Shown: one piece after another, positions 1-64,000 of the stretch
Numbering within the stretch: position 1 is the first letter of the stretch
Layout: every line of letters begins with the position of its first letter
DNA from: Sporosarcina ureilytica
GTDB taxonomy: Bacteria; Bacillota; Bacilli; Bacillales_A; Planococcaceae
Reading direction: 5' to 3'
Assembly: GCF_001753205.1 (NCBI RefSeq)
Contig: NZ_CP017560.1
Coordinates: forward strand, 2,294,001-2,358,000
Length of the DNA stretch: 64,000 nt
The notes under the pieces: generated by a model
What the model was told of the DNA's origin: nothing
What the model saw: only the letters and a program-made list of their open reading frames with translations
Database searches by the model: none
Made by a program: the position numbers and the translations under genes

Positions 1-660
1 TAATTGGTCGGCACTAATCGCAATGACTGGTACCGCATACTTTTCATGTAGCTCTTGTTTTAAAGCTACTGTTTTTTCATGTGCAGGCATCTTTGAATTT
101 AGCACGATAACAAACGGTTTACCGATATCTGTTAATTTCTCTACAATCTCCTCTTCAGCTACTTCTGCAGCAGCGCGTGGAATATTATTGACTGTACCAT
201 CAGTCGTTACAAGAATCCCGATTGTCGAATGGTCTCTAATGACTTTATCTGTTCCGATACGTGCAGCTTCTTCAAATGGAATCGGCTCGTTATGCCACGG
301 AGTGTGAACATACTTCGGGCCATCCTCATCTTCGTAACCCTTAACACCGTCAATGACATACCCAACACAATCAGCGAGCCGAATTTGAAATTGGAGTTCC
401 CCATCACCAACTGCAACCGATGTTCCTTGCGCTGGCACAAATTTCGGTTCGGCTGTCATAATCACCGGTCCTGGTGAACTTTGCGGGAGTTCGTCTTGTG
501 CTCGTATTTGGTCCGTCTCGTCAGTCATATTTGGAATTACGACTTCTTCCATGACCCTTTTTACGAACGTGGACTTTCCAACACGGACAGGGCCCACGAC
601 ACCGATGTAAATATCTCCATCCGTTCGTCTCGCTAAATTTTCATATAGTTCTTCTTTCAT
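1..660 (-). CDS. spoIVA: Stage IV sporulation protein A (partial, C-terminus off the window)
   Basis: SpoIVA is an ATPase that polymerises on the outer forespore membrane and forms the basement layer of the spore coat. The first 220 codons are visible and the rest runs off the left edge; the B. subtilis protein has about 492 residues. A P-loop, GPVRVGKS, lies at residues 23-30, and the block AQDELPQS (54-61) plus the later DCVGY and ITTDGT-like segments match SpoIVA closely. The ATG at 660 has a strong AAGGAGG site 9 bases upstream. It is the first of a long series of minus-strand genes in the same order as in B. subtilis, with yphF next to it. Confidence 0.95.
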   Translation of the reverse strand, partial: MKEELYENLARRTDGDIYIGVVGPVRVGKSTFVKRVMEEVVIPNMTDETDQIRAQDELPQSSPGPVIMTAEPKFVPAQGTSVAVGDGELQFQIRLADCVGYVIDGVKGYEDEDGPKYVHTPWHNEPIPFEEAARIGTDKVIRDHSTIGILVTTDGTVNNIPRAAAEVAEEEIVEKLTDIGKPFVIVLNSKMPAHEKTVALKQELHEKYAVPVIAISADQL

Positions 661-703
661 CCATCGTCCTCCTTTTCTACGCATATTACTTTATGTAATA
701 GAA

Positions 704-733
704 AAACGTTTCATGCAGAAGCATGAAACGTTT
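704..733 (-). terminator. Rho-independent terminator after yphF
   Basis: A 13-base-pair perfect stem (AAACGTTTCATGC and its complement) with a four-base loop and a short T run on the minus strand. It begins right after the yphF stop codon and separates yphF from spoIVA. The plus strand also ends in T residues, but no gene reads into it from that side. Confidence 0.8.
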
Positions 734-735
734 TT

Positions 736-1452
736 TTATTTCGCCATAAAAATAGGTTCATTATTTTCATTTACTGTATACGGCAAAGAATAGGCTGGCA
801 CGACAACAGAGCCTTCCTCTAAAAGAAATCGAATATCCTCGCCTGCTCGAATTTCAGGATTTTCTTCCGATAAAATTCGATTTAAATCAATTGAATAATC
901 AATGTAAAAATTTCCATCGCCACCAACAACAACTGGTAAATGCGCATCGGAATAAGGACTTCCAAGCGTTAACGGACTTTTAAATCCTAATGTTTCAAAG
1001 TCAATTTCATAGACGTTGTCCCCTATTTTATCTTTAAAAGGGACTTGACCATTCATACTCTTACGTAAATTTAAATCTCGAATAATTTCTGCCGCACGTA
1101 AATCAACAACTTTTACAGTTGGATTTTCTTCGACATCCATTAATACATATTGAAAAATACCACCTTTTTCATAGGCACTCGAAGGTATTTTCTCTGTATA
1201 ATTCGGTACAATTTTAGAGAATTCAATTGGATATTTAATATATTTATCGGTTTCCGCGTCTTTCGTTTTAATTGGCAATAAGCCGCCGGATTCTTTTTGA
1301 TACGCATCTACGGCTCGTTGAATCGATTCAACGTGTTCAGGATACGGAATCTTCCCTTGACCTTCTTCTTCCCCGGGATACATACATCCTGTTAATAACA
1401 GGATGGCTGAGAAGAAAAACACACCTGCTATTTTCTTTAATGACACCCTCAT
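736..1452 (-). CDS. yphF: YphF-like lipoprotein
   Basis: Predicted membrane-anchored lipoprotein of unknown biochemical function. The 238-residue product starts with a positively charged, hydrophobic signal sequence and a lipobox, LLTGC, with Cys at about residue 23. The rest is hydrophilic with no motif I recognise. Size (B. subtilis YphF about 244 residues) and place between spoIVA and yphE-gpsA identify it as the YphF counterpart. Its ATG overlaps the yphE stop (TAATG), with AGGAGG upstream, so the two are probably co-translated. A hairpin terminator follows directly. Confidence 0.8.
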   Translation of the reverse strand: MRVSLKKIAGVFFFSAILLLTGCMYPGEEEGQGKIPYPEHVESIQRAVDAYQKESGGLLPIKTKDAETDKYIKYPIEFSKIVPNYTEKIPSSAYEKGGIFQYVLMDVEENPTVKVVDLRAAEIIRDLNLRKSMNGQVPFKDKIGDNVYEIDFETLGFKSPLTLGSPYSDAHLPVVVGGDGNFYIDYSIDLNRILSEENPEIRAGEDIRFLLEEGSVVVPAYSLPYTVNENNEPIFMAK

Positions 1453-1655
1453 TATGCTCCTCCTGATGGTCCGCTAAATACGAGATAAATCATAGCGAGA
1501 AAACAAAATAATAATAATGCATATGCAACAAATGCGAATATAAATTTCAATAATCTATTTTTCAATTTATGTCTACTGAAATAAATAAGGCCCATTGAAA
1601 CGAACATAAAACCCATAGCATAAAAAGATAACCACATCTTATCAAGTGGTGACAT
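1452..1655 (-). CDS. yphE: YphE, DUF2768 small membrane protein
   Basis: A 67-residue protein with two hydrophobic segments (about 10-25 and 37-60) joined by a short basic stretch, SRHKLKNR. The length equals that recalled for B. subtilis YphE (DUF2768), and the position between gpsA and yphF is the same. Its role is unknown; gene order in spore formers suggests a link to sporulation, which is inference. A GAGGGG site precedes the ATG, and the stop overlaps the start of yphF. Confidence 0.8.
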   Translation of the reverse strand: MSPLDKMWLSFYAMGFMFVSMGLIYFSRHKLKNRLLKFIFAFVAYALLLFCFLAMIYLVFSGPSGGA

Positions 1656-1673
1656 GAACCATCTACCCCTCTA

Positions 1674-2705
1674 TTAATTGAAATGCATGTTACCAAACAA
1701 ATCATCGACTTCTTGTTTTTTCATTCTACTCATTAACTGGTCCACCGCTTTTTTAGGTGGTACAGCATCAAACAAAACAGAATATAATGCTTCTGTTAAC
1801 GGCATCGTTACATCATATTTTTCCGCCAATTGATAGGCTGCTTTCGTCGTTCGCACACCTTCTATGACCATGCCCATCCCTGCTGTAACTTCTTCCAAGC
1901 TTTTTCCTTTACCAAGCATATTCCCAGCCTTCCAGTTGCGAGAATGCACGCTTGTACACGTCACAATTAAATCACCTAGACCTGTCAGACCAGCAAATGT
2001 AAGCGGATTTGCGCCCATTTTCACGCCTAATCTTGATATTTCCGCTAGACCACGCGTAATGAGTGCCGCCTTGGCGTTATCTCCATACCCGAGTCCATCG
2101 GTAATTCCCGCCGCTAGTGCGATGACATTTTTTAAAGCAGCGCCAATTTCCACACCAATTACATCTGTATGTGTATAGACACGGAAATAATGATTCATAA
2201 ATAAATCTTGTATTTCCTTAGCTGCCTCTACATTCTGAGAAGCAGCCGTTACCGTGGTTGGATGTCTTTCTACAACTTCCTCCGCATGGCTTGGCCCGGA
2301 AAGAACGACGATATCCTTTCTATTTGACGAAGCAATCTCTTCACGAATCATTTCAGAAATTCGCTTATGCGAATCAGGCTCAATGCCTTTCGATACGTGT
2401 ACAAATAACTTCTCCTCTGAAATGGCCGCGTTTATCTTTTGACAAATCGGTCGGATTGCTTTCGTTGGGACCGCGATCACAATGACATCGCCATGTGTAA
2501 CAGCTTCTTCAAGATTAGCGGTGGCTTTTAGATTCTCAGGTAAAGTTGTATTTGGTAAGTAGACATGATTTGTGTGACGTTCATTAATCTCCTCAACTTG
2601 CTCTGAGCGTCTTGCCCAGAGCAAACAGTCATGCCCATTTTCCGCCAGCACAAAAGCGAGTGCTGTTCCCCAACTCCCCGCGCCAAGCACGGTTACTTTC
2701 TTCAT
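1674..2705 (-). CDS. gpsA: NAD(P)H-dependent glycerol-3-phosphate dehydrogenase
   Basis: GpsA reduces dihydroxyacetone phosphate to sn-glycerol 3-phosphate, the backbone of membrane phospholipids. The N-terminal Rossmann fold shows [12 protein letters not shown], and the substrate domain has the [10 protein letters not shown] and [12 protein letters not shown] blocks typical of GpsA. I place the start at the second ATG (2705): AGGAAGG lies 9 bases upstream, whereas it directly abuts the ATG at 2714. That gives 343 residues, normal for the family. It lies just downstream of der and upstream of yphE, as in B. subtilis. Confidence 0.96.
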
Positions 2706-2731
2706 GCAATTCATCCTTCCTGTATAGCGTA

Positions 2732-4042
2732 TTACGTCCTTGCTCTTGTAATAAGTCGAATTGGCGTCCCTTCAAATCCGAACGCTTCACGTAATCGATT
2801 TTGTAAGAAACGTTCATATGAAAAATGCATCATCTCCGGTTCATTAACAAAAATAATAAATGTCGGTGGTTTTACCGCTACTTGTGTTGCATAGTAAATG
2901 CGTAACCTTTTCCCTTTATCTGTCGGCGTAGGATTTCTAGCAACCGCATCTTCAATGACTTCATTTAACACGCTAGATTGAATCCGCTTCGCATGATTTT
3001 CACTAATTAATTTAATGCTGTCAAAAAGTCCGTTGACACGTTGCTTTGTTTTCGCAGATACAAAGGAAATCGGCGCATAATCAAGGAACATAAAGTTATC
3101 TCGAATTTTTGCCGTAAAATTATTCATCGTATGGTTATCTTTTTCGATGGCATCCCATTTATTCACCACGAACATGACGCCTTTTCCGGCTTCCTCAGCA
3201 TAGCCTGCAATCCGCTTATCTTGCTCGCGAATCCCTTCTTCGCCGTTTATAACAATTAATACGACATCTGAGCGGTCAATGGCCTTCAATGCCCGTAAGA
3301 CGCTATATTTTTCAGTCGTTTCGTATACTTTTCCTTTTTTCCGCATACCGGCTGTATCAATAATTTTATATTTTTGACCCTCATACACATAAGGCGTGTC
3401 AATTGCGTCTCGCGTCGTTCCTGCTACATCACTTACGATCACGCGCTCTTCTCCTAGAAGTGCGTTTACGAGTGATGATTTTCCGACATTCGGCCTTCCG
3501 ATTAATGAAAAGCGAATGACATCTGCTTCATCCGGCTCACTTTCCTCATTCGGAAACTCATTTGCAACTGCATCTAATAAATCACCTAGTCCAAGCCCGT
3601 GTGATCCTGAAATTGGATATGGATCTCCAAATCCTAATGAATAGAAATCATAAATCATTTCTCTCATTTCAGGGTTGTCAATTTTATTGACAGCTAAAAT
3701 CACCGGTTTATTTGACCGGTATAATATTTTCGCTACATGCTCATCTGCATCTGTTACGCTTTCGCGCCCATTCACTAAGAAAATGATGACATCTGCTTCT
3801 TCAATCGCAATTTCTGCCTGGAGGCGAATTTGCTCTAGAAACGGTTCATCACCAATTTCAATCCCACCTGTGTCAATAATATTGAAATCATGTGTAAGCC
3901 AATCTGCAGAGCTATAAATTCGATCTCGCGTTACACCTGAAACATCTTCAACGATTGAAATTCTTTCTCCCACAATTCGATTAAAAATCGTGGATTTACC
4001 GACGTTTGGTCGCCCAACGATGGCGACAGTTGGTTTTGTCAT
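2732..4042 (-). CDS. der: Ribosome biogenesis GTPase Der (EngA)
   Basis: Der is an essential GTPase needed for maturation of the 50S ribosomal subunit. The 436-residue protein carries two tandem GTPase domains, each with a P-loop GRPNVGKS (near residues 10 and 183), DTGG or DTAG switch II motifs and NKID/NKWD base-recognition motifs, followed by the C-terminal KH-like domain. Length matches B. subtilis Der exactly as I recall it. gpsA follows 26 bases downstream and is probably co-transcribed. The genes yphB, seaA and fni, found upstream of der in B. subtilis, are absent here. Confidence 0.97.
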
Positions 4043-4082
4043 ACTTAAAACATCCTTCCAGATTATCTTCTGTTAGTATACA

Positions 4083-4125
4083 CAAAAAAAGATGATGATG
4101 CCCTAAAAGAGCACCATCACCGTAT
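4083..4125 (-). terminator. Terminator after ypfD
   Basis: An imperfect stem built from GATGGTGCTC and GGGCATCATC with a TTTTA loop, followed on the minus strand by an eight-base T run. It lies just downstream of the ypfD stop and upstream of der. Confidence 0.65.
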
Positions 4126-4153
4126 GAATTTCACAAATTCATCTCATTCAAAT

Positions 4154-5296
4154 TTACTCTGAAAGCTTCTTTAATTGGTCTCCAATGACATCACTAATTG
4201 AGAAACCTTGGGATTCTTCAGGCATCTCATAATCTTCGTAAGATGTATGATCTTCTTTTTCCACCAAGTCTTTAATACTTAGCGATAAACGTTCCTCGTT
4301 TGGATTGACATCGAGAACTTTCACTTCAATTTTCTGTCCCTCCGTTAACACCTCATTCGGAGTTCCGATATGTTCATGTGAAATACGGGATATATGCACA
4401 AGACCTTCGACTCCAGGGAAAACTTCAACGAACGCACCATAAGAAACTAATCGTCTAACAGTTCCTTCCAAGATAGAACCTTTTGGTGCTTTTTCTTCAA
4501 TCCCTTCCCAAGGCCCAGGCAATGTTTCTTTAATGGATAAAGAAATACGCGCTGCGTCCCGGTCAACGGAAAGGACTTTCACTGATACCGTTTCGCCTTC
4601 AGAGAGTACATCTGATACTTTTTCAACGTGTGCATGTGATAATTGTGAGATATGCACAAGGCCGTCTACACCGCCGATATCAACAAATGCACCGAACGAT
4701 GCTAGACGTTGAACGGTTCCTTCTAAAACTTGACCTTCTTTTAAATTGGCTAATACTTCGTTTTTCTTCGCTGCCTTTTCCTCTTGAATAACAGCACGGT
4801 GAGATAAAATCAAACGATTTTTCTCTTTATCCATTTCAATAATTTTAAATTTCATTTGACGGCCTTTGTATTCATCGAACGATTCGACGAAAAAGTCTTC
4901 TACGAGTGAAGCCGGAATGAATCCACGTACACCTAAATCGACAACAAGACCACCTTTGACAACGTCTTTTACTTCAGTTTCAATAATTTCATTGTTATTA
5001 AATTTTTCTTCCAATGAATCCCATGCATTATCTGCGTCTATTCGACGTTTTGAAAGCACATAATTCGCTTCTTCAATTTTAATGATTGCTAGCTCAAGCT
5101 CTGCCCCTTCAGAAACAACATCCGAAGCTTTTTCGATATGCAAACTTGAAATTTCACTAATTGGAATCACACCATCAAACGGTGCACCTGGAATCTCGAC
5201 CGTTACAGATTTATCTTCGATTTTAACAACTTTTCCCGTTACACGGTCACCTTCGTTAAACTCTTTTTGCATTTCAATATTGATATCCTCTGACAT
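4154..5296 (-). CDS. ypfD: 30S ribosomal protein S1 homologue (four S1 domains)
   Basis: An RNA-binding protein of the S1 family, shorter than the six-domain S1 of Gram-negative bacteria and typical of Bacillales YpfD (about 382 residues). Four S1/OB domains can be read at about residues 14-85, 102-167, 188-256 and 273-342; the last two carry the strongest signatures, such as [20 protein letters not shown] and [21 protein letters not shown]. An AGGAGG site precedes the ATG. It sits between plsC-cmk and der as in B. subtilis. It associates with ribosomes, but whether it is needed for translation initiation in these bacteria is uncertain. Confidence 0.92.
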
Positions 5297-5376
5297 ATGT
5301 AGTCCTCCTCCATAAAAACTCCTATTTCTATAATAGGCGAATTACTTAATAAAAACAAAATTTTGTACTTATTCCC

Positions 5377-5958
5377 TCATTTATTTGTCTCAATTAACTT
5401 TTGGATTTCTGCCATAATAACTGCCGTAACTTCTTCAGGTGAAGCTTTTCGTTCGCGATATGGGGCCATATCAAGTGGCTTACCATACACTACCTTTAAT
5501 TGTTTTAAAGGTTTATAAGGTCCAATAATTGCACAAGGCATCACAACAGCATTCCCGCGAAGCGCGAAGAAACCAGCTCCCGCGAGACCTTTTTGTAGTT
5601 GACCGTCTTTACTTCGAGTACCTTCAGGAAATAACCCGACTACTTTTCCATCTTTTAGGAGCGTTAACGCTGTCCGCATTGCTTGTCTGTCACTCATGCC
5701 TCTTTTAACTGGAAAAGCCTTCACGTTCGGTAATACACTTTTCAGGATAGGTAATTCAAACAGCTCTTCTTTTGCCATAAAATGAACCGCTCTCGGACAA
5801 GTAATCCCTACTACTGGCGGATCAAGATTATCGATATGATTTGTACATAGTAAAACGCCGCCATCTTTAGGAAAATTCTCTTTCCCTATTACTTTTATCC
5901 GATAGAACGGATAAAAAATCGCACTACATAGCGCTTTACCTAGTGGATATAAATTCAT
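5377..5958 (-). CDS. plsC: 1-acyl-sn-glycerol-3-phosphate acyltransferase
   Basis: Transfers an acyl group to lysophosphatidic acid to make phosphatidic acid at the membrane. The catalytic NHX4D motif appears as NHIDNLD (about residues 41-47), and the substrate-binding block as [10 protein letters not shown]. The 193-residue length is usual for PlsC. Its ATG overlaps the cmk stop by four bases (ATGA), so the two are probably translationally coupled. No signal peptide is visible; a hydrophobic N-terminus ([10 protein letters not shown]) probably associates with the membrane. Confidence 0.92.
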
Positions 5959-6632
5959 TTCGCTAACCTCTCTTTGGCTAATCGGCTAATTTCTTTTGCC
6001 ACTTCTTCAATCGTCATTGAAGTCGTATCAAGAAGAACCGCATCGTCTGCTTGTTTTAAAGGTGATACTTCACGATTTGAATCAGCTTCGTCTCGTTTTC
6101 TGATTTCTTCTTGAAGTTCCTCAAGGGAAGAGACAATACCCCGCCTTTTATTTTCTTCATATCGACGAAGGGCTCTTTCTTCAACCGATGCCGTCATAAA
6201 CACCTTTAATTCCGCGTTGGGCAACACGTGCGTTCCAATATCTCTTCCATCCATCACAACGCCTGAATGACTCCCCAGGTTCCGTTGTTTTTCTACCATT
6301 AACTCTCTCACTTGATTATGTGCGGAAACTTGAGAAACCGCAGCAGTGACTTCTGCAGTTCGGATCGCATCCGACACATCAACACCATCTAATTTTACCG
6401 CTTGCCCATTTTCTGACGGAACGAGCAAAATCTCTGTCTGTTCAAGTAATTCACCAAGTGCCTCTCCGTCATTAATATCTATGCTTCCCTTTAACGCTTT
6501 ATACGTCAATGCGCGATACATCGCACCCGTATCAATATACGTATAGCCTAATTTTTCAGCAGTTATTTTCGCAATGGTACTTTTACCAGCTGCAGCTGGC
6601 CCATCAATTGCGATTTTCAATCTAGTTAACAT
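5955..6632 (-). CDS. cmk: Cytidylate kinase
   Basis: Phosphorylates CMP and dCMP using ATP. The P-loop GPAAAGKST follows the first strand (about residues 10-18), and the family block [17 protein letters not shown] is present. I choose the ATG at 6632, preceded by GGGAGG at a spacing of 8 bases, over an upstream TTG at 6653; this gives 225 residues (B. subtilis Cmk about 224). It is coupled to plsC by a four-base overlap. Confidence 0.96.
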
Positions 6633-6682
6633 GGTATTTACCTCCCACAACAATTCGACAATAGTGTATCATAAACAAAAGA

Positions 6683-6709
6683 GAAAAGTCCCCATTCAAG
6701 AGACTTTTC
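6683..6709 (-). terminator. Terminator after motI
   Basis: Stem GAAAAGTC with its complement GACTTTTC and an 11-base loop, followed on the minus strand by a T-rich tail (TCTTTTG). It lies between the motI stop and the start of cmk. Confidence 0.6.
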
Positions 6710-6712
6710 CCC

Positions 6713-7351
6713 TTATTTATTTTTCATTTGTAATTGACGTTCAAAACAAAATTGTACGATTTGTTGTCGGTCTACTGTTGAAATTTCTATAAACTCCAAA
6801 GACGCAATTTCTTTTCGTTCATCTTCCCAAATTCTAATCACCCTACCCCTAGCACGAACGTATTTAGTTTCACGCTTGGCAAAAGGCAGGACAATTAGTA
6901 AAGACACTACTGCATCCTTTTGTAATAAACTTGTATTTTTAATATTAATTGCGATACCACCAGCGCTAATATCTTCTGTAACGAGTTGCACAATACTATC
7001 ATCTATTTCTACAGCAACATCTATCGCCACCTTAACTCTGACGAACTCACGTCGCTGTATTTTAATAAGTCCTTCGTCGCCTTCGTAAACTAATTTTAAC
7101 ATCGGTACACCATCAATCTGTCGGCCAATTACCTCTGTATTAAAAGCATACGACATGTCTTCCGCATCCGTAAAATTAATAACGAGTTCCGTTCCATCCA
7201 TAAAAAAAACGGTTCTCCCTGTCTCAAGATGCGTTGGATAATCAATCATGACGAAGTCGTCTCCTAAGTCAATGATTTTACTTCTATACTTGCTGTTATC
7301 ATCCGAAAATTTCTTTTCAATGATGACTACTGTCCCTATCTGCAATTTCAT
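6713..7351 (-). CDS. motI: PilZ-domain c-di-GMP receptor, flagellar brake MotI (YpfA)
   Basis: A c-di-GMP-binding protein of the YcgR/YpfA type; in B. subtilis YpfA (MotI/DgrA) binds c-di-GMP and disengages the flagellar stator MotA. The N-terminal YcgR-like domain spans about residues 1-95, and the PilZ domain follows with both ligand motifs: RREFVR (about 101-106) and the D-x-S-x-x-G form EDISAGG (about 126-132). Length (212) and position next to cmk match. An isolated terminator follows, so it appears to be its own transcription unit. The window holds no flagellar genes. Confidence 0.88.
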   Translation of the reverse strand: MKLQIGTVVIIEKKFSDDNSKYRSKIIDLGDDFVMIDYPTHLETGRTVFFMDGTELVINFTDAEDMSYAFNTEVIGRQIDGVPMLKLVYEGDEGLIKIQRREFVRVKVAIDVAVEIDDSIVQLVTEDISAGGIAINIKNTSLLQKDAVVSLLIVLPFAKRETKYVRARGRVIRIWEDERKEIASLEFIEISTVDRQQIVQFCFERQLQMKNK

Positions 7352-7473
7352 ATGACGTACCCCCGCCTTTAGTCATGCATCTATTATCTCATGACTTGGG
7401 AGAAATGCAATAAGCGGTCACGTATATCGAAGGACCTCACACATTTAAAGGCGTCTGTACGACATGCAAAAAA

Positions 7474-8760
7474 TTAAGGCTGTTTTTCAGTTTTAATCAC
7501 TTCAGCGGTTTCCGTGTCGACAACGACGACATACGTGTCAATTTGGTCATCCACTTCCATTGTGACTGTTAAATAATAAGCTAAACGTTGGTCTAATCGG
7601 TCGTTTTCAACGTAAGCAAGTTCTTCTTTAACTACCATAACATTCGAACGGAAAAACTCATTCCAATTTAGTTTCACAATTTCTTGTGGCTTTAAGTTTT
7701 CTTTTTGAATATACTCCATCGCATTAAGCCCGATAATTCCACCTGTATCTTTCGCAACTTTTAGATGAATCACATCCGAGAACACCTTCGCGTCATATTC
7801 AGGCTCAACTCGAACAAACACAAAATGCCAAGATGTATGATTTTCTCTCGCTTCTTCTAAAACAGTATCCCCGTACCCTGAACTAGACAAAAACTGCTCT
7901 GCTTTCCCTTCAATAAACTCGTAGGACTGTACTTCATTTCCGAATGGTCTCTCTGATAAAAATGATAAGACATGACCGCCTTTTTCAGTGATATCAATAT
8001 AACCGATTGAACTATCCTCAGCAAATCGAATGTGATAGAAAGGGTATGGTGCACCAGGTTTACTATTTTCTACGACAATCGAAGAATTTGAAACCTCCGG
8101 AAACAAGAATTTAAATTGCTCGATTGCCTCTTCACGCGTAACTTTTTTATCAGTTAATGCTTGTAATTCTTTTTTCTTTAATGAATCCGACTCACTTGTC
8201 GTTAGTGGAAAATCACTTTCAGTATACTGTTTAACCGTTTCCCTCATACCATCCCAGTCGTGCTCTGAATCGATAGAGTCTAGTTGATTTGACCAACTTT
8301 CAACTGACACATCGCCTCTAATTAAATTGGCCGTTGCTAATTGCCACTCGTCTGCCATTTCACGCAAGTTAACAGAAGCCTGCGACATCACTTTATGGTA
8401 TTCTTCTTTATCGTTTACTCGTTCGGATTCCTTTGCATAATTTCCAAGTCTCCCTAAATAATTCATCCATGAATTGGAGAAACCTCTATCGAGCGGTAAC
8501 GATCCAACTGCATTTTTTACATCTGAAGAAAGCCTCCATATATCTTTTCTTGCATCATCAAAGCCTTCACTCTCATTAAATAATAAAGTTTTCTTCACCG
8601 CTGTATCTAATTCTTCTAACTTTTGAGATGCCTCTGTCATTTTCTTGGCATATTGGCCGCTCAGTAAGTAACTTAACTGTTCATTTTCTACATTTTTCTC
8701 ATAGGCAAATATGGATAGTGCCGCAATTGCATACACTAATACGAATATGATTTTTTTCAT
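7474..8760 (-). CDS. ypeB: Germination protein YpeB
   Basis: YpeB is required for stable incorporation and activity of the cortex-lytic enzyme SleB in dormant spores. The 428-residue protein has an N-terminal membrane anchor (residues 1-20), a YpeB N-domain rich in helices, and C-terminal PepSY-like repeats, e.g. around residues 197-265. It is slightly shorter than B. subtilis YpeB (about 450). It lies 85 bases downstream of sleB. The ATG lacks a Shine-Dalgarno site but overlaps (ATGA) the stop of a short open frame starting inside the gap, so translation may be coupled. Confidence 0.92.
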   Translation of the reverse strand: MKKIIFVLVYAIAALSIFAYEKNVENEQLSYLLSGQYAKKMTEASQKLEELDTAVKKTLLFNESEGFDDARKDIWRLSSDVKNAVGSLPLDRGFSNSWMNYLGRLGNYAKESERVNDKEEYHKVMSQASVNLREMADEWQLATANLIRGDVSVESWSNQLDSIDSEHDWDGMRETVKQYTESDFPLTTSESDSLKKKELQALTDKKVTREEAIEQFKFLFPEVSNSSIVVENSKPGAPYPFYHIRFAEDSSIGYIDITEKGGHVLSFLSERPFGNEVQSYEFIEGKAEQFLSSSGYGDTVLEEARENHTSWHFVFVRVEPEYDAKVFSDVIHLKVAKDTGGIIGLNAMEYIQKENLKPQEIVKLNWNEFFRSNVMVVKEELAYVENDRLDQRLAYYLTVTMEVDDQIDTYVVVVDTETAEVIKTEKQP

Positions 8761-8845
8761 AATTGAGCAAAAGTATTGCCGAATGGTGATTTCGGAACTT
8801 CCGCGTAGCCTCCCATCGTCAAATTAATCGTGTTCTTATCGCTCT

Positions 8846-9637
8846 TCAATAACAAAACACATGCAATCCGATTTTCTTTATTTGCGGCCTTGACCAAATC
8901 CATTTACTAGTTGCTGTAATTGGGTTGAAATAATAAATTGCATTTTCAGATGGATCCCACCCATTAATGGCGTCAAGCACTGCTTCTCTGGCTCTTTCGT
9001 TTGGCGTTAACCAAATTTGCCCATCAGCGACCGCCGTAAATGCACCTGGTTGGAAAATAACCCCACCCACCGTATCAGGAAAATCAGGATGCTCAACACG
9101 ATTCAAAATAACAGCGGCAACAGCTACTTGTCCTTCATAGGGCTCTCCTCTTGCCTCGCCATAAACTGCATTCGACATGATTTTAATATCTTGATCCGAA
9201 TATTTTGCAGGCACTTGCGCATTCTGTTTTTGACCGGTTCCTTTTCCAACTTGACCATCAAGCGGCTTACCACCGTAATGGGTGAACTTATTCCCCTTCT
9301 CAATATTTGATTTCACATACTTTTCATCGTAATTACTGATGCTAATAAGCTTCTTCTTCGTTCCTTCACCAGCAATCCCATCAACTGGAAGACCATATTG
9401 ATCCTGAAAATTTCTAAGCGCCCAATAGGTTCCATACCCAAACTTTCCATCAATTGTCCCGGTGTAATAGCCGATATATTGTAGCCTTGCTTGTAACTCA
9501 ATTACATCGTCACCAAATGCACCTCGCTGAATTTGCTGAGAACTAAAAGCCCCCGAATGAGTTGGTGATATTACATATACACAACTCAACAGAAGCGCAA
9601 CAAGTACAGTTCGATTCACAAACTTTTTCAAATCCAT
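8846..9637 (-). CDS. sleB: Spore cortex-lytic enzyme SleB
   Basis: A lytic transglycosylase that degrades cortex peptidoglycan during germination. The 263-residue preprotein has a signal peptide (about 1-30), a peptidoglycan-binding domain with one repeat (about 38-95: QARLQYIGYYTGTIDGKFG), a low-complexity linker, and the C-terminal SleB/hydrolase-2 domain (about 145-263) with VYGEARGEPYEGQVAVAAV, whose Glu is the family's catalytic residue. The C-terminus HVFCY differs a little from the usual HIFCK. AAGGAGGA precedes the ATG. It is the partner of ypeB downstream. Confidence 0.95.
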   Translation of the reverse strand: MDLKKFVNRTVLVALLLSCVYVISPTHSGAFSSQQIQRGAFGDDVIELQARLQYIGYYTGTIDGKFGYGTYWALRNFQDQYGLPVDGIAGEGTKKKLISISNYDEKYVKSNIEKGNKFTHYGGKPLDGQVGKGTGQKQNAQVPAKYSDQDIKIMSNAVYGEARGEPYEGQVAVAAVILNRVEHPDFPDTVGGVIFQPGAFTAVADGQIWLTPNERAREAVLDAINGWDPSENAIYYFNPITATSKWIWSRPQIKKIGLHVFCY

Positions 9638-9836
9638 TCCTCCTTTTCCTTACAGTTTGTCCACATTTTTAAAAAATATGAGATGAAATGCTGAAGATGC
9701 CAGGAAAATGCGATAGGCATAAGAAAGTCGAGGTTTGGCAACGTAGTCGAGTCGACTTATGACAACGCATTAAAAGGGGCGACATTCTGTAGGTACGCAT
9801 GAACTCTCTGTAAAGTTCTATTATGTAAATAGAGAA

Positions 9837-9880
9837 TAAAAAAAGGCTTCTAGCAATGAAAATGCTAAAAACCATCTACA
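9837..9880 (-). terminator. Probable terminator after prsW
   Basis: A short stem, TAGCA/TGCTA, followed on the minus strand by an eight-base T run. It lies in the 309-base gap between prsW and sleB (9638-9946). Apart from this and the sleB ribosome-binding site I see nothing in that gap; a 68-codon open frame there looks accidental. Confidence 0.5.
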
Positions 9881-9946
9881 ATCATATTTTTTATATTCAT
9901 ATATTTCATAAAAAACTTTCCACAATTGACCATTCAAATATTTATC

Positions 9947-10624
9947 TTAGTCAACATTTGCTTTCGACCTGAACTGGTGCATCGCCTGAGTATGCGCATA
10001 TTTCACTCTTGACAAACCAAACCACCAAAGAAAAAGCATAAATGGAATCATCATATATAATGAAAATTTACGAACTAAAAAGATTCCATTATATATAAAG
10101 TGAAGTGAGTAAGGAGCAAGAATTGCAAGGAATAACAGAAGTTTCTTATTTGATTCGTCAGCGAATTTAGCTTTCCCCATGTAATACCCCATCACTACGC
10201 CAAATAATGCATGACTTGAAACTGGGAGAAGTGCACGCATGAATGCGATATCTGTACCGTATGTAAGTAAATATAAAATATTTTCAACTGTTGCAAACCC
10301 CAATGAAATGCTCGCTCCATATAAAATCCCATCATAAGCATCTTCAAATTCAACATGTCGGTAAATGGTTAGCAACAATAAGAGCCATTTAAAGAACTCT
10401 TCTAATCCACTCGTAAATACAACATTACGAAAAAAAACATGAGAAAAAATATTTTCTTCCTCAAACACATGCTGGATGAATAATATCGGGAAGGTCATAA
10501 CCGCACCGTACACGAAAGTATGAAGCAGCGTACGGGATGGTTCTTTGGCAATTTGCTTACGTAAATAAAAATAACTAAATAAAGCCAATCCAGGTGCTAT
10601 TGCCAAAGTTAATAATATGAACAT
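9947..10624 (-). CDS. prsW: Intramembrane glutamic protease PrsW
   Basis: A polytopic membrane protease; in B. subtilis PrsW makes the site-1 cut in the anti-sigma factor RsiW. The 225-residue protein has at least seven hydrophobic segments. The conserved EE pair appears in GLEEFFKWLL (about residues 74-83) and a conserved His in SSHALFGVVMGYYMG. Gene order next to ypdA and sleB fits B. subtilis ypdC. No sigW or rsiW lies in the window, so its substrate here is unknown. Confidence 0.9.
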   Translation of the reverse strand: MFILLTLAIAPGLALFSYFYLRKQIAKEPSRTLLHTFVYGAVMTFPILFIQHVFEEENIFSHVFFRNVVFTSGLEEFFKWLLLLLTIYRHVEFEDAYDGILYGASISLGFATVENILYLLTYGTDIAFMRALLPVSSHALFGVVMGYYMGKAKFADESNKKLLLFLAILAPYSLHFIYNGIFLVRKFSLYMMIPFMLFLWWFGLSRVKYAHTQAMHQFRSKANVD

Positions 10625-10762
10625 TCAATCCCCCCTCAAGAAGAGCTAAAAGACGAAGGCATCACCAGGATCTACAATCAACCTTTTAGTCACGACAGTG
10701 CGTTTGCAGCCATACTTTAGCAACTCATTGTATCACGTTTTGTGTCATTAAGAGAGTCGCTT

Positions 10763-11737
10763 TTAATGCTCGTTGTTCATTTTCTCATAAATCGCTTTTG
10801 CAATTAATTCTCCATGGAATCTACCATTTTCAATAAAAATCTCGTTTGCATTGTTCCCTGCTGCAACGACCCCGGCAATATACAAATCTTGAATATTTGT
10901 TTCCATTGTATACTCATCAAAACGAGGGCGACCGCTTTCACTTTCCGTTTTAATGCCCATTTTCTTTAAAAATGTATAATCCGGATGATACCCTGTCATT
11001 GCAAATATATAGTCATGTGGAATGGTTATTTTCTCACCATTTTTTTCTATAAGAAGTGTTGATTCAGTAATTTCAATAACATTCGATTCAAAATGCATCG
11101 TAATTGAACCACTTCTTATTAAACTATCAAATTCAGGTAAGATCCATGGCTTGACACTCGGCGAATAATTTTCACCACGATAAACGACGGTCACATTCGC
11201 CCCTGCCCTTTCGAGTTCAAGCGCCGCATCAACGGACGAGTTTTTACCCCCAATGACGACAACATCTTTTTGAAAATACGGGTGAGCTTCTTTAAAGTAA
11301 TGGAAAACATTTGGTGAATTTTCACCTTTAACATTCATCATATTCGGATTATCGTAGTAGCCGGTTGCGACGACAACAAAATTTGCTAAATAGACTTCTT
11401 TATCAGTCGTTACTTGGAAACCATCTTCTATTTTCTGGACCTCCGTTACACGTTCAAAACTATTTACTTCTATTCCCGTCATTCTAACAACTTCACGATA
11501 GTATACGAGTGCGTCATTTCGTTTTGGCTTTCCCTTTGCTGTAATAAAAGGGATGTCTCCAATGGATAATTTCAAACTCGAACTAAAAAATGTTTGATGG
11601 GTAGGATAGTGATAGATAGAATTTACGATATTTCCTTTTTCAATGACAAGTACATCTATCCCCTTTTTCTGCAATTCGATTGCTGCTGATAAACCGCACG
11701 GCCCCCCACCGACCACAATCACTTCTCTTTTTTGCAT
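10763..11737 (-). CDS. ypdA: Bacillithiol disulfide reductase (YpdA/Bdr)
   Basis: A flavoprotein that uses NADPH to reduce bacillithiol disulfide. The FAD-binding motif GGGPCG (residues 10-15) includes Cys14, the residue known to be needed in S. aureus YpdA; a second dinucleotide site, VVIGGKNSSVDAALE, lies near residue 170. Length 324 is typical. It implies that the organism makes bacillithiol. gudB, which follows ypdA in B. subtilis, is absent, and ypbG is next. Confidence 0.9.
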   Translation of the reverse strand: MQKREVIVVGGGPCGLSAAIELQKKGIDVLVIEKGNIVNSIYHYPTHQTFFSSSLKLSIGDIPFITAKGKPKRNDALVYYREVVRMTGIEVNSFERVTEVQKIEDGFQVTTDKEVYLANFVVVATGYYDNPNMMNVKGENSPNVFHYFKEAHPYFQKDVVVIGGKNSSVDAALELERAGANVTVVYRGENYSPSVKPWILPEFDSLIRSGSITMHFESNVIEITESTLLIEKNGEKITIPHDYIFAMTGYHPDYTFLKKMGIKTESESGRPRFDEYTMETNIQDLYIAGVVAAGNNANEIFIENGRFHGELIAKAIYEKMNNEH

Positions 11738-11761
11738 CTACGCTGTTCTCTCCTTTAAAAA

Positions 11762-12532
11762 CTACTCGGTGTAACTGATTGTAATGATATGACATTCCGG
11801 TCGCGCACCCAATCGTAAAGGCAAAGTTGTCGTACCATATCCGTTGCTAATCAGTTTCCCTCTTCCTCCAACTGATTCATAGGAACCCTTTTCACTAATT
11901 CCAAACTTCCCCAGCCGTATTTGTCCGCCGTGCGTATGACCCGCTAACATTAAAGTTGGATGATAAATTTGCTCCACCTTTTCCCAGACAGCGGGCTGAT
12001 GACTAACGAATAACACATTTTGATAGTGCTCTATTTTTTCTAAAGCCTGTTCCACATCCAATTTCAAACAGGATGGGTCGTCCGTTCCGCAAATCCCCCA
12101 TGTAGGATGACAATTAATCTGCATATTTTCATTTTCTAAAATAATACCTTCATGTTGTAAGATTATCTGTCTGATTTTCTCTTCTCCAACTTCTCGATCA
12201 TTGTTTCCCCAAACGTAAAAGAGTTGACCGAGTTGACTCAGCTTTTGCACGTTACGAGTGATACGTGACAAAGGAACATTTTTTTCTGCTAGATCCCCAC
12301 CGATGATCACTAAGTCGATATCTTTATCAAGTTTTTTTAATAATTTCTCGTCAATTTTCCTTTTATGAATATCTGAAATGAAAAAAACTTTTAACTTTCG
12401 ACTAGCGTTCGAACCAGTCCCAACTTTTAAATAATGTCGCACTACATTTCTTTCTTTCGCACTTAAAACCATTCGTAATAGGATTGCCGTGCATAGAAAG
12501 AATGTAGTTCCTACAATTTTCTTGAACGTAAT
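11762..12532 (-). CDS. ypbG: Membrane-anchored metallophosphoesterase (YpbG-like)
   Basis: A calcineurin-like metal-dependent phosphoesterase. The metal-binding motifs are visible in order: SDIH, GGDL, GNND, SHQP and AGHTHGG. The first ATG, at 12472, has no ribosome-binding site and would remove the membrane anchor this group normally has. Reading upstream in frame gives ITFKKIVGTTFFLCTAILLR, a typical N-terminal membrane segment, and a near-perfect AAAGGTGGTG site lies before two consecutive ATT codons (12535 and 12532). I therefore propose an ATT start at 12532, 6 bases from the site; with only standard codons the gene would start at 12472. The substrate is unknown. Confidence 0.75.
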   Translation of the reverse strand: MTFKKIVGTTFFLCTAILLRMVLSAKERNVVRHYLKVGTGSNASRKLKVFFISDIHKRKIDEKLLKKLDKDIDLVIIGGDLAEKNVPLSRITRNVQKLSQLGQLFYVWGNNDREVGEEKIRQIILQHEGIILENENMQINCHPTWGICGTDDPSCLKLDVEQALEKIEHYQNVLFVSHQPAVWEKVEQIYHPTLMLAGHTHGGQIRLGKFGISEKGSYESVGGRGKLISNGYGTTTLPLRLGARPECHIITISYTE

Positions 12533-12553
12533 AATACACCACCTTTATAAGAA

Positions 12554-12581
12554 ATAGGCAAAGGTTTTAATCTTTGCCTAT
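12554..12581 (-). terminator. Hairpin between ypbE and ypbG
   Basis: A perfect 10-base-pair stem, ATAGGCAAAG and its complement, with an eight-base loop and a modest T-rich tail (TTCTTA) on the minus strand. It sits just downstream of the ypbE stop and 8 bases upstream of the ypbG ribosome-binding site, so it could terminate ypbE transcripts or attenuate ypbG. Confidence 0.6.
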
Positions 12582-12606
12582 CTCTACAGTATGATTCATT
12601 CTATGT

Positions 12607-13299
12607 TTATGGGATAATCAATTTTTGTCCAACAGAAATTTCATTGGTTGTTAAACCATTTGCTTGCATAATTTTATTCACACCGTCGCCAGACTTATAA
12701 TAATTAACTGAGATTCTATACAATGTTTCTCCTGGTGCTACGACATGCGTTCGCGCCTGTTGTTCAACAGCAGACTCGTTCTCTTTTGCTTTAGCTTGTG
12801 CTTGTTGCTGTTTTTCTTTCTCGGCTTGCTGACGAGCTGCCTCTTCTTTTCTTTTTTCTTCCTCTTCGGCTTTTGCTTCCGCCTCAGCCTTTGCCCTGGC
12901 CGCTTCTTCTTTTGCTTTTTCTTCAGCTTCTATTTGCTCATTCGTTTTTTCATCTTGTTTATTATCTTCTGGTTCTTTATCTTTATCCACCGTAGTCACA
13001 CGATTTTCATCAGTTTTTTTACTCTTTTCAAACTGAAAATGAGATTCTTCCATTTCCGACGCGATTTTATCACTTGGTGAGTTCCAACTAATAATAACAA
13101 ACGCCAGTATGCCGATTGGAATGAGTGTAAATAAAACGAGAAGCACATTAATTAATGAATAGCGAGAACGTTTTTTAGGCTTTCTTCTTTTACTATGTAA
13201 ATCAACACGCGAAAGTGTTTTTCCACCATCTGTTTCCCCGTCTAGTTTGATTTCTTTTCGTTGTTCTTCAAATTCCGTTCTATAGTCATCTTTTTTCAC
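12607..13299 (-). CDS. ypbE: LysM-domain membrane protein (YpbE-like)
   Basis: A cell-wall-associated protein with a cytoplasmic basic N-terminus, one membrane segment (about residues 46-70), a long charged Ala/Glu/Lys-rich coiled-coil linker (about 110-180) and one C-terminal LysM peptidoglycan-binding domain (about 185-230: HVVAPGETLYRISVNYY to GQKLIIP). Position beside recQ and overall design match B. subtilis YpbE (about 240 residues). It probably links membrane and wall; the function is not known. Confidence 0.85.
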   Translation of the reverse strand: MKKDDYRTEFEEQRKEIKLDGETDGGKTLSRVDLHSKRRKPKKRSRYSLINVLLVLFTLIPIGILAFVIISWNSPSDKIASEMEESHFQFEKSKKTDENRVTTVDKDKEPEDNKQDEKTNEQIEAEEKAKEEAARAKAEAEAKAEEEEKRKEEAARQQAEKEKQQQAQAKAKENESAVEQQARTHVVAPGETLYRISVNYYKSGDGVNKIMQANGLTTNEISVGQKLIIP

Positions 13300-13379
13300 T
13301 TTAAATTTCTCCTATCACATGAATGCTCGCCTCTTCATTATGACGAATTTTGTCGTAAAAGTAAACGAACTTCCCATAC

Positions 13380-14816
13380 TTATCCAAGAAGATCCGTTAG
13401 TCTTGTTGACCAATCGCCCCATCCTCTTTCGTCCCGCCGCGATTCTATTAAGTAAAGCCAATCAACAGACGTTGTATCACAAATTGAACAGCAAGTTTTA
13501 GGCTTCTCTTGTAACGCTTCTCCAAAAATCTGAAGGAGTTTCGCACGGATACATGTCCGCGCTTGGATTAGCCCAATCATATGTTGTAATTGACGCTCCT
13601 TTTCCTGACTTTGTTTATTTAATTGCGTTATTGTTTCATCCACTGACATCCGTTCGAAATAATAAAGTAACATACGCCTACCCGTTTCACTCACACCCGC
13701 CAACTTTGCCGCCTCGTAAACGGACTTTCTTTCCGCTAGACAGTTAGCGAAATAACGAATCGCACTTTCATCCGGATAATCTTCATGCATAATAAACCTT
13801 GTCTTCTGAATGTCCTCTATTGTGTATAATAATGTTGCCGCTGAGCATTCTCCGTCTCTTCCCGCACGCCCAACCTCCTGCATATAATTTGCGACGGTGG
13901 ATGGGATATGCTCATGGATCACTTGTCTGACGTCATTTTTATGTATGCCCATCCCAAAGGCATTCGTAGCACAAATCCAATTCAGCTCACCACTAATAAA
14001 TTGCGCTTGGACGAAAGCGCGATCCTCTTGTTCCATACCCGCATGGTAAGAAGATACACCTCCTACCAACTCATTTAATACTTGCGCCAACTCATCTGCT
14101 CTTTTCCTTGAACCTACATAAATAATCCCGGGACCTGTTGTATGCGCTACACGATTAATAAGCCAATCTGTTTTAGCCTGTTCGGATGCAAGTTCGAATA
14201 TCGTATAGGATATATTCGGTCGATCTAATGACTTTTTATGGAGTACAGGGTTTACCAAGTTTAAATAATGTTTAATATCTTGAATCACTTTACGATCTGC
14301 AGTAGCTGTTAACGCAAGAACGGTTGGGTTATTTACTGCATGTAAAAATTCACTGACCCTTAAATAATCCGGCCTAAAATCAAATCCCCATTGCGAAATA
14401 CAATGCGCTTCGTCGACAACGATAAATGCAATTTTCATTTGCTTTATTTTATTTGCTACAGCCGGGGCCATTAACATCTCTGGAGATATAAAAATAAATT
14501 TATACCATTCAAGTTGATTGATCATCCGATTGCGTTCTTGATAGGTGTGGAATGAATTTAGTGCAACAACTCGCTTTTCTCCTTGTTGTTTCAAAATAGC
14601 GACTTGGTCTTCCATTAAGGCAACAAGTGGCGAAATAATGAGCACGGTACCGTCCAATAAATAGGCAGGCAACTGAAAGCAAAGTGACTTTCCACTACCT
14701 GTTGGCAAAATAGCGATTTGGTCGTTTCTAGCGAGTACATCGCGGATTACCTCTTCTTGCCCAGGTCTGAACTGTTCAAATCCAAATTTATCTTTTAACG
14801 TTGTAAAGATGTCCAC
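13380..14816 (-). CDS. recQ: ATP-dependent DNA helicase RecQ
   Basis: A 3'-5' DNA helicase of the RecQ family acting in recombinational repair. Motif I LPTGSGKS (about 37-44), motif II VDEAHC with a preceding VV, motif III ALTATAD and motif VI GRAGRDGE are all present, followed by a zinc-binding/RQC segment with CIRAKLL and CCSIC cysteines; no HRDC domain is visible. At 478 residues it matches the short Bacillales RecQ. The start is GTG at 14816, preceded by GGGGAGA, and overlaps the end of ypbB by 22 bases, implying co-translation. Confidence 0.93.
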   Translation of the reverse strand: MDIFTTLKDKFGFEQFRPGQEEVIRDVLARNDQIAILPTGSGKSLCFQLPAYLLDGTVLIISPLVALMEDQVAILKQQGEKRVVALNSFHTYQERNRMINQLEWYKFIFISPEMLMAPAVANKIKQMKIAFIVVDEAHCISQWGFDFRPDYLRVSEFLHAVNNPTVLALTATADRKVIQDIKHYLNLVNPVLHKKSLDRPNISYTIFELASEQAKTDWLINRVAHTTGPGIIYVGSRKRADELAQVLNELVGGVSSYHAGMEQEDRAFVQAQFISGELNWICATNAFGMGIHKNDVRQVIHEHIPSTVANYMQEVGRAGRDGECSAATLLYTIEDIQKTRFIMHEDYPDESAIRYFANCLAERKSVYEAAKLAGVSETGRRMLLYYFERMSVDETITQLNKQSQEKERQLQHMIGLIQARTCIRAKLLQIFGEALQEKPKTCCSICDTTSVDWLYLIESRRDERGWGDWSTRLTDLLG

Positions 14817-15853
14817 TCCGTCTCCCCTTTCAGCGTTGTGCCTAAAATAAGACGCAATTGAAAATAAGTTAATTGCGGAAATGCTTCTTTTAGTAATCGG
14901 AGTCTTTTCGTCTTAAGTTCAACAGATTTCTGTTGCACTTTCAAGCGATCTTCAAACGATACGAATTGTTCTACCGGAAAATCATCATCATTCATTGCAA
15001 TTTCAACAATATGATCTTCAATGGTACTTAATTTTAATTCACGGGTTGCTGCAATTTCTTCTAATGACAATCCCTTATCAAATAAATTCTTCGTGTTTTC
15101 CGAGGACTCTGTTAAGTGTGATGCTATTTTAATATCTTTTGCAATTTCCTTTAAAAAAGGAGTCTTCTCCCTATCAATCGTCTTTAACAATAAATGTAAA
15201 CTCTCAATGTAATAGAGTTTGATTGATAAAGCAGGCATACGTATCTGATTTTCCAATTGTCCCCACGTCCATCCAGTATGCTGATAGCCTACTAATCGGT
15301 GTGTGAAAATAACCTTTTGAATCTCCTCCATGCCACTTTTCTCAAACGCAGTACGTAACTCTGTTTTTAACCGATGCGAAAAGTTCGGATCTTCAATTGG
15401 ATGTCCTTGTAAAACTTTCTTGACGAACTGTTGGACTTCAATATCTCGTTGTGCCGGCATAAATCGTTTCTCTCCCGCTATAAAATGCGACAACGTCTGT
15501 ACGATAAGAGACAGTCTAGCAAAAAACATTTCTTCTCGTCCACGGTAATCCCAACCGTTAAAGTGAAAGGGCCGTGCGGATTGTACTAACTTTCGCCCCT
15601 TCTCTGTTAAATGCAGAATTGAAGAACGATCAATTACAATATGATTCAATTGCACAAGTTCATTTATCGCTTCATCAAATAGTGGTTTAGGAAGTTTAGG
15701 CAATAAACCGAAAAACATTTTCAAATGATAATACTTTACATCTTGAATCGTTTGCCCTGATTGTTTTCCACGCAACAAGTGAAAACCAGCATTCGCTGTT
15801 TTTTCTCCATCTAATTTGCTAAATAGAACACAAAGTAGCGTTGAAAGATTCAT
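14795..15853 (-). CDS. ypbB: YpbB, helix-turn-helix protein encoded with recQ
   Basis: Protein of unknown function with a C-terminal HTH-40-like domain (the segment FDKGLSLEEIAATRELKLST), which is often found beside RecQ helicases. I choose the ATG at 15853, preceded by GAGGAGG at 8 bases, giving 352 residues, the length recalled for B. subtilis YpbB; an upstream ATG-like frame is not needed. The overlap with recQ suggests the two act together. It diverges from fer. Confidence 0.87.
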   Translation of the reverse strand: MNLSTLLCVLFSKLDGEKTANAGFHLLRGKQSGQTIQDVKYYHLKMFFGLLPKLPKPLFDEAINELVQLNHIVIDRSSILHLTEKGRKLVQSARPFHFNGWDYRGREEMFFARLSLIVQTLSHFIAGEKRFMPAQRDIEVQQFVKKVLQGHPIEDPNFSHRLKTELRTAFEKSGMEEIQKVIFTHRLVGYQHTGWTWGQLENQIRMPALSIKLYYIESLHLLLKTIDREKTPFLKEIAKDIKIASHLTESSENTKNLFDKGLSLEEIAATRELKLSTIEDHIVEIAMNDDDFPVEQFVSFEDRLKVQQKSVELKTKRLRLLKEAFPQLTYFQLRLILGTTLKGETEWTSLQR

Positions 15854-15890
15854 TTTTATGGCCTCCTCACCCGAAAGTTGTAGTATTATG

Positions 15891-16218
<328 letters not shown>

Positions 16219-16219
<1 letters not shown>

Positions 16220-16258
16220 AAAAATGCTGCGCTAGACATTCTAGCACAGCACTTTTTT
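16219..16258. terminator. Bidirectional terminator between fer and ribU
   Basis: Stem AAATGCTGcGCTAGA with near-complement TCTAGCACAGCACTTT, about 12 paired bases, with A and T runs on both sides. It serves the convergent fer and ribU transcripts. Confidence 0.85.
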
Positions 16259-16842
16259 TATTCAGACAACAACTTTGCACGTTGTTGATTAATCCAATTT
16301 TTCATTCGACTATATAACATAATTGAGACGACTGTTAGTAGAATACCTTTCAAAATATTAAACGGAAGGATTCCAAGGACAATCATTTTATATAATGCAT
16401 CGCCTGTTACGGGCGTCATATTTAAGAAGTAAGTATACATCGGTAGGAAAATAAGGTAGTTTAATATACTCATCCCAATTGCCATCGAAACAGTTCCGGC
16501 AATAAATCCACCTAGTAAACCTTTCGTACTTTTAAACTTTGTAAAGATGTAATAGATTGGCAAGATAAATAGCAATCCTGTAGCGAAGTTGGCAATTTCA
16601 CCAACCGGTACACCTGTAGGGCTCCCACTTAAAAACCAGTGCAAGACGTTTTTGATTAACTCGACTGCAATGCCTGCAATCGGTCCCATCGTCATAATTG
16701 CAATAACAGCTGGCACTTCCCCAAAGTCAAACTTTAAAAATGCAGGTAGCGCTGGTAACGGAAAATTAAATTGCATTAATACTGTTGCAATACTTCCTAG
16801 CATGGCGACAAGCACCATTTTACGTAACTTTTTACTATTCAT
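16258..16842 (-). CDS. ribU: Riboflavin ECF transporter substrate-binding subunit RibU
   Basis: The membrane S component that captures riboflavin and works with the shared EcfAA'T energising module, which is not in this window. The 194-residue protein has about five or six hydrophobic segments; the FPLPALPAFLKFDFGEVPA block (about 27-45) matches RibU/FmnP (YpaA). The assignment is supported by the FMN riboswitch in its leader: high FMN should stop expression. It lies next to fer as in B. subtilis. Confidence 0.95.
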   Translation of the reverse strand: MNSKKLRKMVLVAMLGSIATVLMQFNFPLPALPAFLKFDFGEVPAVIAIMTMGPIAGIAVELIKNVLHWFLSGSPTGVPVGEIANFATGLLFILPIYYIFTKFKSTKGLLGGFIAGTVSMAIGMSILNYLIFLPMYTYFLNMTPVTGDALYKMIVLGILPFNILKGILLTVVSIMLYSRMKNWINQQRAKLLSE

Positions 16843-16937
16843 GTTCCTCTCTCCTTGTCCGATTCACTTCATCCAAGAGGAAAGGGCATTCGTCTTGTTT
16901 ATTTATGTCCACAACACTATTTGGGTGCCAACTAGTA

Positions 16938-16970
16938 ATAAAAAACCCCTAAAGCGTATTCACTTTAGGG
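16938..16970 (-). terminator. Riboswitch-controlled terminator in the ribU leader
   Basis: Stem CCCTAAAG/CTTTAGGG followed by GTTTTTTATT on the minus strand, lying between the FMN aptamer and the ribU start. It is the probable expression platform: with FMN bound the stem forms and transcription stops. The aptamer's edge lies about 140 bases upstream, so an antiterminator should lie between. Confidence 0.85.
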
Positions 16971-17112
16971 AGTTGTAGGTACACAAATAAACGTTCGATT
17001 AATTCCGCATTTCGCTTCTTTAATCGGAACTTTCATCGAATAAAATATTTTTATCCGTATGAAATAAGCGTTCTAATTATGTGTTTTTGCACATAATAGA
17101 CGGCTGCACCTT

Positions 17113-17239
17113 CACCTTCTCCCATCCAGACTATACTGTCGGCTCTAGAATCTCACTAGAATCAGCTAGATTAGCTCGCGGGCTCAGAAAACATTCTCCT
17201 ATTACCGCCGGTCGGGAATCACACCCTGCCCCGAAGATG
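17113..17239 (-). ncRNA. FMN riboswitch (RFN element)
   Basis: The minus strand shows the RFN landmarks in order: TCTTCGGGGCAGGGTG, then ATTCCCGACCGGCGGTAAT, then AGCCCGCGAGC, then GTGAGATTCTAGAGCCGACA, and finally GTCTGGATGGGAGAAG. These are the conserved sequences of the FMN aptamer, complete with the variable P3 arm in the middle. It precedes ribU, a classic target. Confidence 0.97.
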
Positions 17240-17267
17240 AATCAATATTAAATTTTCTTACATTTAT

Positions 17268-17296
17268 AGTATACAATAGAAAAAAGAGTTTGTAAA
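17268..17296 (-). promoter_or_regulatory. SigA-type promoter of the ribU leader
   Basis: On the minus strand TTTACA (17296-17291) and TATACT (17273-17268) are separated by 17 bases. Transcription would start about 15-20 bases before the riboswitch. The -35 hexamer lies inside a perfect 26-base palindrome. Confidence 0.75.
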
Positions 17297-17313
17297 CTAG
17301 CTAGTTTACAAAC
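17288..17313. repeat. Perfect 26-base palindrome over the ribU -35 box
   Basis: Two 13-base arms, GTTTGTAAACTAG and its exact complement, meet without a loop. It covers the -35 hexamer of the ribU promoter and ends just before the insertion-sequence relic. It could be a repressor operator, or a terminator or insertion scar; the sequence alone does not decide. Confidence 0.8.
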
Positions 17314-17314
17314 G

Positions 17315-17965
17315 ATTGAGTCAAGTTTTTGCGGGTACAATTTAAAGCGGAGTTTTTCTCTTCTTAGATAGGTAAGTATTCCGTTTTTAAAAATACCAAA
17401 TAAACCATGTTGATTTCCGTTCCGAGCGGACGCGTTCCGTGGGGCGGGCGGTGAGCCAGTCGCACAACGAAGAGTGCGACTTGCCGTATTTCTGCATGGT
17501 TTTGGCAGAAATTAAGGCATCCTACTTGGATATCGCTGCTCATAACGCTTCGCTTTTACTCGCAAAAGCCGTTCTTCGTGACGGCTCTTCCTGCGGGGTC
17601 TCACCTAGGAAAAAGTGAACTACCTTTTTCCCTGCTAAATCCCACCGGAGTCGCCGCTCTGCACTCCAATCAACAGAGATTCCATATATATAAATTTCTG
17701 TAAACGCATGTAACTAAATATCTTCGTTAACTCAATATCCCTGTAGTCCTTTTAAAACTTGATAAACAGGGTGCTTTATCACAGTTCTCGGCTATTATTT
17801 GATCGATCTCTGTTAAGAGCTGAGTGAACGCGGCTGAATAAGTTTGTTGAAGTGTTCTAAATAAATCTGTTTCAATCTCTTTCATGTTGGTAATTTCGTG
17901 TTATTTTTAATCATATGGGTTCTCTCCTGTAGTGTTTGTCTGCAAACTTCACTATACAAGAAGAG
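17315..17965 (-). mobile_element. ISLre2-like insertion sequence relic A
   Basis: An internally deleted element. Its ends are similar in inverted orientation: AGTCAAGTTTTTGCGGG on the left and, on the minus strand, AGTGAAGTTTGCAGAC on the right. A minus-strand frame at 17727-17885, starting ATG, encodes MKEIETDLFRTLQQTYSAAF and continues with a LLTEIDQIIAE segment, resembling the N-terminus of ISLre2/UPF0236 transposases, and then goes out of register and stops after 52 codons. The structured repeat at 17409-17674 lies inside. Flanks of the same kind recur at 45.4 and 50.6 kb. Family assignment is from memory and moderately sure. Confidence 0.55.
17409..17674. repeat. Structured intergenic repeat, copy A (266 bp)
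   Basis: Bounded by imperfect inverted ends, GTTGATTTCCGTTCCGAGCGG-like on the left and CCGCTCTGCACTCCAATCAAC-like on the right. Shared internal blocks are CGTTCCGTGGGGCGGGCGGT, then TGAGCCA, a stem around TGCCGTATTTCTGC, AAGGCATCC, and TCGCAAAAGCCGTTCTTCG. It is the longest copy in the window and lies inside IS relic A. Confidence 0.85.
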
Positions 17966-18013
17966 GGCCCTTTTTTCATGTTTTTAAATCTAAATTATTC
18001 CATGTGCAAACCA

Positions 18014-18140
18014 ATTAATCGGAGTGGAAATCGGCGACTCCTGCGGGAACAGCGCGAGCCGAAGACCCTGGACTGAGCGCAGCGAGGGAAGCGGCTGAGG
18101 CCGTGCCCGCGGAAAGCGTCCGATTGGAACGGAGATTAAT
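18014..18140. repeat. Structured intergenic repeat, copy B (inverted orientation)
   Basis: A 127-base copy in the opposite orientation: it begins ATTAATCGGAGTGGAAATCG, has GACTCCTGCGGGAACAGC, and ends GCCCGCGGAAAGCGTCCGAT followed by a GGAACGGAGATTAAT end. It stands alone, 64 bases downstream of rsiX, without the IS flanks. Confidence 0.8.
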
Positions 18141-18203
18141 TGTGTTATAGAACTTTTATTTATTCCCCTACAAACATTTTACTCATACTTTACAAACTCT
18201 TCG

Positions 18204-19385
18204 TTATTCCAACAATAAGTTTACCGGATTGCTAGCGACCGGTATTGGTAATGTTGAAGATAATTCATACCTTCCAAGCTTCTCTTGTGTCACATTCTCT
18301 AGCTTTACCGCCAACTGAAATTGTTCAGCGGTTAACATGAATCCCTCAATCATTAAGCGAGCCTGGTCATCATTCATTTGCGATAAATCAAGTGCGTCTT
18401 TGAATCGAATAAATGCGGTATCTTCCGCTACCCAAACATCATAGTGTACCGATTCGGGAACTAAACTTTCAAAGTCATCACTGTACTGCTTCTTCATATT
18501 CAATAACGCTTCCTCTGCAGTTTCCGCCAAATCCCCAGCGTCTTGAGGCACGATAAAGGTTTGTCCAGATGGTAACGTGTATTTGTAATAGGAAGCTGCA
18601 TAACCGTCCTGATTTAATTGTATCGCATCCATCGGTCCAACTTGGCTAAATTCGATTGGGTCACCATTTTCCTTCACAGGTAAAAATGTCGAAAAGTCGC
18701 TGAATGTCGATTTCATCATCCCTTCATAAACTTGAATCGAAGCGGAAGATTGATCATAAGGATGGTGACTTGGAAGTTTATGACGGACCATCCCGTCTTC
18801 AACAATTAACTCTCCTTCAATGGGGTGATAGTGATCAAAACCCAAAGCTCCCTCATGTATTTGATTAGCATACTTTTGATAGAGCGCTACACTGTTTGGA
18901 TTTCCCACTTGAAAATCTTTACGAATTTGTTCTGAAGGGATAAGGAATGTAACAGGAATCACGTGTGCTCGAGATACGAGACCTATTTGAAAAGGGATAT
19001 ACCCATTTAGTTCTTCCGCCAATAAAAGATGGCTACTTTGCTCCTCAATAAGTAACGCGGCCTCTTCTATACTCTTTTCTGCTTCCGCCATTTCATCTGC
19101 TGAATCGTCCATTTGCATAAATGTAGATTCCGAAGCACTATCCGACTGATGTTGACCATCCTTTAGCATGGACGGAATTAATAAGCTGAAAAACAGAACT
19201 GCAGCTATGGCTACTACGGTGGGCATCCATTTCCAAGACTTCTTCTCAACCGGCTGATCGTCTTGTAATCGTTTATCATTTTTCAGACGTATATATACTT
19301 CTTCCATGGATCGATTGTCTTCAGGTGCAGGCATTTGACTGAGCATCTTTTCAATCTTTTCTTCGGTCCACTTCTCTTTATCCAT
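18204..19385 (-). CDS. rsiX: Anti-sigma-X factor RsiX
   Basis: Membrane-bound regulator that holds SigX inactive. The N-terminal cytoplasmic part (1-48) is charged, a single membrane segment lies at about 50-72, and a large extracytoplasmic domain follows (about 90-393). Length 393 compares with about 368 in B. subtilis RsiX. It overlaps the end of sigX by eight bases, the usual arrangement for a sigma/anti-sigma pair. What triggers its release is not shown by the sequence. Confidence 0.9.
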   Translation of the reverse strand: MDKEKWTEEKIEKMLSQMPAPEDNRSMEEVYIRLKNDKRLQDDQPVEKKSWKWMPTVVAIAAVLFFSLLIPSMLKDGQHQSDSASESTFMQMDDSADEMAEAEKSIEEAALLIEEQSSHLLLAEELNGYIPFQIGLVSRAHVIPVTFLIPSEQIRKDFQVGNPNSVALYQKYANQIHEGALGFDHYHPIEGELIVEDGMVRHKLPSHHPYDQSSASIQVYEGMMKSTFSDFSTFLPVKENGDPIEFSQVGPMDAIQLNQDGYAASYYKYTLPSGQTFIVPQDAGDLAETAEEALLNMKKQYSDDFESLVPESVHYDVWVAEDTAFIRFKDALDLSQMNDDQARLMIEGFMLTAEQFQLAVKLENVTQEKLGRYELSSTLPIPVASNPVNLLLE

Positions 19386-19914
19386 CTTCTGTCCCCCCTT
19401 CTTGCGAAAAAGTCGTTAACTTCTTTTGAAGTGCTCTAATCGCCCGATGCTGAGTCGTTTTCACTTTCGCTTCGGACCATCCTAAGATTTCTGCGGCTTC
19501 TGAAATTGATAGATCATGTAAGTAGCGCATATGAATGACAAGCTTTTGGTCACCCGTGCACGTTTCCAGTGCGCCCAAAAGTTCTGACATTTGTTCATTC
19601 ATCACGACAAAATCTCCTGGTAAAGGGCGGGGACTGGCAAGTTCGCTCTTCTCCCAGTCAAAGCGGTCGAAATCATGTTTTTTTCTAACTGTTTGTTTTC
19701 TAAAATGATCAATGGCTACGTTTTTTGCGATTGAAAATAACCAAGTCTTTTCCGAGCTTTTTCCTTCGAATCCTTGATAAGCCCTTAAGACCCGCACATA
19801 AACTTCATGTACAAGGTCTTCTGCTTGCTCCCGGCTCCTTGTTAAATAGATTAGAAACTTGAATAGATCCTGATGGTATTCTTCATATAACCGATGAAAT
19901 ACGGAGTCATCCAT
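19378..19914 (-). CDS. sigX: ECF RNA polymerase sigma factor SigX
   Basis: An extracytoplasmic-function sigma factor that in B. subtilis controls genes that alter cell-surface charge. Region 2 is seen as YHQDLFKFLIYLTRSREQAE and DLVHEVYVRVLRAYQGFEGK, with SSEKTWLFSIAKNVAIDHFR; region 4 ends with SEAAEILGWSEAKVKTTQHR. The 178-residue protein closely follows B. subtilis SigX, including SSEKTWL and KVKTTQHR. It is co-translated with rsiX and lies between resE and rsiX as expected. Confidence 0.94.
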   Translation of the reverse strand: MDDSVFHRLYEEYHQDLFKFLIYLTRSREQAEDLVHEVYVRVLRAYQGFEGKSSEKTWLFSIAKNVAIDHFRKQTVRKKHDFDRFDWEKSELASPRPLPGDFVVMNEQMSELLGALETCTGDQKLVIHMRYLHDLSISEAAEILGWSEAKVKTTQHRAIRALQKKLTTFSQEGGTEDG

Positions 19915-19952
19915 ATAATCCCCCCGCTCAATGTATTAGTCGTTCCACTTCA

Positions 19953-21734
19953 TCATTCGTTACATTTTTTTATTGGAAGGGTAACAGTCATAATCGTCCC
20001 GTTTACTTCTCCCCTGGATGCGGTAATCATTCCATGGTGTGCATCAATAATATTTTTCGCAATGGAAAGACCTAATCCTGTACCGCCTTTCACACGTGTT
20101 CTTGCTTTATCAGCTTTGTAAAACCTTTCGAATATAAACTGTAAGTCCTCTTCGGGAATCCCATCCCCCGTATCAGCAACTGTCATTTGACACGTTTCTC
20201 CATACACATTAACCGTTAATAATACATCGCCATTTTCGGGCGTATGACGTATCGCATTGTCAATTAAATTCGTAAATACTTGTTCGATTCGATCTTCATC
20301 TATGTCCAAAATTATTTGTTCATCGGGATGTTGAAATGAAAGATTGACATTTTCTTCACGTGCTACTTGACTAAACTTATGGACAATCCTACCTAAAAAC
20401 GGAAGAACAGATACTTCCTCTTTATAAAGCGTCATATGGCCTGATTCCATTCTAGCAAGGTCGAGTAAATCAGTTACAAGTCGCCCCATTCGAAGCGATT
20501 CTTCGTGAATTACTTGAATAATTTCATCCCTTTCCTCATCACTTTCTGTAACGCCATCAAGTATCGCTTCGCTATACCCTTGTAGCATCGATATAGGCGT
20601 TCTTAATTCATGAGAAACATTAGCGATAAAATCAGATCGAAGCTTGTCTAATTGATGTTGTGCAGTCATATCCCGAAGCACCGCTACAGCCCCACGTATA
20701 CTACTTCCACTATAAAGCGGACTGATTGAAATCGTATAAAATTTTCCATTTAAAAGAAGTTCGTCTTCTACTTCTTCTGAGAAGTTGATGGAATGTTCAA
20801 GCATGTGTAGCAACTCTGGCGGTAAAGAGTCATCGGATGAACCATTCGCGAAATACCAATTTTGCAAAAGTTTCTCCGCCTCTGGATTGCTTAATAAAAT
20901 CGTGCCATCACTGTTAAAGGTAATGACCGCATCTGCCATCGAAGTTAAAATACTATAAAGTTGTTCTTTTTCTTGACTGATGAGCTCAACATGATATTTT
21001 AATTGTCTCCCCATCTGATTGAAGGCTGTCGCCAACTGTCCAATCTCGTCACTTTGCAGCGTAGGTAATCGCGTATCGAAGTTCCCTTTAGATAATTCAT
21101 TTGCAGCTTGTCGCATTTTTCTCAAGGGCAAAGTAATTCGGGTAGATAAGAAAAAAGCGAAGATGGTCGTTAAAATGAATGCTATAAATGCAGAAAGAAA
21201 TACGATATTTGTCGTTTTCTTCGTAGTCGCTTGAATCGCTTCTAAACTTTGATAAATATAGACCGTTCCATTTGCGCCAGCTTCTGTAGTAAATGGATCA
21301 GCCAAAACGATATATTGTTCCATCATTCCTTCTTCGGTAATTGAAGGCATCATAATCTCTTTGGTCACACCATTGTTCAACTTATTATCGGAGGAAAATG
21401 CGGGGGTTGAAAGGATTTTCCTTTCAATTCTACTTTTATTAAGCCCAATATGGTAAGAGTGCGTAACTAATCCTTTTTCATCCGTAATAAATGCATTTGT
21501 TTCTTCGTCTAATACGTCATGAATAATGATTGGCATTAACGGCTGACCTTGATGTTCCAACACGACATTCGCAATCATTTTTGCTTCCCGTCGTAGTGAA
21601 TCCTCGGCTTGTTCTCTATGGAAATTCCCTAAAAACTCAAGTAATAATGCAGTGACAATAAATAAAATAAAAGTAACGAGAAGCAATATGGTTGCCCATA
21701 GCTTCCCGACGATTGAATTCCATATTCTATTCAT
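19953..21734 (-). CDS. resE: Sensor histidine kinase ResE
   Basis: Membrane kinase that signals oxygen limitation and nitric oxide to ResD. Domains in order: transmembrane segment (about 10-33), extracytoplasmic domain, second transmembrane segment (about 175-197), HAMP (about 197-250), PAS (about 255-350), the dimerisation/phosphorylation helix with NVSHELRTP (His at about 375), and an ATPase domain with NLIDNAIRHTPE, DTGDGIP and GGTGLGLSI. The 593 residues match B. subtilis ResE (about 589). Its ATG overlaps the resD stop by four bases. Confidence 0.96.
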   Translation of the reverse strand: MNRIWNSIVGKLWATILLLVTFILFIVTALLLEFLGNFHREQAEDSLRREAKMIANVVLEHQGQPLMPIIIHDVLDEETNAFITDEKGLVTHSYHIGLNKSRIERKILSTPAFSSDNKLNNGVTKEIMMPSITEEGMMEQYIVLADPFTTEAGANGTVYIYQSLEAIQATTKKTTNIVFLSAFIAFILTTIFAFFLSTRITLPLRKMRQAANELSKGNFDTRLPTLQSDEIGQLATAFNQMGRQLKYHVELISQEKEQLYSILTSMADAVITFNSDGTILLSNPEAEKLLQNWYFANGSSDDSLPPELLHMLEHSINFSEEVEDELLLNGKFYTISISPLYSGSSIRGAVAVLRDMTAQHQLDKLRSDFIANVSHELRTPISMLQGYSEAILDGVTESDEERDEIIQVIHEESLRMGRLVTDLLDLARMESGHMTLYKEEVSVLPFLGRIVHKFSQVAREENVNLSFQHPDEQIILDIDEDRIEQVFTNLIDNAIRHTPENGDVLLTVNVYGETCQMTVADTGDGIPEEDLQFIFERFYKADKARTRVKGGTGLGLSIAKNIIDAHHGMITASRGEVNGTIMTVTLPIKKCNE

Positions 21735-22444
21735 TCTAAAGCCTCGAACTTATATCCGACGCCCCAAACAGTAACAATCATTTTAGCAGAACTTTCGGAA
21801 ACGCGACTCAACTTTTCTCGTAAGCGCTTTATATGAGTATCTACGGTACGCAAATCACCGAAAAACTCATAATGCCATACTTCTTTCAATAATTGTTCTC
21901 TGTCAAAAACCTTATCCGGAGATTTCGCTAAAAAGTATAGAAGTTCGTATTCCTTTGGTGTTAAATTAACTTCTTGACCTTCTGCAGTCACGCGATGTGC
22001 ATCATGGTCGATTGTTAAGTTAGGAAACACAACAAGGTCTTTCGAAGTTGAAGCAGAACTACTAGGAAAGGTTGCAGACCTTCTTAAAATTGCTTTAATT
22101 CGCAAGACTACTTCACGTGGACTAAAAGGTTTCACAATATAATCATCCGCACCAGTTTCAAATCCGGTTACTCGGTCCGACTCTTCACCTTTAGCAGTTA
22201 GCATAATGACAGGCGTCATGTTCCCTTGATCTCTTAAAGTAGACAACACTTCAAGACCGTCTTTCTCCGGCATCATCTGGTCTAATAAAATACAATTATA
22301 TTCATTAGTAGTTGCTTTTTCTAATGCTTCAGCACCGTCTGCGGCTTCATCTACTTCATAGCCCTCACGGTTTAAATACATATTTAATAAACGACGAATG
22401 CGATCCTCGTCATCTACAACCAAAACTGATACTTTTTCTTCCAT
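21731..22444 (-). CDS. resD: Response regulator ResD
   Basis: OmpR-type transcription factor for aerobic and anaerobic respiration genes. The receiver domain (about 5-120) has the acidic pocket DDE, the phosphorylation Asp in LLDQMMPEKDG (about residue 56), and KPF with the conserved Lys. The winged-helix domain (about 140-235) follows. It is coupled to resE by ATGA overlap. A terminator separates it from resC upstream, so resDE may have its own promoter in addition to read-through. Confidence 0.96.
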   Translation of the reverse strand: MEEKVSVLVVDDEDRIRRLLNMYLNREGYEVDEAADGAEALEKATTNEYNCILLDQMMPEKDGLEVLSTLRDQGNMTPVIMLTAKGEESDRVTGFETGADDYIVKPFSPREVVLRIKAILRRSATFPSSSASTSKDLVVFPNLTIDHDAHRVTAEGQEVNLTPKEYELLYFLAKSPDKVFDREQLLKEVWHYEFFGDLRTVDTHIKRLREKLSRVSESSAKMIVTVWGVGYKFEALE

Positions 22445-22510
22445 TATGAATAGCCCCTTTCAACAAACTCTCACTCTATATTGTACAAGTGTTTCTGTTT
22501 AAAAGAAATA

Positions 22511-22550
22511 AAAAGACTGTACAGGATAAAGGTTCAACCCGTACAGTCTT
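22511..22550 (-). terminator. Terminator between resC and resD
   Basis: A 10-base-pair stem, AAGACTGTAC and its complement, with an 18-base loop and a T-rich tail (TTTTTATTTC) on the minus strand, just after the resC stop. Confidence 0.75.
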
Positions 22551-22555
22551 GTTCT

Positions 22556-23740
22556 TTATGCGTATGAATGAAGTCCAGCGAGTATCATATTCACTGCAAT
22601 AAAGTTAAACATGATTAGAATGAACCCTATAACCATAAGCCAAGCTGACTTTTTCCCTTCCCATCCACGCGATAAACGTAAATGTAAAAATGCTGCATAG
22701 AAAAGCCATGTAATGAGTGCCCAAACTTCTTTCGGGTCCCATCCCCAAAACCTTGACCACGCCTCATGCGCCCAAATCATCGCAAAGATTAAGCCACCTA
22801 ATGTAAACACTGGGAAACCGATCAGAACAGCTCGGTAACCAATCTCATCCATCAGTTGCGTATTCGCCTTCTTCGACAATGGTTGAAGAACCGCAGCAAG
22901 AGGTCTTCTAACGATAAGTCTTAATAGAATGTACAACACGGTTCCCACGAAAAATGACCATGTCGTTGTCGTTAACTTTTTGGCATCGATAATTGCAGGC
23001 GTTTCAGCCCATGGTTGCATGGTTCCTTCCGTTAATGCCTCATACTGATGCATACCAAAGAGGGGCGGCATGTGATAAGTCACTTGGTCAACTTGTTCAT
23101 TTTTATTAACAAACGTAAACTGCGCTTCATAGCCCGCGACTCTAAATCCTGTTGTCGCGATGATAAAACCTACACATAATACTAATGTATAGACAATCAC
23201 TTCTAACCAAAACCTTTCGTTAGAAGGCTTTTTCACATTTACTTTTTTCAAAAGTAAAACAAATCCAGCAACTGCGGAAATCGCTAAAATGGCTTCTCCT
23301 AAAATCGTTGTAATCACGTGTACCGCTAACCATTTACTTTTCAAAGCAGGGATTAACGGTGTTACTTCCGTCGGGAACATCGTTGCATAGCCGATAATAA
23401 TAATGGCAGTTGGTAAAGCAAATAGTCCTAATGAAGGCGTTTTATACAGATAATAGAGTAAAATGAATGCTGCAACAAGCATCATACCTAATGCCGTAAC
23501 AGCTTCAAACATATTACTGACAGGTGCATGTCCTGATGCCATCCATCTTGTAATGAAGTAACCTACATGTGTTAAAAAGCCGATAATCGTAATCACAATG
23601 CCAATCGTTCCAGATCGGCTGTTCCCATAAGATGCTTGGGATTTAGCACCCTTTACCGCGCCACCGAAGAACAGTGTTGCAATTAAATAGGCAAAGAATG
23701 AAATCAGTAATAAATTCGAACTTAAAGATGCGAGTTCCAT
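22556..23740 (-). CDS. resC: Cytochrome c biogenesis protein ResC (CcsA family)
   Basis: Polytopic membrane partner of ResB in the system II heme delivery and cytochrome c synthesis complex. The tryptophan-rich heme-handling motif appears as [14 protein letters not shown] (about 334-347), and about eight to nine membrane segments are visible. Length 394 compares with about 387 in B. subtilis. Its start codon overlaps the resB stop by one base. Confidence 0.95.
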
Positions 23741-25389
23741 TATGTAAAGTCCCCTTCCTCATCGTCCAAAACAGACTCCGTGTCTTCACGGTCTTCATAT
23801 TGTGGCAAGCCCGCATATTCTTTCACTTGAGCCATATCCTTTTTTAAGGAGAACCAGTTTTTATTCGTATGGCTGGCAATAAACATCTCATTATTTTCTC
23901 CTTTTTGTATCCAAATTCGGCGGTGATTCCAATACGAACCTTGCGCTACACCAATCATGAAAATAATTCCACCGAGGAGTAATAAATATAACGTTTTATC
24001 TTTACGTATTGTAAGGCCTGAAATATTACGAGTTTCAGCACTTAAAAAGTTCACCTTATAATCATTTTCTTCTGCTTCTACTGTTTGACGTATCGCAACA
24101 AAACTGATTTCCCCTTTTGGCTTTTCGGGTGTAATCATTTTAAAGAAGAATGCAGGGTTGTTCGGTAATGGCGTTTTAGACGTCGGTTCACCATCTACAA
24201 ATCCGTCATAATCAGGATAGTAGTCTCTGAGTTCAACAGACGCGCCATTGCCTAAATCATAAACTCGTTCTGGTGTCACTAGATCCACCGTAAACTCTCC
24301 GAGTGACTTTTCCGACGATTTTTCTGTCAATTGGAATGTCATCGATTTCAGTTCATCTGTCCGATAATCCATTTGGAAAATACTATAGCCATCGAAAGTT
24401 AACGGTTTATTCACGACAATTGGATACTCTTTTACTAGAGATATATTGTCAGATTGTCCAGGGAGTCCGCCTTCTTCTTGCTTATACAAGGCAATATCGG
24501 TTTGGAATTCTTTCACAATCGTACCGTTACGCTCCAATGCCGTCTCAAAAACTGCATTGTCTTCCTCTGAGTAGGTTTCAAGTGTAAACCCTTTGTTTTC
24601 AATAAAATACCCCGGCGCGCCAGGAACCTCAAGCATTTCTCCTTCTCTTAACCATAATGTTTCATCCACATAAAATCCTGGGATACCTCGAAGTAGAATA
24701 GCCCCTAAAAAGATTAGTAGTCCTGTATGGTTGACGTAGGGACCCCATCTTGAAAACCGATTTTTTTCGGCTAGAATGGCACCGTTTTCAACTTTTACGT
24801 GATAACGTAATTGCTTTAGTTTTTCTTCTGCTTTCGTTAAAGACTCGTCCGCGTTCTCGACCGAACCATGCCCGTAGACACGCTGTCGCTTCAAAAATGA
24901 AGTGTGTCGTTTCGTACGTTGTTGTTTTAAAGATTTATATAATGGAACGACCCTATCCACACTCGCAATCAGAATTGATGTGCCGAGCATCCCAACTAAG
25001 GTAATAAACCACCAACTATTATACATATCATAGAAACCTAGTTTATAATAAATAACACCTACAACACCATATAAACGTTCATAATATGCTGCAATCTCTG
25101 CTTCAGTGTTTCCCGGAACATATAATTTTTGTGGGAAAATTGTACCGATTGCTGATGTCACTAAAACAGCGACAATAATACTAACTCCAATTTTAACACT
25201 TGAAAAGAAATTCCATATTTTATCAATGATCGTTCTCTTATACGTTTGCGATCTACGTGCGGACCCTTCGTAACGCATATCTACTGTCTTACTGTTTTTC
25301 GCTTCCTCCGTTTGTGGCCGACCGCATTGCTCACAAAGTACCGTGCCGAAAGGGTTTTCGTGACCGCACTGGCATTTGATTTTGCTCAT
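23740..25389 (-). CDS. resB: Cytochrome c biogenesis protein ResB (Ccs1 family)
   Basis: Membrane subunit of the ResBC heme-attachment complex. The N-terminus carries a four-cysteine zinc-ribbon-like segment ([18 protein letters not shown], residues 6-23), and then membrane segments at about 65-85, 120-140 and 220-235, a large extracytoplasmic domain, and a last segment near 475-495. The 549 residues agree with B. subtilis ResB (about 542). It lies between resA and resC in one unit. Confidence 0.95.
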
Positions 25390-25404
25390 TTGTATCGCTC
25401 CTTA

Positions 25405-25947
25405 TTAAGGTTGAATGCTTTCCATCGCTTCCTGAATTTGCTCTTCATCCATTCCACCAGCAATAATCTGCTCAATATACCCATCTTTATTGATGAGGAT
25501 TGTGGTAGGTAGTGGAATTACATTATAAGCACGCCTTACACTTTCATCTTTGTCTTGTGCGATGGGGAACGTCAACCCATATTGATCTCTGAACGATTCA
25601 GCTTTCAATCTTGTGTCTTTAATATTTATTGCTAATATGTGAACGCCTTTTTCTTCAAATTCTTTTGACTGTCTTTCCATAAATGGCATTTCCGTTTTAC
25701 AAGGGCCACACCACGATCCCCAGAAATTTAGAAATACCCCTTGCCCTTCATATTCTGATAGTTTATGTTTATTGCCCTCAAGGTCAACTAATTCAAAGTC
25801 AGGCGCTTTGTCACCTATCGCTAATACTTTCTCAGTATCCTTAGATACAATTGCAAAAATGACAGCTCCAAATAGTAAGAATAGGACCACCGTTCGAATC
25901 ATAAGACGGTTTTTCCTCTTCTTAGCGAACTGTTCCGCTTTAGACAT
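25405..25947 (-). CDS. resA: Thiol-disulfide oxidoreductase ResA
   Basis: Membrane-anchored thioredoxin-like protein that reduces the CXXCH heme-binding cysteines of apocytochrome c. One N-terminal membrane segment (about 16-34) is followed by a TlpA/AhpC-like fold with the active site WCGPC (Cys80, Cys83) and a cis-Pro in PLPTTIL. B. subtilis ResA has CEPC, so the Glu is replaced by Gly here. The second ATG (25947) is 7 bases from AAGGGGG, while the first is only 1, so I use the second (180 residues). Confidence 0.94.
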   Translation of the reverse strand: MSKAEQFAKKRKNRLMIRTVVLFLLFGAVIFAIVSKDTEKVLAIGDKAPDFELVDLEGNKHKLSEYEGQGVFLNFWGSWCGPCKTEMPFMERQSKEFEEKGVHILAINIKDTRLKAESFRDQYGLTFPIAQDKDESVRRAYNVIPLPTTILINKDGYIEQIIAGGMDEEQIQEAMESIQP

Positions 25948-26078
25948 TCTCATGCCCCCTTACATAGTAATTACGATATTATTATAACAAAGGATAGTCG
26001 CGAATAACTTTCGAGAAATGAAATAACTGTGAACTCGTCCCAATTAGCTCAAATCATAAACCAAATCGACCCCATAGA

Positions 26079-26131
26079 AAGCGCGTGGACCTACAGGATA
26101 GAGATCCGTTCCTGTAGGTCGCAGCGCGCTT
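26079..26131 (-). terminator. Terminator after rluB
   Basis: A two-part stem: inner ACCTACAGGA with its exact complement and outer AGCGCG/GCGCGCT with small internal bulges, followed by TTTC on the minus strand. It separates rluB from the resABC genes and implies that resA has its own promoter in 25948-26078. Confidence 0.7.
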
Positions 26132-26162
26132 AAAGGGTCTAACTTTGCTAAATTATGATGCC

Positions 26163-26894
26163 TTACCCAATCTTCCCAGTTTCCGCTAAGACACGTAATT
26201 GTTTGATTTCATGAATCGTTAATGGTCGTGAATCACCTGCGTTTAAGCCGCGTGCCGTGACGATTCCAAATTCTTCACGTCTCAAACTATCTACAGGACA
26301 GCCAATCGCATCGAACATACGACGCACTTGACGGTTACGACCTTCATGAATTGTAATTTCAACAATCGCCGTATTTGACTTTCTATCGTTCGATTGCACT
26401 TTAACGCGTGCTGGTGCTGTTAAGCCGTCTTCCAGTTCAATTCCTCGTTCCAGCTTTCTTAAATCCTCGCGTTTGGGAATGCCTTTTACTTTTGCAATAT
26501 ACGTTTTCTTAATCTCAAACTTTGGATGTGTCATTAAATAAGAAAACTCTCCGTCATTCGTCATAATAATGACACCAGATGTATCATAGTCAAGCCGACC
26601 AACAGGATAAATCCGTTCTTCAATTTCCGGGAAAAAGTCGACCACAGTCTTTCTGCCTTTCTCATCATTCGCAGTAGAAATGACGCCCCTTGGCTTATAT
26701 AAAAGATAATAAACATGTGGTTCCTTCACAATTGGAACACCTTCTACTTCTACTTTGTCTGTGTGCGATACACGTGTCCCAAGTTCTTTCACGATAACGC
26801 CGTTCACTTTTACTTTTCCAGCGAGAATAAGTTCTTCTGATTTCCTTCTAGAAGCAACCCCCGCTTGGGCCATCACTTTTTGTAATCTTTCCAT
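26163..26894 (-). CDS. rluB: Ribosomal large-subunit pseudouridine synthase B
   Basis: Makes pseudouridine in 23S rRNA, as do RluB-type enzymes. An S4 RNA-binding domain occupies the first about 60 residues (MERLQKVMAQAGVASRRKSE), and the catalytic motif GRLDYDTSGVIIMTNDG holds the conserved Asp; ITIHEGRNRQVRRMF is the RsuA-family signature. The 243 residues match B. subtilis RluB (YpuL, about 244). In B. subtilis spmAB lies between dacB and rluB; here dacB is the direct upstream neighbour. Confidence 0.95.
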   Translation of the reverse strand: MERLQKVMAQAGVASRRKSEELILAGKVKVNGVIVKELGTRVSHTDKVEVEGVPIVKEPHVYYLLYKPRGVISTANDEKGRKTVVDFFPEIEERIYPVGRLDYDTSGVIIMTNDGEFSYLMTHPKFEIKKTYIAKVKGIPKREDLRKLERGIELEDGLTAPARVKVQSNDRKSNTAIVEITIHEGRNRQVRRMFDAIGCPVDSLRREEFGIVTARGLNAGDSRPLTIHEIKQLRVLAETGKIG

Positions 26895-26952
26895 GTCGTC
26901 ACCCCGTCTATATACTAGTGAAAATTATGTCACATTTTGTAGCAAATTAAAA

Positions 26953-26981
26953 GAAGACTGTCCTATATTAAGACAGTCTTC
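26953..26981 (-). terminator. Terminator after dacB
   Basis: A perfect 10-base-pair stem, GAAGACTGTC and its complement, with a nine-base loop and a TTTTAA tail on the minus strand, in the gap between dacB and rluB. Confidence 0.75.
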
Positions 26982-27057
26982 TCAATATCGCCACATTTTC
27001 TACTTAAATTGATGTGTTAACTTGATCTTTATTCAATCGAAACAACGTTACATTAAA

Positions 27058-28056
27058 TTAACGTGAAAGTAAAATTTCAGTACTCAGGACTGGCTCTCGT
27101 TCAAAATAAACCGTCCATTGGCCAATGCTTTCTTTATCTCCTCCACGAGGAATTTGGAGAATATGCGATATTTCTTTGGCCTCCCCTTTTTTCAAGAGCA
27201 TTTGAATTGGCTTTTTTAATTCTCCCTGGACGCCGGGTAATATGGCGTACGTCCCTTTTTTGGAAACCGTTTCAATACGATAGGTTGAAAAAGCTTTTTC
27301 GGCTAATGATAAATGCGTATTCCAATCATCCCCATCATTTAACGTTACGACGATGACTCTTTTATTATCTTTCTCGAAATATGTGACAAGTGTACGACCT
27401 GCTGCTTTTGTAAACCCTGTTTTCCCAGCAATTGCCGTGTCTTGTGACCGAACGAGTCGATGCTTATTTGCCCAACTATATGTCGTTTCTCCAAGTTTAA
27501 ACGTATACATAGGCGTCGATGCAATTTCTCTAAACTTTTCATTTTGCATGGCATAACGCATCATTAATGCTGTTTCATAAGCTGTAGATAAATGCTGATC
27601 GTCATGCAATCCAGATGGATTTGTGAAATAAGTATCATTTAATCCGTAATACAATGCCTTTTCGTTCATCAAGTCGACAAAACCTTCTACTGATCCACCT
27701 GCATATTCTGCGAGCGCGTACGCTGCATCATTTCCTGAACGGAGCATGAGCCCGTATAACAGACTTTCAACGCCAACTATCGTGCCTTGTTCCAAATAAA
27801 TCGATGACCCTTCTGCGGATGCTGCTGCTGGTGACATTGTAGTTTCTCCAAGTGAAACTCCGCTTTCCAGCATTGTAAATGCAGTCCAAATTTTCGTTAA
27901 GCTTGCAATCGGCAGTTGCACATTTTCATTGGAACCCATTAATAATCGACCCGTATCCGCGTCAATTACCGCCCACGAAGATCCAGCCTTTACCGTTTTA
28001 CCACCGAACAGTACGAACAATGAAACTAATAAGACAAGCATACTTGCCCGTTTCAA
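27058..28056 (-). CDS. dacB: Sporulation D-alanyl-D-alanine carboxypeptidase (DacB-like, PBP5*)
   Basis: Serine peptidase of family S11 that trims peptidoglycan side chains; in sporulation it lowers cross-linking of the spore cortex. A signal peptide (1-24) precedes the catalytic triad of motifs: SLTK (Ser52), SGND (about 106) and KTG (about 214). The C-terminal domain is short, for a total of 332 residues compared with about 382 for B. subtilis DacB. The place between scpB and rluB supports dacB over dacF. Its ATG overlaps the scpB stop (ATGA). spmA and spmB, usually just downstream, are missing. Confidence 0.88.
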   Translation of the reverse strand: MKRASMLVLLVSLFVLFGGKTVKAGSSWAVIDADTGRLLMGSNENVQLPIASLTKIWTAFTMLESGVSLGETTMSPAAASAEGSSIYLEQGTIVGVESLLYGLMLRSGNDAAYALAEYAGGSVEGFVDLMNEKALYYGLNDTYFTNPSGLHDDQHLSTAYETALMMRYAMQNEKFREIASTPMYTFKLGETTYSWANKHRLVRSQDTAIAGKTGFTKAAGRTLVTYFEKDNKRVIVVTLNDGDDWNTHLSLAEKAFSTYRIETVSKKGTYAILPGVQGELKKPIQMLLKKGEAKEISHILQIPRGGDKESIGQWTVYFEREPVLSTEILLSR

Positions 28057-28667
28057 GTATCATTTCCTCCTCCGTCATTGTCGATTTCAAATGCTTCTTG
28101 AAATTGTGTCATGAATAAGTCATTACTTTCTGCGTCATCGTCTTCTTCTAGCTTAAGCGGAGGTAAATCTTTAATGGATTCAAGACCAAATCGGTCAAGG
28201 AACAAATCAGTTGTCCCATATAAAATCGCCCGCCCCGTTCCTTCCGATCGACCTTTCTCCATAATAAATCCTCTTGAAATTAGTGTATGTAATGGCCCCT
28301 CGCTTTTAACACCACGAAGATCATCTATTTCTACTCGCGTCACAGGTTGTTTATACGCAATAATTGCCAGCACCTCAAGAGAAGCCTTCGTAATTGTTTG
28401 CGGAGAAGGATTTTCAAGCAACCTTTTAATATCCTCTGCAAATTCCGCCTTTGTCACGAGGCGATACGCTCCACCGTATTGCTTTAATGTGATCCCTCTA
28501 TACTTTTCTTCCTCGTAAGCATTCAGTAAGTCCTGAAGCGCTTGACTCATTGTCGCTTCATCTTCTACAGTTAATGTGGTCAATTGCTTCAATGTTAAAC
28601 CTTCATCGCCTGCAATAAATAAAAAACTTTCAATCATTCCTAATAACCTTTTATTCTCGCACAACAC
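28053..28667 (-). CDS. scpB: Segregation and condensation protein ScpB
   Basis: Subunit of the SMC condensin complex that organises and segregates the chromosome. Two winged-helix domains can be seen, with ASLEVLAIIAYKQPVTRVEI and DDLRGV, followed by GRAILYGTTDLFLDRFGL. The start is GTG at 28667 with GAAGG upstream, inside the end of scpA, giving 204 residues; the N-terminus then aligns in length with B. subtilis ScpB. Overlaps both scpA and dacB. Confidence 0.95.
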   Translation of the reverse strand: MLCENKRLLGMIESFLFIAGDEGLTLKQLTTLTVEDEATMSQALQDLLNAYEEEKYRGITLKQYGGAYRLVTKAEFAEDIKRLLENPSPQTITKASLEVLAIIAYKQPVTRVEIDDLRGVKSEGPLHTLISRGFIMEKGRSEGTGRAILYGTTDLFLDRFGLESIKDLPPLKLEEDDDAESNDLFMTQFQEAFEIDNDGGGNDT

Positions 28668-29415
28668 TTTCGCCTTCTTTCAAATACGATACCGTCAAAC
28701 TTTCAAAATTATCATTTTGGCTAACGATAATATCTCCACGTAACATTAATTCCAATAATGACATGAATGTTATGACTAGCTCACCCGTTTCTCTACTTTC
28801 TAATAGGGCATAAAAATCACAACTGCCACCGCTTTTGACAAGTTTCTCCATAATGTCATCCATTTTCTCACCAACGGACTGCTCTGTTTTTGTTATACTA
28901 GCAGTAAGAGGTGCTCGAAGTCGATTACGATCCATCATTTTTTGGAATGCACCAATGAGGTCATAAACATTTAAACTTTCCTCTTGACCGACAGAAACAA
29001 CCTCTCCGTATTGCGCGATATCTTCAGGCGGTTTTGTGAAAAAGTCAGCCCGATCGTCCGCGGAATCTTTTAAGCTTTCGGCAGCTTCTTTATACTTGCG
29101 GTATTCAATTAAACGTGCCACAAGTTCATCACGCGGGTCATCTTCTAATTCAAAATCATCTTCTTCCCCGAACGCTTCATCTTCATGTATAGGAAGGAGC
29201 ATTTTACTTTTAATTTCTATTAAAGTTGCTGCCAATACGAGATACTCACTTAATTCGTCAAGTTGCAAAACACGCATTGCATGCAAATGTTCGATATACT
29301 GTTCTGTTAACTCCGCCATTGGAATATCGTATATATCGATTTCCAAACGGTTAATTAAATGAAGCAACAAATCTAAAGGTCCTTCAAATACTTCCAGTCG
29401 AACTTTATAGGACAT
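28651..29415 (-). CDS. scpA: Segregation and condensation protein ScpA
   Basis: Kleisin subunit that bridges the SMC dimer with ScpB. The N-terminal signature FEGPLDLLLHLINRLEIDIY is complete, and the C-terminal winged helix includes FMSLLELMLRGDI. I use the ATG at 29415, six bases after GGTGG, for 254 residues; the upstream GRWYI codons are unlikely to be translated. It overlaps scpB by 17 bases. Confidence 0.95.
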   Translation of the reverse strand: MSYKVRLEVFEGPLDLLLHLINRLEIDIYDIPMAELTEQYIEHLHAMRVLQLDELSEYLVLAATLIEIKSKMLLPIHEDEAFGEEDDFELEDDPRDELVARLIEYRKYKEAAESLKDSADDRADFFTKPPEDIAQYGEVVSVGQEESLNVYDLIGAFQKMMDRNRLRAPLTASITKTEQSVGEKMDDIMEKLVKSGGSCDFYALLESRETGELVITFMSLLELMLRGDIIVSQNDNFESLTVSYLKEGESVVRE

Positions 29416-29457
29416 GATGTACCACCTACCCATCTTACAGTTAAAGGATATGATAAT

Positions 29458-29970
29458 TTGAAACCGTTATACCATCCATACTTTGTAAAGTTTATTGTTT
29501 ATTTTAATAAGAATCAAGATTTTTTTGAATGTCATGAAGTACTCGAAGAATATTGGAATACATTCCCTGGCAGAACAAAAGAACACCCACTGACAGGTTA
29601 TATTTTGCTTTCAACTGGATTGTATCATTGGCGTAGAGGAAATAGTATCGGAGCACTGCGTACCTTAAAGAAAGCGAAAAATAAATTAAAAATAATGCCT
29701 GAAAATTTTATTGCCTATACTGAAGGTATTGATTTCCCATCACTATATGACCATGTTAAAAAAAGCATTGATGACATTGAGCGTGAGCAACCCTTTGTAT
29801 CCTTTTCAATTTCAGTCACGTCACCCAAACTTCATGCGTTAGTTGAATCAAAAGAGCCGCTCATGAAACTTTTACCTGTTGAGAGTGACGCCATTATCCA
29901 TAAACATATCTTACGAGATCGGTCCGAAATTATTCGTCTTCGGAACGAAAAAAAGAAGGGCAGACATTAG
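29458..29970 (+). CDS. ypuF: DUF309 protein YpuF
   Basis: A 170-residue protein of the DUF309 family, unknown function. The family block is FFECHEVLEEYWN (about 22-34) followed by LTGYILLSTGLYHWRRGN. It begins with TTG at 29458, preceded by AAAGGA at a spacing of 8; no ATG fits. The gene diverges from scpA, and its stop overlaps that of ribT by four bases on the opposite strand. B. subtilis YpuF (about 174 residues) has the same neighbours. Confidence 0.88.
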   Translation: MKPLYHPYFVKFIVYFNKNQDFFECHEVLEEYWNTFPGRTKEHPLTGYILLSTGLYHWRRGNSIGALRTLKKAKNKLKIMPENFIAYTEGIDFPSLYDHVKKSIDDIEREQPFVSFSISVTSPKLHALVESKEPLMKLLPVESDAIIHKHILRDRSEIIRLRNEKKKGRH

Positions 29971-30335
29971 TGATCTGCCCCTCCACTTTCCTCTTGCATA
30001 CATCTTTTTAAAAATGCTTCTGTAATTTCAGTGCTTTGACATTTCTTTTCTGGGTAACGACTTTGTATTGCTTTTACCATTTCCTTGCCAAATCCTTCTC
30101 CTCGAAACGACGGATTTACAGATAAATGTTGCAACGTAAAAACATCATTGCCCATTTCAATCCCCAGTAGGCCTATAAAATCTTCCCCGTCTTTCCAAAG
30201 ATACAATTCCCACGAGTCATCTGTCTCATATTGTTGAATTGTTTCCTGCAACGCTTTCACACTTTGATCCTCTGGCATGTACGAAAGCAGACCCATTGCA
30301 ATCTTCTCATAAGTCTTTTTGTAACGTATAAGCAT
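29967..30335 (-). CDS. ribT: GNAT acetyltransferase RibT
   Basis: A small GCN5-type N-acetyltransferase known as RibT from its place at the end of the B. subtilis rib operon; its substrate is not known. The acetyl-CoA-binding loop is NPSFRGEGFGKEMV (about 75-88), with the preceding strand FTLQHLSV. Length 122 agrees with B. subtilis RibT (124). The riboflavin synthesis genes are not next to it here, so it has lost its usual operon context. Confidence 0.87.
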   Translation of the reverse strand: MLIRYKKTYEKIAMGLLSYMPEDQSVKALQETIQQYETDDSWELYLWKDGEDFIGLLGIEMGNDVFTLQHLSVNPSFRGEGFGKEMVKAIQSRYPEKKCQSTEITEAFLKRCMQEESGGADH

Positions 30336-30376
30336 CTGTATGGATCCCTTCTTTTTCTGATAAAGTGAACAATCGG

Positions 30377-30459
30377 GCCTTTACGAGCAGTTGGTTGCCA
30401 TCGGACTTACCTAGATTCCATAAAAACCGTTGAATAGGAACCTTACTGCTCGTTAAGGC
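30377..30459. repeat. Long-loop inverted repeat between the small ORF and ribT
   Basis: GCCTTTACGAGCAGT at 30377-30391 and ACTGCTCGTTAAGGC at 30445-30459 are complementary at 14 of 15 positions, separated by 53 bases. No T run follows, so it is not a standard terminator. It lies between a small minus-strand ORF and ribT. Confidence 0.7.
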
Positions 30460-30494
30460 GGATAAAATATTTCATCAAATTGTATTTATACTAC

Positions 30495-30608
30495 TCAAGA
30501 TCCTGAACCAGGACCAAACGATGGCGCGATAAAGTACCAATACACTGCACCCCATATGAGACCCATGACAAGAATGCCCAGGAATAAAAATAGGTTTCGC
30601 TTCCTCAA
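30495..30608 (-). CDS. Small membrane protein downstream of lysA (37 residues)
   Basis: A TTG-initiated frame with a GAGGGG site six bases upstream; the TTG overlaps the lysA stop codon (TTGA), a typical coupling arrangement. The product starts MRKRNLFLFLGILVMG, has one clear membrane segment (about residues 5-26) and ends in a Gly/Ser/Pro-rich tail (PSFGPGSGS). I do not recognise a family. The coupling, the basic N-terminus and the full-length hydrophobic segment support it as a real gene. Confidence 0.65.
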   Translation of the reverse strand: MRKRNLFLFLGILVMGLIWGAVYWYFIAPSFGPGSGS

Positions 30609-31933
30609 ATTGTATCCCCTCGCTTTACCGCCTGTAATGGAACGTCAAGTCTCGTAATATCTTCATAAGTTTCTCTGCGAATAACGAGTTGATGCAATCC
30701 ATCTTCTACAAAAACAACGGCCGGTCGAGGTAGACGATTGTAATTACTTGCCATTGAGTAACTATACGCCCCTGTACAAAATGTTGCAATAATATCATCT
30801 TCTTTAGGACGCGCAATTAATGCGTGTTCAATGAGTTTATCTCCCGACTCACAACATTTCCCTGCAATCGTTACTTCAGTTGTTTGAGGTTCATTCATTC
30901 GATTTGCGGTCACTGCGGTATATTCCGCCCCGTATAATGCCGGTCGAATATTATCAGACATACCGCCATCAACCGCGACATATGTACGTATTTCAGGTAC
31001 TTCTTTCATACTTCCCAATTTGTATAGTGTAGTGCCTGCATCCCCTACTAGTGAACGACCAGGCTCAATCCAGATTTCCGGCATTGGATATTGATGTTGG
31101 CGCGTCATGGATAATACAACTGAAGCCATTTCTTCTACATACTTTGCAGGTGCAAGTGGTGCATCTTCTTCTGTATAGCGAATACCAAACCCTCCGCCCA
31201 AATTTAACACACTGCAAATAAAGTTATACTCATCGCGCCACATGATCATTTTATTCATGAGCGCTTCTGCTGCGAAGCGAAATGCAGTCGTTTCAAAAAT
31301 TTGTGAGCCGATATGGCAATGCATCCCTAACACTCGAATATAGTCATCGTTATGTAGTCGATAAAATGCCTCATCTGCTTGTCCATTTTTCAAATCAAAT
31401 CCAAACTTCGAATCTTCTTGCCCTGTCGTGATATAATTATGTGTATGTGCCTCAACGCCAGGCGTGACCCGAATCAGAACATCCATTTCTTGTTTACGCA
31501 ATGCCGATATTCTTTTAATTAACTCGATTTCTAAGAAATTATCGACAACGATACAGCCAACTTTTTCCGCAAATGCATATTCTAACTCTGCTTCACTTTT
31601 ATTGTTCCCGTGAAAATGAATTCGTTCACGTGGAAAACCAGCTTGAACAGCTGTATAGAGCTCTCCGCCCGAAACAACATCAAGAGAAAGCCCTTCTTGT
31701 TGTGCAACTTCATAAATTGCTATGGATGAAAATGCTTTACTTGCATACGCCACTTGTGCCTGAATCCCTTCTGCTCGAAAGGTTTCTTTAAATGCTCGGG
31801 CACGTTCACGAAACAGTGCGATATCATATGCAATTAGCGGAGTGCCATACGTGTTCACTAAGTCGACACTATCCACTCCGCCTATTGTCAAATGTCCTTT
31901 TTCATTGACCTCTTGTGTTCCATAGAGAAGCAT
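30605..31933 (-). CDS. lysA: Diaminopimelate decarboxylase
   Basis: Pyridoxal-phosphate enzyme that makes L-lysine from meso-diaminopimelate, the last step of lysine synthesis. The PLP lysine is in VAYASKAFS (about residue 62), the phosphate-binding block NLGGGFGIRY and the active-site loop HCHIGSQIF are present, and the catalytic Cys is in CESGDK. At 442 residues it matches B. subtilis LysA (about 439). As in B. subtilis it follows spoVAF. Confidence 0.97.
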   Translation of the reverse strand: MLLYGTQEVNEKGHLTIGGVDSVDLVNTYGTPLIAYDIALFRERARAFKETFRAEGIQAQVAYASKAFSSIAIYEVAQQEGLSLDVVSGGELYTAVQAGFPRERIHFHGNNKSEAELEYAFAEKVGCIVVDNFLEIELIKRISALRKQEMDVLIRVTPGVEAHTHNYITTGQEDSKFGFDLKNGQADEAFYRLHNDDYIRVLGMHCHIGSQIFETTAFRFAAEALMNKMIMWRDEYNFICSVLNLGGGFGIRYTEEDAPLAPAKYVEEMASVVLSMTRQHQYPMPEIWIEPGRSLVGDAGTTLYKLGSMKEVPEIRTYVAVDGGMSDNIRPALYGAEYTAVTANRMNEPQTTEVTIAGKCCESGDKLIEHALIARPKEDDIIATFCTGAYSYSMASNYNRLPRPAVVFVEDGLHQLVIRRETYEDITRLDVPLQAVKRGDTI

Positions 31934-32007
31934 TGAGGCTCTCCCCCTCTTTTTTTATTCTGAACTTATTCGAATTTTATCACAAACTGGGGAGAACTTG
32001 CAAAGTT

Positions 32008-33456
32008 CTATTTGAGTCGATTTCGATTTGGTGATTGTGTAATAAATGGTCGCGGTACATCCGCGGTCATCGGGAACCGAATTAAAACCCGCATCATAGC
32101 ACTTGGAAAAAATGGTACTGCAGGCCACATATACGGAACGTTCATTGGTTTCAACGAACATAAATAATAAAATAGAACAGCAATCGATAGGAAAAATCCA
32201 GGCGCACCAAGTAGTGCAGTTGAAAGAAGGATTATGACCCTAAATACTTTTGTTGTTATACTCAGTTCAAAAGATGGTATCGCGAAAGTAAGAATGGCAC
32301 TCACTGCAACATACAACACAACTTCAGGCGTGAATAAACCAACATCTATTGCCACTTGTCCAATCACAATGGCTGCCACGAGTCCCATGGCAGTAGATAA
32401 CGGTGATGGCGTGTGTATTGCCGCCATTCTCAGTATTTCTATCCCCACATCCGCAATAAGTAGCTGAACTAACAGGGGCACCTCACCAATATCCTTTGGT
32501 CCTATATAACTAAGAAAATCAGGCAAATAATGTTGCTCAGTTGCAACTAAATACCAAAATGGTAAAAGCAATAAACTTAAAGCTGCCCCTATGAATCGCG
32601 TTAGTCTAACAAATGTTCCAATAAGCGGAGCCTGCCTATACTCTTCCGCATGTTGTAAATGATGAAAGATAGGTGCTGGCACAAGTATTACTGATGGAGA
32701 CGTATCAACGATAATCGCAATATGCCCTTCTAATAAATGAGCTGCACATATATCGGGTCTCTCTGTATACCGACAGAATGGCATTGGATGAAATTTTTGT
32801 TTAAACAAAAATTCTTCGAGTGATTTGTCAGTCATCGTTAATCCATCATGTTCAATTTCATCCAAACGCTGTCGAATGTAATCTAAATGCTCCTCGCTAG
32901 CTGCTCCTTGGATAAACGTAATGGCAACATCTGTCTTCCCATTAATCGTCGTCTGGTGCATTTGAAATCGTAAATCCTCAGTTCGCAACCTTCTTCTTAC
33001 AAGTGCTGTATTTTGTACGATTGATTCAGTAAAACCGTCTCTCGCACCACGAATCACTTTCTCCGTATCCGGTTCTTCAGGTTGCCTGCCAGGATAAGAT
33101 CGCATGTCGATTATAAATGCATAGCCATTTTGTGTAATAAATGCGGGTTGACCCGTTAAAATGTTCGTTAGTAGCTCATCTCTATCTTTAACTTCTGTCA
33201 CAGCTTGATAAGGAAAGTAAGACAGAAACTTCTCACTTTCCTCTACATCTTCATCATCCTCCAACTGATTCCATTGCATTCTTGTTAATAGTGTCAATAA
33301 TCCGTGGTCATCCACTAAGCCGTTCATATAGAGAAGTAAAGCAGGCATATCCCATAAGTGGATAGTCCTTGCTACCGCATCATATGTTTCACCTTTACCA
33401 AAACATTGATTAAACCAGTCTTCTCCTTCTTTCATAGAAGCAAATAGTTTTTCCAT
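32008..33456 (-). CDS. spoVAF: Stage V sporulation protein AF (GerA family)
   Basis: A spore inner-membrane protein related to the A subunits of nutrient germinant receptors, with a supporting role in germination. A hydrophilic N-terminal half (about 1-270) with MQWNQLEDDEDVEESEKFLS is followed by about five membrane segments and a basic tail. Length 482 compares with about 493 in B. subtilis. It lies only four bases downstream of sigF: the genes spoVAA to spoVAE, which separate the two in B. subtilis, are not here. Confidence 0.92.
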   Translation of the reverse strand: MEKLFASMKEGEDWFNQCFGKGETYDAVARTIHLWDMPALLLYMNGLVDDHGLLTLLTRMQWNQLEDDEDVEESEKFLSYFPYQAVTEVKDRDELLTNILTGQPAFITQNGYAFIIDMRSYPGRQPEEPDTEKVIRGARDGFTESIVQNTALVRRRLRTEDLRFQMHQTTINGKTDVAITFIQGAASEEHLDYIRQRLDEIEHDGLTMTDKSLEEFLFKQKFHPMPFCRYTERPDICAAHLLEGHIAIIVDTSPSVILVPAPIFHHLQHAEEYRQAPLIGTFVRLTRFIGAALSLLLLPFWYLVATEQHYLPDFLSYIGPKDIGEVPLLVQLLIADVGIEILRMAAIHTPSPLSTAMGLVAAIVIGQVAIDVGLFTPEVVLYVAVSAILTFAIPSFELSITTKVFRVIILLSTALLGAPGFFLSIAVLFYYLCSLKPMNVPYMWPAVPFFPSAMMRVLIRFPMTADVPRPFITQSPNRNRLK

Positions 33457-33460
33457 CGTT

Positions 33461-34249
33461 TTAATCCGTCCTCACTTTTTCCGAACTCTCCTCTGTATTT
33501 GCCCCCATCCACATTTTTAACTGAGCTAGTATTTTTTTCTCTAGCCGCGAAACTTGTACTTGTGATATGCCAATCCGTTCAGCAATATCACTTTGTGTAT
33601 AATCTAAATAATAGCGCATATAAATAATTGTCTGGTCTCGTTTATTAAGCCTAGTAATGACATCCCTTAACGGTATATGATTAAAGACTTTTTCCGATCG
33701 ATCATCACGAAGCTGATCCATTAACGTTAAACTATCTCCTTCATTTTCATAAAGTTGCTCATGAAGTGATGCAGGATCACGCAAGGCGTCCGAGGCTAAT
33801 ATGACATCCTCCAATTTAACATCTAGCATATCTGCAATTTCAGATAGCGTAGGCGCTTGTCCACTTTCTTTTACATAATTATCAGTTGCATGGCGAATTT
33901 TAAAACTCAGTTCTCGAATCGAACGACTTACTTTCACCATGCCGTCATCACGTAAAAATCGTTGAATCTCTCCAACAATCATCGGAACAGCATAAGTAGA
34001 AAACTTTACATCGTACGATAAATCAAATTTATCAATCGACTTCATTAATCCGATACAACCAATTTGAAATAAATCTTCCGGATCTGCACCGCGGGAAGCG
34101 AACCGCTGAACGATAGACCATACAAGACGCGTATTTCCTTCAATCATCGTTTTCCGCGCCTCTTTATCGCCTTCTTGTGAAAGTTTAATTAGTTCCCTCA
34201 TCTTCTCCTGCGACAATAAAGCATGTTTCTTTTCAACGGATGCGTCCAT
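33461..34249 (-). CDS. sigF: Forespore RNA polymerase sigma factor SigF
   Basis: The first forespore-specific sigma factor. Region 2 is visible in WSIVQRFASRGADPEDLFQI with GCIGLMKSIDKFDL, region 3 in SRSIRELSFKIRHA, and region 4 ends in QSDIAERIGISQVQVSRLEK. Length 262 (B. subtilis 255). It is the third gene of the spoIIA operon, three bases after spoIIAB. SpoIIAB is its inhibitor. Confidence 0.97.
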   Translation of the reverse strand: MDASVEKKHALLSQEKMRELIKLSQEGDKEARKTMIEGNTRLVWSIVQRFASRGADPEDLFQIGCIGLMKSIDKFDLSYDVKFSTYAVPMIVGEIQRFLRDDGMVKVSRSIRELSFKIRHATDNYVKESGQAPTLSEIADMLDVKLEDVILASDALRDPASLHEQLYENEGDSLTLMDQLRDDRSEKVFNHIPLRDVITRLNKRDQTIIYMRYYLDYTQSDIAERIGISQVQVSRLEKKILAQLKMWMGANTEESSEKVRTD

Positions 34250-34252
34250 ACG

Positions 34253-34699
34253 TCACCTCATTCTGCTCGTTTCCGTTACCGGAGAAAATCGTTTTTCAAA
34301 TTTCACGACTGTACCTGAGCCAACATTTGATTCAACTGATAAACTATCTGAAAAGCTTTCCATTATTGTAAAACCCATTCCTGAACGCTCCATATGAGGA
34401 CGAGTTGTGTACATCGGCTCCATTGCTTGTTCAATGTCAGCAATTCCCGCGCCTTCATCACGAACTGTCATTGTCACTTTATCATCCTCAATCGTTGCAT
34501 GGATGGTAACGATGCTCTTTCCATCGCAGTCATATCCATGAAGTATCGCATTCGTCACCGCTTCTGAGACAATCGTTTTAAATTCAGAGATTTCTTCGAT
34601 TGTCGGATCGAGCGGGGTGATAAAACAAGTCATTGCCATCCTCGCAAGTGCCTCGTTTTCTTCGATTGCAACAAAAGATAACATCATCTCATTGTTCAT
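34253..34699 (-). CDS. spoIIAB: Anti-sigma F factor and serine kinase SpoIIAB
   Basis: Binds and inhibits SigF and phosphorylates SpoIIAA. The Bergerat ATP-binding fold is complete: SEAVTNAILHGY (N box), RDEGAGI (G1) and SGMGFTIM (G2). At 148 residues it is the normal length (146 in B. subtilis). It overlaps the spoIIAA stop by 11 bases. Confidence 0.96.
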   Translation of the reverse strand: MNNEMMLSFVAIEENEALARMAMTCFITPLDPTIEEISEFKTIVSEAVTNAILHGYDCDGKSIVTIHATIEDDKVTMTVRDEGAGIADIEQAMEPMYTTRPHMERSGMGFTIMESFSDSLSVESNVGSGTVVKFEKRFSPVTETSRMR

Positions 34700-35042
34700 G
34701 TAAAACCCCTCCTATTTCCCCGATCGCCTGATCGACCGTACAATGTCTAATATTCTTTTCAAGACCTGAAAAACTAAAAATCTTTTCCATTGTGACAGAA
34801 GGATTTAAAATAAGCGTCTCTCCACCAAAAGGTGCAAGATCGCGCATCCTACCAAGGATTAACCCAATTCCCGCACTATCCATAAATCCAAGCTTCTCTA
34901 AATCCCATATCACAGCCTTCACTTGACCTGCGAAAATAGCGGAAGATATATTTGTTCTAATCCCGTTTGCCTCATGGTTATCTAGTTCCCCATACAATGT
35001 CACTACTAATATTCCGTTCTCTGTAATTTCAATATTTGCCAC
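34689..35042 (-). CDS. spoIIAA: Anti-anti-sigma F factor SpoIIAA
   Basis: STAS-domain protein that releases SigF from SpoIIAB when dephosphorylated by SpoIIE. The phosphorylated Ser lies in FMDSAGIGLILGRM (about residue 57-58). I place the start at the GTG at 35042, six bases after AAGGAGGGG; this gives 117 residues, the same as in B. subtilis, whereas a longer frame to 35105 has no ribosome-binding site. It is the first gene of spoIIA; dacF, which precedes it in B. subtilis, is absent. Confidence 0.94.
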   Translation of the reverse strand: MANIEITENGILVVTLYGELDNHEANGIRTNISSAIFAGQVKAVIWDLEKLGFMDSAGIGLILGRMRDLAPFGGETLILNPSVTMEKIFSFSGLEKNIRHCTVDQAIGEIGGVLHEQ

Positions 35043-35302
35043 AGTGAACCCCTCCTTCACGCCCTTCTTTCCACATCGGATTAAGAGAATCCTTCCCGGT
35101 GACAAAACTAGTCATTGAACGAAAAAACTTCTTATGTTTCGACAAAGTTTGGTCCTCCTCTAAGTATGTGCATTCGTAACCTAAATTACACATACGAGAT
35201 AGAAAAATTCATAATGTTTCTTTGGAAGTTGATTTCATGGATATTGGGACGTCTGTTAGTGATTGAATATATTCTAGATTTACAGGTTGGAATCCCAACG
35301 TT

Positions 35303-35520
35303 GTTGATTTCCGTTCCAGGCGCACGCTTTCCGTGGGGCGGGCGGTGAGCCAATCGCAAAACGGAGATTGCGATTTGCCGTATTTCTGCGGTTTTTGCAG
35401 AAATTAAGGCATCCTGTTGGATATTCCTGCTCATAACGCTTCGCTTTTACTCGCAAAAGCCGTTCTTCGTTACGGCTTTCGCTAATCCCACAGGAGTCGG
35501 CGCCTTCCACTCCAATCAAC
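35303..35520. repeat. Structured intergenic repeat, copy C
   Basis: A 218-base copy in the 809-base gap upstream of spoIIAA (35043-35850). It begins GTTGATTTCCGTTCCAGGCG and ends CTTCCACTCCAATCAAC, with the GGGGCGGGCGGTGAGCCA, TTGCCGTATTTCTGC, AAGGCATCC and TACTCGCAAAAGCCGTTCTT blocks. The IS-like flanks seen around copies A, D and E are absent. From 35521 to 35796 I see only AT-rich sequence without a supported gene. Confidence 0.85.
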
Positions 35521-35796
35521 GAAGACACCTCTATACATAAACAATCGACAGGATATCAAACCTAATTTTCGTTTTTCACTATTTAAAAAATCAATTATAA
35601 ACTTAATTCTTTACATTATTAAAATTAGCTCTGATTTTAAGGTTGAATAGCTCATAACAGATTGAACATACTCGAAAACAGACCCATCCTACTTCGCAAA
35701 AGTTCACACTAACTTAGAAACAGTTGAGTACACTCACCCCATCCCATTTAAGTGTCCGTGAAAATAGTCATTTATTCCAAATAATATTTTTAAACA

Positions 35797-35842
35797 AACA
35801 AAAAACTCTTCGACTAAGATTTTTGACCTTAGCGAAGAGTTT
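35797..35842 (-). terminator. Terminator after pdp
   Basis: Stem AAACTCTTCG-CTAAG with its near-complement (one mismatch, 15 pairs), a nine-base loop and a T run on the minus strand, directly after the pdp stop. Confidence 0.85.
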
Positions 35843-35850
35843 GTGAATCA

Positions 35851-37158
35851 TTATTTTGTTATGATTTCTCCAATTAATGGAGGAGGTGTAATCTTTGCAT
35901 CCTCAATATGAATATGTTGCAAAAGCAACTCTGTTGATTGGGTAACGTCCTCAGAGTTCGCATGTAAGATTGCAAGCGTCTCGCCCTTTTCCACGTAGTC
36001 ACCGACTTTTTTATTTAATACGATGCCCACGGCTAGGTCAATCTTATCTTCTTTTGTGGCCCTACCAGCCCCGAGTAACATCGCCGCTATGCCGATATCA
36101 TCTGCTTCCATTTTTGTTACATAACCAGATCGACTGGCAACGACTGGAATTTGATATTGTGCCCTTGGCAGGCGTGAAGGGTCTTCAATTACGGTTCTAT
36201 CTCCGCCTTGCGCTTCAATTAAATCACCGAATAACTGGAGCGCCTTGCCGTTTTGAATAACTTCTTTTAACATCTTTCTTGCTTCTTCAAGTGACTCGGC
36301 CTGCCCGCCTAGTACAACCATTTGGCTGCCTAGTGTGAGACATAACTCCGTTAAATCTTCAGGGCCTTTTCCTTGTAGTGTCTCAATGGCTTCCGTAACT
36401 TCTAGCGCATTGCCAATTGCATTTCCTAGTGGCTGACTCATGTCAGAAATAATCGCCATCGTATTACGGCCCACTTCATTCCCGATTGCAACCATCGCTT
36501 GTGCTAGCGCTTTTGAATCTTCAAGGGTTTTCATAAATGCACCTTCACCTGATTTTACATCAAGTACAATGGCATCCGCACCAGCTGCGATTTTTTTACT
36601 CATAATTGAACTTGCAATGAGCGGAATGCTGTCAACTGTCGCTGTGACATCACGTAATGCATAAATCTTCTGGTCAGCAGGTGTTAAGTTTCCGCTTTGT
36701 CCAATTACCGCAAGTTTCAAGTCATTTACTTGTTTTACAAATTGCTCTTTCGTTAATTCAATATGAAAACCTTTCATTGCCTCAAGTTTATCGAGCGTGC
36801 CTCCAGTATGACCGAGGCCTCTTCCACTCATTTTCGCAACCGGAACACCGCAAGCCGCAACGAGAGGTACGAGAATTAACGTTGTCGTATCTCCTACGCC
36901 GCCTGTTGAATGTTTATCAACCTTCACACCTTCGATTGCCGATAAATCGATTTGTTCCCCAGACTCTACCATTGCTAATGTCAAATGTGCTTGTTCTTCT
37001 GCATTCATGCCTTTGAAATAAACCGCCATCAGAAAAGCACTTGCTTGATAATCAGGAATCGTTCCATCTGTATAGCCATTTACAAAAAGTTCAATTTCAG
37101 CTTTCGTCAATACTTCTCCGTTACGCTTTTTTTCTATAACATCCACCATACGTACCAT
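35851..37158 (-). CDS. pdp: Pyrimidine-nucleoside phosphorylase
   Basis: Splits uridine, thymidine and deoxyuridine with phosphate, feeding pentose phosphates to salvage. The family signature [19 protein letters not shown] is at about 111-129, and the phosphate loop [15 protein letters not shown] at about 79-93. Length 435 matches B. subtilis Pdp (433). It follows drm (phosphopentomutase) directly, so deoxyribose 1-phosphate released here can be isomerised by its neighbour. In B. subtilis the purine enzyme PupG is the one beside drm; here the pyrimidine enzyme has this place. Confidence 0.95.
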
Positions 37159-37160
37159 AA

Positions 37161-38357
37161 TTATTTCACCCGTTCTTTTAATAATGGTAAAAAGCTTTCA
37201 CCAAATTGCGGTAACTTCACGTTAAAATTATCTGCAATCGTTGCACCGATATCTGAAAAAGTTTCATTCACTGGCATTTCTCCTCCTGATTCAAAGGACG
37301 GCGAATACGCTAGTAACGGTACAAACTCCCGTGTATGGTCCGTTCCAGCATGGGTTGGATCATTACCATGATCGGCAGTAATAATGAGTAAATCATCTTC
37401 TCTTAGTACGCTCATAATTTCGTCCAGTCGTGCGTCGAATTCTTCAAGTGCTTTTCCATAGCCAATTGGATCTCTTCGATGACCAAATAATGCGTCAAAG
37501 TCAACAAGATTTACAAAGCTTAATCCGTGGAAATCTTTCTTCATCACATCAATTAATTTATCGACCCCATCCATATTGCTAACCGTTCGAACAGATTCAG
37601 TAATCCCCTCTTCATTGAAAATATCGGAAATTTTTCCTATCGCAATCACATCATAATCCGCATCTTGTAATTCATTCATAACTGTACGTTCGAATGGCTT
37701 TAACGCATAATCATGACGGTTCGCTGTTCTTGTAAAGTTTCCAGGTGTTCCGACAAATGGTCTTGCAATAATTCGTCCGACTAGATATTCGGGTGCCAAC
37801 GTAATTTCCCGGGCAATTTCGCAAATTCTGTATTGCTCGTCAATTGGAATGATATCTTCATGAGCCGCGATTTGTAGCACTGGATCCGCGGAAGTATAGA
37901 CGATGAGTGCGCCTGTCTTCATATGCTCCTCGCCTAATTCATCGATAATCGCTGTACCACTTGCTGGTTTATTCCCAATCACTTTTCTGCCAGTTCGCTG
38001 TTCTAATTCAGCAATTAATTCCTCAGAAAATCCATTCGGATAGACTTTAAAAGGTTTGTCAATGTTGAGCCCCATAATTTCCCAGTGGCCAGTCATTGTA
38101 TCTTTCCCAACGGAAGCTTCTTGCATTTTTCCATACATCGCCAGCGGTTCATCCGCGACTGGTACGCCTTCGATAGGTCGAATATTCGAAAGTCCGAGCT
38201 TCGCCATATTCGGCATATGTAAACCTTTCATTTCTCTTGCAATATGACCAAGCGTATCTGCCCCTTCATCTCCATATAAATGAGCATCCGGCGCTTCTCC
38301 AATTCCAACAGAGTCCAATACGATTAGGTGGACCCTTTTAAATGTTTCGTTTTTCAT
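37161..38357 (-). CDS. drm: Phosphopentomutase
   Basis: Interconverts (deoxy)ribose 1- and 5-phosphates in nucleoside salvage. An alkaline-phosphatase-type metal fold is seen: [11 protein letters not shown] (about 15-25) with the metal Asp, [13 protein letters not shown] with the phosphothreonine, and [20 protein letters not shown] near the C-terminus. Length 398 matches the family (about 394). It lies upstream of pdp and downstream of xerD. Confidence 0.97.
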
Positions 38358-38376
38358 ATAAATTTCCTCCTCTAAA

Positions 38377-39279
38377 TTAAGCTCGTGGGTGATGTTTTGT
38401 ATAGACTTCTTTAAGCCGCGAACGACTTACGTGTGTATAGATTTGTGTAGTTGAAATATCAGAATGACCTAGCATTTCTTGCACCGCTCTCAAATCTGCA
38501 CCGTTTTCAATTAAATGCGTGGCGAATGAATGACGTAAAATATGCGGTGTTAAATCTTTTTTTAGATTCGCCTCTACTGCATACCCTTTTATAATTTTCC
38601 AACACCCTTGTCTCGATAATCTCCCCCCGCGCATATTTACAAATAACGCATCTTCAGGCGTAGATGATTTCGAAACCATTTTACGTCTTGCCTCATTTAT
38701 ATAAACTGTGCAAGCTTCAATCGCTTTATTACCAAGTGGGACAATTCTTTCCTTCCCGCCCTTTCCAAAAACGCGCACAAACCCCATTGATAAGTGAATA
38801 TCATTTACATCGAGTGCGATAAGTTCGCTGACACGCATGCCCGTACCGTATAAAATTTCTAGTAAGGCGTAATCTCTTTTACCTTGCGCTTTATTTCTGT
38901 CAGGTGCTTCTATTAATCTATCCACTTCACTCATAGATAAAACATTCGGTAACTTTTGTTCAATTTTAGGTAGTTCTAAATGAACTGTTGGATCATCCGT
39001 CGCTACTTTTTCGCGAAGTAAAAATTGATGAAATGAACGGATTGAAGAAATATACCTTGAAACAGTCCGCGTTGACTTACCTGTTTCTTTCATTTTTTGC
39101 AAATATAAAATAATTTCCCTACGTGTAATCGCATCGACATTTGTTATCTGATTTTCTACTAGAAAATCAATATAATCTGTTAAGTCTCGATTATAAGAAG
39201 TAATTGTATTTGCTGCTAATTGGCGCTCTACTTGTAAAAAATGAAGATAATCTTCCAACGCTAAGCGAGCTTCCTTCAC
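38377..39279 (-). CDS. xerD: Tyrosine recombinase XerD
   Basis: Resolves chromosome dimers at dif together with CodV/XerC. The 300-residue protein has a SAM-like core-binding domain (about 1-90) and a catalytic domain with all active residues: R in [10 protein letters not shown]-x-x-R in [11 protein letters not shown] in [10 protein letters not shown], and the nucleophile Tyr in IYTHV. It is not fused to other domains and lacks the extra helix of integron integrases. The order drm-xerD-fur is as in B. subtilis (RipX). Confidence 0.96.
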
Positions 39280-39339
39280 TAAAAAACCCTCCTATCATGA
39301 AGTAAAAATGATTTGGTTAAGTTACATCATACGAACAAT

Positions 39340-39365
39340 GTTGATTTCCATCCCTGACGGACGTT
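39340..39365. repeat. Possible remnant of the structured intergenic repeat (copy F)
   Basis: GTTGATTTCCATCCCTGACG and the following GACG resemble the left end of copies A-E. The rest is not recognisable up to the fur terminator, so this is at most a fragment, in the 238-base gap between xerD and fur. Confidence 0.4.
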
Positions 39366-39473
39366 TTTACAACTTCAGGCGCTATCCTCTCGGGACACTT
39401 CAGCTTTCATTTTTCCAGCTTCGGAAGGTAGATGCACAAATCAAAAGCCATCAACTCGTTCAAAAGACCTTTA

Positions 39474-39513
39474 AAAACGCCAAAAGGGACAGCACGTAGC
39501 CATCCCCTTTTCA
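39474..39513 (-). terminator. Terminator after fur
   Basis: Stem GAAAAGGGGA with near-complement TCCCTTTTGG, followed by CGTTTTTAAAG on the minus strand. Confidence 0.6.
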
Positions 39514-39517
39514 GTAG

Positions 39518-39970
39518 TTAATTTTCGCCTTCATCCACTTTACATGTTTTACAAATCCCATGAAAGGTTAGCCAATGGTCTTTAATCGTAAATTCCCAAC
39601 GACTTTCTACGATTTTTTCAACATCCCCAAGCAGATCTTCTTGAATTTCTTCCACCTTACCACATTCAATACAAATCAGATGATGATGAAAGTGATTAGC
39701 ACCTTCTTTTCGAAGGTCAAAGCGTGACACACCGTCACCGAAATTAATTTTATCCACAATTTTTAAGTCAGTTAATAACTCTAATGTCCGGTATACGGTT
39801 GCTAGGCCGATTTCTGGCGATTTTTCTTTCACTAGTAAAAAGACGTCTTCGGCACTTAAATGGTCCGCCTCGTGCTCAAGGAGGACCAAAACCGTCGCTT
39901 CACGTTGCGGCGTCAATTTATAGCTGGCCGCGTGCAGCTGTTTCTTTATTCGATCGATTCGGCTTTTCAT
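39518..39970 (-). CDS. fur: Ferric uptake regulator family protein (Fur)
   Basis: Iron-responsive repressor. The winged-helix DNA-binding part (about 10-85) has LTPQREATVLVLLE and ATVYRTLELL; the metal sites follow, with HFHHHLICIECGKVEEI (Cys pair CIEC) and a second Cys pair near the C-terminus (CKTC). Length 150 (B. subtilis Fur 149). Position between xerD and nudF is that of fur rather than perR or zur. A good promoter precedes it. Confidence 0.93.
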   Translation of the reverse strand: MKSRIDRIKKQLHAASYKLTPQREATVLVLLEHEADHLSAEDVFLLVKEKSPEIGLATVYRTLELLTDLKIVDKINFGDGVSRFDLRKEGANHFHHHLICIECGKVEEIQEDLLGDVEKIVESRWEFTIKDHWLTFHGICKTCKVDEGEN

Positions 39971-39995
39971 CAGACGCCCCCCTCAAACTGAATTC

Positions 39996-40025
39996 ATTAT
40001 ACCAAATATGCTTTATAGAAAACAA
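39996..40025 (-). promoter_or_regulatory. SigA-type promoter of fur
   Basis: On the minus strand TTGTTT (40025-40020) and a consensus TATAAT (40001-39996) are separated by 18 bases, about 26 bases before the fur start. Confidence 0.7.
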
Positions 40026-40061
40026 CTGAAAGGGAAGATGGGGAAGCTAGTAGACTATGAA

Positions 40062-40577
40062 TCACTTAATAATTAAAAAGAAAATCGTATACTCAAGTCC
40101 GATTAAAAGTACCGCACACATTGCTACTGTTATTAAACCGCGGTTATTACGTTCTTTTCTACCTGTTGTTTTCAAGAAAAAGGGTGGTGTTAATACCGCA
40201 CAATATAAAAGCAATGCAAAACAAATTAATAGTTGAAAAGGAAACCACCATAGTGCATATTCAATGATCTTCAGCCCTTTCGCAAGCAAATATGCTGAAG
40301 AAACGCCAAATAGTACGCATTTTACAGCGCCCGTAAAAACGACTAAAAAACGGCTATATTTAAAGCGTGAAAATGCGAGTGCTAGAACAAAAAAGAGTAC
40401 CGTTGTCGTGACCGGAAATAGTAGACTCGCATCACGTCCTTCCACGACCCTGGCATCGAACATAATTAATATCTTTTCAACTGACCCTACTGACAATTCT
40501 CTAAATAACAATGTCCCACCCAAATAACTAACGGCTAAAATAATAAATAAATAAGTAAAAGATAAGGAACGGGTCAT
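40062..40577 (-). CDS. Multi-pass membrane protein of unknown function (spoIIM position)
   Basis: A 171-residue hydrophobic protein with about five membrane segments and a short basic loop (TTGRKERNNRG, about 145-155). I choose the ATG at 40577, six bases after GGAGGTG. It occupies the place of spoIIM between fur and nudF, but it is shorter than SpoIIM (about 214) and I see no clear SpoIIM motif, so I do not assign that name. It could be a diverged SpoIIM or an unrelated membrane protein. Confidence 0.75.
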   Translation of the reverse strand: MTRSLSFTYLFIILAVSYLGGTLLFRELSVGSVEKILIMFDARVVEGRDASLLFPVTTTVLFFVLALAFSRFKYSRFLVVFTGAVKCVLFGVSSAYLLAKGLKIIEYALWWFPFQLLICFALLLYCAVLTPPFFLKTTGRKERNNRGLITVAMCAVLLIGLEYTIFFLIIK

Positions 40578-40630
40578 CGGCTGCACCTCCGTCTATTTAG
40601 TACAACCTATGCTCGTCCCCCGAAAAATAT

Positions 40631-41176
40631 TTACATATTTAATTGATGTTTTACATAAAGAATTGCAAAAGCCGTCTTGGCATCATATATTTCACCGGAA
40701 GCGACCATCTTTTCTGCTTCCTCGACGCTTACTTCTAATCGTTCAATGAATTCGTCTTCATCACCTTCAGCAGGATTTTCAATTGCATACAGTTCCTTGG
40801 CCACGTAAAGATGAATAATCTCATCCGCAAAACCTGGAGAAGTTGCGAAGGATTGTAAATATGTAATGTCATTCGTCCCGAATCCTGTTTCTTCTTCGAG
40901 TTCACGAATTGCAGTTAACTTCGGATCTTCATTTGGTTCAATTCGACCGGCTGGAATTTCAACAATCGTTCGTTCTAATGCTTTTCTATACTGCTTTACG
41001 ACAATGATTTTCCCCTCGTCCGTAATTGGAATTATTGCGACTGCGCCTGGATGTTTTACCAATTCTCGTTTTGAATGATTGCCGTCTGGTAATTCAACGT
41101 CATCGACTTGCAGAGAGATGATCTTACCGTTATAAATGGAATTTGTTGCAATGGTTTTTTCCTCATAATTTTTCAT
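40631..41176 (-). CDS. nudF: ADP-ribose pyrophosphatase (Nudix)
   Basis: Hydrolyses ADP-ribose to AMP and ribose 5-phosphate. The Nudix box is complete at about residues 77-99: GRIEPNEDPKLTAIRELEEE followed by TGF. The N-terminal beta domain and C-terminal region match NudF (B. subtilis about 185 residues; here 181). It diverges from yqkF. Confidence 0.93.
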   Translation of the reverse strand: MKNYEEKTIATNSIYNGKIISLQVDDVELPDGNHSKRELVKHPGAVAIIPITDEGKIIVVKQYRKALERTIVEIPAGRIEPNEDPKLTAIRELEEETGFGTNDITYLQSFATSPGFADEIIHLYVAKELYAIENPAEGDEDEFIERLEVSVEEAEKMVASGEIYDAKTAFAILYVKHQLNM

Positions 41177-41258
41177 TGGCCGCTTTCCTTTCTACTCTTT
41201 GTAAGTGGAATTTATCGTCTTATCATTGTACCATGGAAGCATAGAAGGTGGTGTGATG

Positions 41259-42164
41259 ATGAAGAAAAGAGAACTAGGTACGAGTGGCCTATTCGTATCC
41301 GAACTTGGTTTCGGTGCCATGTCATTACCTAATAATTTATCAGAAGCGAATGAGATTTTTGACGCCGCACTTCATGCCGGAATCAACTTTTTCGATACGG
41401 CTGATTTATATGATGGTGGGAAAAATGAAGAATTCATCGCCTCTTTATTAAAAGGACGAAGAAATGATATTGTACTCGCAACAAAAGTGGGAAATAAACT
41501 GAATGCAGATGGAAAAAGTTGGTCATGGAATCCGACTAAAAAACATATTACAGAAGCTGTTAAACAGAGTCTTCGAAGACTAGGAACGGACTACATTGAC
41601 TTATACCAATTACATGGTGGCACGATAGAAGACCATGTTGATGAGACAATTGATGCTTTTGAAAGTTTGAAAAAGGAAGGACTCATTTTACAATATGGCA
41701 TTTCATCAATACGCCCTACTGTGATTAAACGATTTCTCGAAAAAAGTTCAGCCATTTCAGTCATGATGCAGTACAGTGTACTTGATAGAAGGCCTGAAGA
41801 ATGGTTTTCTATGATTGAAGGTCTCGGTGCTTCTATAATTACGAGAGGAACGATTGCGAAGGGCTTCCTAACATTGGATGGAACTTCAAAAGAAAAAGCC
41901 TTAAAAGGATTTGCCTCCTATAATAAAAAGGAATTAATTGAAACACTTGAAGACTTACACAAAAATTTTGACGATTTACACGCCGTTGCAATTGTATTTG
42001 TGCTAAATGAACAATCTGTTTCTTCCGCATTAGTTGGTGCTAAATCTAAGCAACAATTACTCGACTCCATTATCGCTTATAAAAAAGGAAGCTCAATCGG
42101 AACATTAGAGATATTACGGAATATGACAACGCAACACCAATATAAAGAACACCGACTCGAATAA
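41259..42164 (+). CDS. yqkF: Aldo/keto reductase family oxidoreductase (YqkF-like)
   Basis: NADPH-dependent reductase of the aldo/keto reductase superfamily, substrate unknown. The TIM barrel shows FFDTADLYDGGKNEEFIA (catalytic Asp and Tyr), VLATKVGNK (catalytic Lys) and YIDLYQLHG (catalytic His). An AAGGTGGTG site precedes two consecutive ATG codons; I use the second (41259), seven bases away. 301 residues, as B. subtilis YqkF (about 306). Confidence 0.9.
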   Translation: MKKRELGTSGLFVSELGFGAMSLPNNLSEANEIFDAALHAGINFFDTADLYDGGKNEEFIASLLKGRRNDIVLATKVGNKLNADGKSWSWNPTKKHITEAVKQSLRRLGTDYIDLYQLHGGTIEDHVDETIDAFESLKKEGLILQYGISSIRPTVIKRFLEKSSAISVMMQYSVLDRRPEEWFSMIEGLGASIITRGTIAKGFLTLDGTSKEKALKGFASYNKKELIETLEDLHKNFDDLHAVAIVFVLNEQSVSSALVGAKSKQQLLDSIIAYKKGSSIGTLEILRNMTTQHQYKEHRLE

Positions 42165-42181
42165 TCTTGGTCGGTGTTCTT
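42145..42181 (+). terminator. Hairpin at the 3' end of yqkF
   Basis: An 11-base-pair stem, AAGAACACCGA and its complement, overlapping the last codons of yqkF. The T tail is weak (CTTACA), so termination would be partial. Confidence 0.5.
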
Positions 42182-42220
42182 ACAGGCTCTCGCTAGTGTT
42201 TGGCCAGCAAAGTTGTTCAT

Positions 42221-42814
42221 TTATCGTGCATCCGGGAAGACATTTCGAACTGCTTGTCCAAATTCATCAAAGAAACCTTCGATTGGATCGCCTTCATTAA
42301 TGCGTGTTTGATAATCTTTCATCCGTTCAACAAAATCAGGGTTTAAAGAGACATAGACATTTTCAACGTCCTGATTCACTTCCCGAACTTTTTCCGCAAT
42401 TTTATCTTCCAAATCCTTGGATAGTTCATCTTCAGTTGTCGCATTGTCGTTATTGTTATTATTTGTGGTCGTATCGTTGTTATTAGCATTATTATCTGTG
42501 GTCGTTCCGCCATTGTTATTCAAAACAACAGCAACGTAAGCATTATTGTCCGTGACAATAACCGTGGCACTGTCTACCTCTTCTAATTCCTCTACCTTAT
42601 TAGCAGCATCCTCAGATACATCCAATCGCGATTCACCGTTATGGTCAACGCCATTGTCTACATTGTTCTCTGTCGTATTATTTTTGTTATTCACCCCATC
42701 CTCAACCGCATTATTATCAATGGAGTGATCTTTGTTGTTATTATTTTTATTCATACAACCAACGAGTGCCAATGCGACGAGTGCAGCCACCATCAACATT
42801 ATTAATTTCTTCAT
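42221..42814 (-). CDS. YhcN/YlaJ-type spore lipoprotein
   Basis: Lipoprotein resembling the YhcN/YlaJ family found in spores. Signal peptide with lipobox ALVGC (Cys at about 20), an Asn-rich low-complexity stretch, the conserved block SEDAANKVEELEEVDSATVI with VTDNNAYVAVVL, a second Asn/Thr-rich linker, and the C-terminal VREVNQDVENVYVSLNPDFV. The start is the ATG at 42814, six bases after GGGAGG. The two Asn/Thr runs are coded by AAT/AAC triplets and probably vary in length. Its role in germination is known only by analogy. Confidence 0.85.
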   Translation of the reverse strand: MKKLIMLMVAALVALALVGCMNKNNNNKDHSIDNNAVEDGVNNKNNTTENNVDNGVDHNGESRLDVSEDAANKVEELEEVDSATVIVTDNNAYVAVVLNNNGGTTTDNNANNNDTTTNNNNNDNATTEDELSKDLEDKIAEKVREVNQDVENVYVSLNPDFVERMKDYQTRINEGDPIEGFFDEFGQAVRNVFPDAR

Positions 42815-42960
42815 CAAATTCCTCCCTAATTTAATTTCAGTACTAGCATGACCTAAGTTGGGAGTTTTTATGTATTCACAATTAATATTTCACCTTAAAA
42901 CTCAAAATAATATACAATCATTTTTTAATAAGAGATGTATTAGGATTACTGCGGAATAAC

Positions 42961-44112
42961 TTAAATCGTTACTAAACCACCGAATAATGAAATTAAAATT
43001 AAACTCATGATACTGACGGAAAATGCTGCAACTAGTCCAATCATAAATGGCTTTAATCCAAGGCCTTTAAACATTTTTAAATTTGTCGATAAACCAACAC
43101 CTGCCATTGCGGCCCCGAGTAAATAAGTTGAACCGAATGAACTGAATGCTGTGTAAAAACGCTCCCATGTCGCGACATTTAATACGCCAAATGCTTGGTC
43201 GCCACGGGCTATCGTCATATCTCCAACGGTTCGAATCAATGCTAGAAGTAAGAAACCAATGACAAATAGTGGAATAAGCGTATACCATTTAGGTACTTGT
43301 TTTGTTTCCTCTCCCTCTACTTGTTCAACATTTCTCAAAAAAAGATAGGAAATAAACGGAATGACTGCAATGATAAATAAATTTCTTGTTAATTTGGTGA
43401 CAGTCGCAACATCAATCACCTTTTCCATTCCATACATCTGATTGTAAATCAGTGCCGCACCCGTTACTTGTGCTGTGTCGTGAATCGCAGTTCCTAAAAA
43501 TAAGCCTGCTTTGATAGGATGATCAGCAAAAAAGAAATGAGCCAAATACGGGTAAAATAACATACTGACTAACCCGAACATTGTAATGTTTGCTACCGCG
43601 TAGGAGATTTCATTATCTTTCGCTTTAACGACAGGTGCCGTTGCCATTATTGCTGTCACTCCACAAATTCCCGTTCCGGAAGCAATTAACGTTCCTAGCC
43701 GCTTGGACTGGTTCATCTTTTTTGTGAAATATAAAGTAACCGTTAAACCGCAAGCAATACAAAGGATAATTAACGGTAATCCCCAAGCACCAAGCTTTAA
43801 AGCTTCAACAAGACTCAGGCGTAGCCCAAGTAAAATGATACCCGCTCGCAATAAGTATTTAAGGGAAAACTTAATCCCATCCATAAACATTTCGGATAGC
43901 CCAATTGTGTTTCGTATTAAAATACCGAGTAAAATGGCTACGAAAATACCTGATATCGGACTAGAACTACCCGCAGGCAACACATTCAAAGCGTTCAATA
44001 ACAAACCTAATAAGTCCGCAAAATAAATGCCAATTAATATGACTGCAAGGCAAATCGCTACGCCTGGTACATAATTAAGAAATTTATTCTTTACACTACT
44101 TTCTTTTCTCAA
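42961..44112 (-). CDS. YeiH/UPF0324 family putative sulfate exporter
   Basis: Integral membrane protein with about ten segments, of the UPF0324 (YeiH, putative sulfate exporter) family. Conserved-looking blocks are GTGICGVTAIMATAPVVKAK and FLGTAIHDTAQVTGAALIY. Starts available are TTG codons only: at 44124 (too close to AAAGGA) and at 44112 (five bases after GAGGG); I use the latter, giving 383 residues. The substrate is not proven for this family. Confidence 0.85.
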   Translation of the reverse strand: MRKESSVKNKFLNYVPGVAICLAVILIGIYFADLLGLLLNALNVLPAGSSSPISGIFVAILLGILIRNTIGLSEMFMDGIKFSLKYLLRAGIILLGLRLSLVEALKLGAWGLPLIILCIACGLTVTLYFTKKMNQSKRLGTLIASGTGICGVTAIMATAPVVKAKDNEISYAVANITMFGLVSMLFYPYLAHFFFADHPIKAGLFLGTAIHDTAQVTGAALIYNQMYGMEKVIDVATVTKLTRNLFIIAVIPFISYLFLRNVEQVEGEETKQVPKWYTLIPLFVIGFLLLALIRTVGDMTIARGDQAFGVLNVATWERFYTAFSSFGSTYLLGAAMAGVGLSTNLKMFKGLGLKPFMIGLVAAFSVSIMSLILISLFGGLVTI

Positions 44113-44229
44113 ATCATCCCTCAATTCCTTTGGTGTAAATTACTTTTAAAATAGGTCTTGAAACGAACAAAAATAGAAGAGGAAACCAAGCTCCTCTCCT
44201 ACTTCTTTTTTATCTAAAAGTTGCACACA

Positions 44230-45303
44230 TCAATCGACTTCTACGCCCCAATTAAATGGATCCTCAACCGTCCCTGTTTGTATGCCCGTTAATGTATCAT
44301 ATAATTGTTTAGACAGTTCGCCTGTTTTCCCTTCATTCACAACAAACTTTTCATCCTGCCAATTAAATTCGCCAATTGGGGAAATAACTGCCGCTGTTCC
44401 CGTTCCAAACGCTTCTTCTAACGCCCCATTTGCATGCGCTTCTTTCAGTTCTTCCATTGAAATTTTGCGCTCAATCACTGGGATATTCCAATGCTTTAGT
44501 AATTGGATAATGGATTTTCTTGTGATCCCTTCCAATATACTGCCATTCAGTTCAGGTGTAATGACTTCCCCATTAATTTTGAAGAAAACGTTCATACTTC
44601 CTACTTCTTCTATGTACTTTTTCTCCACACCATCTAACCAAAGAACTTGTGAATAACCTTTTTGTGCTGCTATTTCTTGTGCTTTTAATCCCGCCGCATA
44701 GTTACCTGCTGTCTTTGCTGTTCCAGTTCCTCCAGAAACAGCTCGAACGTATTCGTTTTCGACTAAAATTTTCACTGGATGAATTCCTTCTTTGTAATAA
44801 GAACCAACTGGCGACAAAATAATCATAAAACGATATTTGGTTGAAGGCGCAACCCCTAAATAAGGCTCAGTTGCAATCATGAAAGGTCTAATGTAGAGTG
44901 AGGTCCCCTCTGCTTTAGGAATCCAGTCTTTATCTACAATGAGTAATTGCTTCAATGCTTCAAGTGCAAACTCTTCGTCAATTTGCGGCATGCATAGACG
45001 TTCACACGATTGATTCATACGGCGCATATTTTGCTCCGGACGGAATAAACGGATTTTCCCTTCTTTAGATAAATAGGCTTTCAATCCTTCAAATACCGTT
45101 TGCCCATAATGAAAAATAATTGCTGCTGGATCAAGTGTTAGGGGTTCATAAGGAACTACTCGATGGTCTGTCCATCCTTTTTCCTCACAATAATCCGCAA
45201 TAAACATATGGTCCGTGAATACTCTACCAAATTGCAATTCCTCTGCTAACGGCTTTTCTCTTTTTGACTCACTCAGTTTGACTTCGATTGTTTGTACTGT
45301 CAT
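44230..45303 (-). CDS. ilvE: Branched-chain amino acid aminotransferase
   Basis: PLP-dependent transaminase for Leu, Ile and Val, class IV fold. The PLP lysine is in GTGTAKTAGNYAAGL (about 197-211), FHYGQTVFEGLKAY is the N-terminal signature, and EEVGSMNVFF and GSILEGITRKSI complete the family pattern. 357 residues, as YwaA/YbgE of B. subtilis. The gene stands alone with a possible CodY box in its leader. Confidence 0.95.
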   Translation of the reverse strand: MTVQTIEVKLSESKREKPLAEELQFGRVFTDHMFIADYCEEKGWTDHRVVPYEPLTLDPAAIIFHYGQTVFEGLKAYLSKEGKIRLFRPEQNMRRMNQSCERLCMPQIDEEFALEALKQLLIVDKDWIPKAEGTSLYIRPFMIATEPYLGVAPSTKYRFMIILSPVGSYYKEGIHPVKILVENEYVRAVSGGTGTAKTAGNYAAGLKAQEIAAQKGYSQVLWLDGVEKKYIEEVGSMNVFFKINGEVITPELNGSILEGITRKSIIQLLKHWNIPVIERKISMEELKEAHANGALEEAFGTGTAAVISPIGEFNWQDEKFVVNEGKTGELSKQLYDTLTGIQTGTVEDPFNWGVEVD

Positions 45304-45347
45304 GATACCCGTGTCTCCTTACCATTTTAATTTCACAAAACCAATAA

Positions 45348-45362
45348 CATTTTCTGCAAGTA
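45348..45362 (-). promoter_or_regulatory. Possible CodY-binding site upstream of ilvE
   Basis: The minus-strand word TACTTGCAGAAAATG matches 11 of 15 positions of the CodY consensus AATTTTCWGAAAATT, 45 bases upstream of the ilvE start. CodY commonly represses branched-chain amino acid genes. The match is moderate and could be chance in AT-rich sequence. Confidence 0.35.
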
Positions 45363-45421
45363 AATGATTTAATAATTAGTATACTACGAAAAAGTCAGAA
45401 ATAATAGCATCATTTCAATTC

Positions 45422-45740
45422 TAACTGAGTCATGTTTTTGTGGGTACTATTTTAAGTAAATATTTTCTCCTCCTGGATAGTACAGTATCTCATTTTTAAA
45501 ATACGAAATAAAATGTTGATTTCCGTTCCGAGCGGACGCTTTCCGCGAGGCGTGCGGTGAGCCGCTTCCTTCGCTTCGCTCCGTCCAGGGTCTCACCTGT
45601 CACGCTTAATCTCGCAGGAGTCGCCGCTCTGCACTCCAATCAACAGAGATTCCTTTTATATAAATTTCTAAACACATATAACTTACATATGATCTGTCTT
45701 AGTCTCATTAATGTTGGTGATTTCGTGTAATTTACTCTAG
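45422..45740 (-). mobile_element. ISLre2-like insertion sequence relic D
   Basis: Shares its left flank (GAGTCATGTTTTTGTGGG, then TACTATTTTAAG) and its right flank (AGAGATTCC, TATATAAATTTCT, and ATGTTGGTGATTTCGTGT) with relic A, with a structured repeat between. The transposase start region is almost wholly deleted, and the outer right end is not recognisable. Confidence 0.5.
45515..45644. repeat. Structured intergenic repeat, copy D (130 bp)
   Basis: A short copy: GTTGATTTCCGTTCCGAGCG to GCACTCCAATCAAC, with CTTTCCGCGAGGCGTGCGGT and CTTCGCTCCGTCCAGGGTCT in the middle in place of the longer stem block found in copies A, C and E. Confidence 0.85.
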
Positions 45741-45803
45741 ACAAATGCTAATAGCTAAAGTCACCCTATATTCAAAATGAGTGACTTAAGCAAATTCCAA
45801 GGA

Positions 45804-45926
45804 TTACTTTTTCTTCTTTTTAGCTGCGTCATTTTGTCCGGTTACTTTTAGATCGTCTACACTTTTATCATATCCATAGCCATATTCTTCACGGTCTTTT
45901 TCATTCCCACGTTTTTTCTTACTCAC
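45804..45926 (-). CDS. Small charged protein of unknown function (40 residues)
   Basis: GTG at 45926 lies nine bases after a perfect GGAGG site; an in-frame ATG at 45932 is only three bases away. The product, starting MSKKKRGNEKDREEYGYGYD and ending in a run of lysines, is highly charged with no hydrophobic segment. I do not recognise a family. Small basic proteins of this type in spore formers are often spore or nucleic-acid associated, but that is only a guess. It faces away from the thioredoxin-like gene at 46.0 kb. Confidence 0.65.
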   Translation of the reverse strand: MSKKKRGNEKDREEYGYGYDKSVDDLKVTGQNDAAKKKKK

Positions 45927-46042
45927 ATTCATTCACCTCCGTACCATAAGCTTGGACCATATTTGTGCTTTTATGATAATGCATTTCAGTTTACCTATTA
46001 CGCAATATTCCGTACACTTTAAGTATGAATTAAGAATGGGAG

Positions 46043-46606
46043 ATGATGGATGTGGGTTTAAATGAGTGGTTCAATAAAGGTTTGACGCCTGAACAGTATA
46101 TGGAAACGCTAGATAAACATAAAGAAGCGTTCAACCATATTTACGAAAGTTTCAGTGTTGAAAATGATGAAACTTTTCTTCAACAATTAAATGAAAAAAA
46201 CGTGCGTGCTGTCGTATTAGCCGAACCTTGGTGCGGTCATTGTATGTTAAACATTCCAGTTTTACTTCGACTTTCGGAAAAAGCAAACATGCCCATTAAA
46301 TTTTTGTTACGTGATGAAAACTTAGAACTTATGGATCAATATTTAACAAACGGAAAATCAAGGACCATCCCGATTATGATTTTCATCAATGAAAATGGCG
46401 ATGAAATCGCGAAATGGGGACCAATTGCTGATAAAACAAAACAATATGTTGATGAGCTTAGAAAAGATTTACCGCCAAAAGAGTCCGAAGAATATGATGA
46501 AAAATTCAAAGAATTGATTGCGATCACAGGAAAAGAGTTTAAAGAAAACGCCGACTTATGGAATGGCGCGTATATAAGTATGAAAGAAACCTTATCAAAA
46601 ATTTAA
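46043..46606 (+). CDS. Thioredoxin-family protein with a CGHC site
   Basis: A cytosolic thioredoxin-fold protein (no signal peptide). The active site is EPWCGHCML (about residues 58-66) and the cis-Pro is in RTIPIMIFINENG (about 111-123). N-terminal (about 1-50) and C-terminal (about 150-187) helical extensions are longer than in plain thioredoxin. It resembles the stand-alone thioredoxin family proteins common in Bacillus; its partner is unknown. The start is unsure: ATG at 46043 or 46046 lie very close to GGGAG, while GTG at 46052 has nine bases of spacing. Confidence 0.82.
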   Translation: MMDVGLNEWFNKGLTPEQYMETLDKHKEAFNHIYESFSVENDETFLQQLNEKNVRAVVLAEPWCGHCMLNIPVLLRLSEKANMPIKFLLRDENLELMDQYLTNGKSRTIPIMIFINENGDEIAKWGPIADKTKQYVDELRKDLPPKESEEYDEKFKELIAITGKEFKENADLWNGAYISMKETLSKI

Positions 46607-46616
46607 TCATGCATAT

Positions 46617-46652
46617 AAAAACTCATGCAAAATAATCATTGCATGAGTTTTT
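46617..46652. terminator. Bidirectional terminator
   Basis: A 12-base-pair stem, AAAACTCATGCA and its complement, with A and T runs on both sides, between two convergent genes (thioredoxin-like and FAD oxidoreductase). Confidence 0.88.
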
Positions 46653-46657
46653 TGTTA

Positions 46658-47773
46658 CTAGGTCAAAGCAAGATCAACACGATAAAGGTCTAGGTCAATC
46701 TCAACCTGTTGGCCAAGCGCAAGTTTCGCAAGTTGTCCGCCTAAATAAGGGCCGACTGTTAATCCTGAGGAACCTAAGCCATTTGCTAAAAATAGACCTG
46801 TCATGTTTGGGACTTCGCCGATAATGGGCATGAAATTAGGTGTCACCGGACGAAATCCTACACGCGCTTCTTTATAAGTTGCACTTTTTAGACCCGGTGC
46901 AACTTGCAACGCTTTGTGTAAGATTTCATGTAATCCACCCGCAGTCACGTTTAAATCCCCTTCTTTACCGTCTTCATACGTCGCACCTACGACCACTTCT
47001 CCATCATCAAACGTGAGAATATATTGGTTCGTTGGCGGCATGACTACAGGCATATGAGCACGCTCAACACCTTCAAGTTGTAAATGAGCGATTTGTGCTT
47101 TTTGGCCCTTTACTTGTAAGTCAATGCCAATTGGCGATAATAAATCCGAAGCCCAGGCGCCCGCGGTAACGATCACACGATCAGCATGAATCACTTGCTC
47201 CCCGACTTTCACACCTTCAATATTTGTGCCTTGATTGAGTAGGCTAGCTGAATCTTCTATAAAAGTTGCGCCATGCTTTTTGGCCCCGTTAATTAATGCG
47301 TCACGCACTGCACGTCCATTCACTCTCGCCGCACCACTCACGTAGACAGATGCATAGGCTTCATCTAGCGGAGGGAATAATTGGTTTGTATCGTCTTCAT
47401 TTAATCGATAAACTTCTCCAATTTCGGGTGCATCCATTCTTCTATTCGTAGCCCGTTCCTCCATTGCTTCGAGCTTTGCGGTTTCAGTATGTAAGCTAAT
47501 GGCCCCAACTTTTCGGTAACCCGTATCTTTTTCTCCATCGGCTTCTAACGCTTCAATTAGTGATTCATAATAAGCCGCACCATTTTTAGCAAGCGTATAC
47601 CATGCTTTATTTCTTCGTTGAGATAACCACGGACAAATAATTCCAGCAGCTGCATCTGTTGCTTGTCCTTGATCTTTTCTATCAATGACAGTCACTGAAG
47701 CACCTAATTTGGCCAAATGGTACGCCGTGGAAGCCCCAAGAATCCCAGCACCGATTACGATAAACTTATTCAT
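46658..47773 (-). CDS. FAD-dependent amine/glycine oxidase family protein
   Basis: Flavoenzyme of the D-amino acid oxidase (DAO) family. The N-terminal FAD motif is VIGAGILGASTAYHLAKLGA (about residues 5-24), followed by VIDRKDQG; the C-terminal GLFLANGLGSSGLTVGPYLG closes the cofactor site. 371 residues, similar to YurR/ThiO-type oxidases. It lies just downstream of the ThiD/PdxK-like gene, which would fit ThiO (glycine oxidase of thiamine synthesis), but no other thi gene is near, so an amino acid oxidase of other use is equally possible. Confidence 0.82.
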   Translation of the reverse strand: MNKFIVIGAGILGASTAYHLAKLGASVTVIDRKDQGQATDAAAGIICPWLSQRRNKAWYTLAKNGAAYYESLIEALEADGEKDTGYRKVGAISLHTETAKLEAMEERATNRRMDAPEIGEVYRLNEDDTNQLFPPLDEAYASVYVSGAARVNGRAVRDALINGAKKHGATFIEDSASLLNQGTNIEGVKVGEQVIHADRVIVTAGAWASDLLSPIGIDLQVKGQKAQIAHLQLEGVERAHMPVVMPPTNQYILTFDDGEVVVGATYEDGKEGDLNVTAGGLHEILHKALQVAPGLKSATYKEARVGFRPVTPNFMPIIGEVPNMTGLFLANGLGSSGLTVGPYLGGQLAKLALGQQVEIDLDLYRVDLALT

Positions 47774-47794
47774 ACATACAACTCCTACTACCGA

Positions 47795-48622
47795 TTACTT
47801 CTCTTCTACCCACGTTTTACATGCTGTTTCGTCATACATTCCATAGGCTGCGTGGAATGTTGGCCCAACGCCTTGTTTAAAGCCAAATGAATGGCGAATG
47901 GCTGCTGTAATAAACTTTTTTGCATGCTCTACTGCTTCAGGAACTGTGCTTCCTTTTGCAAGTTCCGCCGTAATCGCAGCTGAATACGTACAGCCAGCCC
48001 CATTCGTATGAATTGTATCGATACGCGGCGCTTCAAACATATAAAATTGTTGTCCATCGTATAAAACATCGACAGCCGGTCCATCTAGTCTTCCCCCTTT
48101 TACGAGGACATACGCAGGACCTAACCCATGTAATTCTTTCGCAGCCAATTTCAGGTCTTCAATCGTCAGAAGTTCCGACGTTCCCAGTAATTGTGCAGCT
48201 TCAGGCATATTTGGTGTAATAATTGTCGCCAAAGGAAGTAATTCCTTTTTCATACTTTCAATGGCGTCTTCTTTTAATAAAACTGACCCAATTTTTCCAA
48301 TCATAACTGGATCAACGACAACATGTTTCACGCCTGACTCTTTAATCCATCCGGCCGTCTTTGTAATAATTTCTTCAGTAAATAACATACCCGTTTTTAT
48401 CGCATCCGCCCCGATATCCCGTAATACGGTATAGACTTGCGCTTCAATTGCATCTATGGACTGCGGGAAAATTCCTTCTCCCGTTCTAGGGTTTCGAGCG
48501 ACGATGGCTGTGACCGCAGTCGTCCCAAAAACACCTAACTCTTGAAATGTTTTTAAATCAGCTTGAATGCCGGCTCCGCCTCTCGCAGCAGATCCAGCAA
48601 TCGATAATGCACGACGTATCAT
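47795..48622 (-). CDS. Hydroxymethylpyrimidine/pyridoxine kinase (ThiD/PdxK-like)
   Basis: Ribokinase-fold kinase of the ThiD/PdxK group, phosphorylating pyridoxine or hydroxymethylpyrimidine. QADLKTFQELGVFGTTAVTA and the phosphate loop TNGAGCTYSAAI with its catalytic Cys fit the bifunctional B. subtilis-type enzyme (about 271 residues; here 275). An unusual point is GSAARGG (residues 10-16, counting from Gly10) where the family has GSDxSGG, so a conserved Asp is Ala. I see no TPP riboswitch upstream. Confidence 0.87.
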   Translation of the reverse strand: MIRRALSIAGSAARGGAGIQADLKTFQELGVFGTTAVTAIVARNPRTGEGIFPQSIDAIEAQVYTVLRDIGADAIKTGMLFTEEIITKTAGWIKESGVKHVVVDPVMIGKIGSVLLKEDAIESMKKELLPLATIITPNMPEAAQLLGTSELLTIEDLKLAAKELHGLGPAYVLVKGGRLDGPAVDVLYDGQQFYMFEAPRIDTIHTNGAGCTYSAAITAELAKGSTVPEAVEHAKKFITAAIRHSFGFKQGVGPTFHAAYGMYDETACKTWVEEK

Positions 48623-48829
48623 TCAAATATCCCCCAATTTCATTCATCTGCCTTGAAAAAAACACCCCGATTTGGAATGGTTTTGACAATACTATTTCAT
48701 ATTATAAACGAACATGTCATGTTTTAAATAAAAAAGCAACTATAACTACTGGTTCTTCAATAATTTTATAAGTAATTTTACTCAATTGTTTTTCATATAA
48801 ATAATCTGATGATAGATGGAGGGGATCGT

Positions 48830-49633
48830 TTGCAAAAAACATTCGAACAAGAGGTGCTATTTGAACTGCATTTTTGGCTAGAAATATTGAAAGACCATAG
48901 CTCCTTTATTCATGATTCATTGGCACCTAGTGAAACAGCATACATTGAAGAAGCCAATGCTTTCAAAGAACGATTCACAAGCCTTCTTGCAACATCTAAA
49001 GAGGAGATGGATGAGCAGTCTATACTGGCGTTAACTAAAGAAGCAAAAGAAGCGAGTGAGGAAATTCGAGCTTTTAAATTAACCTTAATACAAGCCCATT
49101 TAATTGGAGATATCAAAATCTCCTTAACACCATCTTTCTTAAATCATATGGTGAATGAAGTTGAAGAAGCGATTCGGCTTTTCTCATATTTTGAAAAAGG
49201 AGAAAAAGCGCCTCCTGTCCATCCACTTCACCATGACTTATTATGGCTTCTTGATGCAGCAGGACATGCCGGAGCAATCAATGCGGATATGGACGGAGCC
49301 GAAAAACAGTTAAAAAAGAAAAGTCATAAATTCACAAAAGAATGGGAGGCATTTTACCTAAAAGCTGTAGAAATGGCTGGATACTTACGTACAAATGTCA
49401 TGAAATTCCCCGCTTTAAGGAAATTTCACAATGATATTAATTTAGAAATGACCATTTTTAAAGCTTTTCTTGATGAATTAAAAGAAATGGAACTCAATAA
49501 AGAGGCGCTCGGAACATTCACTGCACAAATGGCTGATCATATGATGCGGGAAGAAACGTATTATTTACTAAAGTTATCCGAAACGACAGATATCCCTCCT
49601 CCAAAAGGAGACCCAACGAGGCTGAGCAATTAA
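48830..49633 (+). CDS. DUF2935 protein
   Basis: A helical protein of the DUF2935 family, function unknown. Two similar halves are visible, each starting near a FWLEILKDHSSFIHDSL- or FHNDINLEMTIFKAFLDEL-like helix; several His and Glu residues (HHDLLWLLDAAGHAG; MADHMMREETYYLL) suggest a metal-binding four-helix bundle. I start at the TTG at 48830, five bases after GGAGGGG, so the N-terminus is MQKTFEQEVLFELHFWLEIL; the ATG at 48809 lies before the binding site. Confidence 0.82.
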   Translation: MQKTFEQEVLFELHFWLEILKDHSSFIHDSLAPSETAYIEEANAFKERFTSLLATSKEEMDEQSILALTKEAKEASEEIRAFKLTLIQAHLIGDIKISLTPSFLNHMVNEVEEAIRLFSYFEKGEKAPPVHPLHHDLLWLLDAAGHAGAINADMDGAEKQLKKKSHKFTKEWEAFYLKAVEMAGYLRTNVMKFPALRKFHNDINLEMTIFKAFLDELKEMELNKEALGTFTAQMADHMMREETYYLLKLSETTDIPPPKGDPTRLSN

Positions 49634-49684
49634 GTATTAACAGTGATTAACTTTTTATCTAACATCATTAATTAGCTCAATAAG

Positions 49685-49719
49685 AATGCCCATCCAATTT
49701 TAATGGATGGGCATTTTTT
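49685..49719. terminator. Bidirectional terminator
   Basis: A perfect 12-base-pair stem, AATGCCCATCCA and its complement, with a TTTTTTA tail, between the convergent DUF2935 gene and ytpP. Confidence 0.9.
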
Positions 49720-49735
49720 ATAAGTAATCAACTGA

Positions 49736-50053
49736 TTAATCAGCTAAGCCATTAATAAACTCTTCAATTTCTTCCTGTGATTTACGGGCTTTACTTACAA
49801 AACGCCCCACTTCTTCACCAGAATGAAACGCAACAAAACTCGGAATGCCGAAAATGTCCATTTCACTACATAAATCGATAAATTCATCACGATCTACAGA
49901 AATAAACGTGTATTCGGGATAATCTACTTCAATGCGCGGTAAAATTGGCTCGATTACCGTGCAGTCGGGGCACCAATCTGCCGTAAACATAAAGATGGTT
50001 CTCTCTTCATTTTTCAGTTGTTCAAATTGTTCTAGTGATTGTAATTTTTCCAT
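49736..50053 (-). CDS. ytpP: Thioredoxin-like protein YtpP
   Basis: A small cytosolic thioredoxin-like protein. The active site is CPDC (FTADWCPDC, about residues 24-32) rather than the CGPC of thioredoxin, and the cis-Pro is in GIPSFVAF. Length 105 agrees with B. subtilis YtpP (107). Activity is likely disulfide exchange; the partner is not known. Confidence 0.85.
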   Translation of the reverse strand: MEKLQSLEQFEQLKNEERTIFMFTADWCPDCTVIEPILPRIEVDYPEYTFISVDRDEFIDLCSEMDIFGIPSFVAFHSGEEVGRFVSKARKSQEEIEEFINGLAD

Positions 50054-50077
50054 TTCATGATCCCCCTTAGGAATATA

Positions 50078-50542
50078 TCAATTCTCTAACAGATTTAATG
50101 CATGAATGACGCCGGCATGTGTTCCTTCATGCCAAGATAAGAATTGTACGATGCCATCAATCGTGCGAAACGTCATAATATCGTCTCCGATTACTAATGG
50201 TTCGTCCATTTTTCCGTCTAGCTTGTCTTCAATAAATGGAACGACCCAATCCATTTGTTCACGAAGCGCTGCCAAAATTTCTTCACCTGACGGAACGTCA
50301 TCTCCCCATTCGCTTGGACTTGATCCATCATCAAACAAAGGAATCCACTCCGGATATTTTGGCTCGTATGATTTTACGCTTTTTTGGAGGAATGTCTCTA
50401 CAATTACAAATATATGACCAGCATGCCAACGAATATTATTATTAAAGCCCTCAGGTTGATAATCCCACTTCGAATCATCTACCCTTTTCACCCGGCCAAT
50501 TGTATACATACGCGACAACCTTAATTGTTGAATCGTCTCGAT
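50078..50542 (-). CDS. DinB-family protein with apparent ATC start
   Basis: A four-helix DinB/YfiT-like protein with a likely metal site: WHAGH, and WHEGTHAGVIHAL near the C-terminus. The usual starts (TTG at 50518, ATG at 50509) lack a ribosome-binding site and remove the first helix. In frame upstream is ETIQQLRLSRMYTIGRV, which looks like the DinB first helix, and AAAGGAGAGG lies six bases before an ATC at 50542. An ATC start gives 154 residues. Function unknown; some relatives are thiol transferases. Confidence 0.72.
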   Translation of the reverse strand: METIQQLRLSRMYTIGRVKRVDDSKWDYQPEGFNNNIRWHAGHIFVIVETFLQKSVKSYEPKYPEWIPLFDDGSSPSEWGDDVPSGEEILAALREQMDWVVPFIEDKLDGKMDEPLVIGDDIMTFRTIDGIVQFLSWHEGTHAGVIHALNLLEN

Positions 50543-50617
50543 TGAAATCCTCTCCTTTAATTCTATGTCTACTTATTACTTTAGCTGATTATGTGCCATA
50601 TTTGAAATTTCTGGCTT

Positions 50618-51035
50618 GAAAGATTGAGTCAAATTTTTGTGGGTACTATTTTAAGCAGAGGTTTTCTTATCTTGGTTAGTTAAGTGGTCCGTTATTTAAA
50701 ATGCCAAATAAACTATGTTGATTTACGTTCCGAGCGGACGCTTTCGGTGGGCGTGCGGTGAGCCAATCGCAAAACGCAGATTGCGATTTGCCGTATTTCT
50801 GCGGTTTTTGTAGAAATTAAGGCATCCGGTCGATATTCATGCTCATAACGCTTCGCTTTTACTCGCAAAAACCGTTCTTTGTGACGGCTTTCGCTAATCC
50901 CACCCGAGTCGCCGCTCTGCACTCCAATCAACTGAGATTCCTTATACATAAGTTTTTATAAATGCAAATAACTTAAATAACTTTCTTATCTCAAAATCCC
51001 TGTCATCCTTTTAAAGCTCGATAAACAGGCTGCAT
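50618..51035 (-). mobile_element. ISLre2-like insertion sequence relic E
   Basis: Same left flank as relic A (GATTGAGTCAAATTTTTGTG, TACTATTTTAAGC, then CCAAATAAACTATG) and the same right flank (TGAGATTCC, then TCAAAATCCCTGTCATCC, GATAAACAGG), with a structured repeat between. It lies in the 613-base gap before the AEC transporter gene. The transposase start is deleted. Confidence 0.5.
50717..50932. repeat. Structured intergenic repeat, copy E
   Basis: A 216-base copy very similar to copy C internally: GTTGATTTACGTTCCGAGCG on the left, TTGCCGTATTTCTGCGG, AAGGCATCCGG, TACTCGCAAAAACCGTTCTT, and GCACTCCAATCAAC on the right. Confidence 0.85.
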
Positions 51036-51155
51036 CTTTCTTTCGCTTTAAACAGACACTTTTCGCTGCAATCAACGAAAATAGAATAGATCAATGTTAT
51101 AAAACTATTCATCTGCTATGATACTCATAGTACATCATAACGGAGTTGAAGTTTT

Positions 51156-52061
51156 ATGGATTTATTTTTAATTATCCTTCCTGTGCTGATTATTTTTTCA
51201 ATTGGATTTATTGGACAGCGCTTAATTGGCTTTGATATTAAGTCAATTTCAACGGTTGCCTTATATTTAATGTCTCCATTTCTTGCGTTTCGCACTTTTT
51301 TTACGAATCCATTAACGGCAGATTATTTATACATTATCGTAGCATGCCTAGTGCTTACGCTTGTATTATTCATCATCGTATGGGTGACAGGCTATTTCAT
51401 GAAAGCGACGAGACCACAACTTTCCGCTATGATTTTAGGTGGCGTCTTTATGAACAGCGGCAATTACGGAGCCCCTGTTGTGCTATTTGCTTTCGGCGCT
51501 GTCGGATTTGACTATGCGGTCATTATGATGGTCTTTCAATCTTTATTAATGAATACTATTGGAATCTTTTTTGCAGCACTTGGTGGCGAAGAAAAAGCGA
51601 CGTTAAAGCAATCCTTTCAGCGCGTCATACGGATGCCGTTAATTTATGCAGCAATCTTTGGGGTCGCCTGCCAATTATTTTCCATTACGCTACCAACCCC
51701 GTTGATGGATGGGATTAGTTTAGTTGCAGATGCTTCGATTCCGACAGTGATGCTCGTGCTGGGCATGCAACTTGCAGCGATTAGTAGAAAAAAGGTCGCT
51801 TATCGTTATGTGACTGCGGTTACCGTGATTAGAATGGTCGCATCCCCGGTCATTACCGCAGTCATTTTGTATTTCATGCCGGTGAATGACTTATTACGAT
51901 CAGTCATTATTTTACAATCTGCAATGCCTGCCGCGGCCAATACAACGATGTTTGCGCTGCAATTTGGTACAGAACCCGATTTAGTTTCATTTACAACGTT
52001 TATTACAACAATCATTAGTATTATTACGATTCCCATTGTCTTATTCTTTTTAGGCGCGTGA
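51156..52061 (+). CDS. AEC (auxin efflux carrier) family transporter
   Basis: Ten-segment membrane protein of the auxin efflux carrier family, which in bacteria moves organic acids or amino acids. The crossover-type glycine/asparagine motif GGVFMNSGNYGAPVV (about 98-112) and the second repeat's LQSAMPAAANTTMFALQFG (about 258-276) are typical. Length 301. The substrate is unknown. The next gene begins 25 bases downstream and is probably co-transcribed. Confidence 0.88.
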   Translation: MDLFLIILPVLIIFSIGFIGQRLIGFDIKSISTVALYLMSPFLAFRTFFTNPLTADYLYIIVACLVLTLVLFIIVWVTGYFMKATRPQLSAMILGGVFMNSGNYGAPVVLFAFGAVGFDYAVIMMVFQSLLMNTIGIFFAALGGEEKATLKQSFQRVIRMPLIYAAIFGVACQLFSITLPTPLMDGISLVADASIPTVMLVLGMQLAAISRKKVAYRYVTAVTVIRMVASPVITAVILYFMPVNDLLRSVIILQSAMPAAANTTMFALQFGTEPDLVSFTTFITTIISIITIPIVLFFLGA

Positions 52062-52086
52062 AGAAAAATAGAAAGGATTTGTAATT

Positions 52087-52866
52087 ATGTTGGAATTCAT
52101 TGATCATCTAGGTAGAAAAGTACAGCTTGCCTCCTCACCAAAAAGGATTATTTCCCTTTGTCCTGCCATTACAGCTACTTTATTTTCATTAGCACTCGAA
52201 AATGAAATTGTTGGACGCACACGCTATTGTATTTATCCAAAAAACAAGGTGGAAAAGGCTGCAATTGTTGGCGGAACAAAAGAAATTAACTTGAATAAAA
52301 TACGTGACCTGAAGCCGGATTTAATTATCGCTGAAAAAGAAGAAAACACGAAAGAAATCGTTCAGCAATTAGAACATGAATTTCCAGTTTATGTTTTTGA
52401 AGTTCAATCGATTGAAAAGAATGACCGCATGATTCGAGACATTGGAAGCATCACAAATAGGCAACACGAGGCCACTTCACTTATCCAAAGAATTAATGAA
52501 GCGTTTGCAAATTTACCAAACCTCCACGGTAAGCGAGTCGCCTATGTCATTTGGAAAGACCCTTATATGGTCGTTGGACATTCAACTTACATACAATCCG
52601 TATTGGAAGCAATGAATACTGTTAATCCTTTCAAAACACTTGAGAGCCGCTATCCAATCGTTTCTTTTGAAGACATACAACGCGCTAAACTAGATTATTT
52701 GCTCTTAGCAACTGAACCGTATGCTTTCACTGAAAAACATGTCATGGAATTGAGGACGACATTAAAAAACACTGTCCCCAAACTCATCGATGGCGAGATG
52801 CTTTGGTACGGTGCCAATATGCTAGAAGCTGCAAACTACCTCAAAAACAATTTTACAGAATCCTAA
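52087..52866 (+). CDS. BtuF-like helical-backbone metal receptor without signal peptide
   Basis: Resembles the substrate-binding proteins of vitamin B12/iron-siderophore ABC importers: DHLGRKVQLASSPKRIISLC at the N-terminus, then KPDLIIAEKEEN, a long helix backbone, and a C-terminal lobe. The ATG at 52087 follows AAAGGA, and the protein starts directly with the binding domain, with no signal peptide or lipobox, so it should stay in the cytosol. No permease or ATPase for B12 is nearby. Substrate unknown. Confidence 0.82.
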   Translation: MLEFIDHLGRKVQLASSPKRIISLCPAITATLFSLALENEIVGRTRYCIYPKNKVEKAAIVGGTKEINLNKIRDLKPDLIIAEKEENTKEIVQQLEHEFPVYVFEVQSIEKNDRMIRDIGSITNRQHEATSLIQRINEAFANLPNLHGKRVAYVIWKDPYMVVGHSTYIQSVLEAMNTVNPFKTLESRYPIVSFEDIQRAKLDYLLLATEPYAFTEKHVMELRTTLKNTVPKLIDGEMLWYGANMLEAANYLKNNFTES

Positions 52867-52868
52867 TA

Positions 52869-52897
52869 AAAGCGCACCCTTGCTGTGGGTGCGCTTT
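52869..52897. terminator. Hairpin between convergent genes
   Basis: A perfect 11-base-pair GC-rich stem, AAAGCGCACCC and its complement, with a seven-base loop, between the BtuF-like gene and opuCC. The T tail is short on both strands. Confidence 0.75.
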
Positions 52898-52902
52898 CCA
52901 AA

Positions 52903-53799
52903 TCATTTCTTTTCAATTAGCCCTGTTTCAATTAAAAATTCCTCAGCAACTCGTTCAACCATCATGCCATCATTATCGACTTTTCCATTCATAATTTGCA
53001 TCGCTTCTTCATCAATCTTTCCTTCTAAAAGCCTAAGTACTTCTTCGAGTTCAGGATATTCTTCTAATGTTTCTTTTCGTACTAGCGGAAGTGCATGATA
53101 CGGTGGGAAGAATGATTGATCATCTTCTAATACACGTAAATCGTATACTTGCAACTGACCATCTGTCGTATAAGAGTTAATGACATCTACTTCACCTGCG
53201 TTGATGGAACGGTACATCATTCCATGGTCCATTCCTTTTACGTCTTTGAACGATAGATCGTATTCTTTTTGAAAACCTGGCAGTCCATCAGGTCGATCAA
53301 TGAATTCGAAGACAGCCCCTAACACAAAGTCGGGTGCATATTCAGCGAAATCGCTAAATGTCACAACACCCAGTTCCTCGGCTTTCTTTTCATCAAAAGC
53401 AAGGGTGTACGTATTATTGAAACCAAATGTGTTAAATGCAACAATGCCATCTCCGTCAACAAGTCGTTTTGTAGCTGCTAATGTTTCTTCTGCAGTTCCA
53501 GGTTCTTCATGGTAATAAGAAACAACAATTGTGCCTGTATAGTCAGGAATCACATCGATATGGCCATTCGTCATCGCATTCCAGACAACGTTTGAACCAC
53601 CAAGATTCTCTTTGTAAAGAACGTCAATGCCTAATCTGTCTTCAATCAACTGTCCCATAATGTTAGACAAAATAATACTTTCCGTATTATTCCGAGAACC
53701 TACGCGAATCGTATCTTTTTCAATAAAAATACAACCTGCTAACATTGTTAGAATTATTGTTAACAATACGCCTCGAATGAATAGATTTTTCTTTTTCAT
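52903..53799 (-). CDS. opuCC: Osmoprotectant (betaine/choline/carnitine) ABC transporter binding lipoprotein
   Basis: Extracellular lipoprotein that captures compatible solutes for import under osmotic stress. Signal peptide with lipobox TMLAGC (Cys about 23), then RVGSRNNTESIILSNIMGQL and DVIPDYTGTIVVSY, typical of OpuBC/OpuCC/OsmX proteins. I use the ATG at 53799; it follows the permease gene's stop by two bases. Which solutes it binds is not shown. Confidence 0.88.
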   Translation of the reverse strand: MKKKNLFIRGVLLTIILTMLAGCIFIEKDTIRVGSRNNTESIILSNIMGQLIEDRLGIDVLYKENLGGSNVVWNAMTNGHIDVIPDYTGTIVVSYYHEEPGTAEETLAATKRLVDGDGIVAFNTFGFNNTYTLAFDEKKAEELGVVTFSDFAEYAPDFVLGAVFEFIDRPDGLPGFQKEYDLSFKDVKGMDHGMMYRSINAGEVDVINSYTTDGQLQVYDLRVLEDDQSFFPPYHALPLVRKETLEEYPELEEVLRLLEGKIDEEAMQIMNGKVDNDGMMVERVAEEFLIETGLIEKK

Positions 53800-53801
53800 G
53801 C

Positions 53802-54455
53802 TTATTTCAATCCTTCCGGCGTCGACCAACGTTCAACTGCACTAAAGAACGTTTCTATCATGATCGCAAGAAGCGTTGCAGGAATGGCGCCAAGTAAAAT
53901 TAACCCATCTATTCCACGGGTAATCCCAAGGAAAATAAAGTCCCCGAGTCCACCTGCACCGATGAATGCGGCAAGCGTTGCATTTCCAACGTTAATCACT
54001 GCAGCTGTACGAATCCCTGCCATAATAATCGGAACGGCAAGCGGTAATTCGATTTTAAACAAAATTTGCATATTCGTCATCCCGACACCTTTCGCAGCTT
54101 CAACGGTTGCCGCGTCAACGTCTTTAATTCCGGTATACGTATTTCGCATAATCGGCAGTAACGAGTATAGAAAAAGCGCCGCAATCGCTGTTTTGACACC
54201 AATACCAAAAATCGGAATCATGAACCCAAGTAACGCTAAACTTGGAATCGTTTGCAGAACACCTGCTCCGCCAAGTAATAATGTTTTTAACCATGGTACT
54301 CGGGTAGCGACAATGCCTAGCGTGACGGCAAGAACAGTGGCAATAATCATCGAAAAGAAGACGAGTTGGATGTGGACGAATGTAGATTCAAGCACTTCAA
54401 TCCATCTTAACTGCGTTTGTTCAGCAAGTTGTTGCCATATATTCATGTTATTCAT
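53802..54455 (-). CDS. opuCB: Osmoprotectant ABC transporter permease
   Basis: Inner-membrane subunit with about six segments and the ABC coupling loop VEAAKGVGMTNMQILFKIEL followed by PLAVPIIMAGIR. The start at ATG 54455 overlaps the opuCA stop by eight bases and has GAGGA upstream; the longer frame to 54521 lies inside opuCA and is not likely translated. Only one permease gene is present, whereas B. subtilis OpuC has two (CB and CD), so it would act as a homodimer. Confidence 0.88.
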   Translation of the reverse strand: MNNMNIWQQLAEQTQLRWIEVLESTFVHIQLVFFSMIIATVLAVTLGIVATRVPWLKTLLLGGAGVLQTIPSLALLGFMIPIFGIGVKTAIAALFLYSLLPIMRNTYTGIKDVDAATVEAAKGVGMTNMQILFKIELPLAVPIIMAGIRTAAVINVGNATLAAFIGAGGLGDFIFLGITRGIDGLILLGAIPATLLAIMIETFFSAVERWSTPEGLK

Positions 54456-55584
54456 TTGTATCTTCCTCCGTTTCCGTCCATTGACTGGACATAGCGGAGA
54501 GTAAGGAACCGCGTGTAACAAGTCCTACTATTATTTGGTTTTTATCAACAACCGGAATCATCCCAAAAGGTGCTTCGTCAATCATCACGATGGCGTCTTT
54601 TGCAGTTGCCGTATCAAGCAAAACTGGTTTTGCAGGAACCATTACATCGTCAATTGTATCGATCACATCAAACTTTTTAATTAAGTCATAAGCCGATACA
54701 ATACCTAATAGTTTCTGGTCGTCATCTAAAATGACAAGGTTTGTTATTTTACGTTGACGGATCAGAGCAAGTGCTCTTTCCGGAGAACGCTGAGGGGGAG
54801 AAGTAACGATAGTTTCTGACATAATCTCAGTAACTGGCATTAGTTCAGGATTTTGGATAATGCGGTGTTTGCCAATAAACTCTTCCACAAATCCATGGGC
54901 TGGTTCATGTAGTAATTTCTCTGGAGTATCTAACTGAAGTAATTTACCGTCTTTCATAATTGCAATACGGTCACCCATTTTTAAAGCTTCATCCATGTCA
55001 TGTGTTACGAAAACAATCGTTTTCTTTAACTTTTTATGCAATGTTAAAAGTTCAGCTTGTAGCTGTTCGCGAGTAATTGGATCTAGCGCACTGAAAGGTT
55101 CATCCATTAAAATAATATCTGGATTGGATGCAAGTGCCCGAGCAATTCCAACTCGTTGTTGTTGACCACCGGAAAGTTCTTTAGGATAGCGGGTCGCGTG
55201 GATTTTGGGGTCTAGACCGACCAATTCAAGCAGTTCTTTGACTCGTGGTTGAATATCTTTTGCATCCCACCCTTTGAGTTGTGGAACGATTGCAATATTC
55301 TTTTCAATTGTATAGTGCGGAAATAGCCCAATTTGCTGGATGACATAGCCAATATTACGCCTGAGCTCGGAAGCTTTATACGACTTAATGTCTTTATCAT
55401 CAATTGATACCGTTCCACTTGTGTGAGGGATAATGCGATTAATCATTTTCATCGTTGTTGATTTACCTGAACCACTCGGACCTATCAGAACGAGTAATTC
55501 ACCTTCTTTAATTTCAAAATTGACAGACTTGACGGCTTGAAATCCGCCTTCATACGTTTTCGTTACATTTTCAAACTTAATCAT
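54448..55584 (-). CDS. opuCA: Osmoprotectant ABC transporter ATPase with CBS domains
   Basis: ATP-hydrolysing subunit of an OpuC/OpuB-type importer. Walker A GPSGSGKST (about 36-44), signature LSGGQQQRVG, Walker B DIILMDEPFSALDP and the switch VTHDMDEALKMGDRIA are complete; two CBS domains follow (about 255-375), which in this family sense ionic strength or nucleotides. Length 378 is that of OpuCA. It is the first gene of a three-gene operon; the 264-base gap before it has no gene. Confidence 0.9.
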   Translation of the reverse strand: MIKFENVTKTYEGGFQAVKSVNFEIKEGELLVLIGPSGSGKSTTMKMINRIIPHTSGTVSIDDKDIKSYKASELRRNIGYVIQQIGLFPHYTIEKNIAIVPQLKGWDAKDIQPRVKELLELVGLDPKIHATRYPKELSGGQQQRVGIARALASNPDIILMDEPFSALDPITREQLQAELLTLHKKLKKTIVFVTHDMDEALKMGDRIAIMKDGKLLQLDTPEKLLHEPAHGFVEEFIGKHRIIQNPELMPVTEIMSETIVTSPPQRSPERALALIRQRKITNLVILDDDQKLLGIVSAYDLIKKFDVIDTIDDVMVPAKPVLLDTATAKDAIVMIDEAPFGMIPVVDKNQIIVGLVTRGSLLSAMSSQWTETEEDTNE

Positions 55585-55803
55585 AAGAACCTCCTGTAGT
55601 AGTTAGAAACAAATATAGTCATCTTTAAAACTCTCTATCAACCTCCTAATAAATTTTTAAAACAGGTATTTATCTAGCCTAACATACTTAAATAAGTTTT
55701 GCACATAATTTTCTAAAAAGGGCATCTCTTCGGATTTTTCGAGCGATAAAGTAGCTATTCGAAATCTCCACTAGTCAGCTATAGCTATCACTCTATCTAT
55801 ATT

Positions 55804-55838
55804 CACTCACATTCTAATTGCCCAATAGAATGTGAGTG
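55804..55838 (-). terminator. Hairpin after the cupin regulator gene
   Basis: A 12-base-pair stem, CACTCACATTCT and its complement, with an 11-base loop, just past the stop of the minus-strand regulator gene. No T run on the minus strand; its role is unsure. Confidence 0.45.
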
Positions 55839-55848
55839 TTTTCATTCA

Positions 55849-56391
55849 TTATTTTTCGTCGTATGAAATGCATAAAAATTGGACTTCGTCGTTTGTATAG
55901 TTATACCAGTAATGCACTTGATTGGAATCAAACATAATGGATTGATGCGGCTGAAGGGTTTGAGTCCTATCTTCAATTTGTAAAGTGAGCTCTCCTTTTA
56001 AAACATATAAAAACTCTTGGCCTGCATGCGAAAATGACTCTCCTTCATTTTGTCCTGGTTTCAGTGTGATTAACATTGGCGCAAATGCCGGATTTACTAA
56101 TTGACCGCTTAAGTCTTTATACGAAAATTGTGGACTTGTAATTTGCCGGGTTTTCAAAGCATCACTCGATGTGACTTCTCCCTCTTCTGTTACATCATTG
56201 AAAAAGTATCCCGGATTGACATCGAGTGCCAATGATATCTTTTTTAATGAATTTAATGTCGCAGAAGATTTTCCTCTTTCTAACTGCGATAAAAAACTAA
56301 TCGAGAGTTCAGTTTGCTCAGAAAGACTTTTCAATGTCATCTTTTTCTGTTTTCGTATTTGTTTAATCAGTATCCCTAAATTTTCTTCCAT
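55849..56391 (-). CDS. Xre-family transcriptional regulator with cupin domain
   Basis: DNA-binding regulator: a helix-turn-helix domain (about 8-62; LKSLSEQTELSISFLSQLER) linked to a C-terminal cupin domain (about 105-178; HAGQEFLYVLKGELTLQIED) that probably binds a small ligand. It is divergent from the ornithine-cyclodeaminase-like gene and may control it. GGGGGAGA precedes the ATG. Related regulators often control amine and amino acid metabolism or transport. Confidence 0.87.
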   Translation of the reverse strand: MEENLGILIKQIRKQKKMTLKSLSEQTELSISFLSQLERGKSSATLNSLKKISLALDVNPGYFFNDVTEEGEVTSSDALKTRQITSPQFSYKDLSGQLVNPAFAPMLITLKPGQNEGESFSHAGQEFLYVLKGELTLQIEDRTQTLQPHQSIMFDSNQVHYWYNYTNDEVQFLCISYDEK

Positions 56392-56418
56392 TCTCTTCTC
56401 CCCCTATCTCATGCATAG

Positions 56419-56447
56419 TTGACAGAATTTTATAATAGCACTATGAT
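56419..56447 (+). promoter_or_regulatory. SigA-type promoter of the ornithine-cyclodeaminase-like gene
   Basis: Consensus TTGACA (56419-56424), 17 bases, and TATGAT (56442-56447). The start codon is 236 bases downstream, an unusually long leader. The promoter is only 28 bases from the regulator's start codon, so a bound regulator could cover both. Confidence 0.8.
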
Positions 56448-56683
56448 AAAAATAGTTCAAATTGAAGTATTACTTTAATTTTGTATAGAATTAGTAGGAA
56501 AACAATGAGGCAAAAGATGTTTTTCTAATGCCACAACATATCTGGGTTTCTCAACTACTACCGTTTTAATTCCAGTTATAATTGCGACAATTATTACAAC
56601 GCTCTTAATTCCTGTCATAGGATTCCTTTAGGCAATATGACGTGGTCAGAATTGGACGTTTAATTATTTAGGAGGCTATACGC

Positions 56684-57673
56684 ATGCTTATCATTAATGA
56701 AAAAGAAATCCAATCGATTTATGGAATGAACGAAGCTTTACTTGATGTTGAAAAAGTATTACAAGCAATGGCAAAGGATAAAATCGATAATCCGAATCGT
56801 ACAGTGATTGAATTCCCTGAACGGAGTGCGTCTTCGTTATATATGCCGAGCGCGGACCTTGTAGATGAAATCGCAACAATGAAAGCCGTTACAATCTTCC
56901 CGGATAACCCTGCAATTGGAAAACCAACCACTCAAGGAGTACTGTTAGTCACAGATGCGACAAATGGCGAACATTTGGCGTTGATGAATGCATCTTACTT
57001 AACTCGTTTACGAACGGGTGCATTAAGTGGTTTAGCGACCGCGAGATTGGCAAGAGAGGATGCTGCAGTTTTAACAGTTATTGGTACGGGCGGCATGGCG
57101 TTCGAACAAGTATTAGGCGTCTTAGCTGTCCGCAATATTAAACAAATTTTACTCGTGAACCCAACTGAGGAAAAGGCTATTCAGTTCGGCGAAAAGCTTC
57201 GTTCATTTGGCATTAACGAAGAGATTCAAATTGAAGTTATTCGAGATGTTGCAGTAGCGGTTCGTCAAGCTGATATTATTTGCTGTAGTACACGCTCCTC
57301 AGAACCTGTATTTGATGGAAAAGACGTGAAACCTGGAACCCACGTAAACGGAGTTGGCTCTTATTTACCGCATATGCGCGAAGTAGATTTTGAATTTATT
57401 CAACGAGCAAGTAAAATTGTCGTCGATGATTTAGATGGCATAAAAGAAGAAGCTGGCGAATTAATTCATGCAGCTGAGCAACCAGACTGGAGTTTCGAAG
57501 CGTTACACGGTGAATTAAAAGAACTGGTAACCGATAACATTGACGGACGGACAAACGAAGAAGAAATTACATTTTTCAAATGTGTCGGTGCTGCTTATTT
57601 CGACTTAGCCGTAGCTAAAGGGGTTTATAAAATAGCGAACGAACAAAAGATTGGCTTGCGCACTGAGATTTGA
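56684..57673 (+). CDS. Ornithine cyclodeaminase/mu-crystallin family protein
   Basis: NAD(P)-dependent enzyme of the ornithine cyclodeaminase/alanine dehydrogenase (Ocd) family. The dinucleotide loop is VIGTGGMAFEQVLGVLAVRN (about 129-148). The N-terminal catalytic residues lie in the ASYLTRLRTGALSGLATA block (about 105-122), and GVGSYLPHMREVD is typical of the family. Length 329. GGAGG precedes the ATG. The substrate may be ornithine, alanine or an imino acid; sequence alone does not decide. Confidence 0.88.
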   Translation: MLIINEKEIQSIYGMNEALLDVEKVLQAMAKDKIDNPNRTVIEFPERSASSLYMPSADLVDEIATMKAVTIFPDNPAIGKPTTQGVLLVTDATNGEHLALMNASYLTRLRTGALSGLATARLAREDAAVLTVIGTGGMAFEQVLGVLAVRNIKQILLVNPTEEKAIQFGEKLRSFGINEEIQIEVIRDVAVAVRQADIICCSTRSSEPVFDGKDVKPGTHVNGVGSYLPHMREVDFEFIQRASKIVVDDLDGIKEEAGELIHAAEQPDWSFEALHGELKELVTDNIDGRTNEEEITFFKCVGAAYFDLAVAKGVYKIANEQKIGLRTEI

Positions 57674-57810
57674 CGATAACGAGTAAAATGTAAAAGAGCT
57701 TGGATATTTTACTAACAGGTTCGGTTGATGGAGAGAAAATGCAAAACGCACCTCCATTATCAGATTAGTTATCATATGATTCGTACCCAAATTGACAGTA
57801 TAAAAGGCAT

Positions 57811-57838
57811 TAAAAACGCACAGTTCTGTGCGTTTTTA
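57811..57838 (+). terminator. Terminator after the ornithine-cyclodeaminase-like gene
   Basis: A perfect 12-base-pair stem, TAAAAACGCACA and its complement, with a GTTC loop and TTTTTA at the end, 137 bases after the stop codon. Symmetrical, so it could also stop minus-strand transcripts leaving the small-gene array. Confidence 0.85.
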
Positions 57839-57865
57839 ATTGTCGTATTTTATTGTTGCAACTTG

Positions 57866-57897
57866 AATATGTCTTTCTAAACAACTGCGCCCATTAG
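57866..57897. repeat. Array repeat R1
   Basis: Contains CTAAACAACTGCGCCCATTA, the conserved half of the array repeat, closest to R9 and R10. It lies 83 bases downstream of the stop of the small membrane gene at 57980-58138. It is the outermost copy. Confidence 0.65.
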
Positions 57898-57979
57898 TCA
57901 TCCATGTAGCGCAAAGTCAGCGCTACACCACAGTTGAATAAATACCTATTACACATTATGTTCGAAATGTCCATCAAGT

Positions 57980-58138
57980 TTATCTTGTAAAAGCATAATA
58001 GATTACATATAACCAACTAAAAAAACCATGAATACATGCCCATAAAATTGATTTGTGTATACTCCAAGATATTGCGATTGCCAACGCTGAACCGAATGTA
58101 ATACCCGTTCTAGCTACTGATTTACCTGTATCGTTCAT
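57980..58138 (-). CDS. Small conserved membrane protein (52 residues)
   Basis: MNDTGKSVARTGITFGSALA begins a 52-residue protein that ends FFSWLYVIYYAFTR, with SWSIHKSILWACIHG in the middle. I recall similar short proteins (SWSVNKSILWAIIHG...WFYVIYYAL) in many bacteria; their function is unknown. Two membrane segments. AAAGGG lies upstream at a rather long spacing. It is a one-gene unit in the repeat array, followed by R1. Confidence 0.78.
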   Translation of the reverse strand: MNDTGKSVARTGITFGSALAIAISWSIHKSILWACIHGFFSWLYVIYYAFTR

Positions 58139-58220
58139 TTTGGTTTCAACCCTTTCGTTACCGTCGCATTTTTTGTCAAATGCGATACAATAACTACCAT
58201 ATTAATCTTCAACTAATTTG

Positions 58221-58270
58221 TACCTATTACTGAATAGGTGCCAATTCTTATTAAAGAGTTGCGCGCGATT
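58221..58270. repeat. Array repeat R2
   Basis: Full-length type: CCTATTACTGAATAGG arm, then TGCCAATTCTTATTAAAGAG and TTGCGCGCGATT. It lies 40 bases after the DUF4181 gene stop. Confidence 0.85.
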
Positions 58271-58310
58271 ATAGAATATTACATTCCTAAAATATTCCCA
58301 CTGAATACTC

Positions 58311-58679
58311 TTAAAACAACCCAATTAAATTTTCCATATTATAAATCAAAACTGAACCTATCAATAAATATATTAATGTCACTATATATTGATTTGTACT
58401 TTTAAGGTACTTCCATTCCAAAATAAATTGCAATCCATTTTGTGCAATGACAAGGGAAATGAAATACCATCTTGCCACATTCCATTCTACTTCCGTATAG
58501 ATAACATAGATTAGACCACATAAAAAAATGACTGTAATAATACCTCTACCCCATTGGTCAATCTTTTTCCCAGAGGTATCTGAGATTTTCTTTTTTTCTA
58601 CTTTAAATAATTTATTCAAGAGTCTATCTAACGGAACACTTATAATAAATATGATTATAAAAAACAAAACAAATCCCAT
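58311..58679 (-). CDS. DUF4181-like membrane protein
   Basis: A 122-residue protein with four hydrophobic segments (about 1-15, 45-63, 68-88, 100-118) and the basic block LFKVEKKKISDTSGKKIDQW, which I associate with DUF4181 of Bacillus species. Function unknown. The start is ATG 58679, four to five bases after GAGGGG; an upstream GTG lacks a site. It is a one-gene unit of the array followed by R2. Confidence 0.72.
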   Translation of the reverse strand: MGFVLFFIIIFIISVPLDRLLNKLFKVEKKKISDTSGKKIDQWGRGIITVIFLCGLIYVIYTEVEWNVARWYFISLVIAQNGLQFILEWKYLKSTNQYIVTLIYLLIGSVLIYNMENLIGLF

Positions 58680-58707
58680 AATACCCCTCACTTCTTTATA
58701 TTTTGAC

Positions 58708-58868
58708 CCGTTTCAGTAAGAGGTTGCGAATCCTTGAAAGAAGCAAAGGATAGGGCTGAAAAGGCATCAAAGTTATTGGCAGGATATGCTGAAAAACATA
58801 CATCAGTCGTATTAGTTGGTCATGTTTTTTATTATGCTAATCACAAAAGAACTTCAGAAAGTGGGTGT
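58708..58868 (+). pseudogene. Fragment of a histidine phosphatase family gene
   Basis: A plus-strand frame reads ESLKEAKDRAEKASKLLAGY, then SVVLVGH, the C-terminal part of a phosphoglycerate-mutase-like phosphatase with its second catalytic His. After VGHVFY the frame shifts: a neighbouring frame continues MLITKELQKVG as in intact relatives. No start and no N-terminal RHG motif exist. It ends directly at array repeat R3, so it looks like a decayed unit in the opposite orientation to the rest. Confidence 0.65.
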
Positions 58869-58870
58869 TA

Positions 58871-58907
58871 TAATAGGGCGCAAATCTTATTCCAGAAGTG
58901 CGCCCGT
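58871..58907. repeat. Array repeat R3
   Basis: GGGCGCAAATCTTATTCCAG with AAGTGCGCCC, a seven-base-pair GC-rich stem. It lies between the plus-strand phosphatase fragment and the end of the minus-strand decayed gene(s) at 58930. Confidence 0.85.
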
Positions 58908-58929
58908 TTGAGAACTAGCTAGATAGTCA

Positions 58930-59581
58930 TTACTGTTGTTTCTCGATGATCAATTGTCCTTTTTGTTGGTCGACATTGAAAGTCATTTCCTTACTATTTC
59001 CCAAATTTGCTGAAACTGTTTTTCCTTGATAGCGTTCATCTGCATAGATAAATACATAACCCTCTTTTTCAATGATAACGTAACCTTCACGCTCTCCTTC
59101 CTGTAACTCTAATAATCCATAACCTGCTTTTGAGTAATTAAATAGGGCAATGGCAGGCATATCATTAATAGTTAATGCAAAGGCTGTCAGCTCACCATCA
59201 ATCCATTCATCTATTTTAGTTATTTCCGCAAGGTCTTTATTTAACGAATAAGGACTTTCATAATGCGATTGGATTTCACGCCAAAGCTCTTGCTGTGTTG
59301 GACAACCGTATATCCAGCTTCATAATGTTCTGGTACAACCGTGAATACCCTATTGGGGTAGTTTTTATCTAGATAATCACTTACGATTTCATACGCTTCA
59401 GAATGCTTATCCGTTTTCAACGTAGGAAAATAAAGAACATATCCAATAAACCCTAAGACAAGGATACTCGTTAACGCAATTCCTACTCTTCTTTTCCTTC
59501 TAAAAATAAACCACAGAATTGTTATCACAATTACTACTGCAACTCCAACTAAAAAAAGTAGATTAGTTCACTTGGACTCAT
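58930..59581 (-). pseudogene. Frameshifted or chimeric membrane-protein gene(s)
   Basis: A perfect AGGAG site and ATG at 59581 start MSPSELIYFF, and then a stop follows a seven-base T run (59551-59557). One extra T would continue LVGVAVVIVITILWFIFRRK into the frame that ends at 59241, a membrane-anchored protein with YEIVSDYLDKNYPNRVFTVV. A third frame, open from 59319, then runs to 58930 (QQELWREIQSHYESPYSLNK through ALTINDMPAIALFNYSKAGY) without a start of its own. So either one gene with two frameshifts, or the 5' part of one gene joined to the 3' part of another. Confidence 0.6.
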
Positions 59582-59631
59582 ATGATTTCTCCTAACACAA
59601 AAGAAATTCTTATAATTGTTCTTCCAAAATT

Positions 59632-59684
59632 CGGCCCTATTACATAATAGGCGCTAATCCTTATTAAAGAACTGCGCCCGATTG
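59632..59684. repeat. Array repeat R4
   Basis: Full type: CCTATTACATAATAGG, GCGCTAATCCTTATTAAAGA and ACTGCGCCCGATTG. It lies 50 bases after the stop of the gene at 59735 and 50 bases before the start at 59581. Confidence 0.9.
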
Positions 59685-59734
59685 TTTAAATATAGTATTT
59701 CATAAAAATGAATTACTTCGTCCAAAAATCCATT

Positions 59735-59965
59735 TTACGTATAAACAGAAAAAGACCATACGATTAAAAAGATGCTTACTATTCCCCAAAGAACGGCTCC
59801 CCATACCCACCAAATAACGGGTTTAGGTGAAATCTGTTTACCATCCACACTTTCCTTATTTTCTTTTAATAAAGCGACCTTCATTTCCATACTTTTTTTC
59901 ATGGAAACAAGAACAACAAATCCAATTATGATGAAACCCACGGTTATCCAAAGTAACAAATCCAT
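59735..59965 (-). CDS. Small two-segment membrane protein
   Basis: 76 residues with membrane segments at about 3-20 and 52-73 separated by a charged loop (KKSMEMKVALLKENKESVDG). GGGGGTG precedes the ATG by five bases. I do not recognise a family. One-gene unit of the array followed by R4. Confidence 0.7.
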   Translation of the reverse strand: MDLLLWITVGFIIIGFVVLVSMKKSMEMKVALLKENKESVDGKQISPKPVIWWVWGAVLWGIVSIFLIVWSFSVYT

Positions 59966-60003
59966 GTTTACACCCCCTGTTTTACTAGCTCAACTCTACA
60001 ATA

Positions 60004-60041
60004 CGGGGCGCAAATCCTTCCTTGAGAATCGCGCCCATTAG
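60004..60041. repeat. Array repeat R5
   Basis: GGGGCGCAAATCC and GAATCGCGCCCATTAG; a six-base-pair GC stem. It overlaps the stop codon of the gene at 60038. Confidence 0.85.
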
Positions 60042-60268
60042 TTGGAAGCTGCATTATTTTTGGTGGTTTCAGGAAATAAATATGAAATTAAAATTAAAAT
60101 AATTCCTATTGAAAATCCTGTCCAAGTTATGGCATCCATTGTGATATCCGTTAGATTGTAAGCAATTCCTGTGGAAAGTAAAACTATTTTTAGAACAAGT
60201 GTGAGCATTACAATCCCAAATGCAATCCACTGAATAATATTCCGTTTGCTATAATTTTTACTTTTCAT
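60038..60268 (-). CDS. Small two-segment membrane protein
   Basis: 76 residues, basic N-terminus (MKSKNYSKRN), membrane segments at about 11-33 and 45-66. AAAGGATGG precedes the ATG. No recognised family. Its last codon and stop (TAA) lie within array repeat R5. Confidence 0.68.
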   Translation of the reverse strand: MKSKNYSKRNIIQWIAFGIVMLTLVLKIVLLSTGIAYNLTDITMDAITWTGFSIGIILILISYLFPETTKNNAASN

Positions 60269-60326
60269 AAGACCATCCTTTGATAGCTCATAATTTGATT
60301 AGAAAAACTAGGCTTATCCTGCAAAC

Positions 60327-60371
60327 TGGCCCGATCTAGGCACAACTCTTATTCCAGAATTGCGCCTGATT
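60327..60371. repeat. Array repeat R6
   Basis: GGCCCGATCTAGGCACAACT, CTTATTCCAGAATTGCGCCT: the arms AGGCACAA and TTGCGCCT pair at seven of eight positions. It lies 12 bases after the stop of the gene at 60384. Confidence 0.85.
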
Positions 60372-60383
60372 CTGGGATAATCA

Positions 60384-60683
60384 TCAAATGAGGGGTTCTT
60401 CCTCATTCGGTAATTCAACAAAAAAAGGATTAATTATAAAAAACAAAGGAAGTAAACCTAAAAATGCAAATATGGCAACATAGGAAGGTCCAAGGAAATG
60501 ATTACCTACCAATATCAAGGGGACTATTATAAAAGGCATTAATGCACTTCTTTTTCTCATACGTGCTGTCAGATACTGTTTTTCACCACAATAAGGACAA
60601 ATCATTCCACCAATTAATGTAAAGGACTTATTAAAAGGCTGCTTCCAGCTCCATCTACGGTGACAGTTTTGACAAGTTGGCAT
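60384..60683 (-). CDS. CxxC-20-CxxC family protein (TIGR04104-like)
   Basis: 99 residues from the ATG at 60683, seven bases after GGAGT. The N-terminus has two Cys pairs (CQNC and CPYC) about 21 residues apart, likely a zinc ribbon, followed by RKRSALMPFIIVPLILVGNH and a second membrane segment. This matches the small family I know as cxxc_20_cxxc (TIGR04104), of unknown function, found in Bacillota. One-gene unit of the array, followed by R6. Confidence 0.8.
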   Translation of the reverse strand: MPTCQNCHRRWSWKQPFNKSFTLIGGMICPYCGEKQYLTARMRKRSALMPFIIVPLILVGNHFLGPSYVAIFAFLGLLPLFFIINPFFVELPNEEEPLI

Positions 60684-60731
60684 TTTAATTACTCCATTAC
60701 TGTAATATATAACATCAACCATTACGCAAAA

Positions 60732-60784
60732 TGGCCCTATTACTGAATAGGCGCTAATCCTTATTAAAGAATTGCGCCCGATAC
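60732..60784. repeat. Array repeat R7
   Basis: GGCCCTATTACTGAATAGGC, GCTAATCCTTATTAAAGAAT and TGCGCCCGATA, nearly identical to R4. It lies 23 bases after the stop of the kinase-like gene. Confidence 0.9.
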
Positions 60785-60807
60785 TTGAATTAAGGAATAT
60801 TCATTAC

Positions 60808-61332
60808 TCATACATTTATGTAATTTATAACTTCATCAATGTAGCTTTCTAACGGCCTACTAGTATCAATAAGCAAGCACTGAATGTCATTTGGTTTTTT
60901 GCTGTTTTCTATTGTGTATTTAAAAGCCTCTTCAGAGTTTATTTCCTTGATTTGGCTTATCATTCTTTCACGGTTTTTCAATCTATAATTAATCTCTTGA
61001 AAGTCGTTTAGATAGCATTCAACATATTTGTATTTCACATTATACTTTTCAGACAAATCCCTGCCCCTAACAATCATTTCTTGATAAAGACACGGGCTAT
61101 CGAATACAACATTTTGCCCTTGTGATAAGTGAAAATCAATTAAAGACCAATCAATACTGTATGAAATTTTACCGGCAATTTTCATGTCAATTGGATTGTC
61201 CTCTATCGAGTTTAATAAAGCAGATTTAACAATGTCATGGTCTACTACAATCGCACCAGTTCTCTTACCAATTTCTCGGGATATTGTGGACTTCCCTGAA
61301 CCAGGGAATCCAGACATTTGAACAAAAAACAT
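60808..61332 (-). CDS. P-loop kinase-like protein
   Basis: A 174-residue AAA/kinase-fold protein with Walker A GFPGSGKST (about residues 8-16), VVDHDIVKSALL after it and a later RLKNRERMISQI segment. It resembles small zeta-toxin or nucleoside/shikimate-kinase-like proteins that phosphorylate metabolites or antibiotics, but the substrate is not clear. The ATG at 61332 follows GAGGTG by five bases. One-gene unit of the array. Confidence 0.8.
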   Translation of the reverse strand: MFFVQMSGFPGSGKSTISREIGKRTGAIVVDHDIVKSALLNSIEDNPIDMKIAGKISYSIDWSLIDFHLSQGQNVVFDSPCLYQEMIVRGRDLSEKYNVKYKYVECYLNDFQEINYRLKNRERMISQIKEINSEEAFKYTIENSKKPNDIQCLLIDTSRPLESYIDEVINYINV

Positions 61333-61405
61333 GGATACACCTCTACTTTCTCCTGACTTTTTATTGGCCAACCTTCCATCTTTTTATATGAATTACTCAA
61401 TTAGT

Positions 61406-61441
61406 TGGTCCCATTCAGGCACAGCCCTACTATGCCCAAGA
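61406..61441. repeat. Array repeat R8 (degenerate)
   Basis: GGTCCCATTCAGGCACAGCC, CTACTATGCCCAAGATA: recognisable start but the GCGCCC arm has decayed. It lies between the kinase start and R9, with only 70 bases between R8 and R9, perhaps the remains of a lost unit. Confidence 0.55.
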
Positions 61442-61511
61442 TAATTCCAACCTGTTTCATACATTACCCCCTATGTATTAAATCAAATTGATATAGTTCC
61501 TCTTGAACAAT

Positions 61512-61558
61512 CTGGTCCAATTGAAGCACAATTCCTATCCAACAACTGCGCCCGATTG
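61512..61558. repeat. Array repeat R9
   Basis: CTGGTCCAATTGAAGCACAA, TTCCTATCCAACAACTGCGC, CCGATTG. It lies 28 bases after the stop of the Nudix gene. Confidence 0.8.
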
Positions 61559-61586
61559 CGGCACAGTTTACTTTAGTTTTATTATT

Positions 61587-62204
61587 TCAATCAAGGTATA
61601 CTGGCTGCTGCGGATTATGTAAATGTTTAAAAGCCAATTGTATTTGTGATTCTGTATTTCTTGCTACCGATAAGGGAGGCAATTCATTTTCAGCAAAGAA
61701 ATCAACTGCACTCGTTTCTATGCCCGTTTCCGCTTTCCCGCCAATGATTTCACACTGAATAAAAAATTTATAAACGTGATAGGCAGACGATGGGTGGGGA
61801 TGAAATTTTTTATCCATTACACCAATCAATTTAGTCGCCTTCACTTCAAACCCCGATTCTTCTTGTACTTCTTTTACCGCAACCTCACTTGGAGACAGGC
61901 CAATATCACCCCATCCCCCTGGCAAAGCCCAAACATTTTCAACGTCTTCTTTAACCATTAAAATTTTATTATCTTTGAAAACAACTGCTCTAACATCAAC
62001 CTTAGGCGTAGCGTAACCTGTTTCATTTGCAAATAATTCTTTTATAACATTGTTGTCCATTTTCGTTTGTTGCGATAGCATTTCAACGCTAATATTCCTT
62101 ATCATTTCAAATCTTTCAATGTCATATTTATCTTTCGAATAGGTTAAGCCCGCCTGTGCAATAGATTGTAATTGTTTTGCCCATTCAAGCCATTTAGGTT
62201 CCAT
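61587..62204 (-). CDS. Nudix hydrolase with N-terminal helical domain
   Basis: 205 residues. A helical N-terminal extension (about 1-65: WLEWAKQLQSIAQAGLTYSK) precedes the Nudix fold; the box is GGWGDIGLSPSEVAVKEVQE followed by ESGF, with Lys in place of the usual Arg. This is the ADP-ribose/nucleotide-sugar hydrolase subgroup with the Nudix-N2 domain. The exact substrate is unknown. GGAGAGTG precedes the ATG. One-gene unit followed by R9. Confidence 0.88.
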   Translation of the reverse strand: MEPKWLEWAKQLQSIAQAGLTYSKDKYDIERFEMIRNISVEMLSQQTKMDNNVIKELFANETGYATPKVDVRAVVFKDNKILMVKEDVENVWALPGGWGDIGLSPSEVAVKEVQEESGFEVKATKLIGVMDKKFHPHPSSAYHVYKFFIQCEIIGGKAETGIETSAVDFFAENELPPLSVARNTESQIQLAFKHLHNPQQPVYLD

Positions 62205-62283
62205 CTTAAATCACTCTCCGTTGAATTTCTCATAATAGAATTAACCAACCTTTGCTCGCAATCCAAAAGATCCCATGCCTCAA

Positions 62284-62330
62284 TCTGTCCCGATTGAGGC
62301 ACAGTGTTTCTTCAACAACTGCGCCCGATA
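62284..62330. repeat. Array repeat R10
   Basis: CTGTCCCGATTGAGGCACAG, TGTTTCTTCAACAACTGCGC, CCGATA. It lies 109 bases after the stop of the gene at 62440 and is the copy nearest the right edge of the array. Confidence 0.8.
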
Positions 62331-62439
62331 AGTGAACCACTAGATAATAGCCATTTTTTCATACTTTATCCGACTTTGCTGAAAGACGTTGTATGCTTTC
62401 AATATCCCCTCACAACCAACTTGTTTTTAATAGATTTAT

Positions 62440-62703
62440 CTAAGTTTTAATTTGATGAGAAGGAACTAATACATTATCGACAAAGATTTTACAATGGATT
62501 TTAAAATAACCACCGATAGCCACCTTTATGTTCTTCGATTCATTACTATCAATTCTCAATTTTCCAGTTAACGTCGCTCTAAATGCCAGGCCAATATTTT
62601 CATCCTGCAATTCCCCATCTACATACAACTTTTCACCAGCAAACCATCTATTCTCCACTCGTATTTGATGGCCGTTATATCTAGCTTCAAATACTTTCTT
62701 CAT
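62440..62703 (-). CDS. Small protein of unknown function
   Basis: 87 residues, no membrane segment, mainly predicted beta structure: MKKVFEARYNGHQIRVENRW, then LYVDGELQDENIGL and KIFVDNVLVPSHQIK. AAGGAGTG precedes the ATG. I do not recognise a named family. It is the last (on the minus strand, first) unit of the array. Confidence 0.7.
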   Translation of the reverse strand: MKKVFEARYNGHQIRVENRWFAGEKLYVDGELQDENIGLAFRATLTGKLRIDSNESKNIKVAIGGYFKIHCKIFVDNVLVPSHQIKT

Positions 62704-62771
62704 TTCATCACTCCTTTACCGACTTTAATCCAATTCAAAAAAATCAATTTACAAAATAACTAGAAAAATAA

Positions 62772-62996
62772 TTAAAAATCACCAAGAGTTGTTATTCCGC
62801 AATCTGACCAGTTTGTTGAATAAACCGTCAACATATAATCTATTTTAGCACAAAATACATTGCTCCCTTCTATGTTTTCAATTAATTCAGAATTAACTTC
62901 AAGGGAACCATCCCACCCACCAATTAACAAGCGTATCAACAACGTAATTCCCAGAGGCTCCATAAATTTATGTGCTGTGATTAATTCGATTACCAA
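62772..62996 (-). CDS. Uncertain small ORF or gene remnant
   Basis: A 74-codon frame starting TTG without a ribosome-binding site; the first ATG (62963) also lacks one. The product is neither clearly hydrophobic nor similar to a family I know. It may be the 3' part of a decayed gene. Reported with low confidence. Confidence 0.3.
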   Translation of the reverse strand: MVIELITAHKFMEPLGITLLIRLLIGGWDGSLEVNSELIENIEGSNVFCAKIDYMLTVYSTNWSDCGITTLGDF

Positions 62997-63053
62997 TTGT
63001 AGTACGGTTTACTATCGGAAATCGTCTTAACTATTGATATATCAACAAAAATA

Positions 63054-63083
63054 GGAACACAATTCATGTGCGAATTGTGTTCC
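63054..63083 (-). terminator. Terminator after the Xre regulator gene
   Basis: A perfect 12-base-pair stem, GGAACACAATTC and its complement, with a six-base loop and TATTTTTG on the minus strand, 90 bases after the regulator stop. Confidence 0.85.
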
Positions 63084-63173
63084 CATTTACTGTGCGTTTT
63101 AACGTTTTCTTCCTATGTAACGAACTCGTTAATATTTTACCAAGCTCCTTTACATTTATGTTTAGCAACTTTT

Positions 63174-63389
63174 TCAATCCACTTCATCGGGTTTGTATTC
63201 TATAATATCCCCTGGCTGACAGTCTAATGCCTGACAAATGGCCTCTAAAGTCGAAAATCTAATTGCTTTTGCCTTTCCGTTTTTCAATATTGAAATATTA
63301 GCCATTGTGATGCCTACCTTCTCGGAAAGCTCTGTTACACTCATCTTCCTTTTCGCCAACATCACATCTATATTAATGATAATCGCCAT
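63174..63389 (-). CDS. Small Xre-family regulator (YozG-like)
   Basis: 71 residues, essentially one helix-turn-helix domain: LAKRKMSVTELSEKVGITMA followed by NISILKNGKAKAIRFSTLEA. I start at ATG 63389, five bases after GAGGTG. Such short regulators accompany a DUF2975 membrane protein, as YozG does YoaS in B. subtilis; the gene follows that partner by ten bases and is probably co-transcribed. It may repress its own operon. Confidence 0.88.
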   Translation of the reverse strand: MAIIINIDVMLAKRKMSVTELSEKVGITMANISILKNGKAKAIRFSTLEAICQALDCQPGDIIEYKPDEVD

Positions 63390-63399
63390 TGTTTTCACC

Positions 63400-63876
63400 T
63401 CAAACCGTCAAATCATTTTCTGTTTTCATACGAATCGCTTCTTGTAAAAGTCTATGAAGAACAGCTGCAAAGACTGCGATCACCATTGAAGCAAAGATAG
63501 GAACCATTCCAACTATAATCAGTCCCGGTGCATCATCTAGCTCTGCGACGAAAAATACAAATGGTAATACGATCACATACAAACCACTAATAACCATTGC
63601 GCAACGTTTAATATTTTTTAAAGCTTTAACAGAACGCTCAGAAAAAGCTTTGTTTTTATCAATAAAGCTTAAGAGTTTAAATGCCTGGTACAACGCAATA
63701 AAAAACGGAATTACCGATAGATACATGCCTATTACGATTGGATAGAGAATTTGGTCATAATATGAATTAAAAGGGTTCTTTGCTAACCAAGTCGCACCAA
63801 ATATACCGAGCGCAAGGACTGGAATTCCCATGAGAAAAACAGCGATTTTTAAAAAGAGTGTTGAACCTTGTTTCAT
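63400..63876 (-). CDS. DUF2975 membrane protein (YoaS-like)
   Basis: 158 residues with four membrane segments (about 8-28, 45-66, 96-117, 122-144) from the ATG at 63876, six bases after GAGGTG; a longer frame to 63936 starts before the promoter. DUF2975 proteins are of unknown function and are almost always beside a small Xre regulator, as here. Confidence 0.85.
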   Translation of the reverse strand: MKQGSTLFLKIAVFLMGIPVLALGIFGATWLAKNPFNSYYDQILYPIVIGMYLSVIPFFIALYQAFKLLSFIDKNKAFSERSVKALKNIKRCAMVISGLYVIVLPFVFFVAELDDAPGLIIVGMVPIFASMVIAVFAAVLHRLLQEAIRMKTENDLTV

Positions 63877-63907
63877 AAAAAGCACCTCAATTATTTTTGT
63901 TGTTTTA

Positions 63908-63936
63908 ATAGTAACAGGACGTTTATCGTTTATCAA
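63908..63936 (-). promoter_or_regulatory. SigA-type promoter of the DUF2975-Xre pair
   Basis: On the minus strand TTGATA (63936-63931) and TACTAT (63913-63908) are 17 bases apart, 32 bases before the DUF2975 start codon. The region carries repeated TTTATC/GATAAA words that may be operator sites. Confidence 0.7.
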
Positions 63937-64000
63937 TAAATATTTATCCTTTAATGGCTTTTATTATGATCCTTAACGCTAATCGTTTGAGCCTAATCTT

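Follow-up and report, generated by a model that had tools for sequence, protein, structure and literature searches.

Relic A and Its Surroundings

The window analyzed here comprises 64,000 nucleotides of the Sporosarcina ureilytica genome (denoted G000; positions 2294001-2358000 on one 3.44-Mb contig). Three insertion sequence (IS) relics, denoted A, B, and C, lie within it at 17.3, 45.4, and 50.6 kb. As the initial annotation had reported, they have a left flank (~95 nt) and a right flank in common, with a palindromic repeat inside each. The features of relic A and its surroundings are as follows.

16258-16842, minus strand: riboflavin-type substrate component of an ECF transporter, following the riboswitch (Pfam PF12822, E 6.7e-33)
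17110-17242, minus strand: FMN riboswitch downstream of the promoter that relic A faces (Rfam RF00050, 117 bits)
17268-17296, minus strand: promoter faced by relic A (TTTACA, 17 nt, TATACT)
17305-17313, no strand: target duplication TTTACAAAC, 9 bp, left copy (comparison of both flanks)
17314-18188, minus strand (transposase sense): relic A, ISLre2-family element with an internal deletion
17409-17674, plus strand: 266-bp left palindrome of relic A, with a long tip (palindrome comparison)
17727-17885, minus strand: transposase remnant, a UPF0236 start joined out of frame to apparent last codons (Pfam; last codons by eye against genome G114)
17915-17975, minus strand: transposase leader with a -10-like box and a stem able to cover the ribosome-binding site (predicted folds)
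18014-18140, minus strand: 127-bp palindrome on the right of relic A, in inverted orientation to that on the left and 48 nt inward of the right end
18189-18197, no strand: target duplication TTTACAAAC, 9 bp, right copy (comparison of both flanks)

The transporter gene also matched PF07155 (E 3.6e-4), below the cut-off of that profile. Relic A had been taken to end at 17965. Its true right end, however, is at 18188, as indicated by TTTACAAAC on both sides, by an empty site in the relative G080, and by alignment with a second copy of the element (L031, ~15.8-17.0 kb of the genome), which extends from the left end (17314), across the 18.0-kb palindrome, as far as this right end. Because relic A extends to 18188, the palindrome at 18.0 kb is not a free copy, as had been supposed, whereas that at 35.3 kb is. 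The target duplication that the initial annotation proposed to look for was identified with nine of nine positions matching. In G080, window positions 16938-17312 and 18185-18624 join with a 12-nt overlap and no sequence between them, in surroundings of 82-92% identity. Relic A may have inserted after the split of G000 and G080 or been lost precisely in G080, and its duplication favors insertion. A hairpin resembling a terminator is interrupted by the relic.

The first 38 codons of the 17727-17885 frame match the start of Pfam UPF0236 (E 7.9e-4) at 18.8 bits, below the curated cut-off of 24.3 bits. The transposase-like start described previously was thus recovered at a sub-threshold score, while the inverted ends described with it (...CTCAATC and ...CTCATAC, each with the terminal C) are only imperfectly alike.

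Relics B and C and Comparison with a Relative

Relics B and C, the promoters that they face, and the free palindrome of the window are as follows.

35302-35519, plus strand: free copy of the palindrome family, with a long tip (short-tip copy at the same place in G080)
45378-45383, minus strand: TATACT faced by relic B (class IV aminotransferase gene at 44230-45303)
45423-45735, minus strand: relic B, which retains its left end and left palindrome (45515-45644) but not its right end
50578-50583, minus strand: TAAAGT faced by relic C (DinB-like gene at 50078-50518)
50622-51033, minus strand: relic C, likewise without its right end, the left end and left palindrome (50717-50932) being retained

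None of the three relics was found in G080. The sites of B and C are not clean in that genome: ~1 kb of other sequence occupies the B site, and the C site is adjoined by another element of this kind, 774 bp long and in the opposite orientation. At the 35.3-kb place, the palindrome in G000 has the arms AGGCGC/GCGCCT and a long tip, and that in G080 (L165:16663-16791) has GGGCGG/CCGCCC and a short tip, such that the entire hairpin at window 35302-35519 seems to have been swapped. The same letters (GATAAACAGG) occur at the internal deletion of relic A (window 17761-17770) and at the break of relic C (51024-51033), which may reflect chance or a common history.

Assignment to the ISLre2 Family

Judged from sequence comparison, relic A is an internally deleted member, and relics B and C are truncated members, of the ISLre2 family (UPF0236 transposase). 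ISLre2 elements generate 8-9 bp duplications, have inverted ends of 18-39 bp with a terminal C, and transpose through a circular form, according to PMC3942029. The UPF0236 / p-MULT 3 transposase is present here as remnants only, and the duplication of this length was identified in relic A (9 of 9), relics B and C having no right end. Across 18 reconstructed sites, the two copies of the duplication match at nine of nine positions in 10 and at at least eight of nine in 15. The elements therefore share transposase remnants, duplications, the terminal C, and promoter-side insertion with ISLre2 (p-MULT 3, UPF0236/PF06782) and TnGBS as described in PMC3942029, and differ from the published elements in being deleted.

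The only UPF0236 match in this genome is L031 (E 6e-48, 163.8 bits, 210 profile positions), which carries two stops; the UPF0236 search recovered no full-length element with these ends in the genome. Among 261 genomes of the family screened at E <= 1e-40, matches were found only in G000 (broken), G114 (a full-length element split into two halves at the ends of two contigs), and G119 (intact). G119 is Ureibacillus terrenus, assigned to the Caryophanaceae (formerly Planococcaceae) in the NCBI taxonomy. Intact relatives sharing these ends were identified in Ureibacillus, Neobacillus, Halalkalibacterium, Fervidibacillus, Pallidibacillus, and others. Transposase remnants, matching ends, a duplication, and promoter-side insertion, together with full-length elements with matching ends in U. 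terrenus and other relatives, whose absence the initial annotation had named as grounds for refutation, show the original label of an ISLre2-like relic to have been correct. An intact transposase within a palindrome-bearing element was not found; the closest approach, L099 in G015, is interrupted by a stop late in its frame. Relics A, B, and C appear to have lost their transposase through separate deletions and would now be dead.

Insertion Upstream of Promoters

The left end faces a sigma-A promoter in all three relics. We compiled 87 flanks of loosely matched left ends and dropped 41 with more than four mismatches (mostly right ends read loosely), leaving 46 distinct flanks. A TAnnnT box starts 37-43 nt beyond the left end, on the transposase 3' side, in 41 of these 46 flanks (the exceptions being L036, L041, L094, L139, and L140). 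In 1000 trials, shuffled flanks had a -10-like box at that distance in a mean of 11.9 and a maximum of 21 cases. The -35-like hexamer with the best match begins 14-19 nt from the end, the distance being 17 nt in 20 of the 41 flanks; these matches are weak, reaching at least four of six letters in only 19 of 41 with the best of five spacings, and add little. Right-end flanks had no TAnnnT peak of this kind.

These observations show a one-way insertion just upstream of sigma-A promoters, in agreement with PMC3942029, where ISLre2 is described as inserting in a single orientation, the 3' end of the transposase pointing to the promoter, at 15-17 bp before the -35 region. ISLre2 copies have also been reported to lie mostly 50-250 bp from genes (PMC9208149). 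For the window, the local map is corrected: an IS relic lies directly upstream of the promoter of a riboswitch-controlled riboflavin transporter. A preference of the IS for hairpin targets was considered and rejected, as only the relic A site, among 18, folds far better than its shuffles (z -5.3).

A Dispersed Palindromic Repeat

Copies of the palindrome are sharply bounded (GTTGATT...AATCAAC and covarying versions), span 127-443 bp, and have short or long tips. Among 33 distinct short copies (under 140 bp), 98.4% of cells are paired and double changes occur at 16 of 34 pairs. Sliding one arm by 1-3 columns lowers pairing to 36-48%, and 500 shuffles reached at most 92% pairing and 13 double-change pairs, a margin that is indicative, since this alignment also supplied the structure and the shuffles take no account of kinship. 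In one copy (L104, G000:C1:161250-161697), the tip consists of approximately seven head-to-tail hairpin units of ~65 bp each, related to the long tip of relic A.

The genome contains 83 matches to relic A or its parts, the relics included, and many of the palindromes stand alone. With the whole relic as query (1e-20), 136 of 250 genomes of the family yielded a match, and most of the matches listed cover palindrome parts only. Because of these stand-alone copies and palindrome-only matches, the palindrome is a dispersed repeat rather than IS debris only. Thirteen of 14 free copies have a gene call on both sides and are intergenic; the gene context of the 14 (8 co-directional, 4 convergent, 1 divergent, 1 unclear) is too small a sample to use. 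When eight free-palindrome sites were compared with G080 (a ninth, L024, was dropped as a partial match only), the palindrome was absent in five (L117, L118, L122, L127, and L021) and present in three (L007, L011, and L020). A clean insertion history was sought and abandoned, as the intergenic stretches are too different between the genomes for a boundary to emerge.

By eye, no clear T run follows the palindromes, and they are therefore not ordinary intrinsic terminators. At its own thresholds, Rfam identified only the FMN riboswitch in the window and had no match for the palindrome. The Staphylococcus aureus small RNA tsr24 matched window 18014-18140 at 33.3 bits (E 2.5e-5), below the Rfam gathering score of 50, which hints that relatives of the palindrome may extend to Staphylococcus; a literature search on this match to the right palindrome returned nothing.

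The palindrome resembles REP/REPIN and other bacterial palindromic repeats in being dispersed, intergenic, hairpin-forming, and high in copy number (PMC3733652 and PMC12306157), and differs in size, at ~130-440 bp versus the 20-40 bp given for REPs in PMC3733652. A Y1/RAYT transposase was rejected as its driver: no palindrome was seen by eye in the 3.3-kb stretches surrounding the two Y1 genes of the genome. At one locus (L033, G000:C1:3059534-3059860), a 217-aa RAYT-type Y1 transposase has a different repeat (GGTGCCAGTCACT) in inverted copies on either side. Between short genes at window 58220-62329 lie 49-60 nt repeats of two families (TTGCGCCCGAT type), neither related to the palindrome.

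Palindromes and Private Hairpins Inside the Elements

In six genomes, all nine two-ended relics have palindromes at both ends, mutually inverted, although these nine were chosen with a query containing the palindrome and are biased accordingly. A right-end pattern without the palindrome gave 49 matches in 14 of 68 genomes, of which 42 were read; two of the seven unread matches (L094 and L102) are already known palindrome carriers. The right slot holds the palindrome in 29 of the 42: 20 by pattern, two in altered form, and seven by eye, the last resting on the first letters of the palindrome, where the contig stops. The other 13 comprise four with a private hairpin (three in G114, one in G278), four with neither, and five apparent chance matches. 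Where elements found through this pattern have a left end, palindromes were identified by pattern at both ends in 13 of 17. Right palindromes lie 47-65 nt from the IS right end, upstream of the transposase promoter. Collectively, these comparisons show that in this genus most sampled members have a palindrome ~50 nt inside the right end and another, inverted, ~95 nt inside the left. In L209 (G282), the arms of the right palindrome are altered to GACTTTTTG/CAAAAAGTC with complementarity kept.

Of 18 ISLre2 relatives, 17 carry a private hairpin (16-23 bp) at the right-slot position, each exceeding all of its 40 shuffles; L141 fails this test. Across 20 relatives there are 14 distinct arms, and the arms change yet stay paired. 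Three of 19 relative loci (L147, L148, and L151) were left out of the right-slot and leader-fold comparisons, and the 16 named elements are not independent, as five come from one Halalkalibacterium halodurans genome, two are Pallidibacillus, and two belong to strain Marseille-Q3522. In G114 and G119, full-length copies of the private hairpin are confined to the IS, and the hairpin is not dispersed. Downstream of the slot, in folds of intact leaders, a stem is predicted over the transposase promoter and ribosome-binding site. The right-slot hairpin is missing in two more distant ISLre2 elements and in four right ends of the genus, and is therefore not essential. In Halalkalibacterium halodurans DSM 497, an ISLre2 copy (L144) lies, by eye, within palindrome-arm-like sequence, with the duplication CGCGGAAAG.

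Phylogenetic reconstruction places the right copies of five genomes, an interchanged copy from L198, and one basal free copy in one group (92-93% bootstrap, unstarred); left copies fall in at least two groups, near free copies. A single gain of the palindrome is probable on the right, and on the left either one gain followed by conversion or more than one. We searched the openly available literature and found no account of this palindrome or of hairpins inside ISLre2; 'hairpin' and 'palindrom' are absent from the main text of PMC3942029 (ISLre2/TnGBS).

Origin and Maintenance of the Palindromes

The initial annotation offered two alternatives: that the repeat was carried by a deleted IS that spread as a non-autonomous element, or that it prefers to insert there. 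With one copy in the right-hand hairpin slot and a second near the left end, the palindrome is resident in this IS lineage, which supports carriage by a deleted IS and broadly favors the former alternative. Spread as a non-autonomous element received only partial support, in that the nine two-ended copies have nine different lengths (574-1214 bp). This looks like separate decay or separate deletion derivatives rather than one uniform miniature inverted-repeat transposable element (MITE). Relic A could still belong to a uniform, actively spreading non-autonomous family defined by the palindromes: A and C are absent in G080, which has another deleted element beside the C site, and in G015 many contigs terminate at right ends, which suggests that copies arose recently in that genome. 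Right-end copies stop at contig ends in G282 as well. The nine lengths, with no deletion in common, make such a family improbable. MITEs, among them bcr1 from the Bacillus cereus group (named in PMC3733652), are likewise non-coding IS derivatives with the ends of the IS; unlike these uniform copies, each copy here has its own deletion.

Preferential insertion of the repeat is not needed for the relics, but it may describe the first arrival of the left copy. Taken further, the palindrome would be an independent mobile repeat that inserted into ISLre2 ends repeatedly and secondarily by target preference. The many free copies in this genome, the placement of left copies in two or more groups near free ones, flanks outside the left IS palindromes that by eye resemble those of free copies, and palindrome-less left ends in G114 and G005 are all in line with this. 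It is nevertheless unlikely, as the right copies of five genomes form one group and lie 47-65 nt from the end. Of the 18 reconstructed IS sites, only that of relic A folds clearly better than its shuffles, a result that bears on the target choice of the IS rather than on that of the palindrome.

The strongest rival to a role in insulation is gene conversion without function, in which the two palindromes would be useless in themselves, persisting by conversion with dispersed copies and acting only as recombination sites. The interior of L198 (G080) is inverted between its two palindromes with the duplication intact, and the 35.3-kb palindrome and its G080 counterpart have unlike arms and tips, both in line with this explanation. 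This explanation, which we regard as possible yet doubtful, leaves unexplained why relatives have a private hairpin in the same slot, with arms that change but remain paired. We instead favor, at a probability of roughly three in four, deleted or truncated ISLre2 elements with resident paired palindromes, in the right slot and at the left end, that would be kept as insulating hairpins.

Possible Role and Implications

Our best guess for the role of the hairpins is insulation of transcription, for which they would be kept as structures. As the elements lie upstream of the promoter that they face, this insulation would act in both directions. Together with the stem that covers the ribosome-binding site, the right hairpin would prevent host transcripts entering the element from yielding transposase, and the left hairpin would stop transposase transcripts short of the promoter next to the insertion site. 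In this lineage, copies of the dispersed repeat would have taken over the insulation. IS10 and IS50 are protected from outside transcription. The elements described here resemble them in that a predicted stem would mask the ribosome-binding site of the transposase in transcripts initiated externally, and differ in an additional long hairpin further upstream.

More tentatively, ISLre2 elements of Bacillales may have a slot for an insulating hairpin selected for its structure, in which one lineage would have exchanged its private hairpin for a palindrome of the dispersed family while adding a second copy at the other end. If true, this would be a case of an IS recruiting repeats as interchangeable insulators. 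The arrangement observed suggests how a promoter-targeting insertion sequence may be built to live beside promoters, and the swapped hairpins would provide a natural set for testing insulation.
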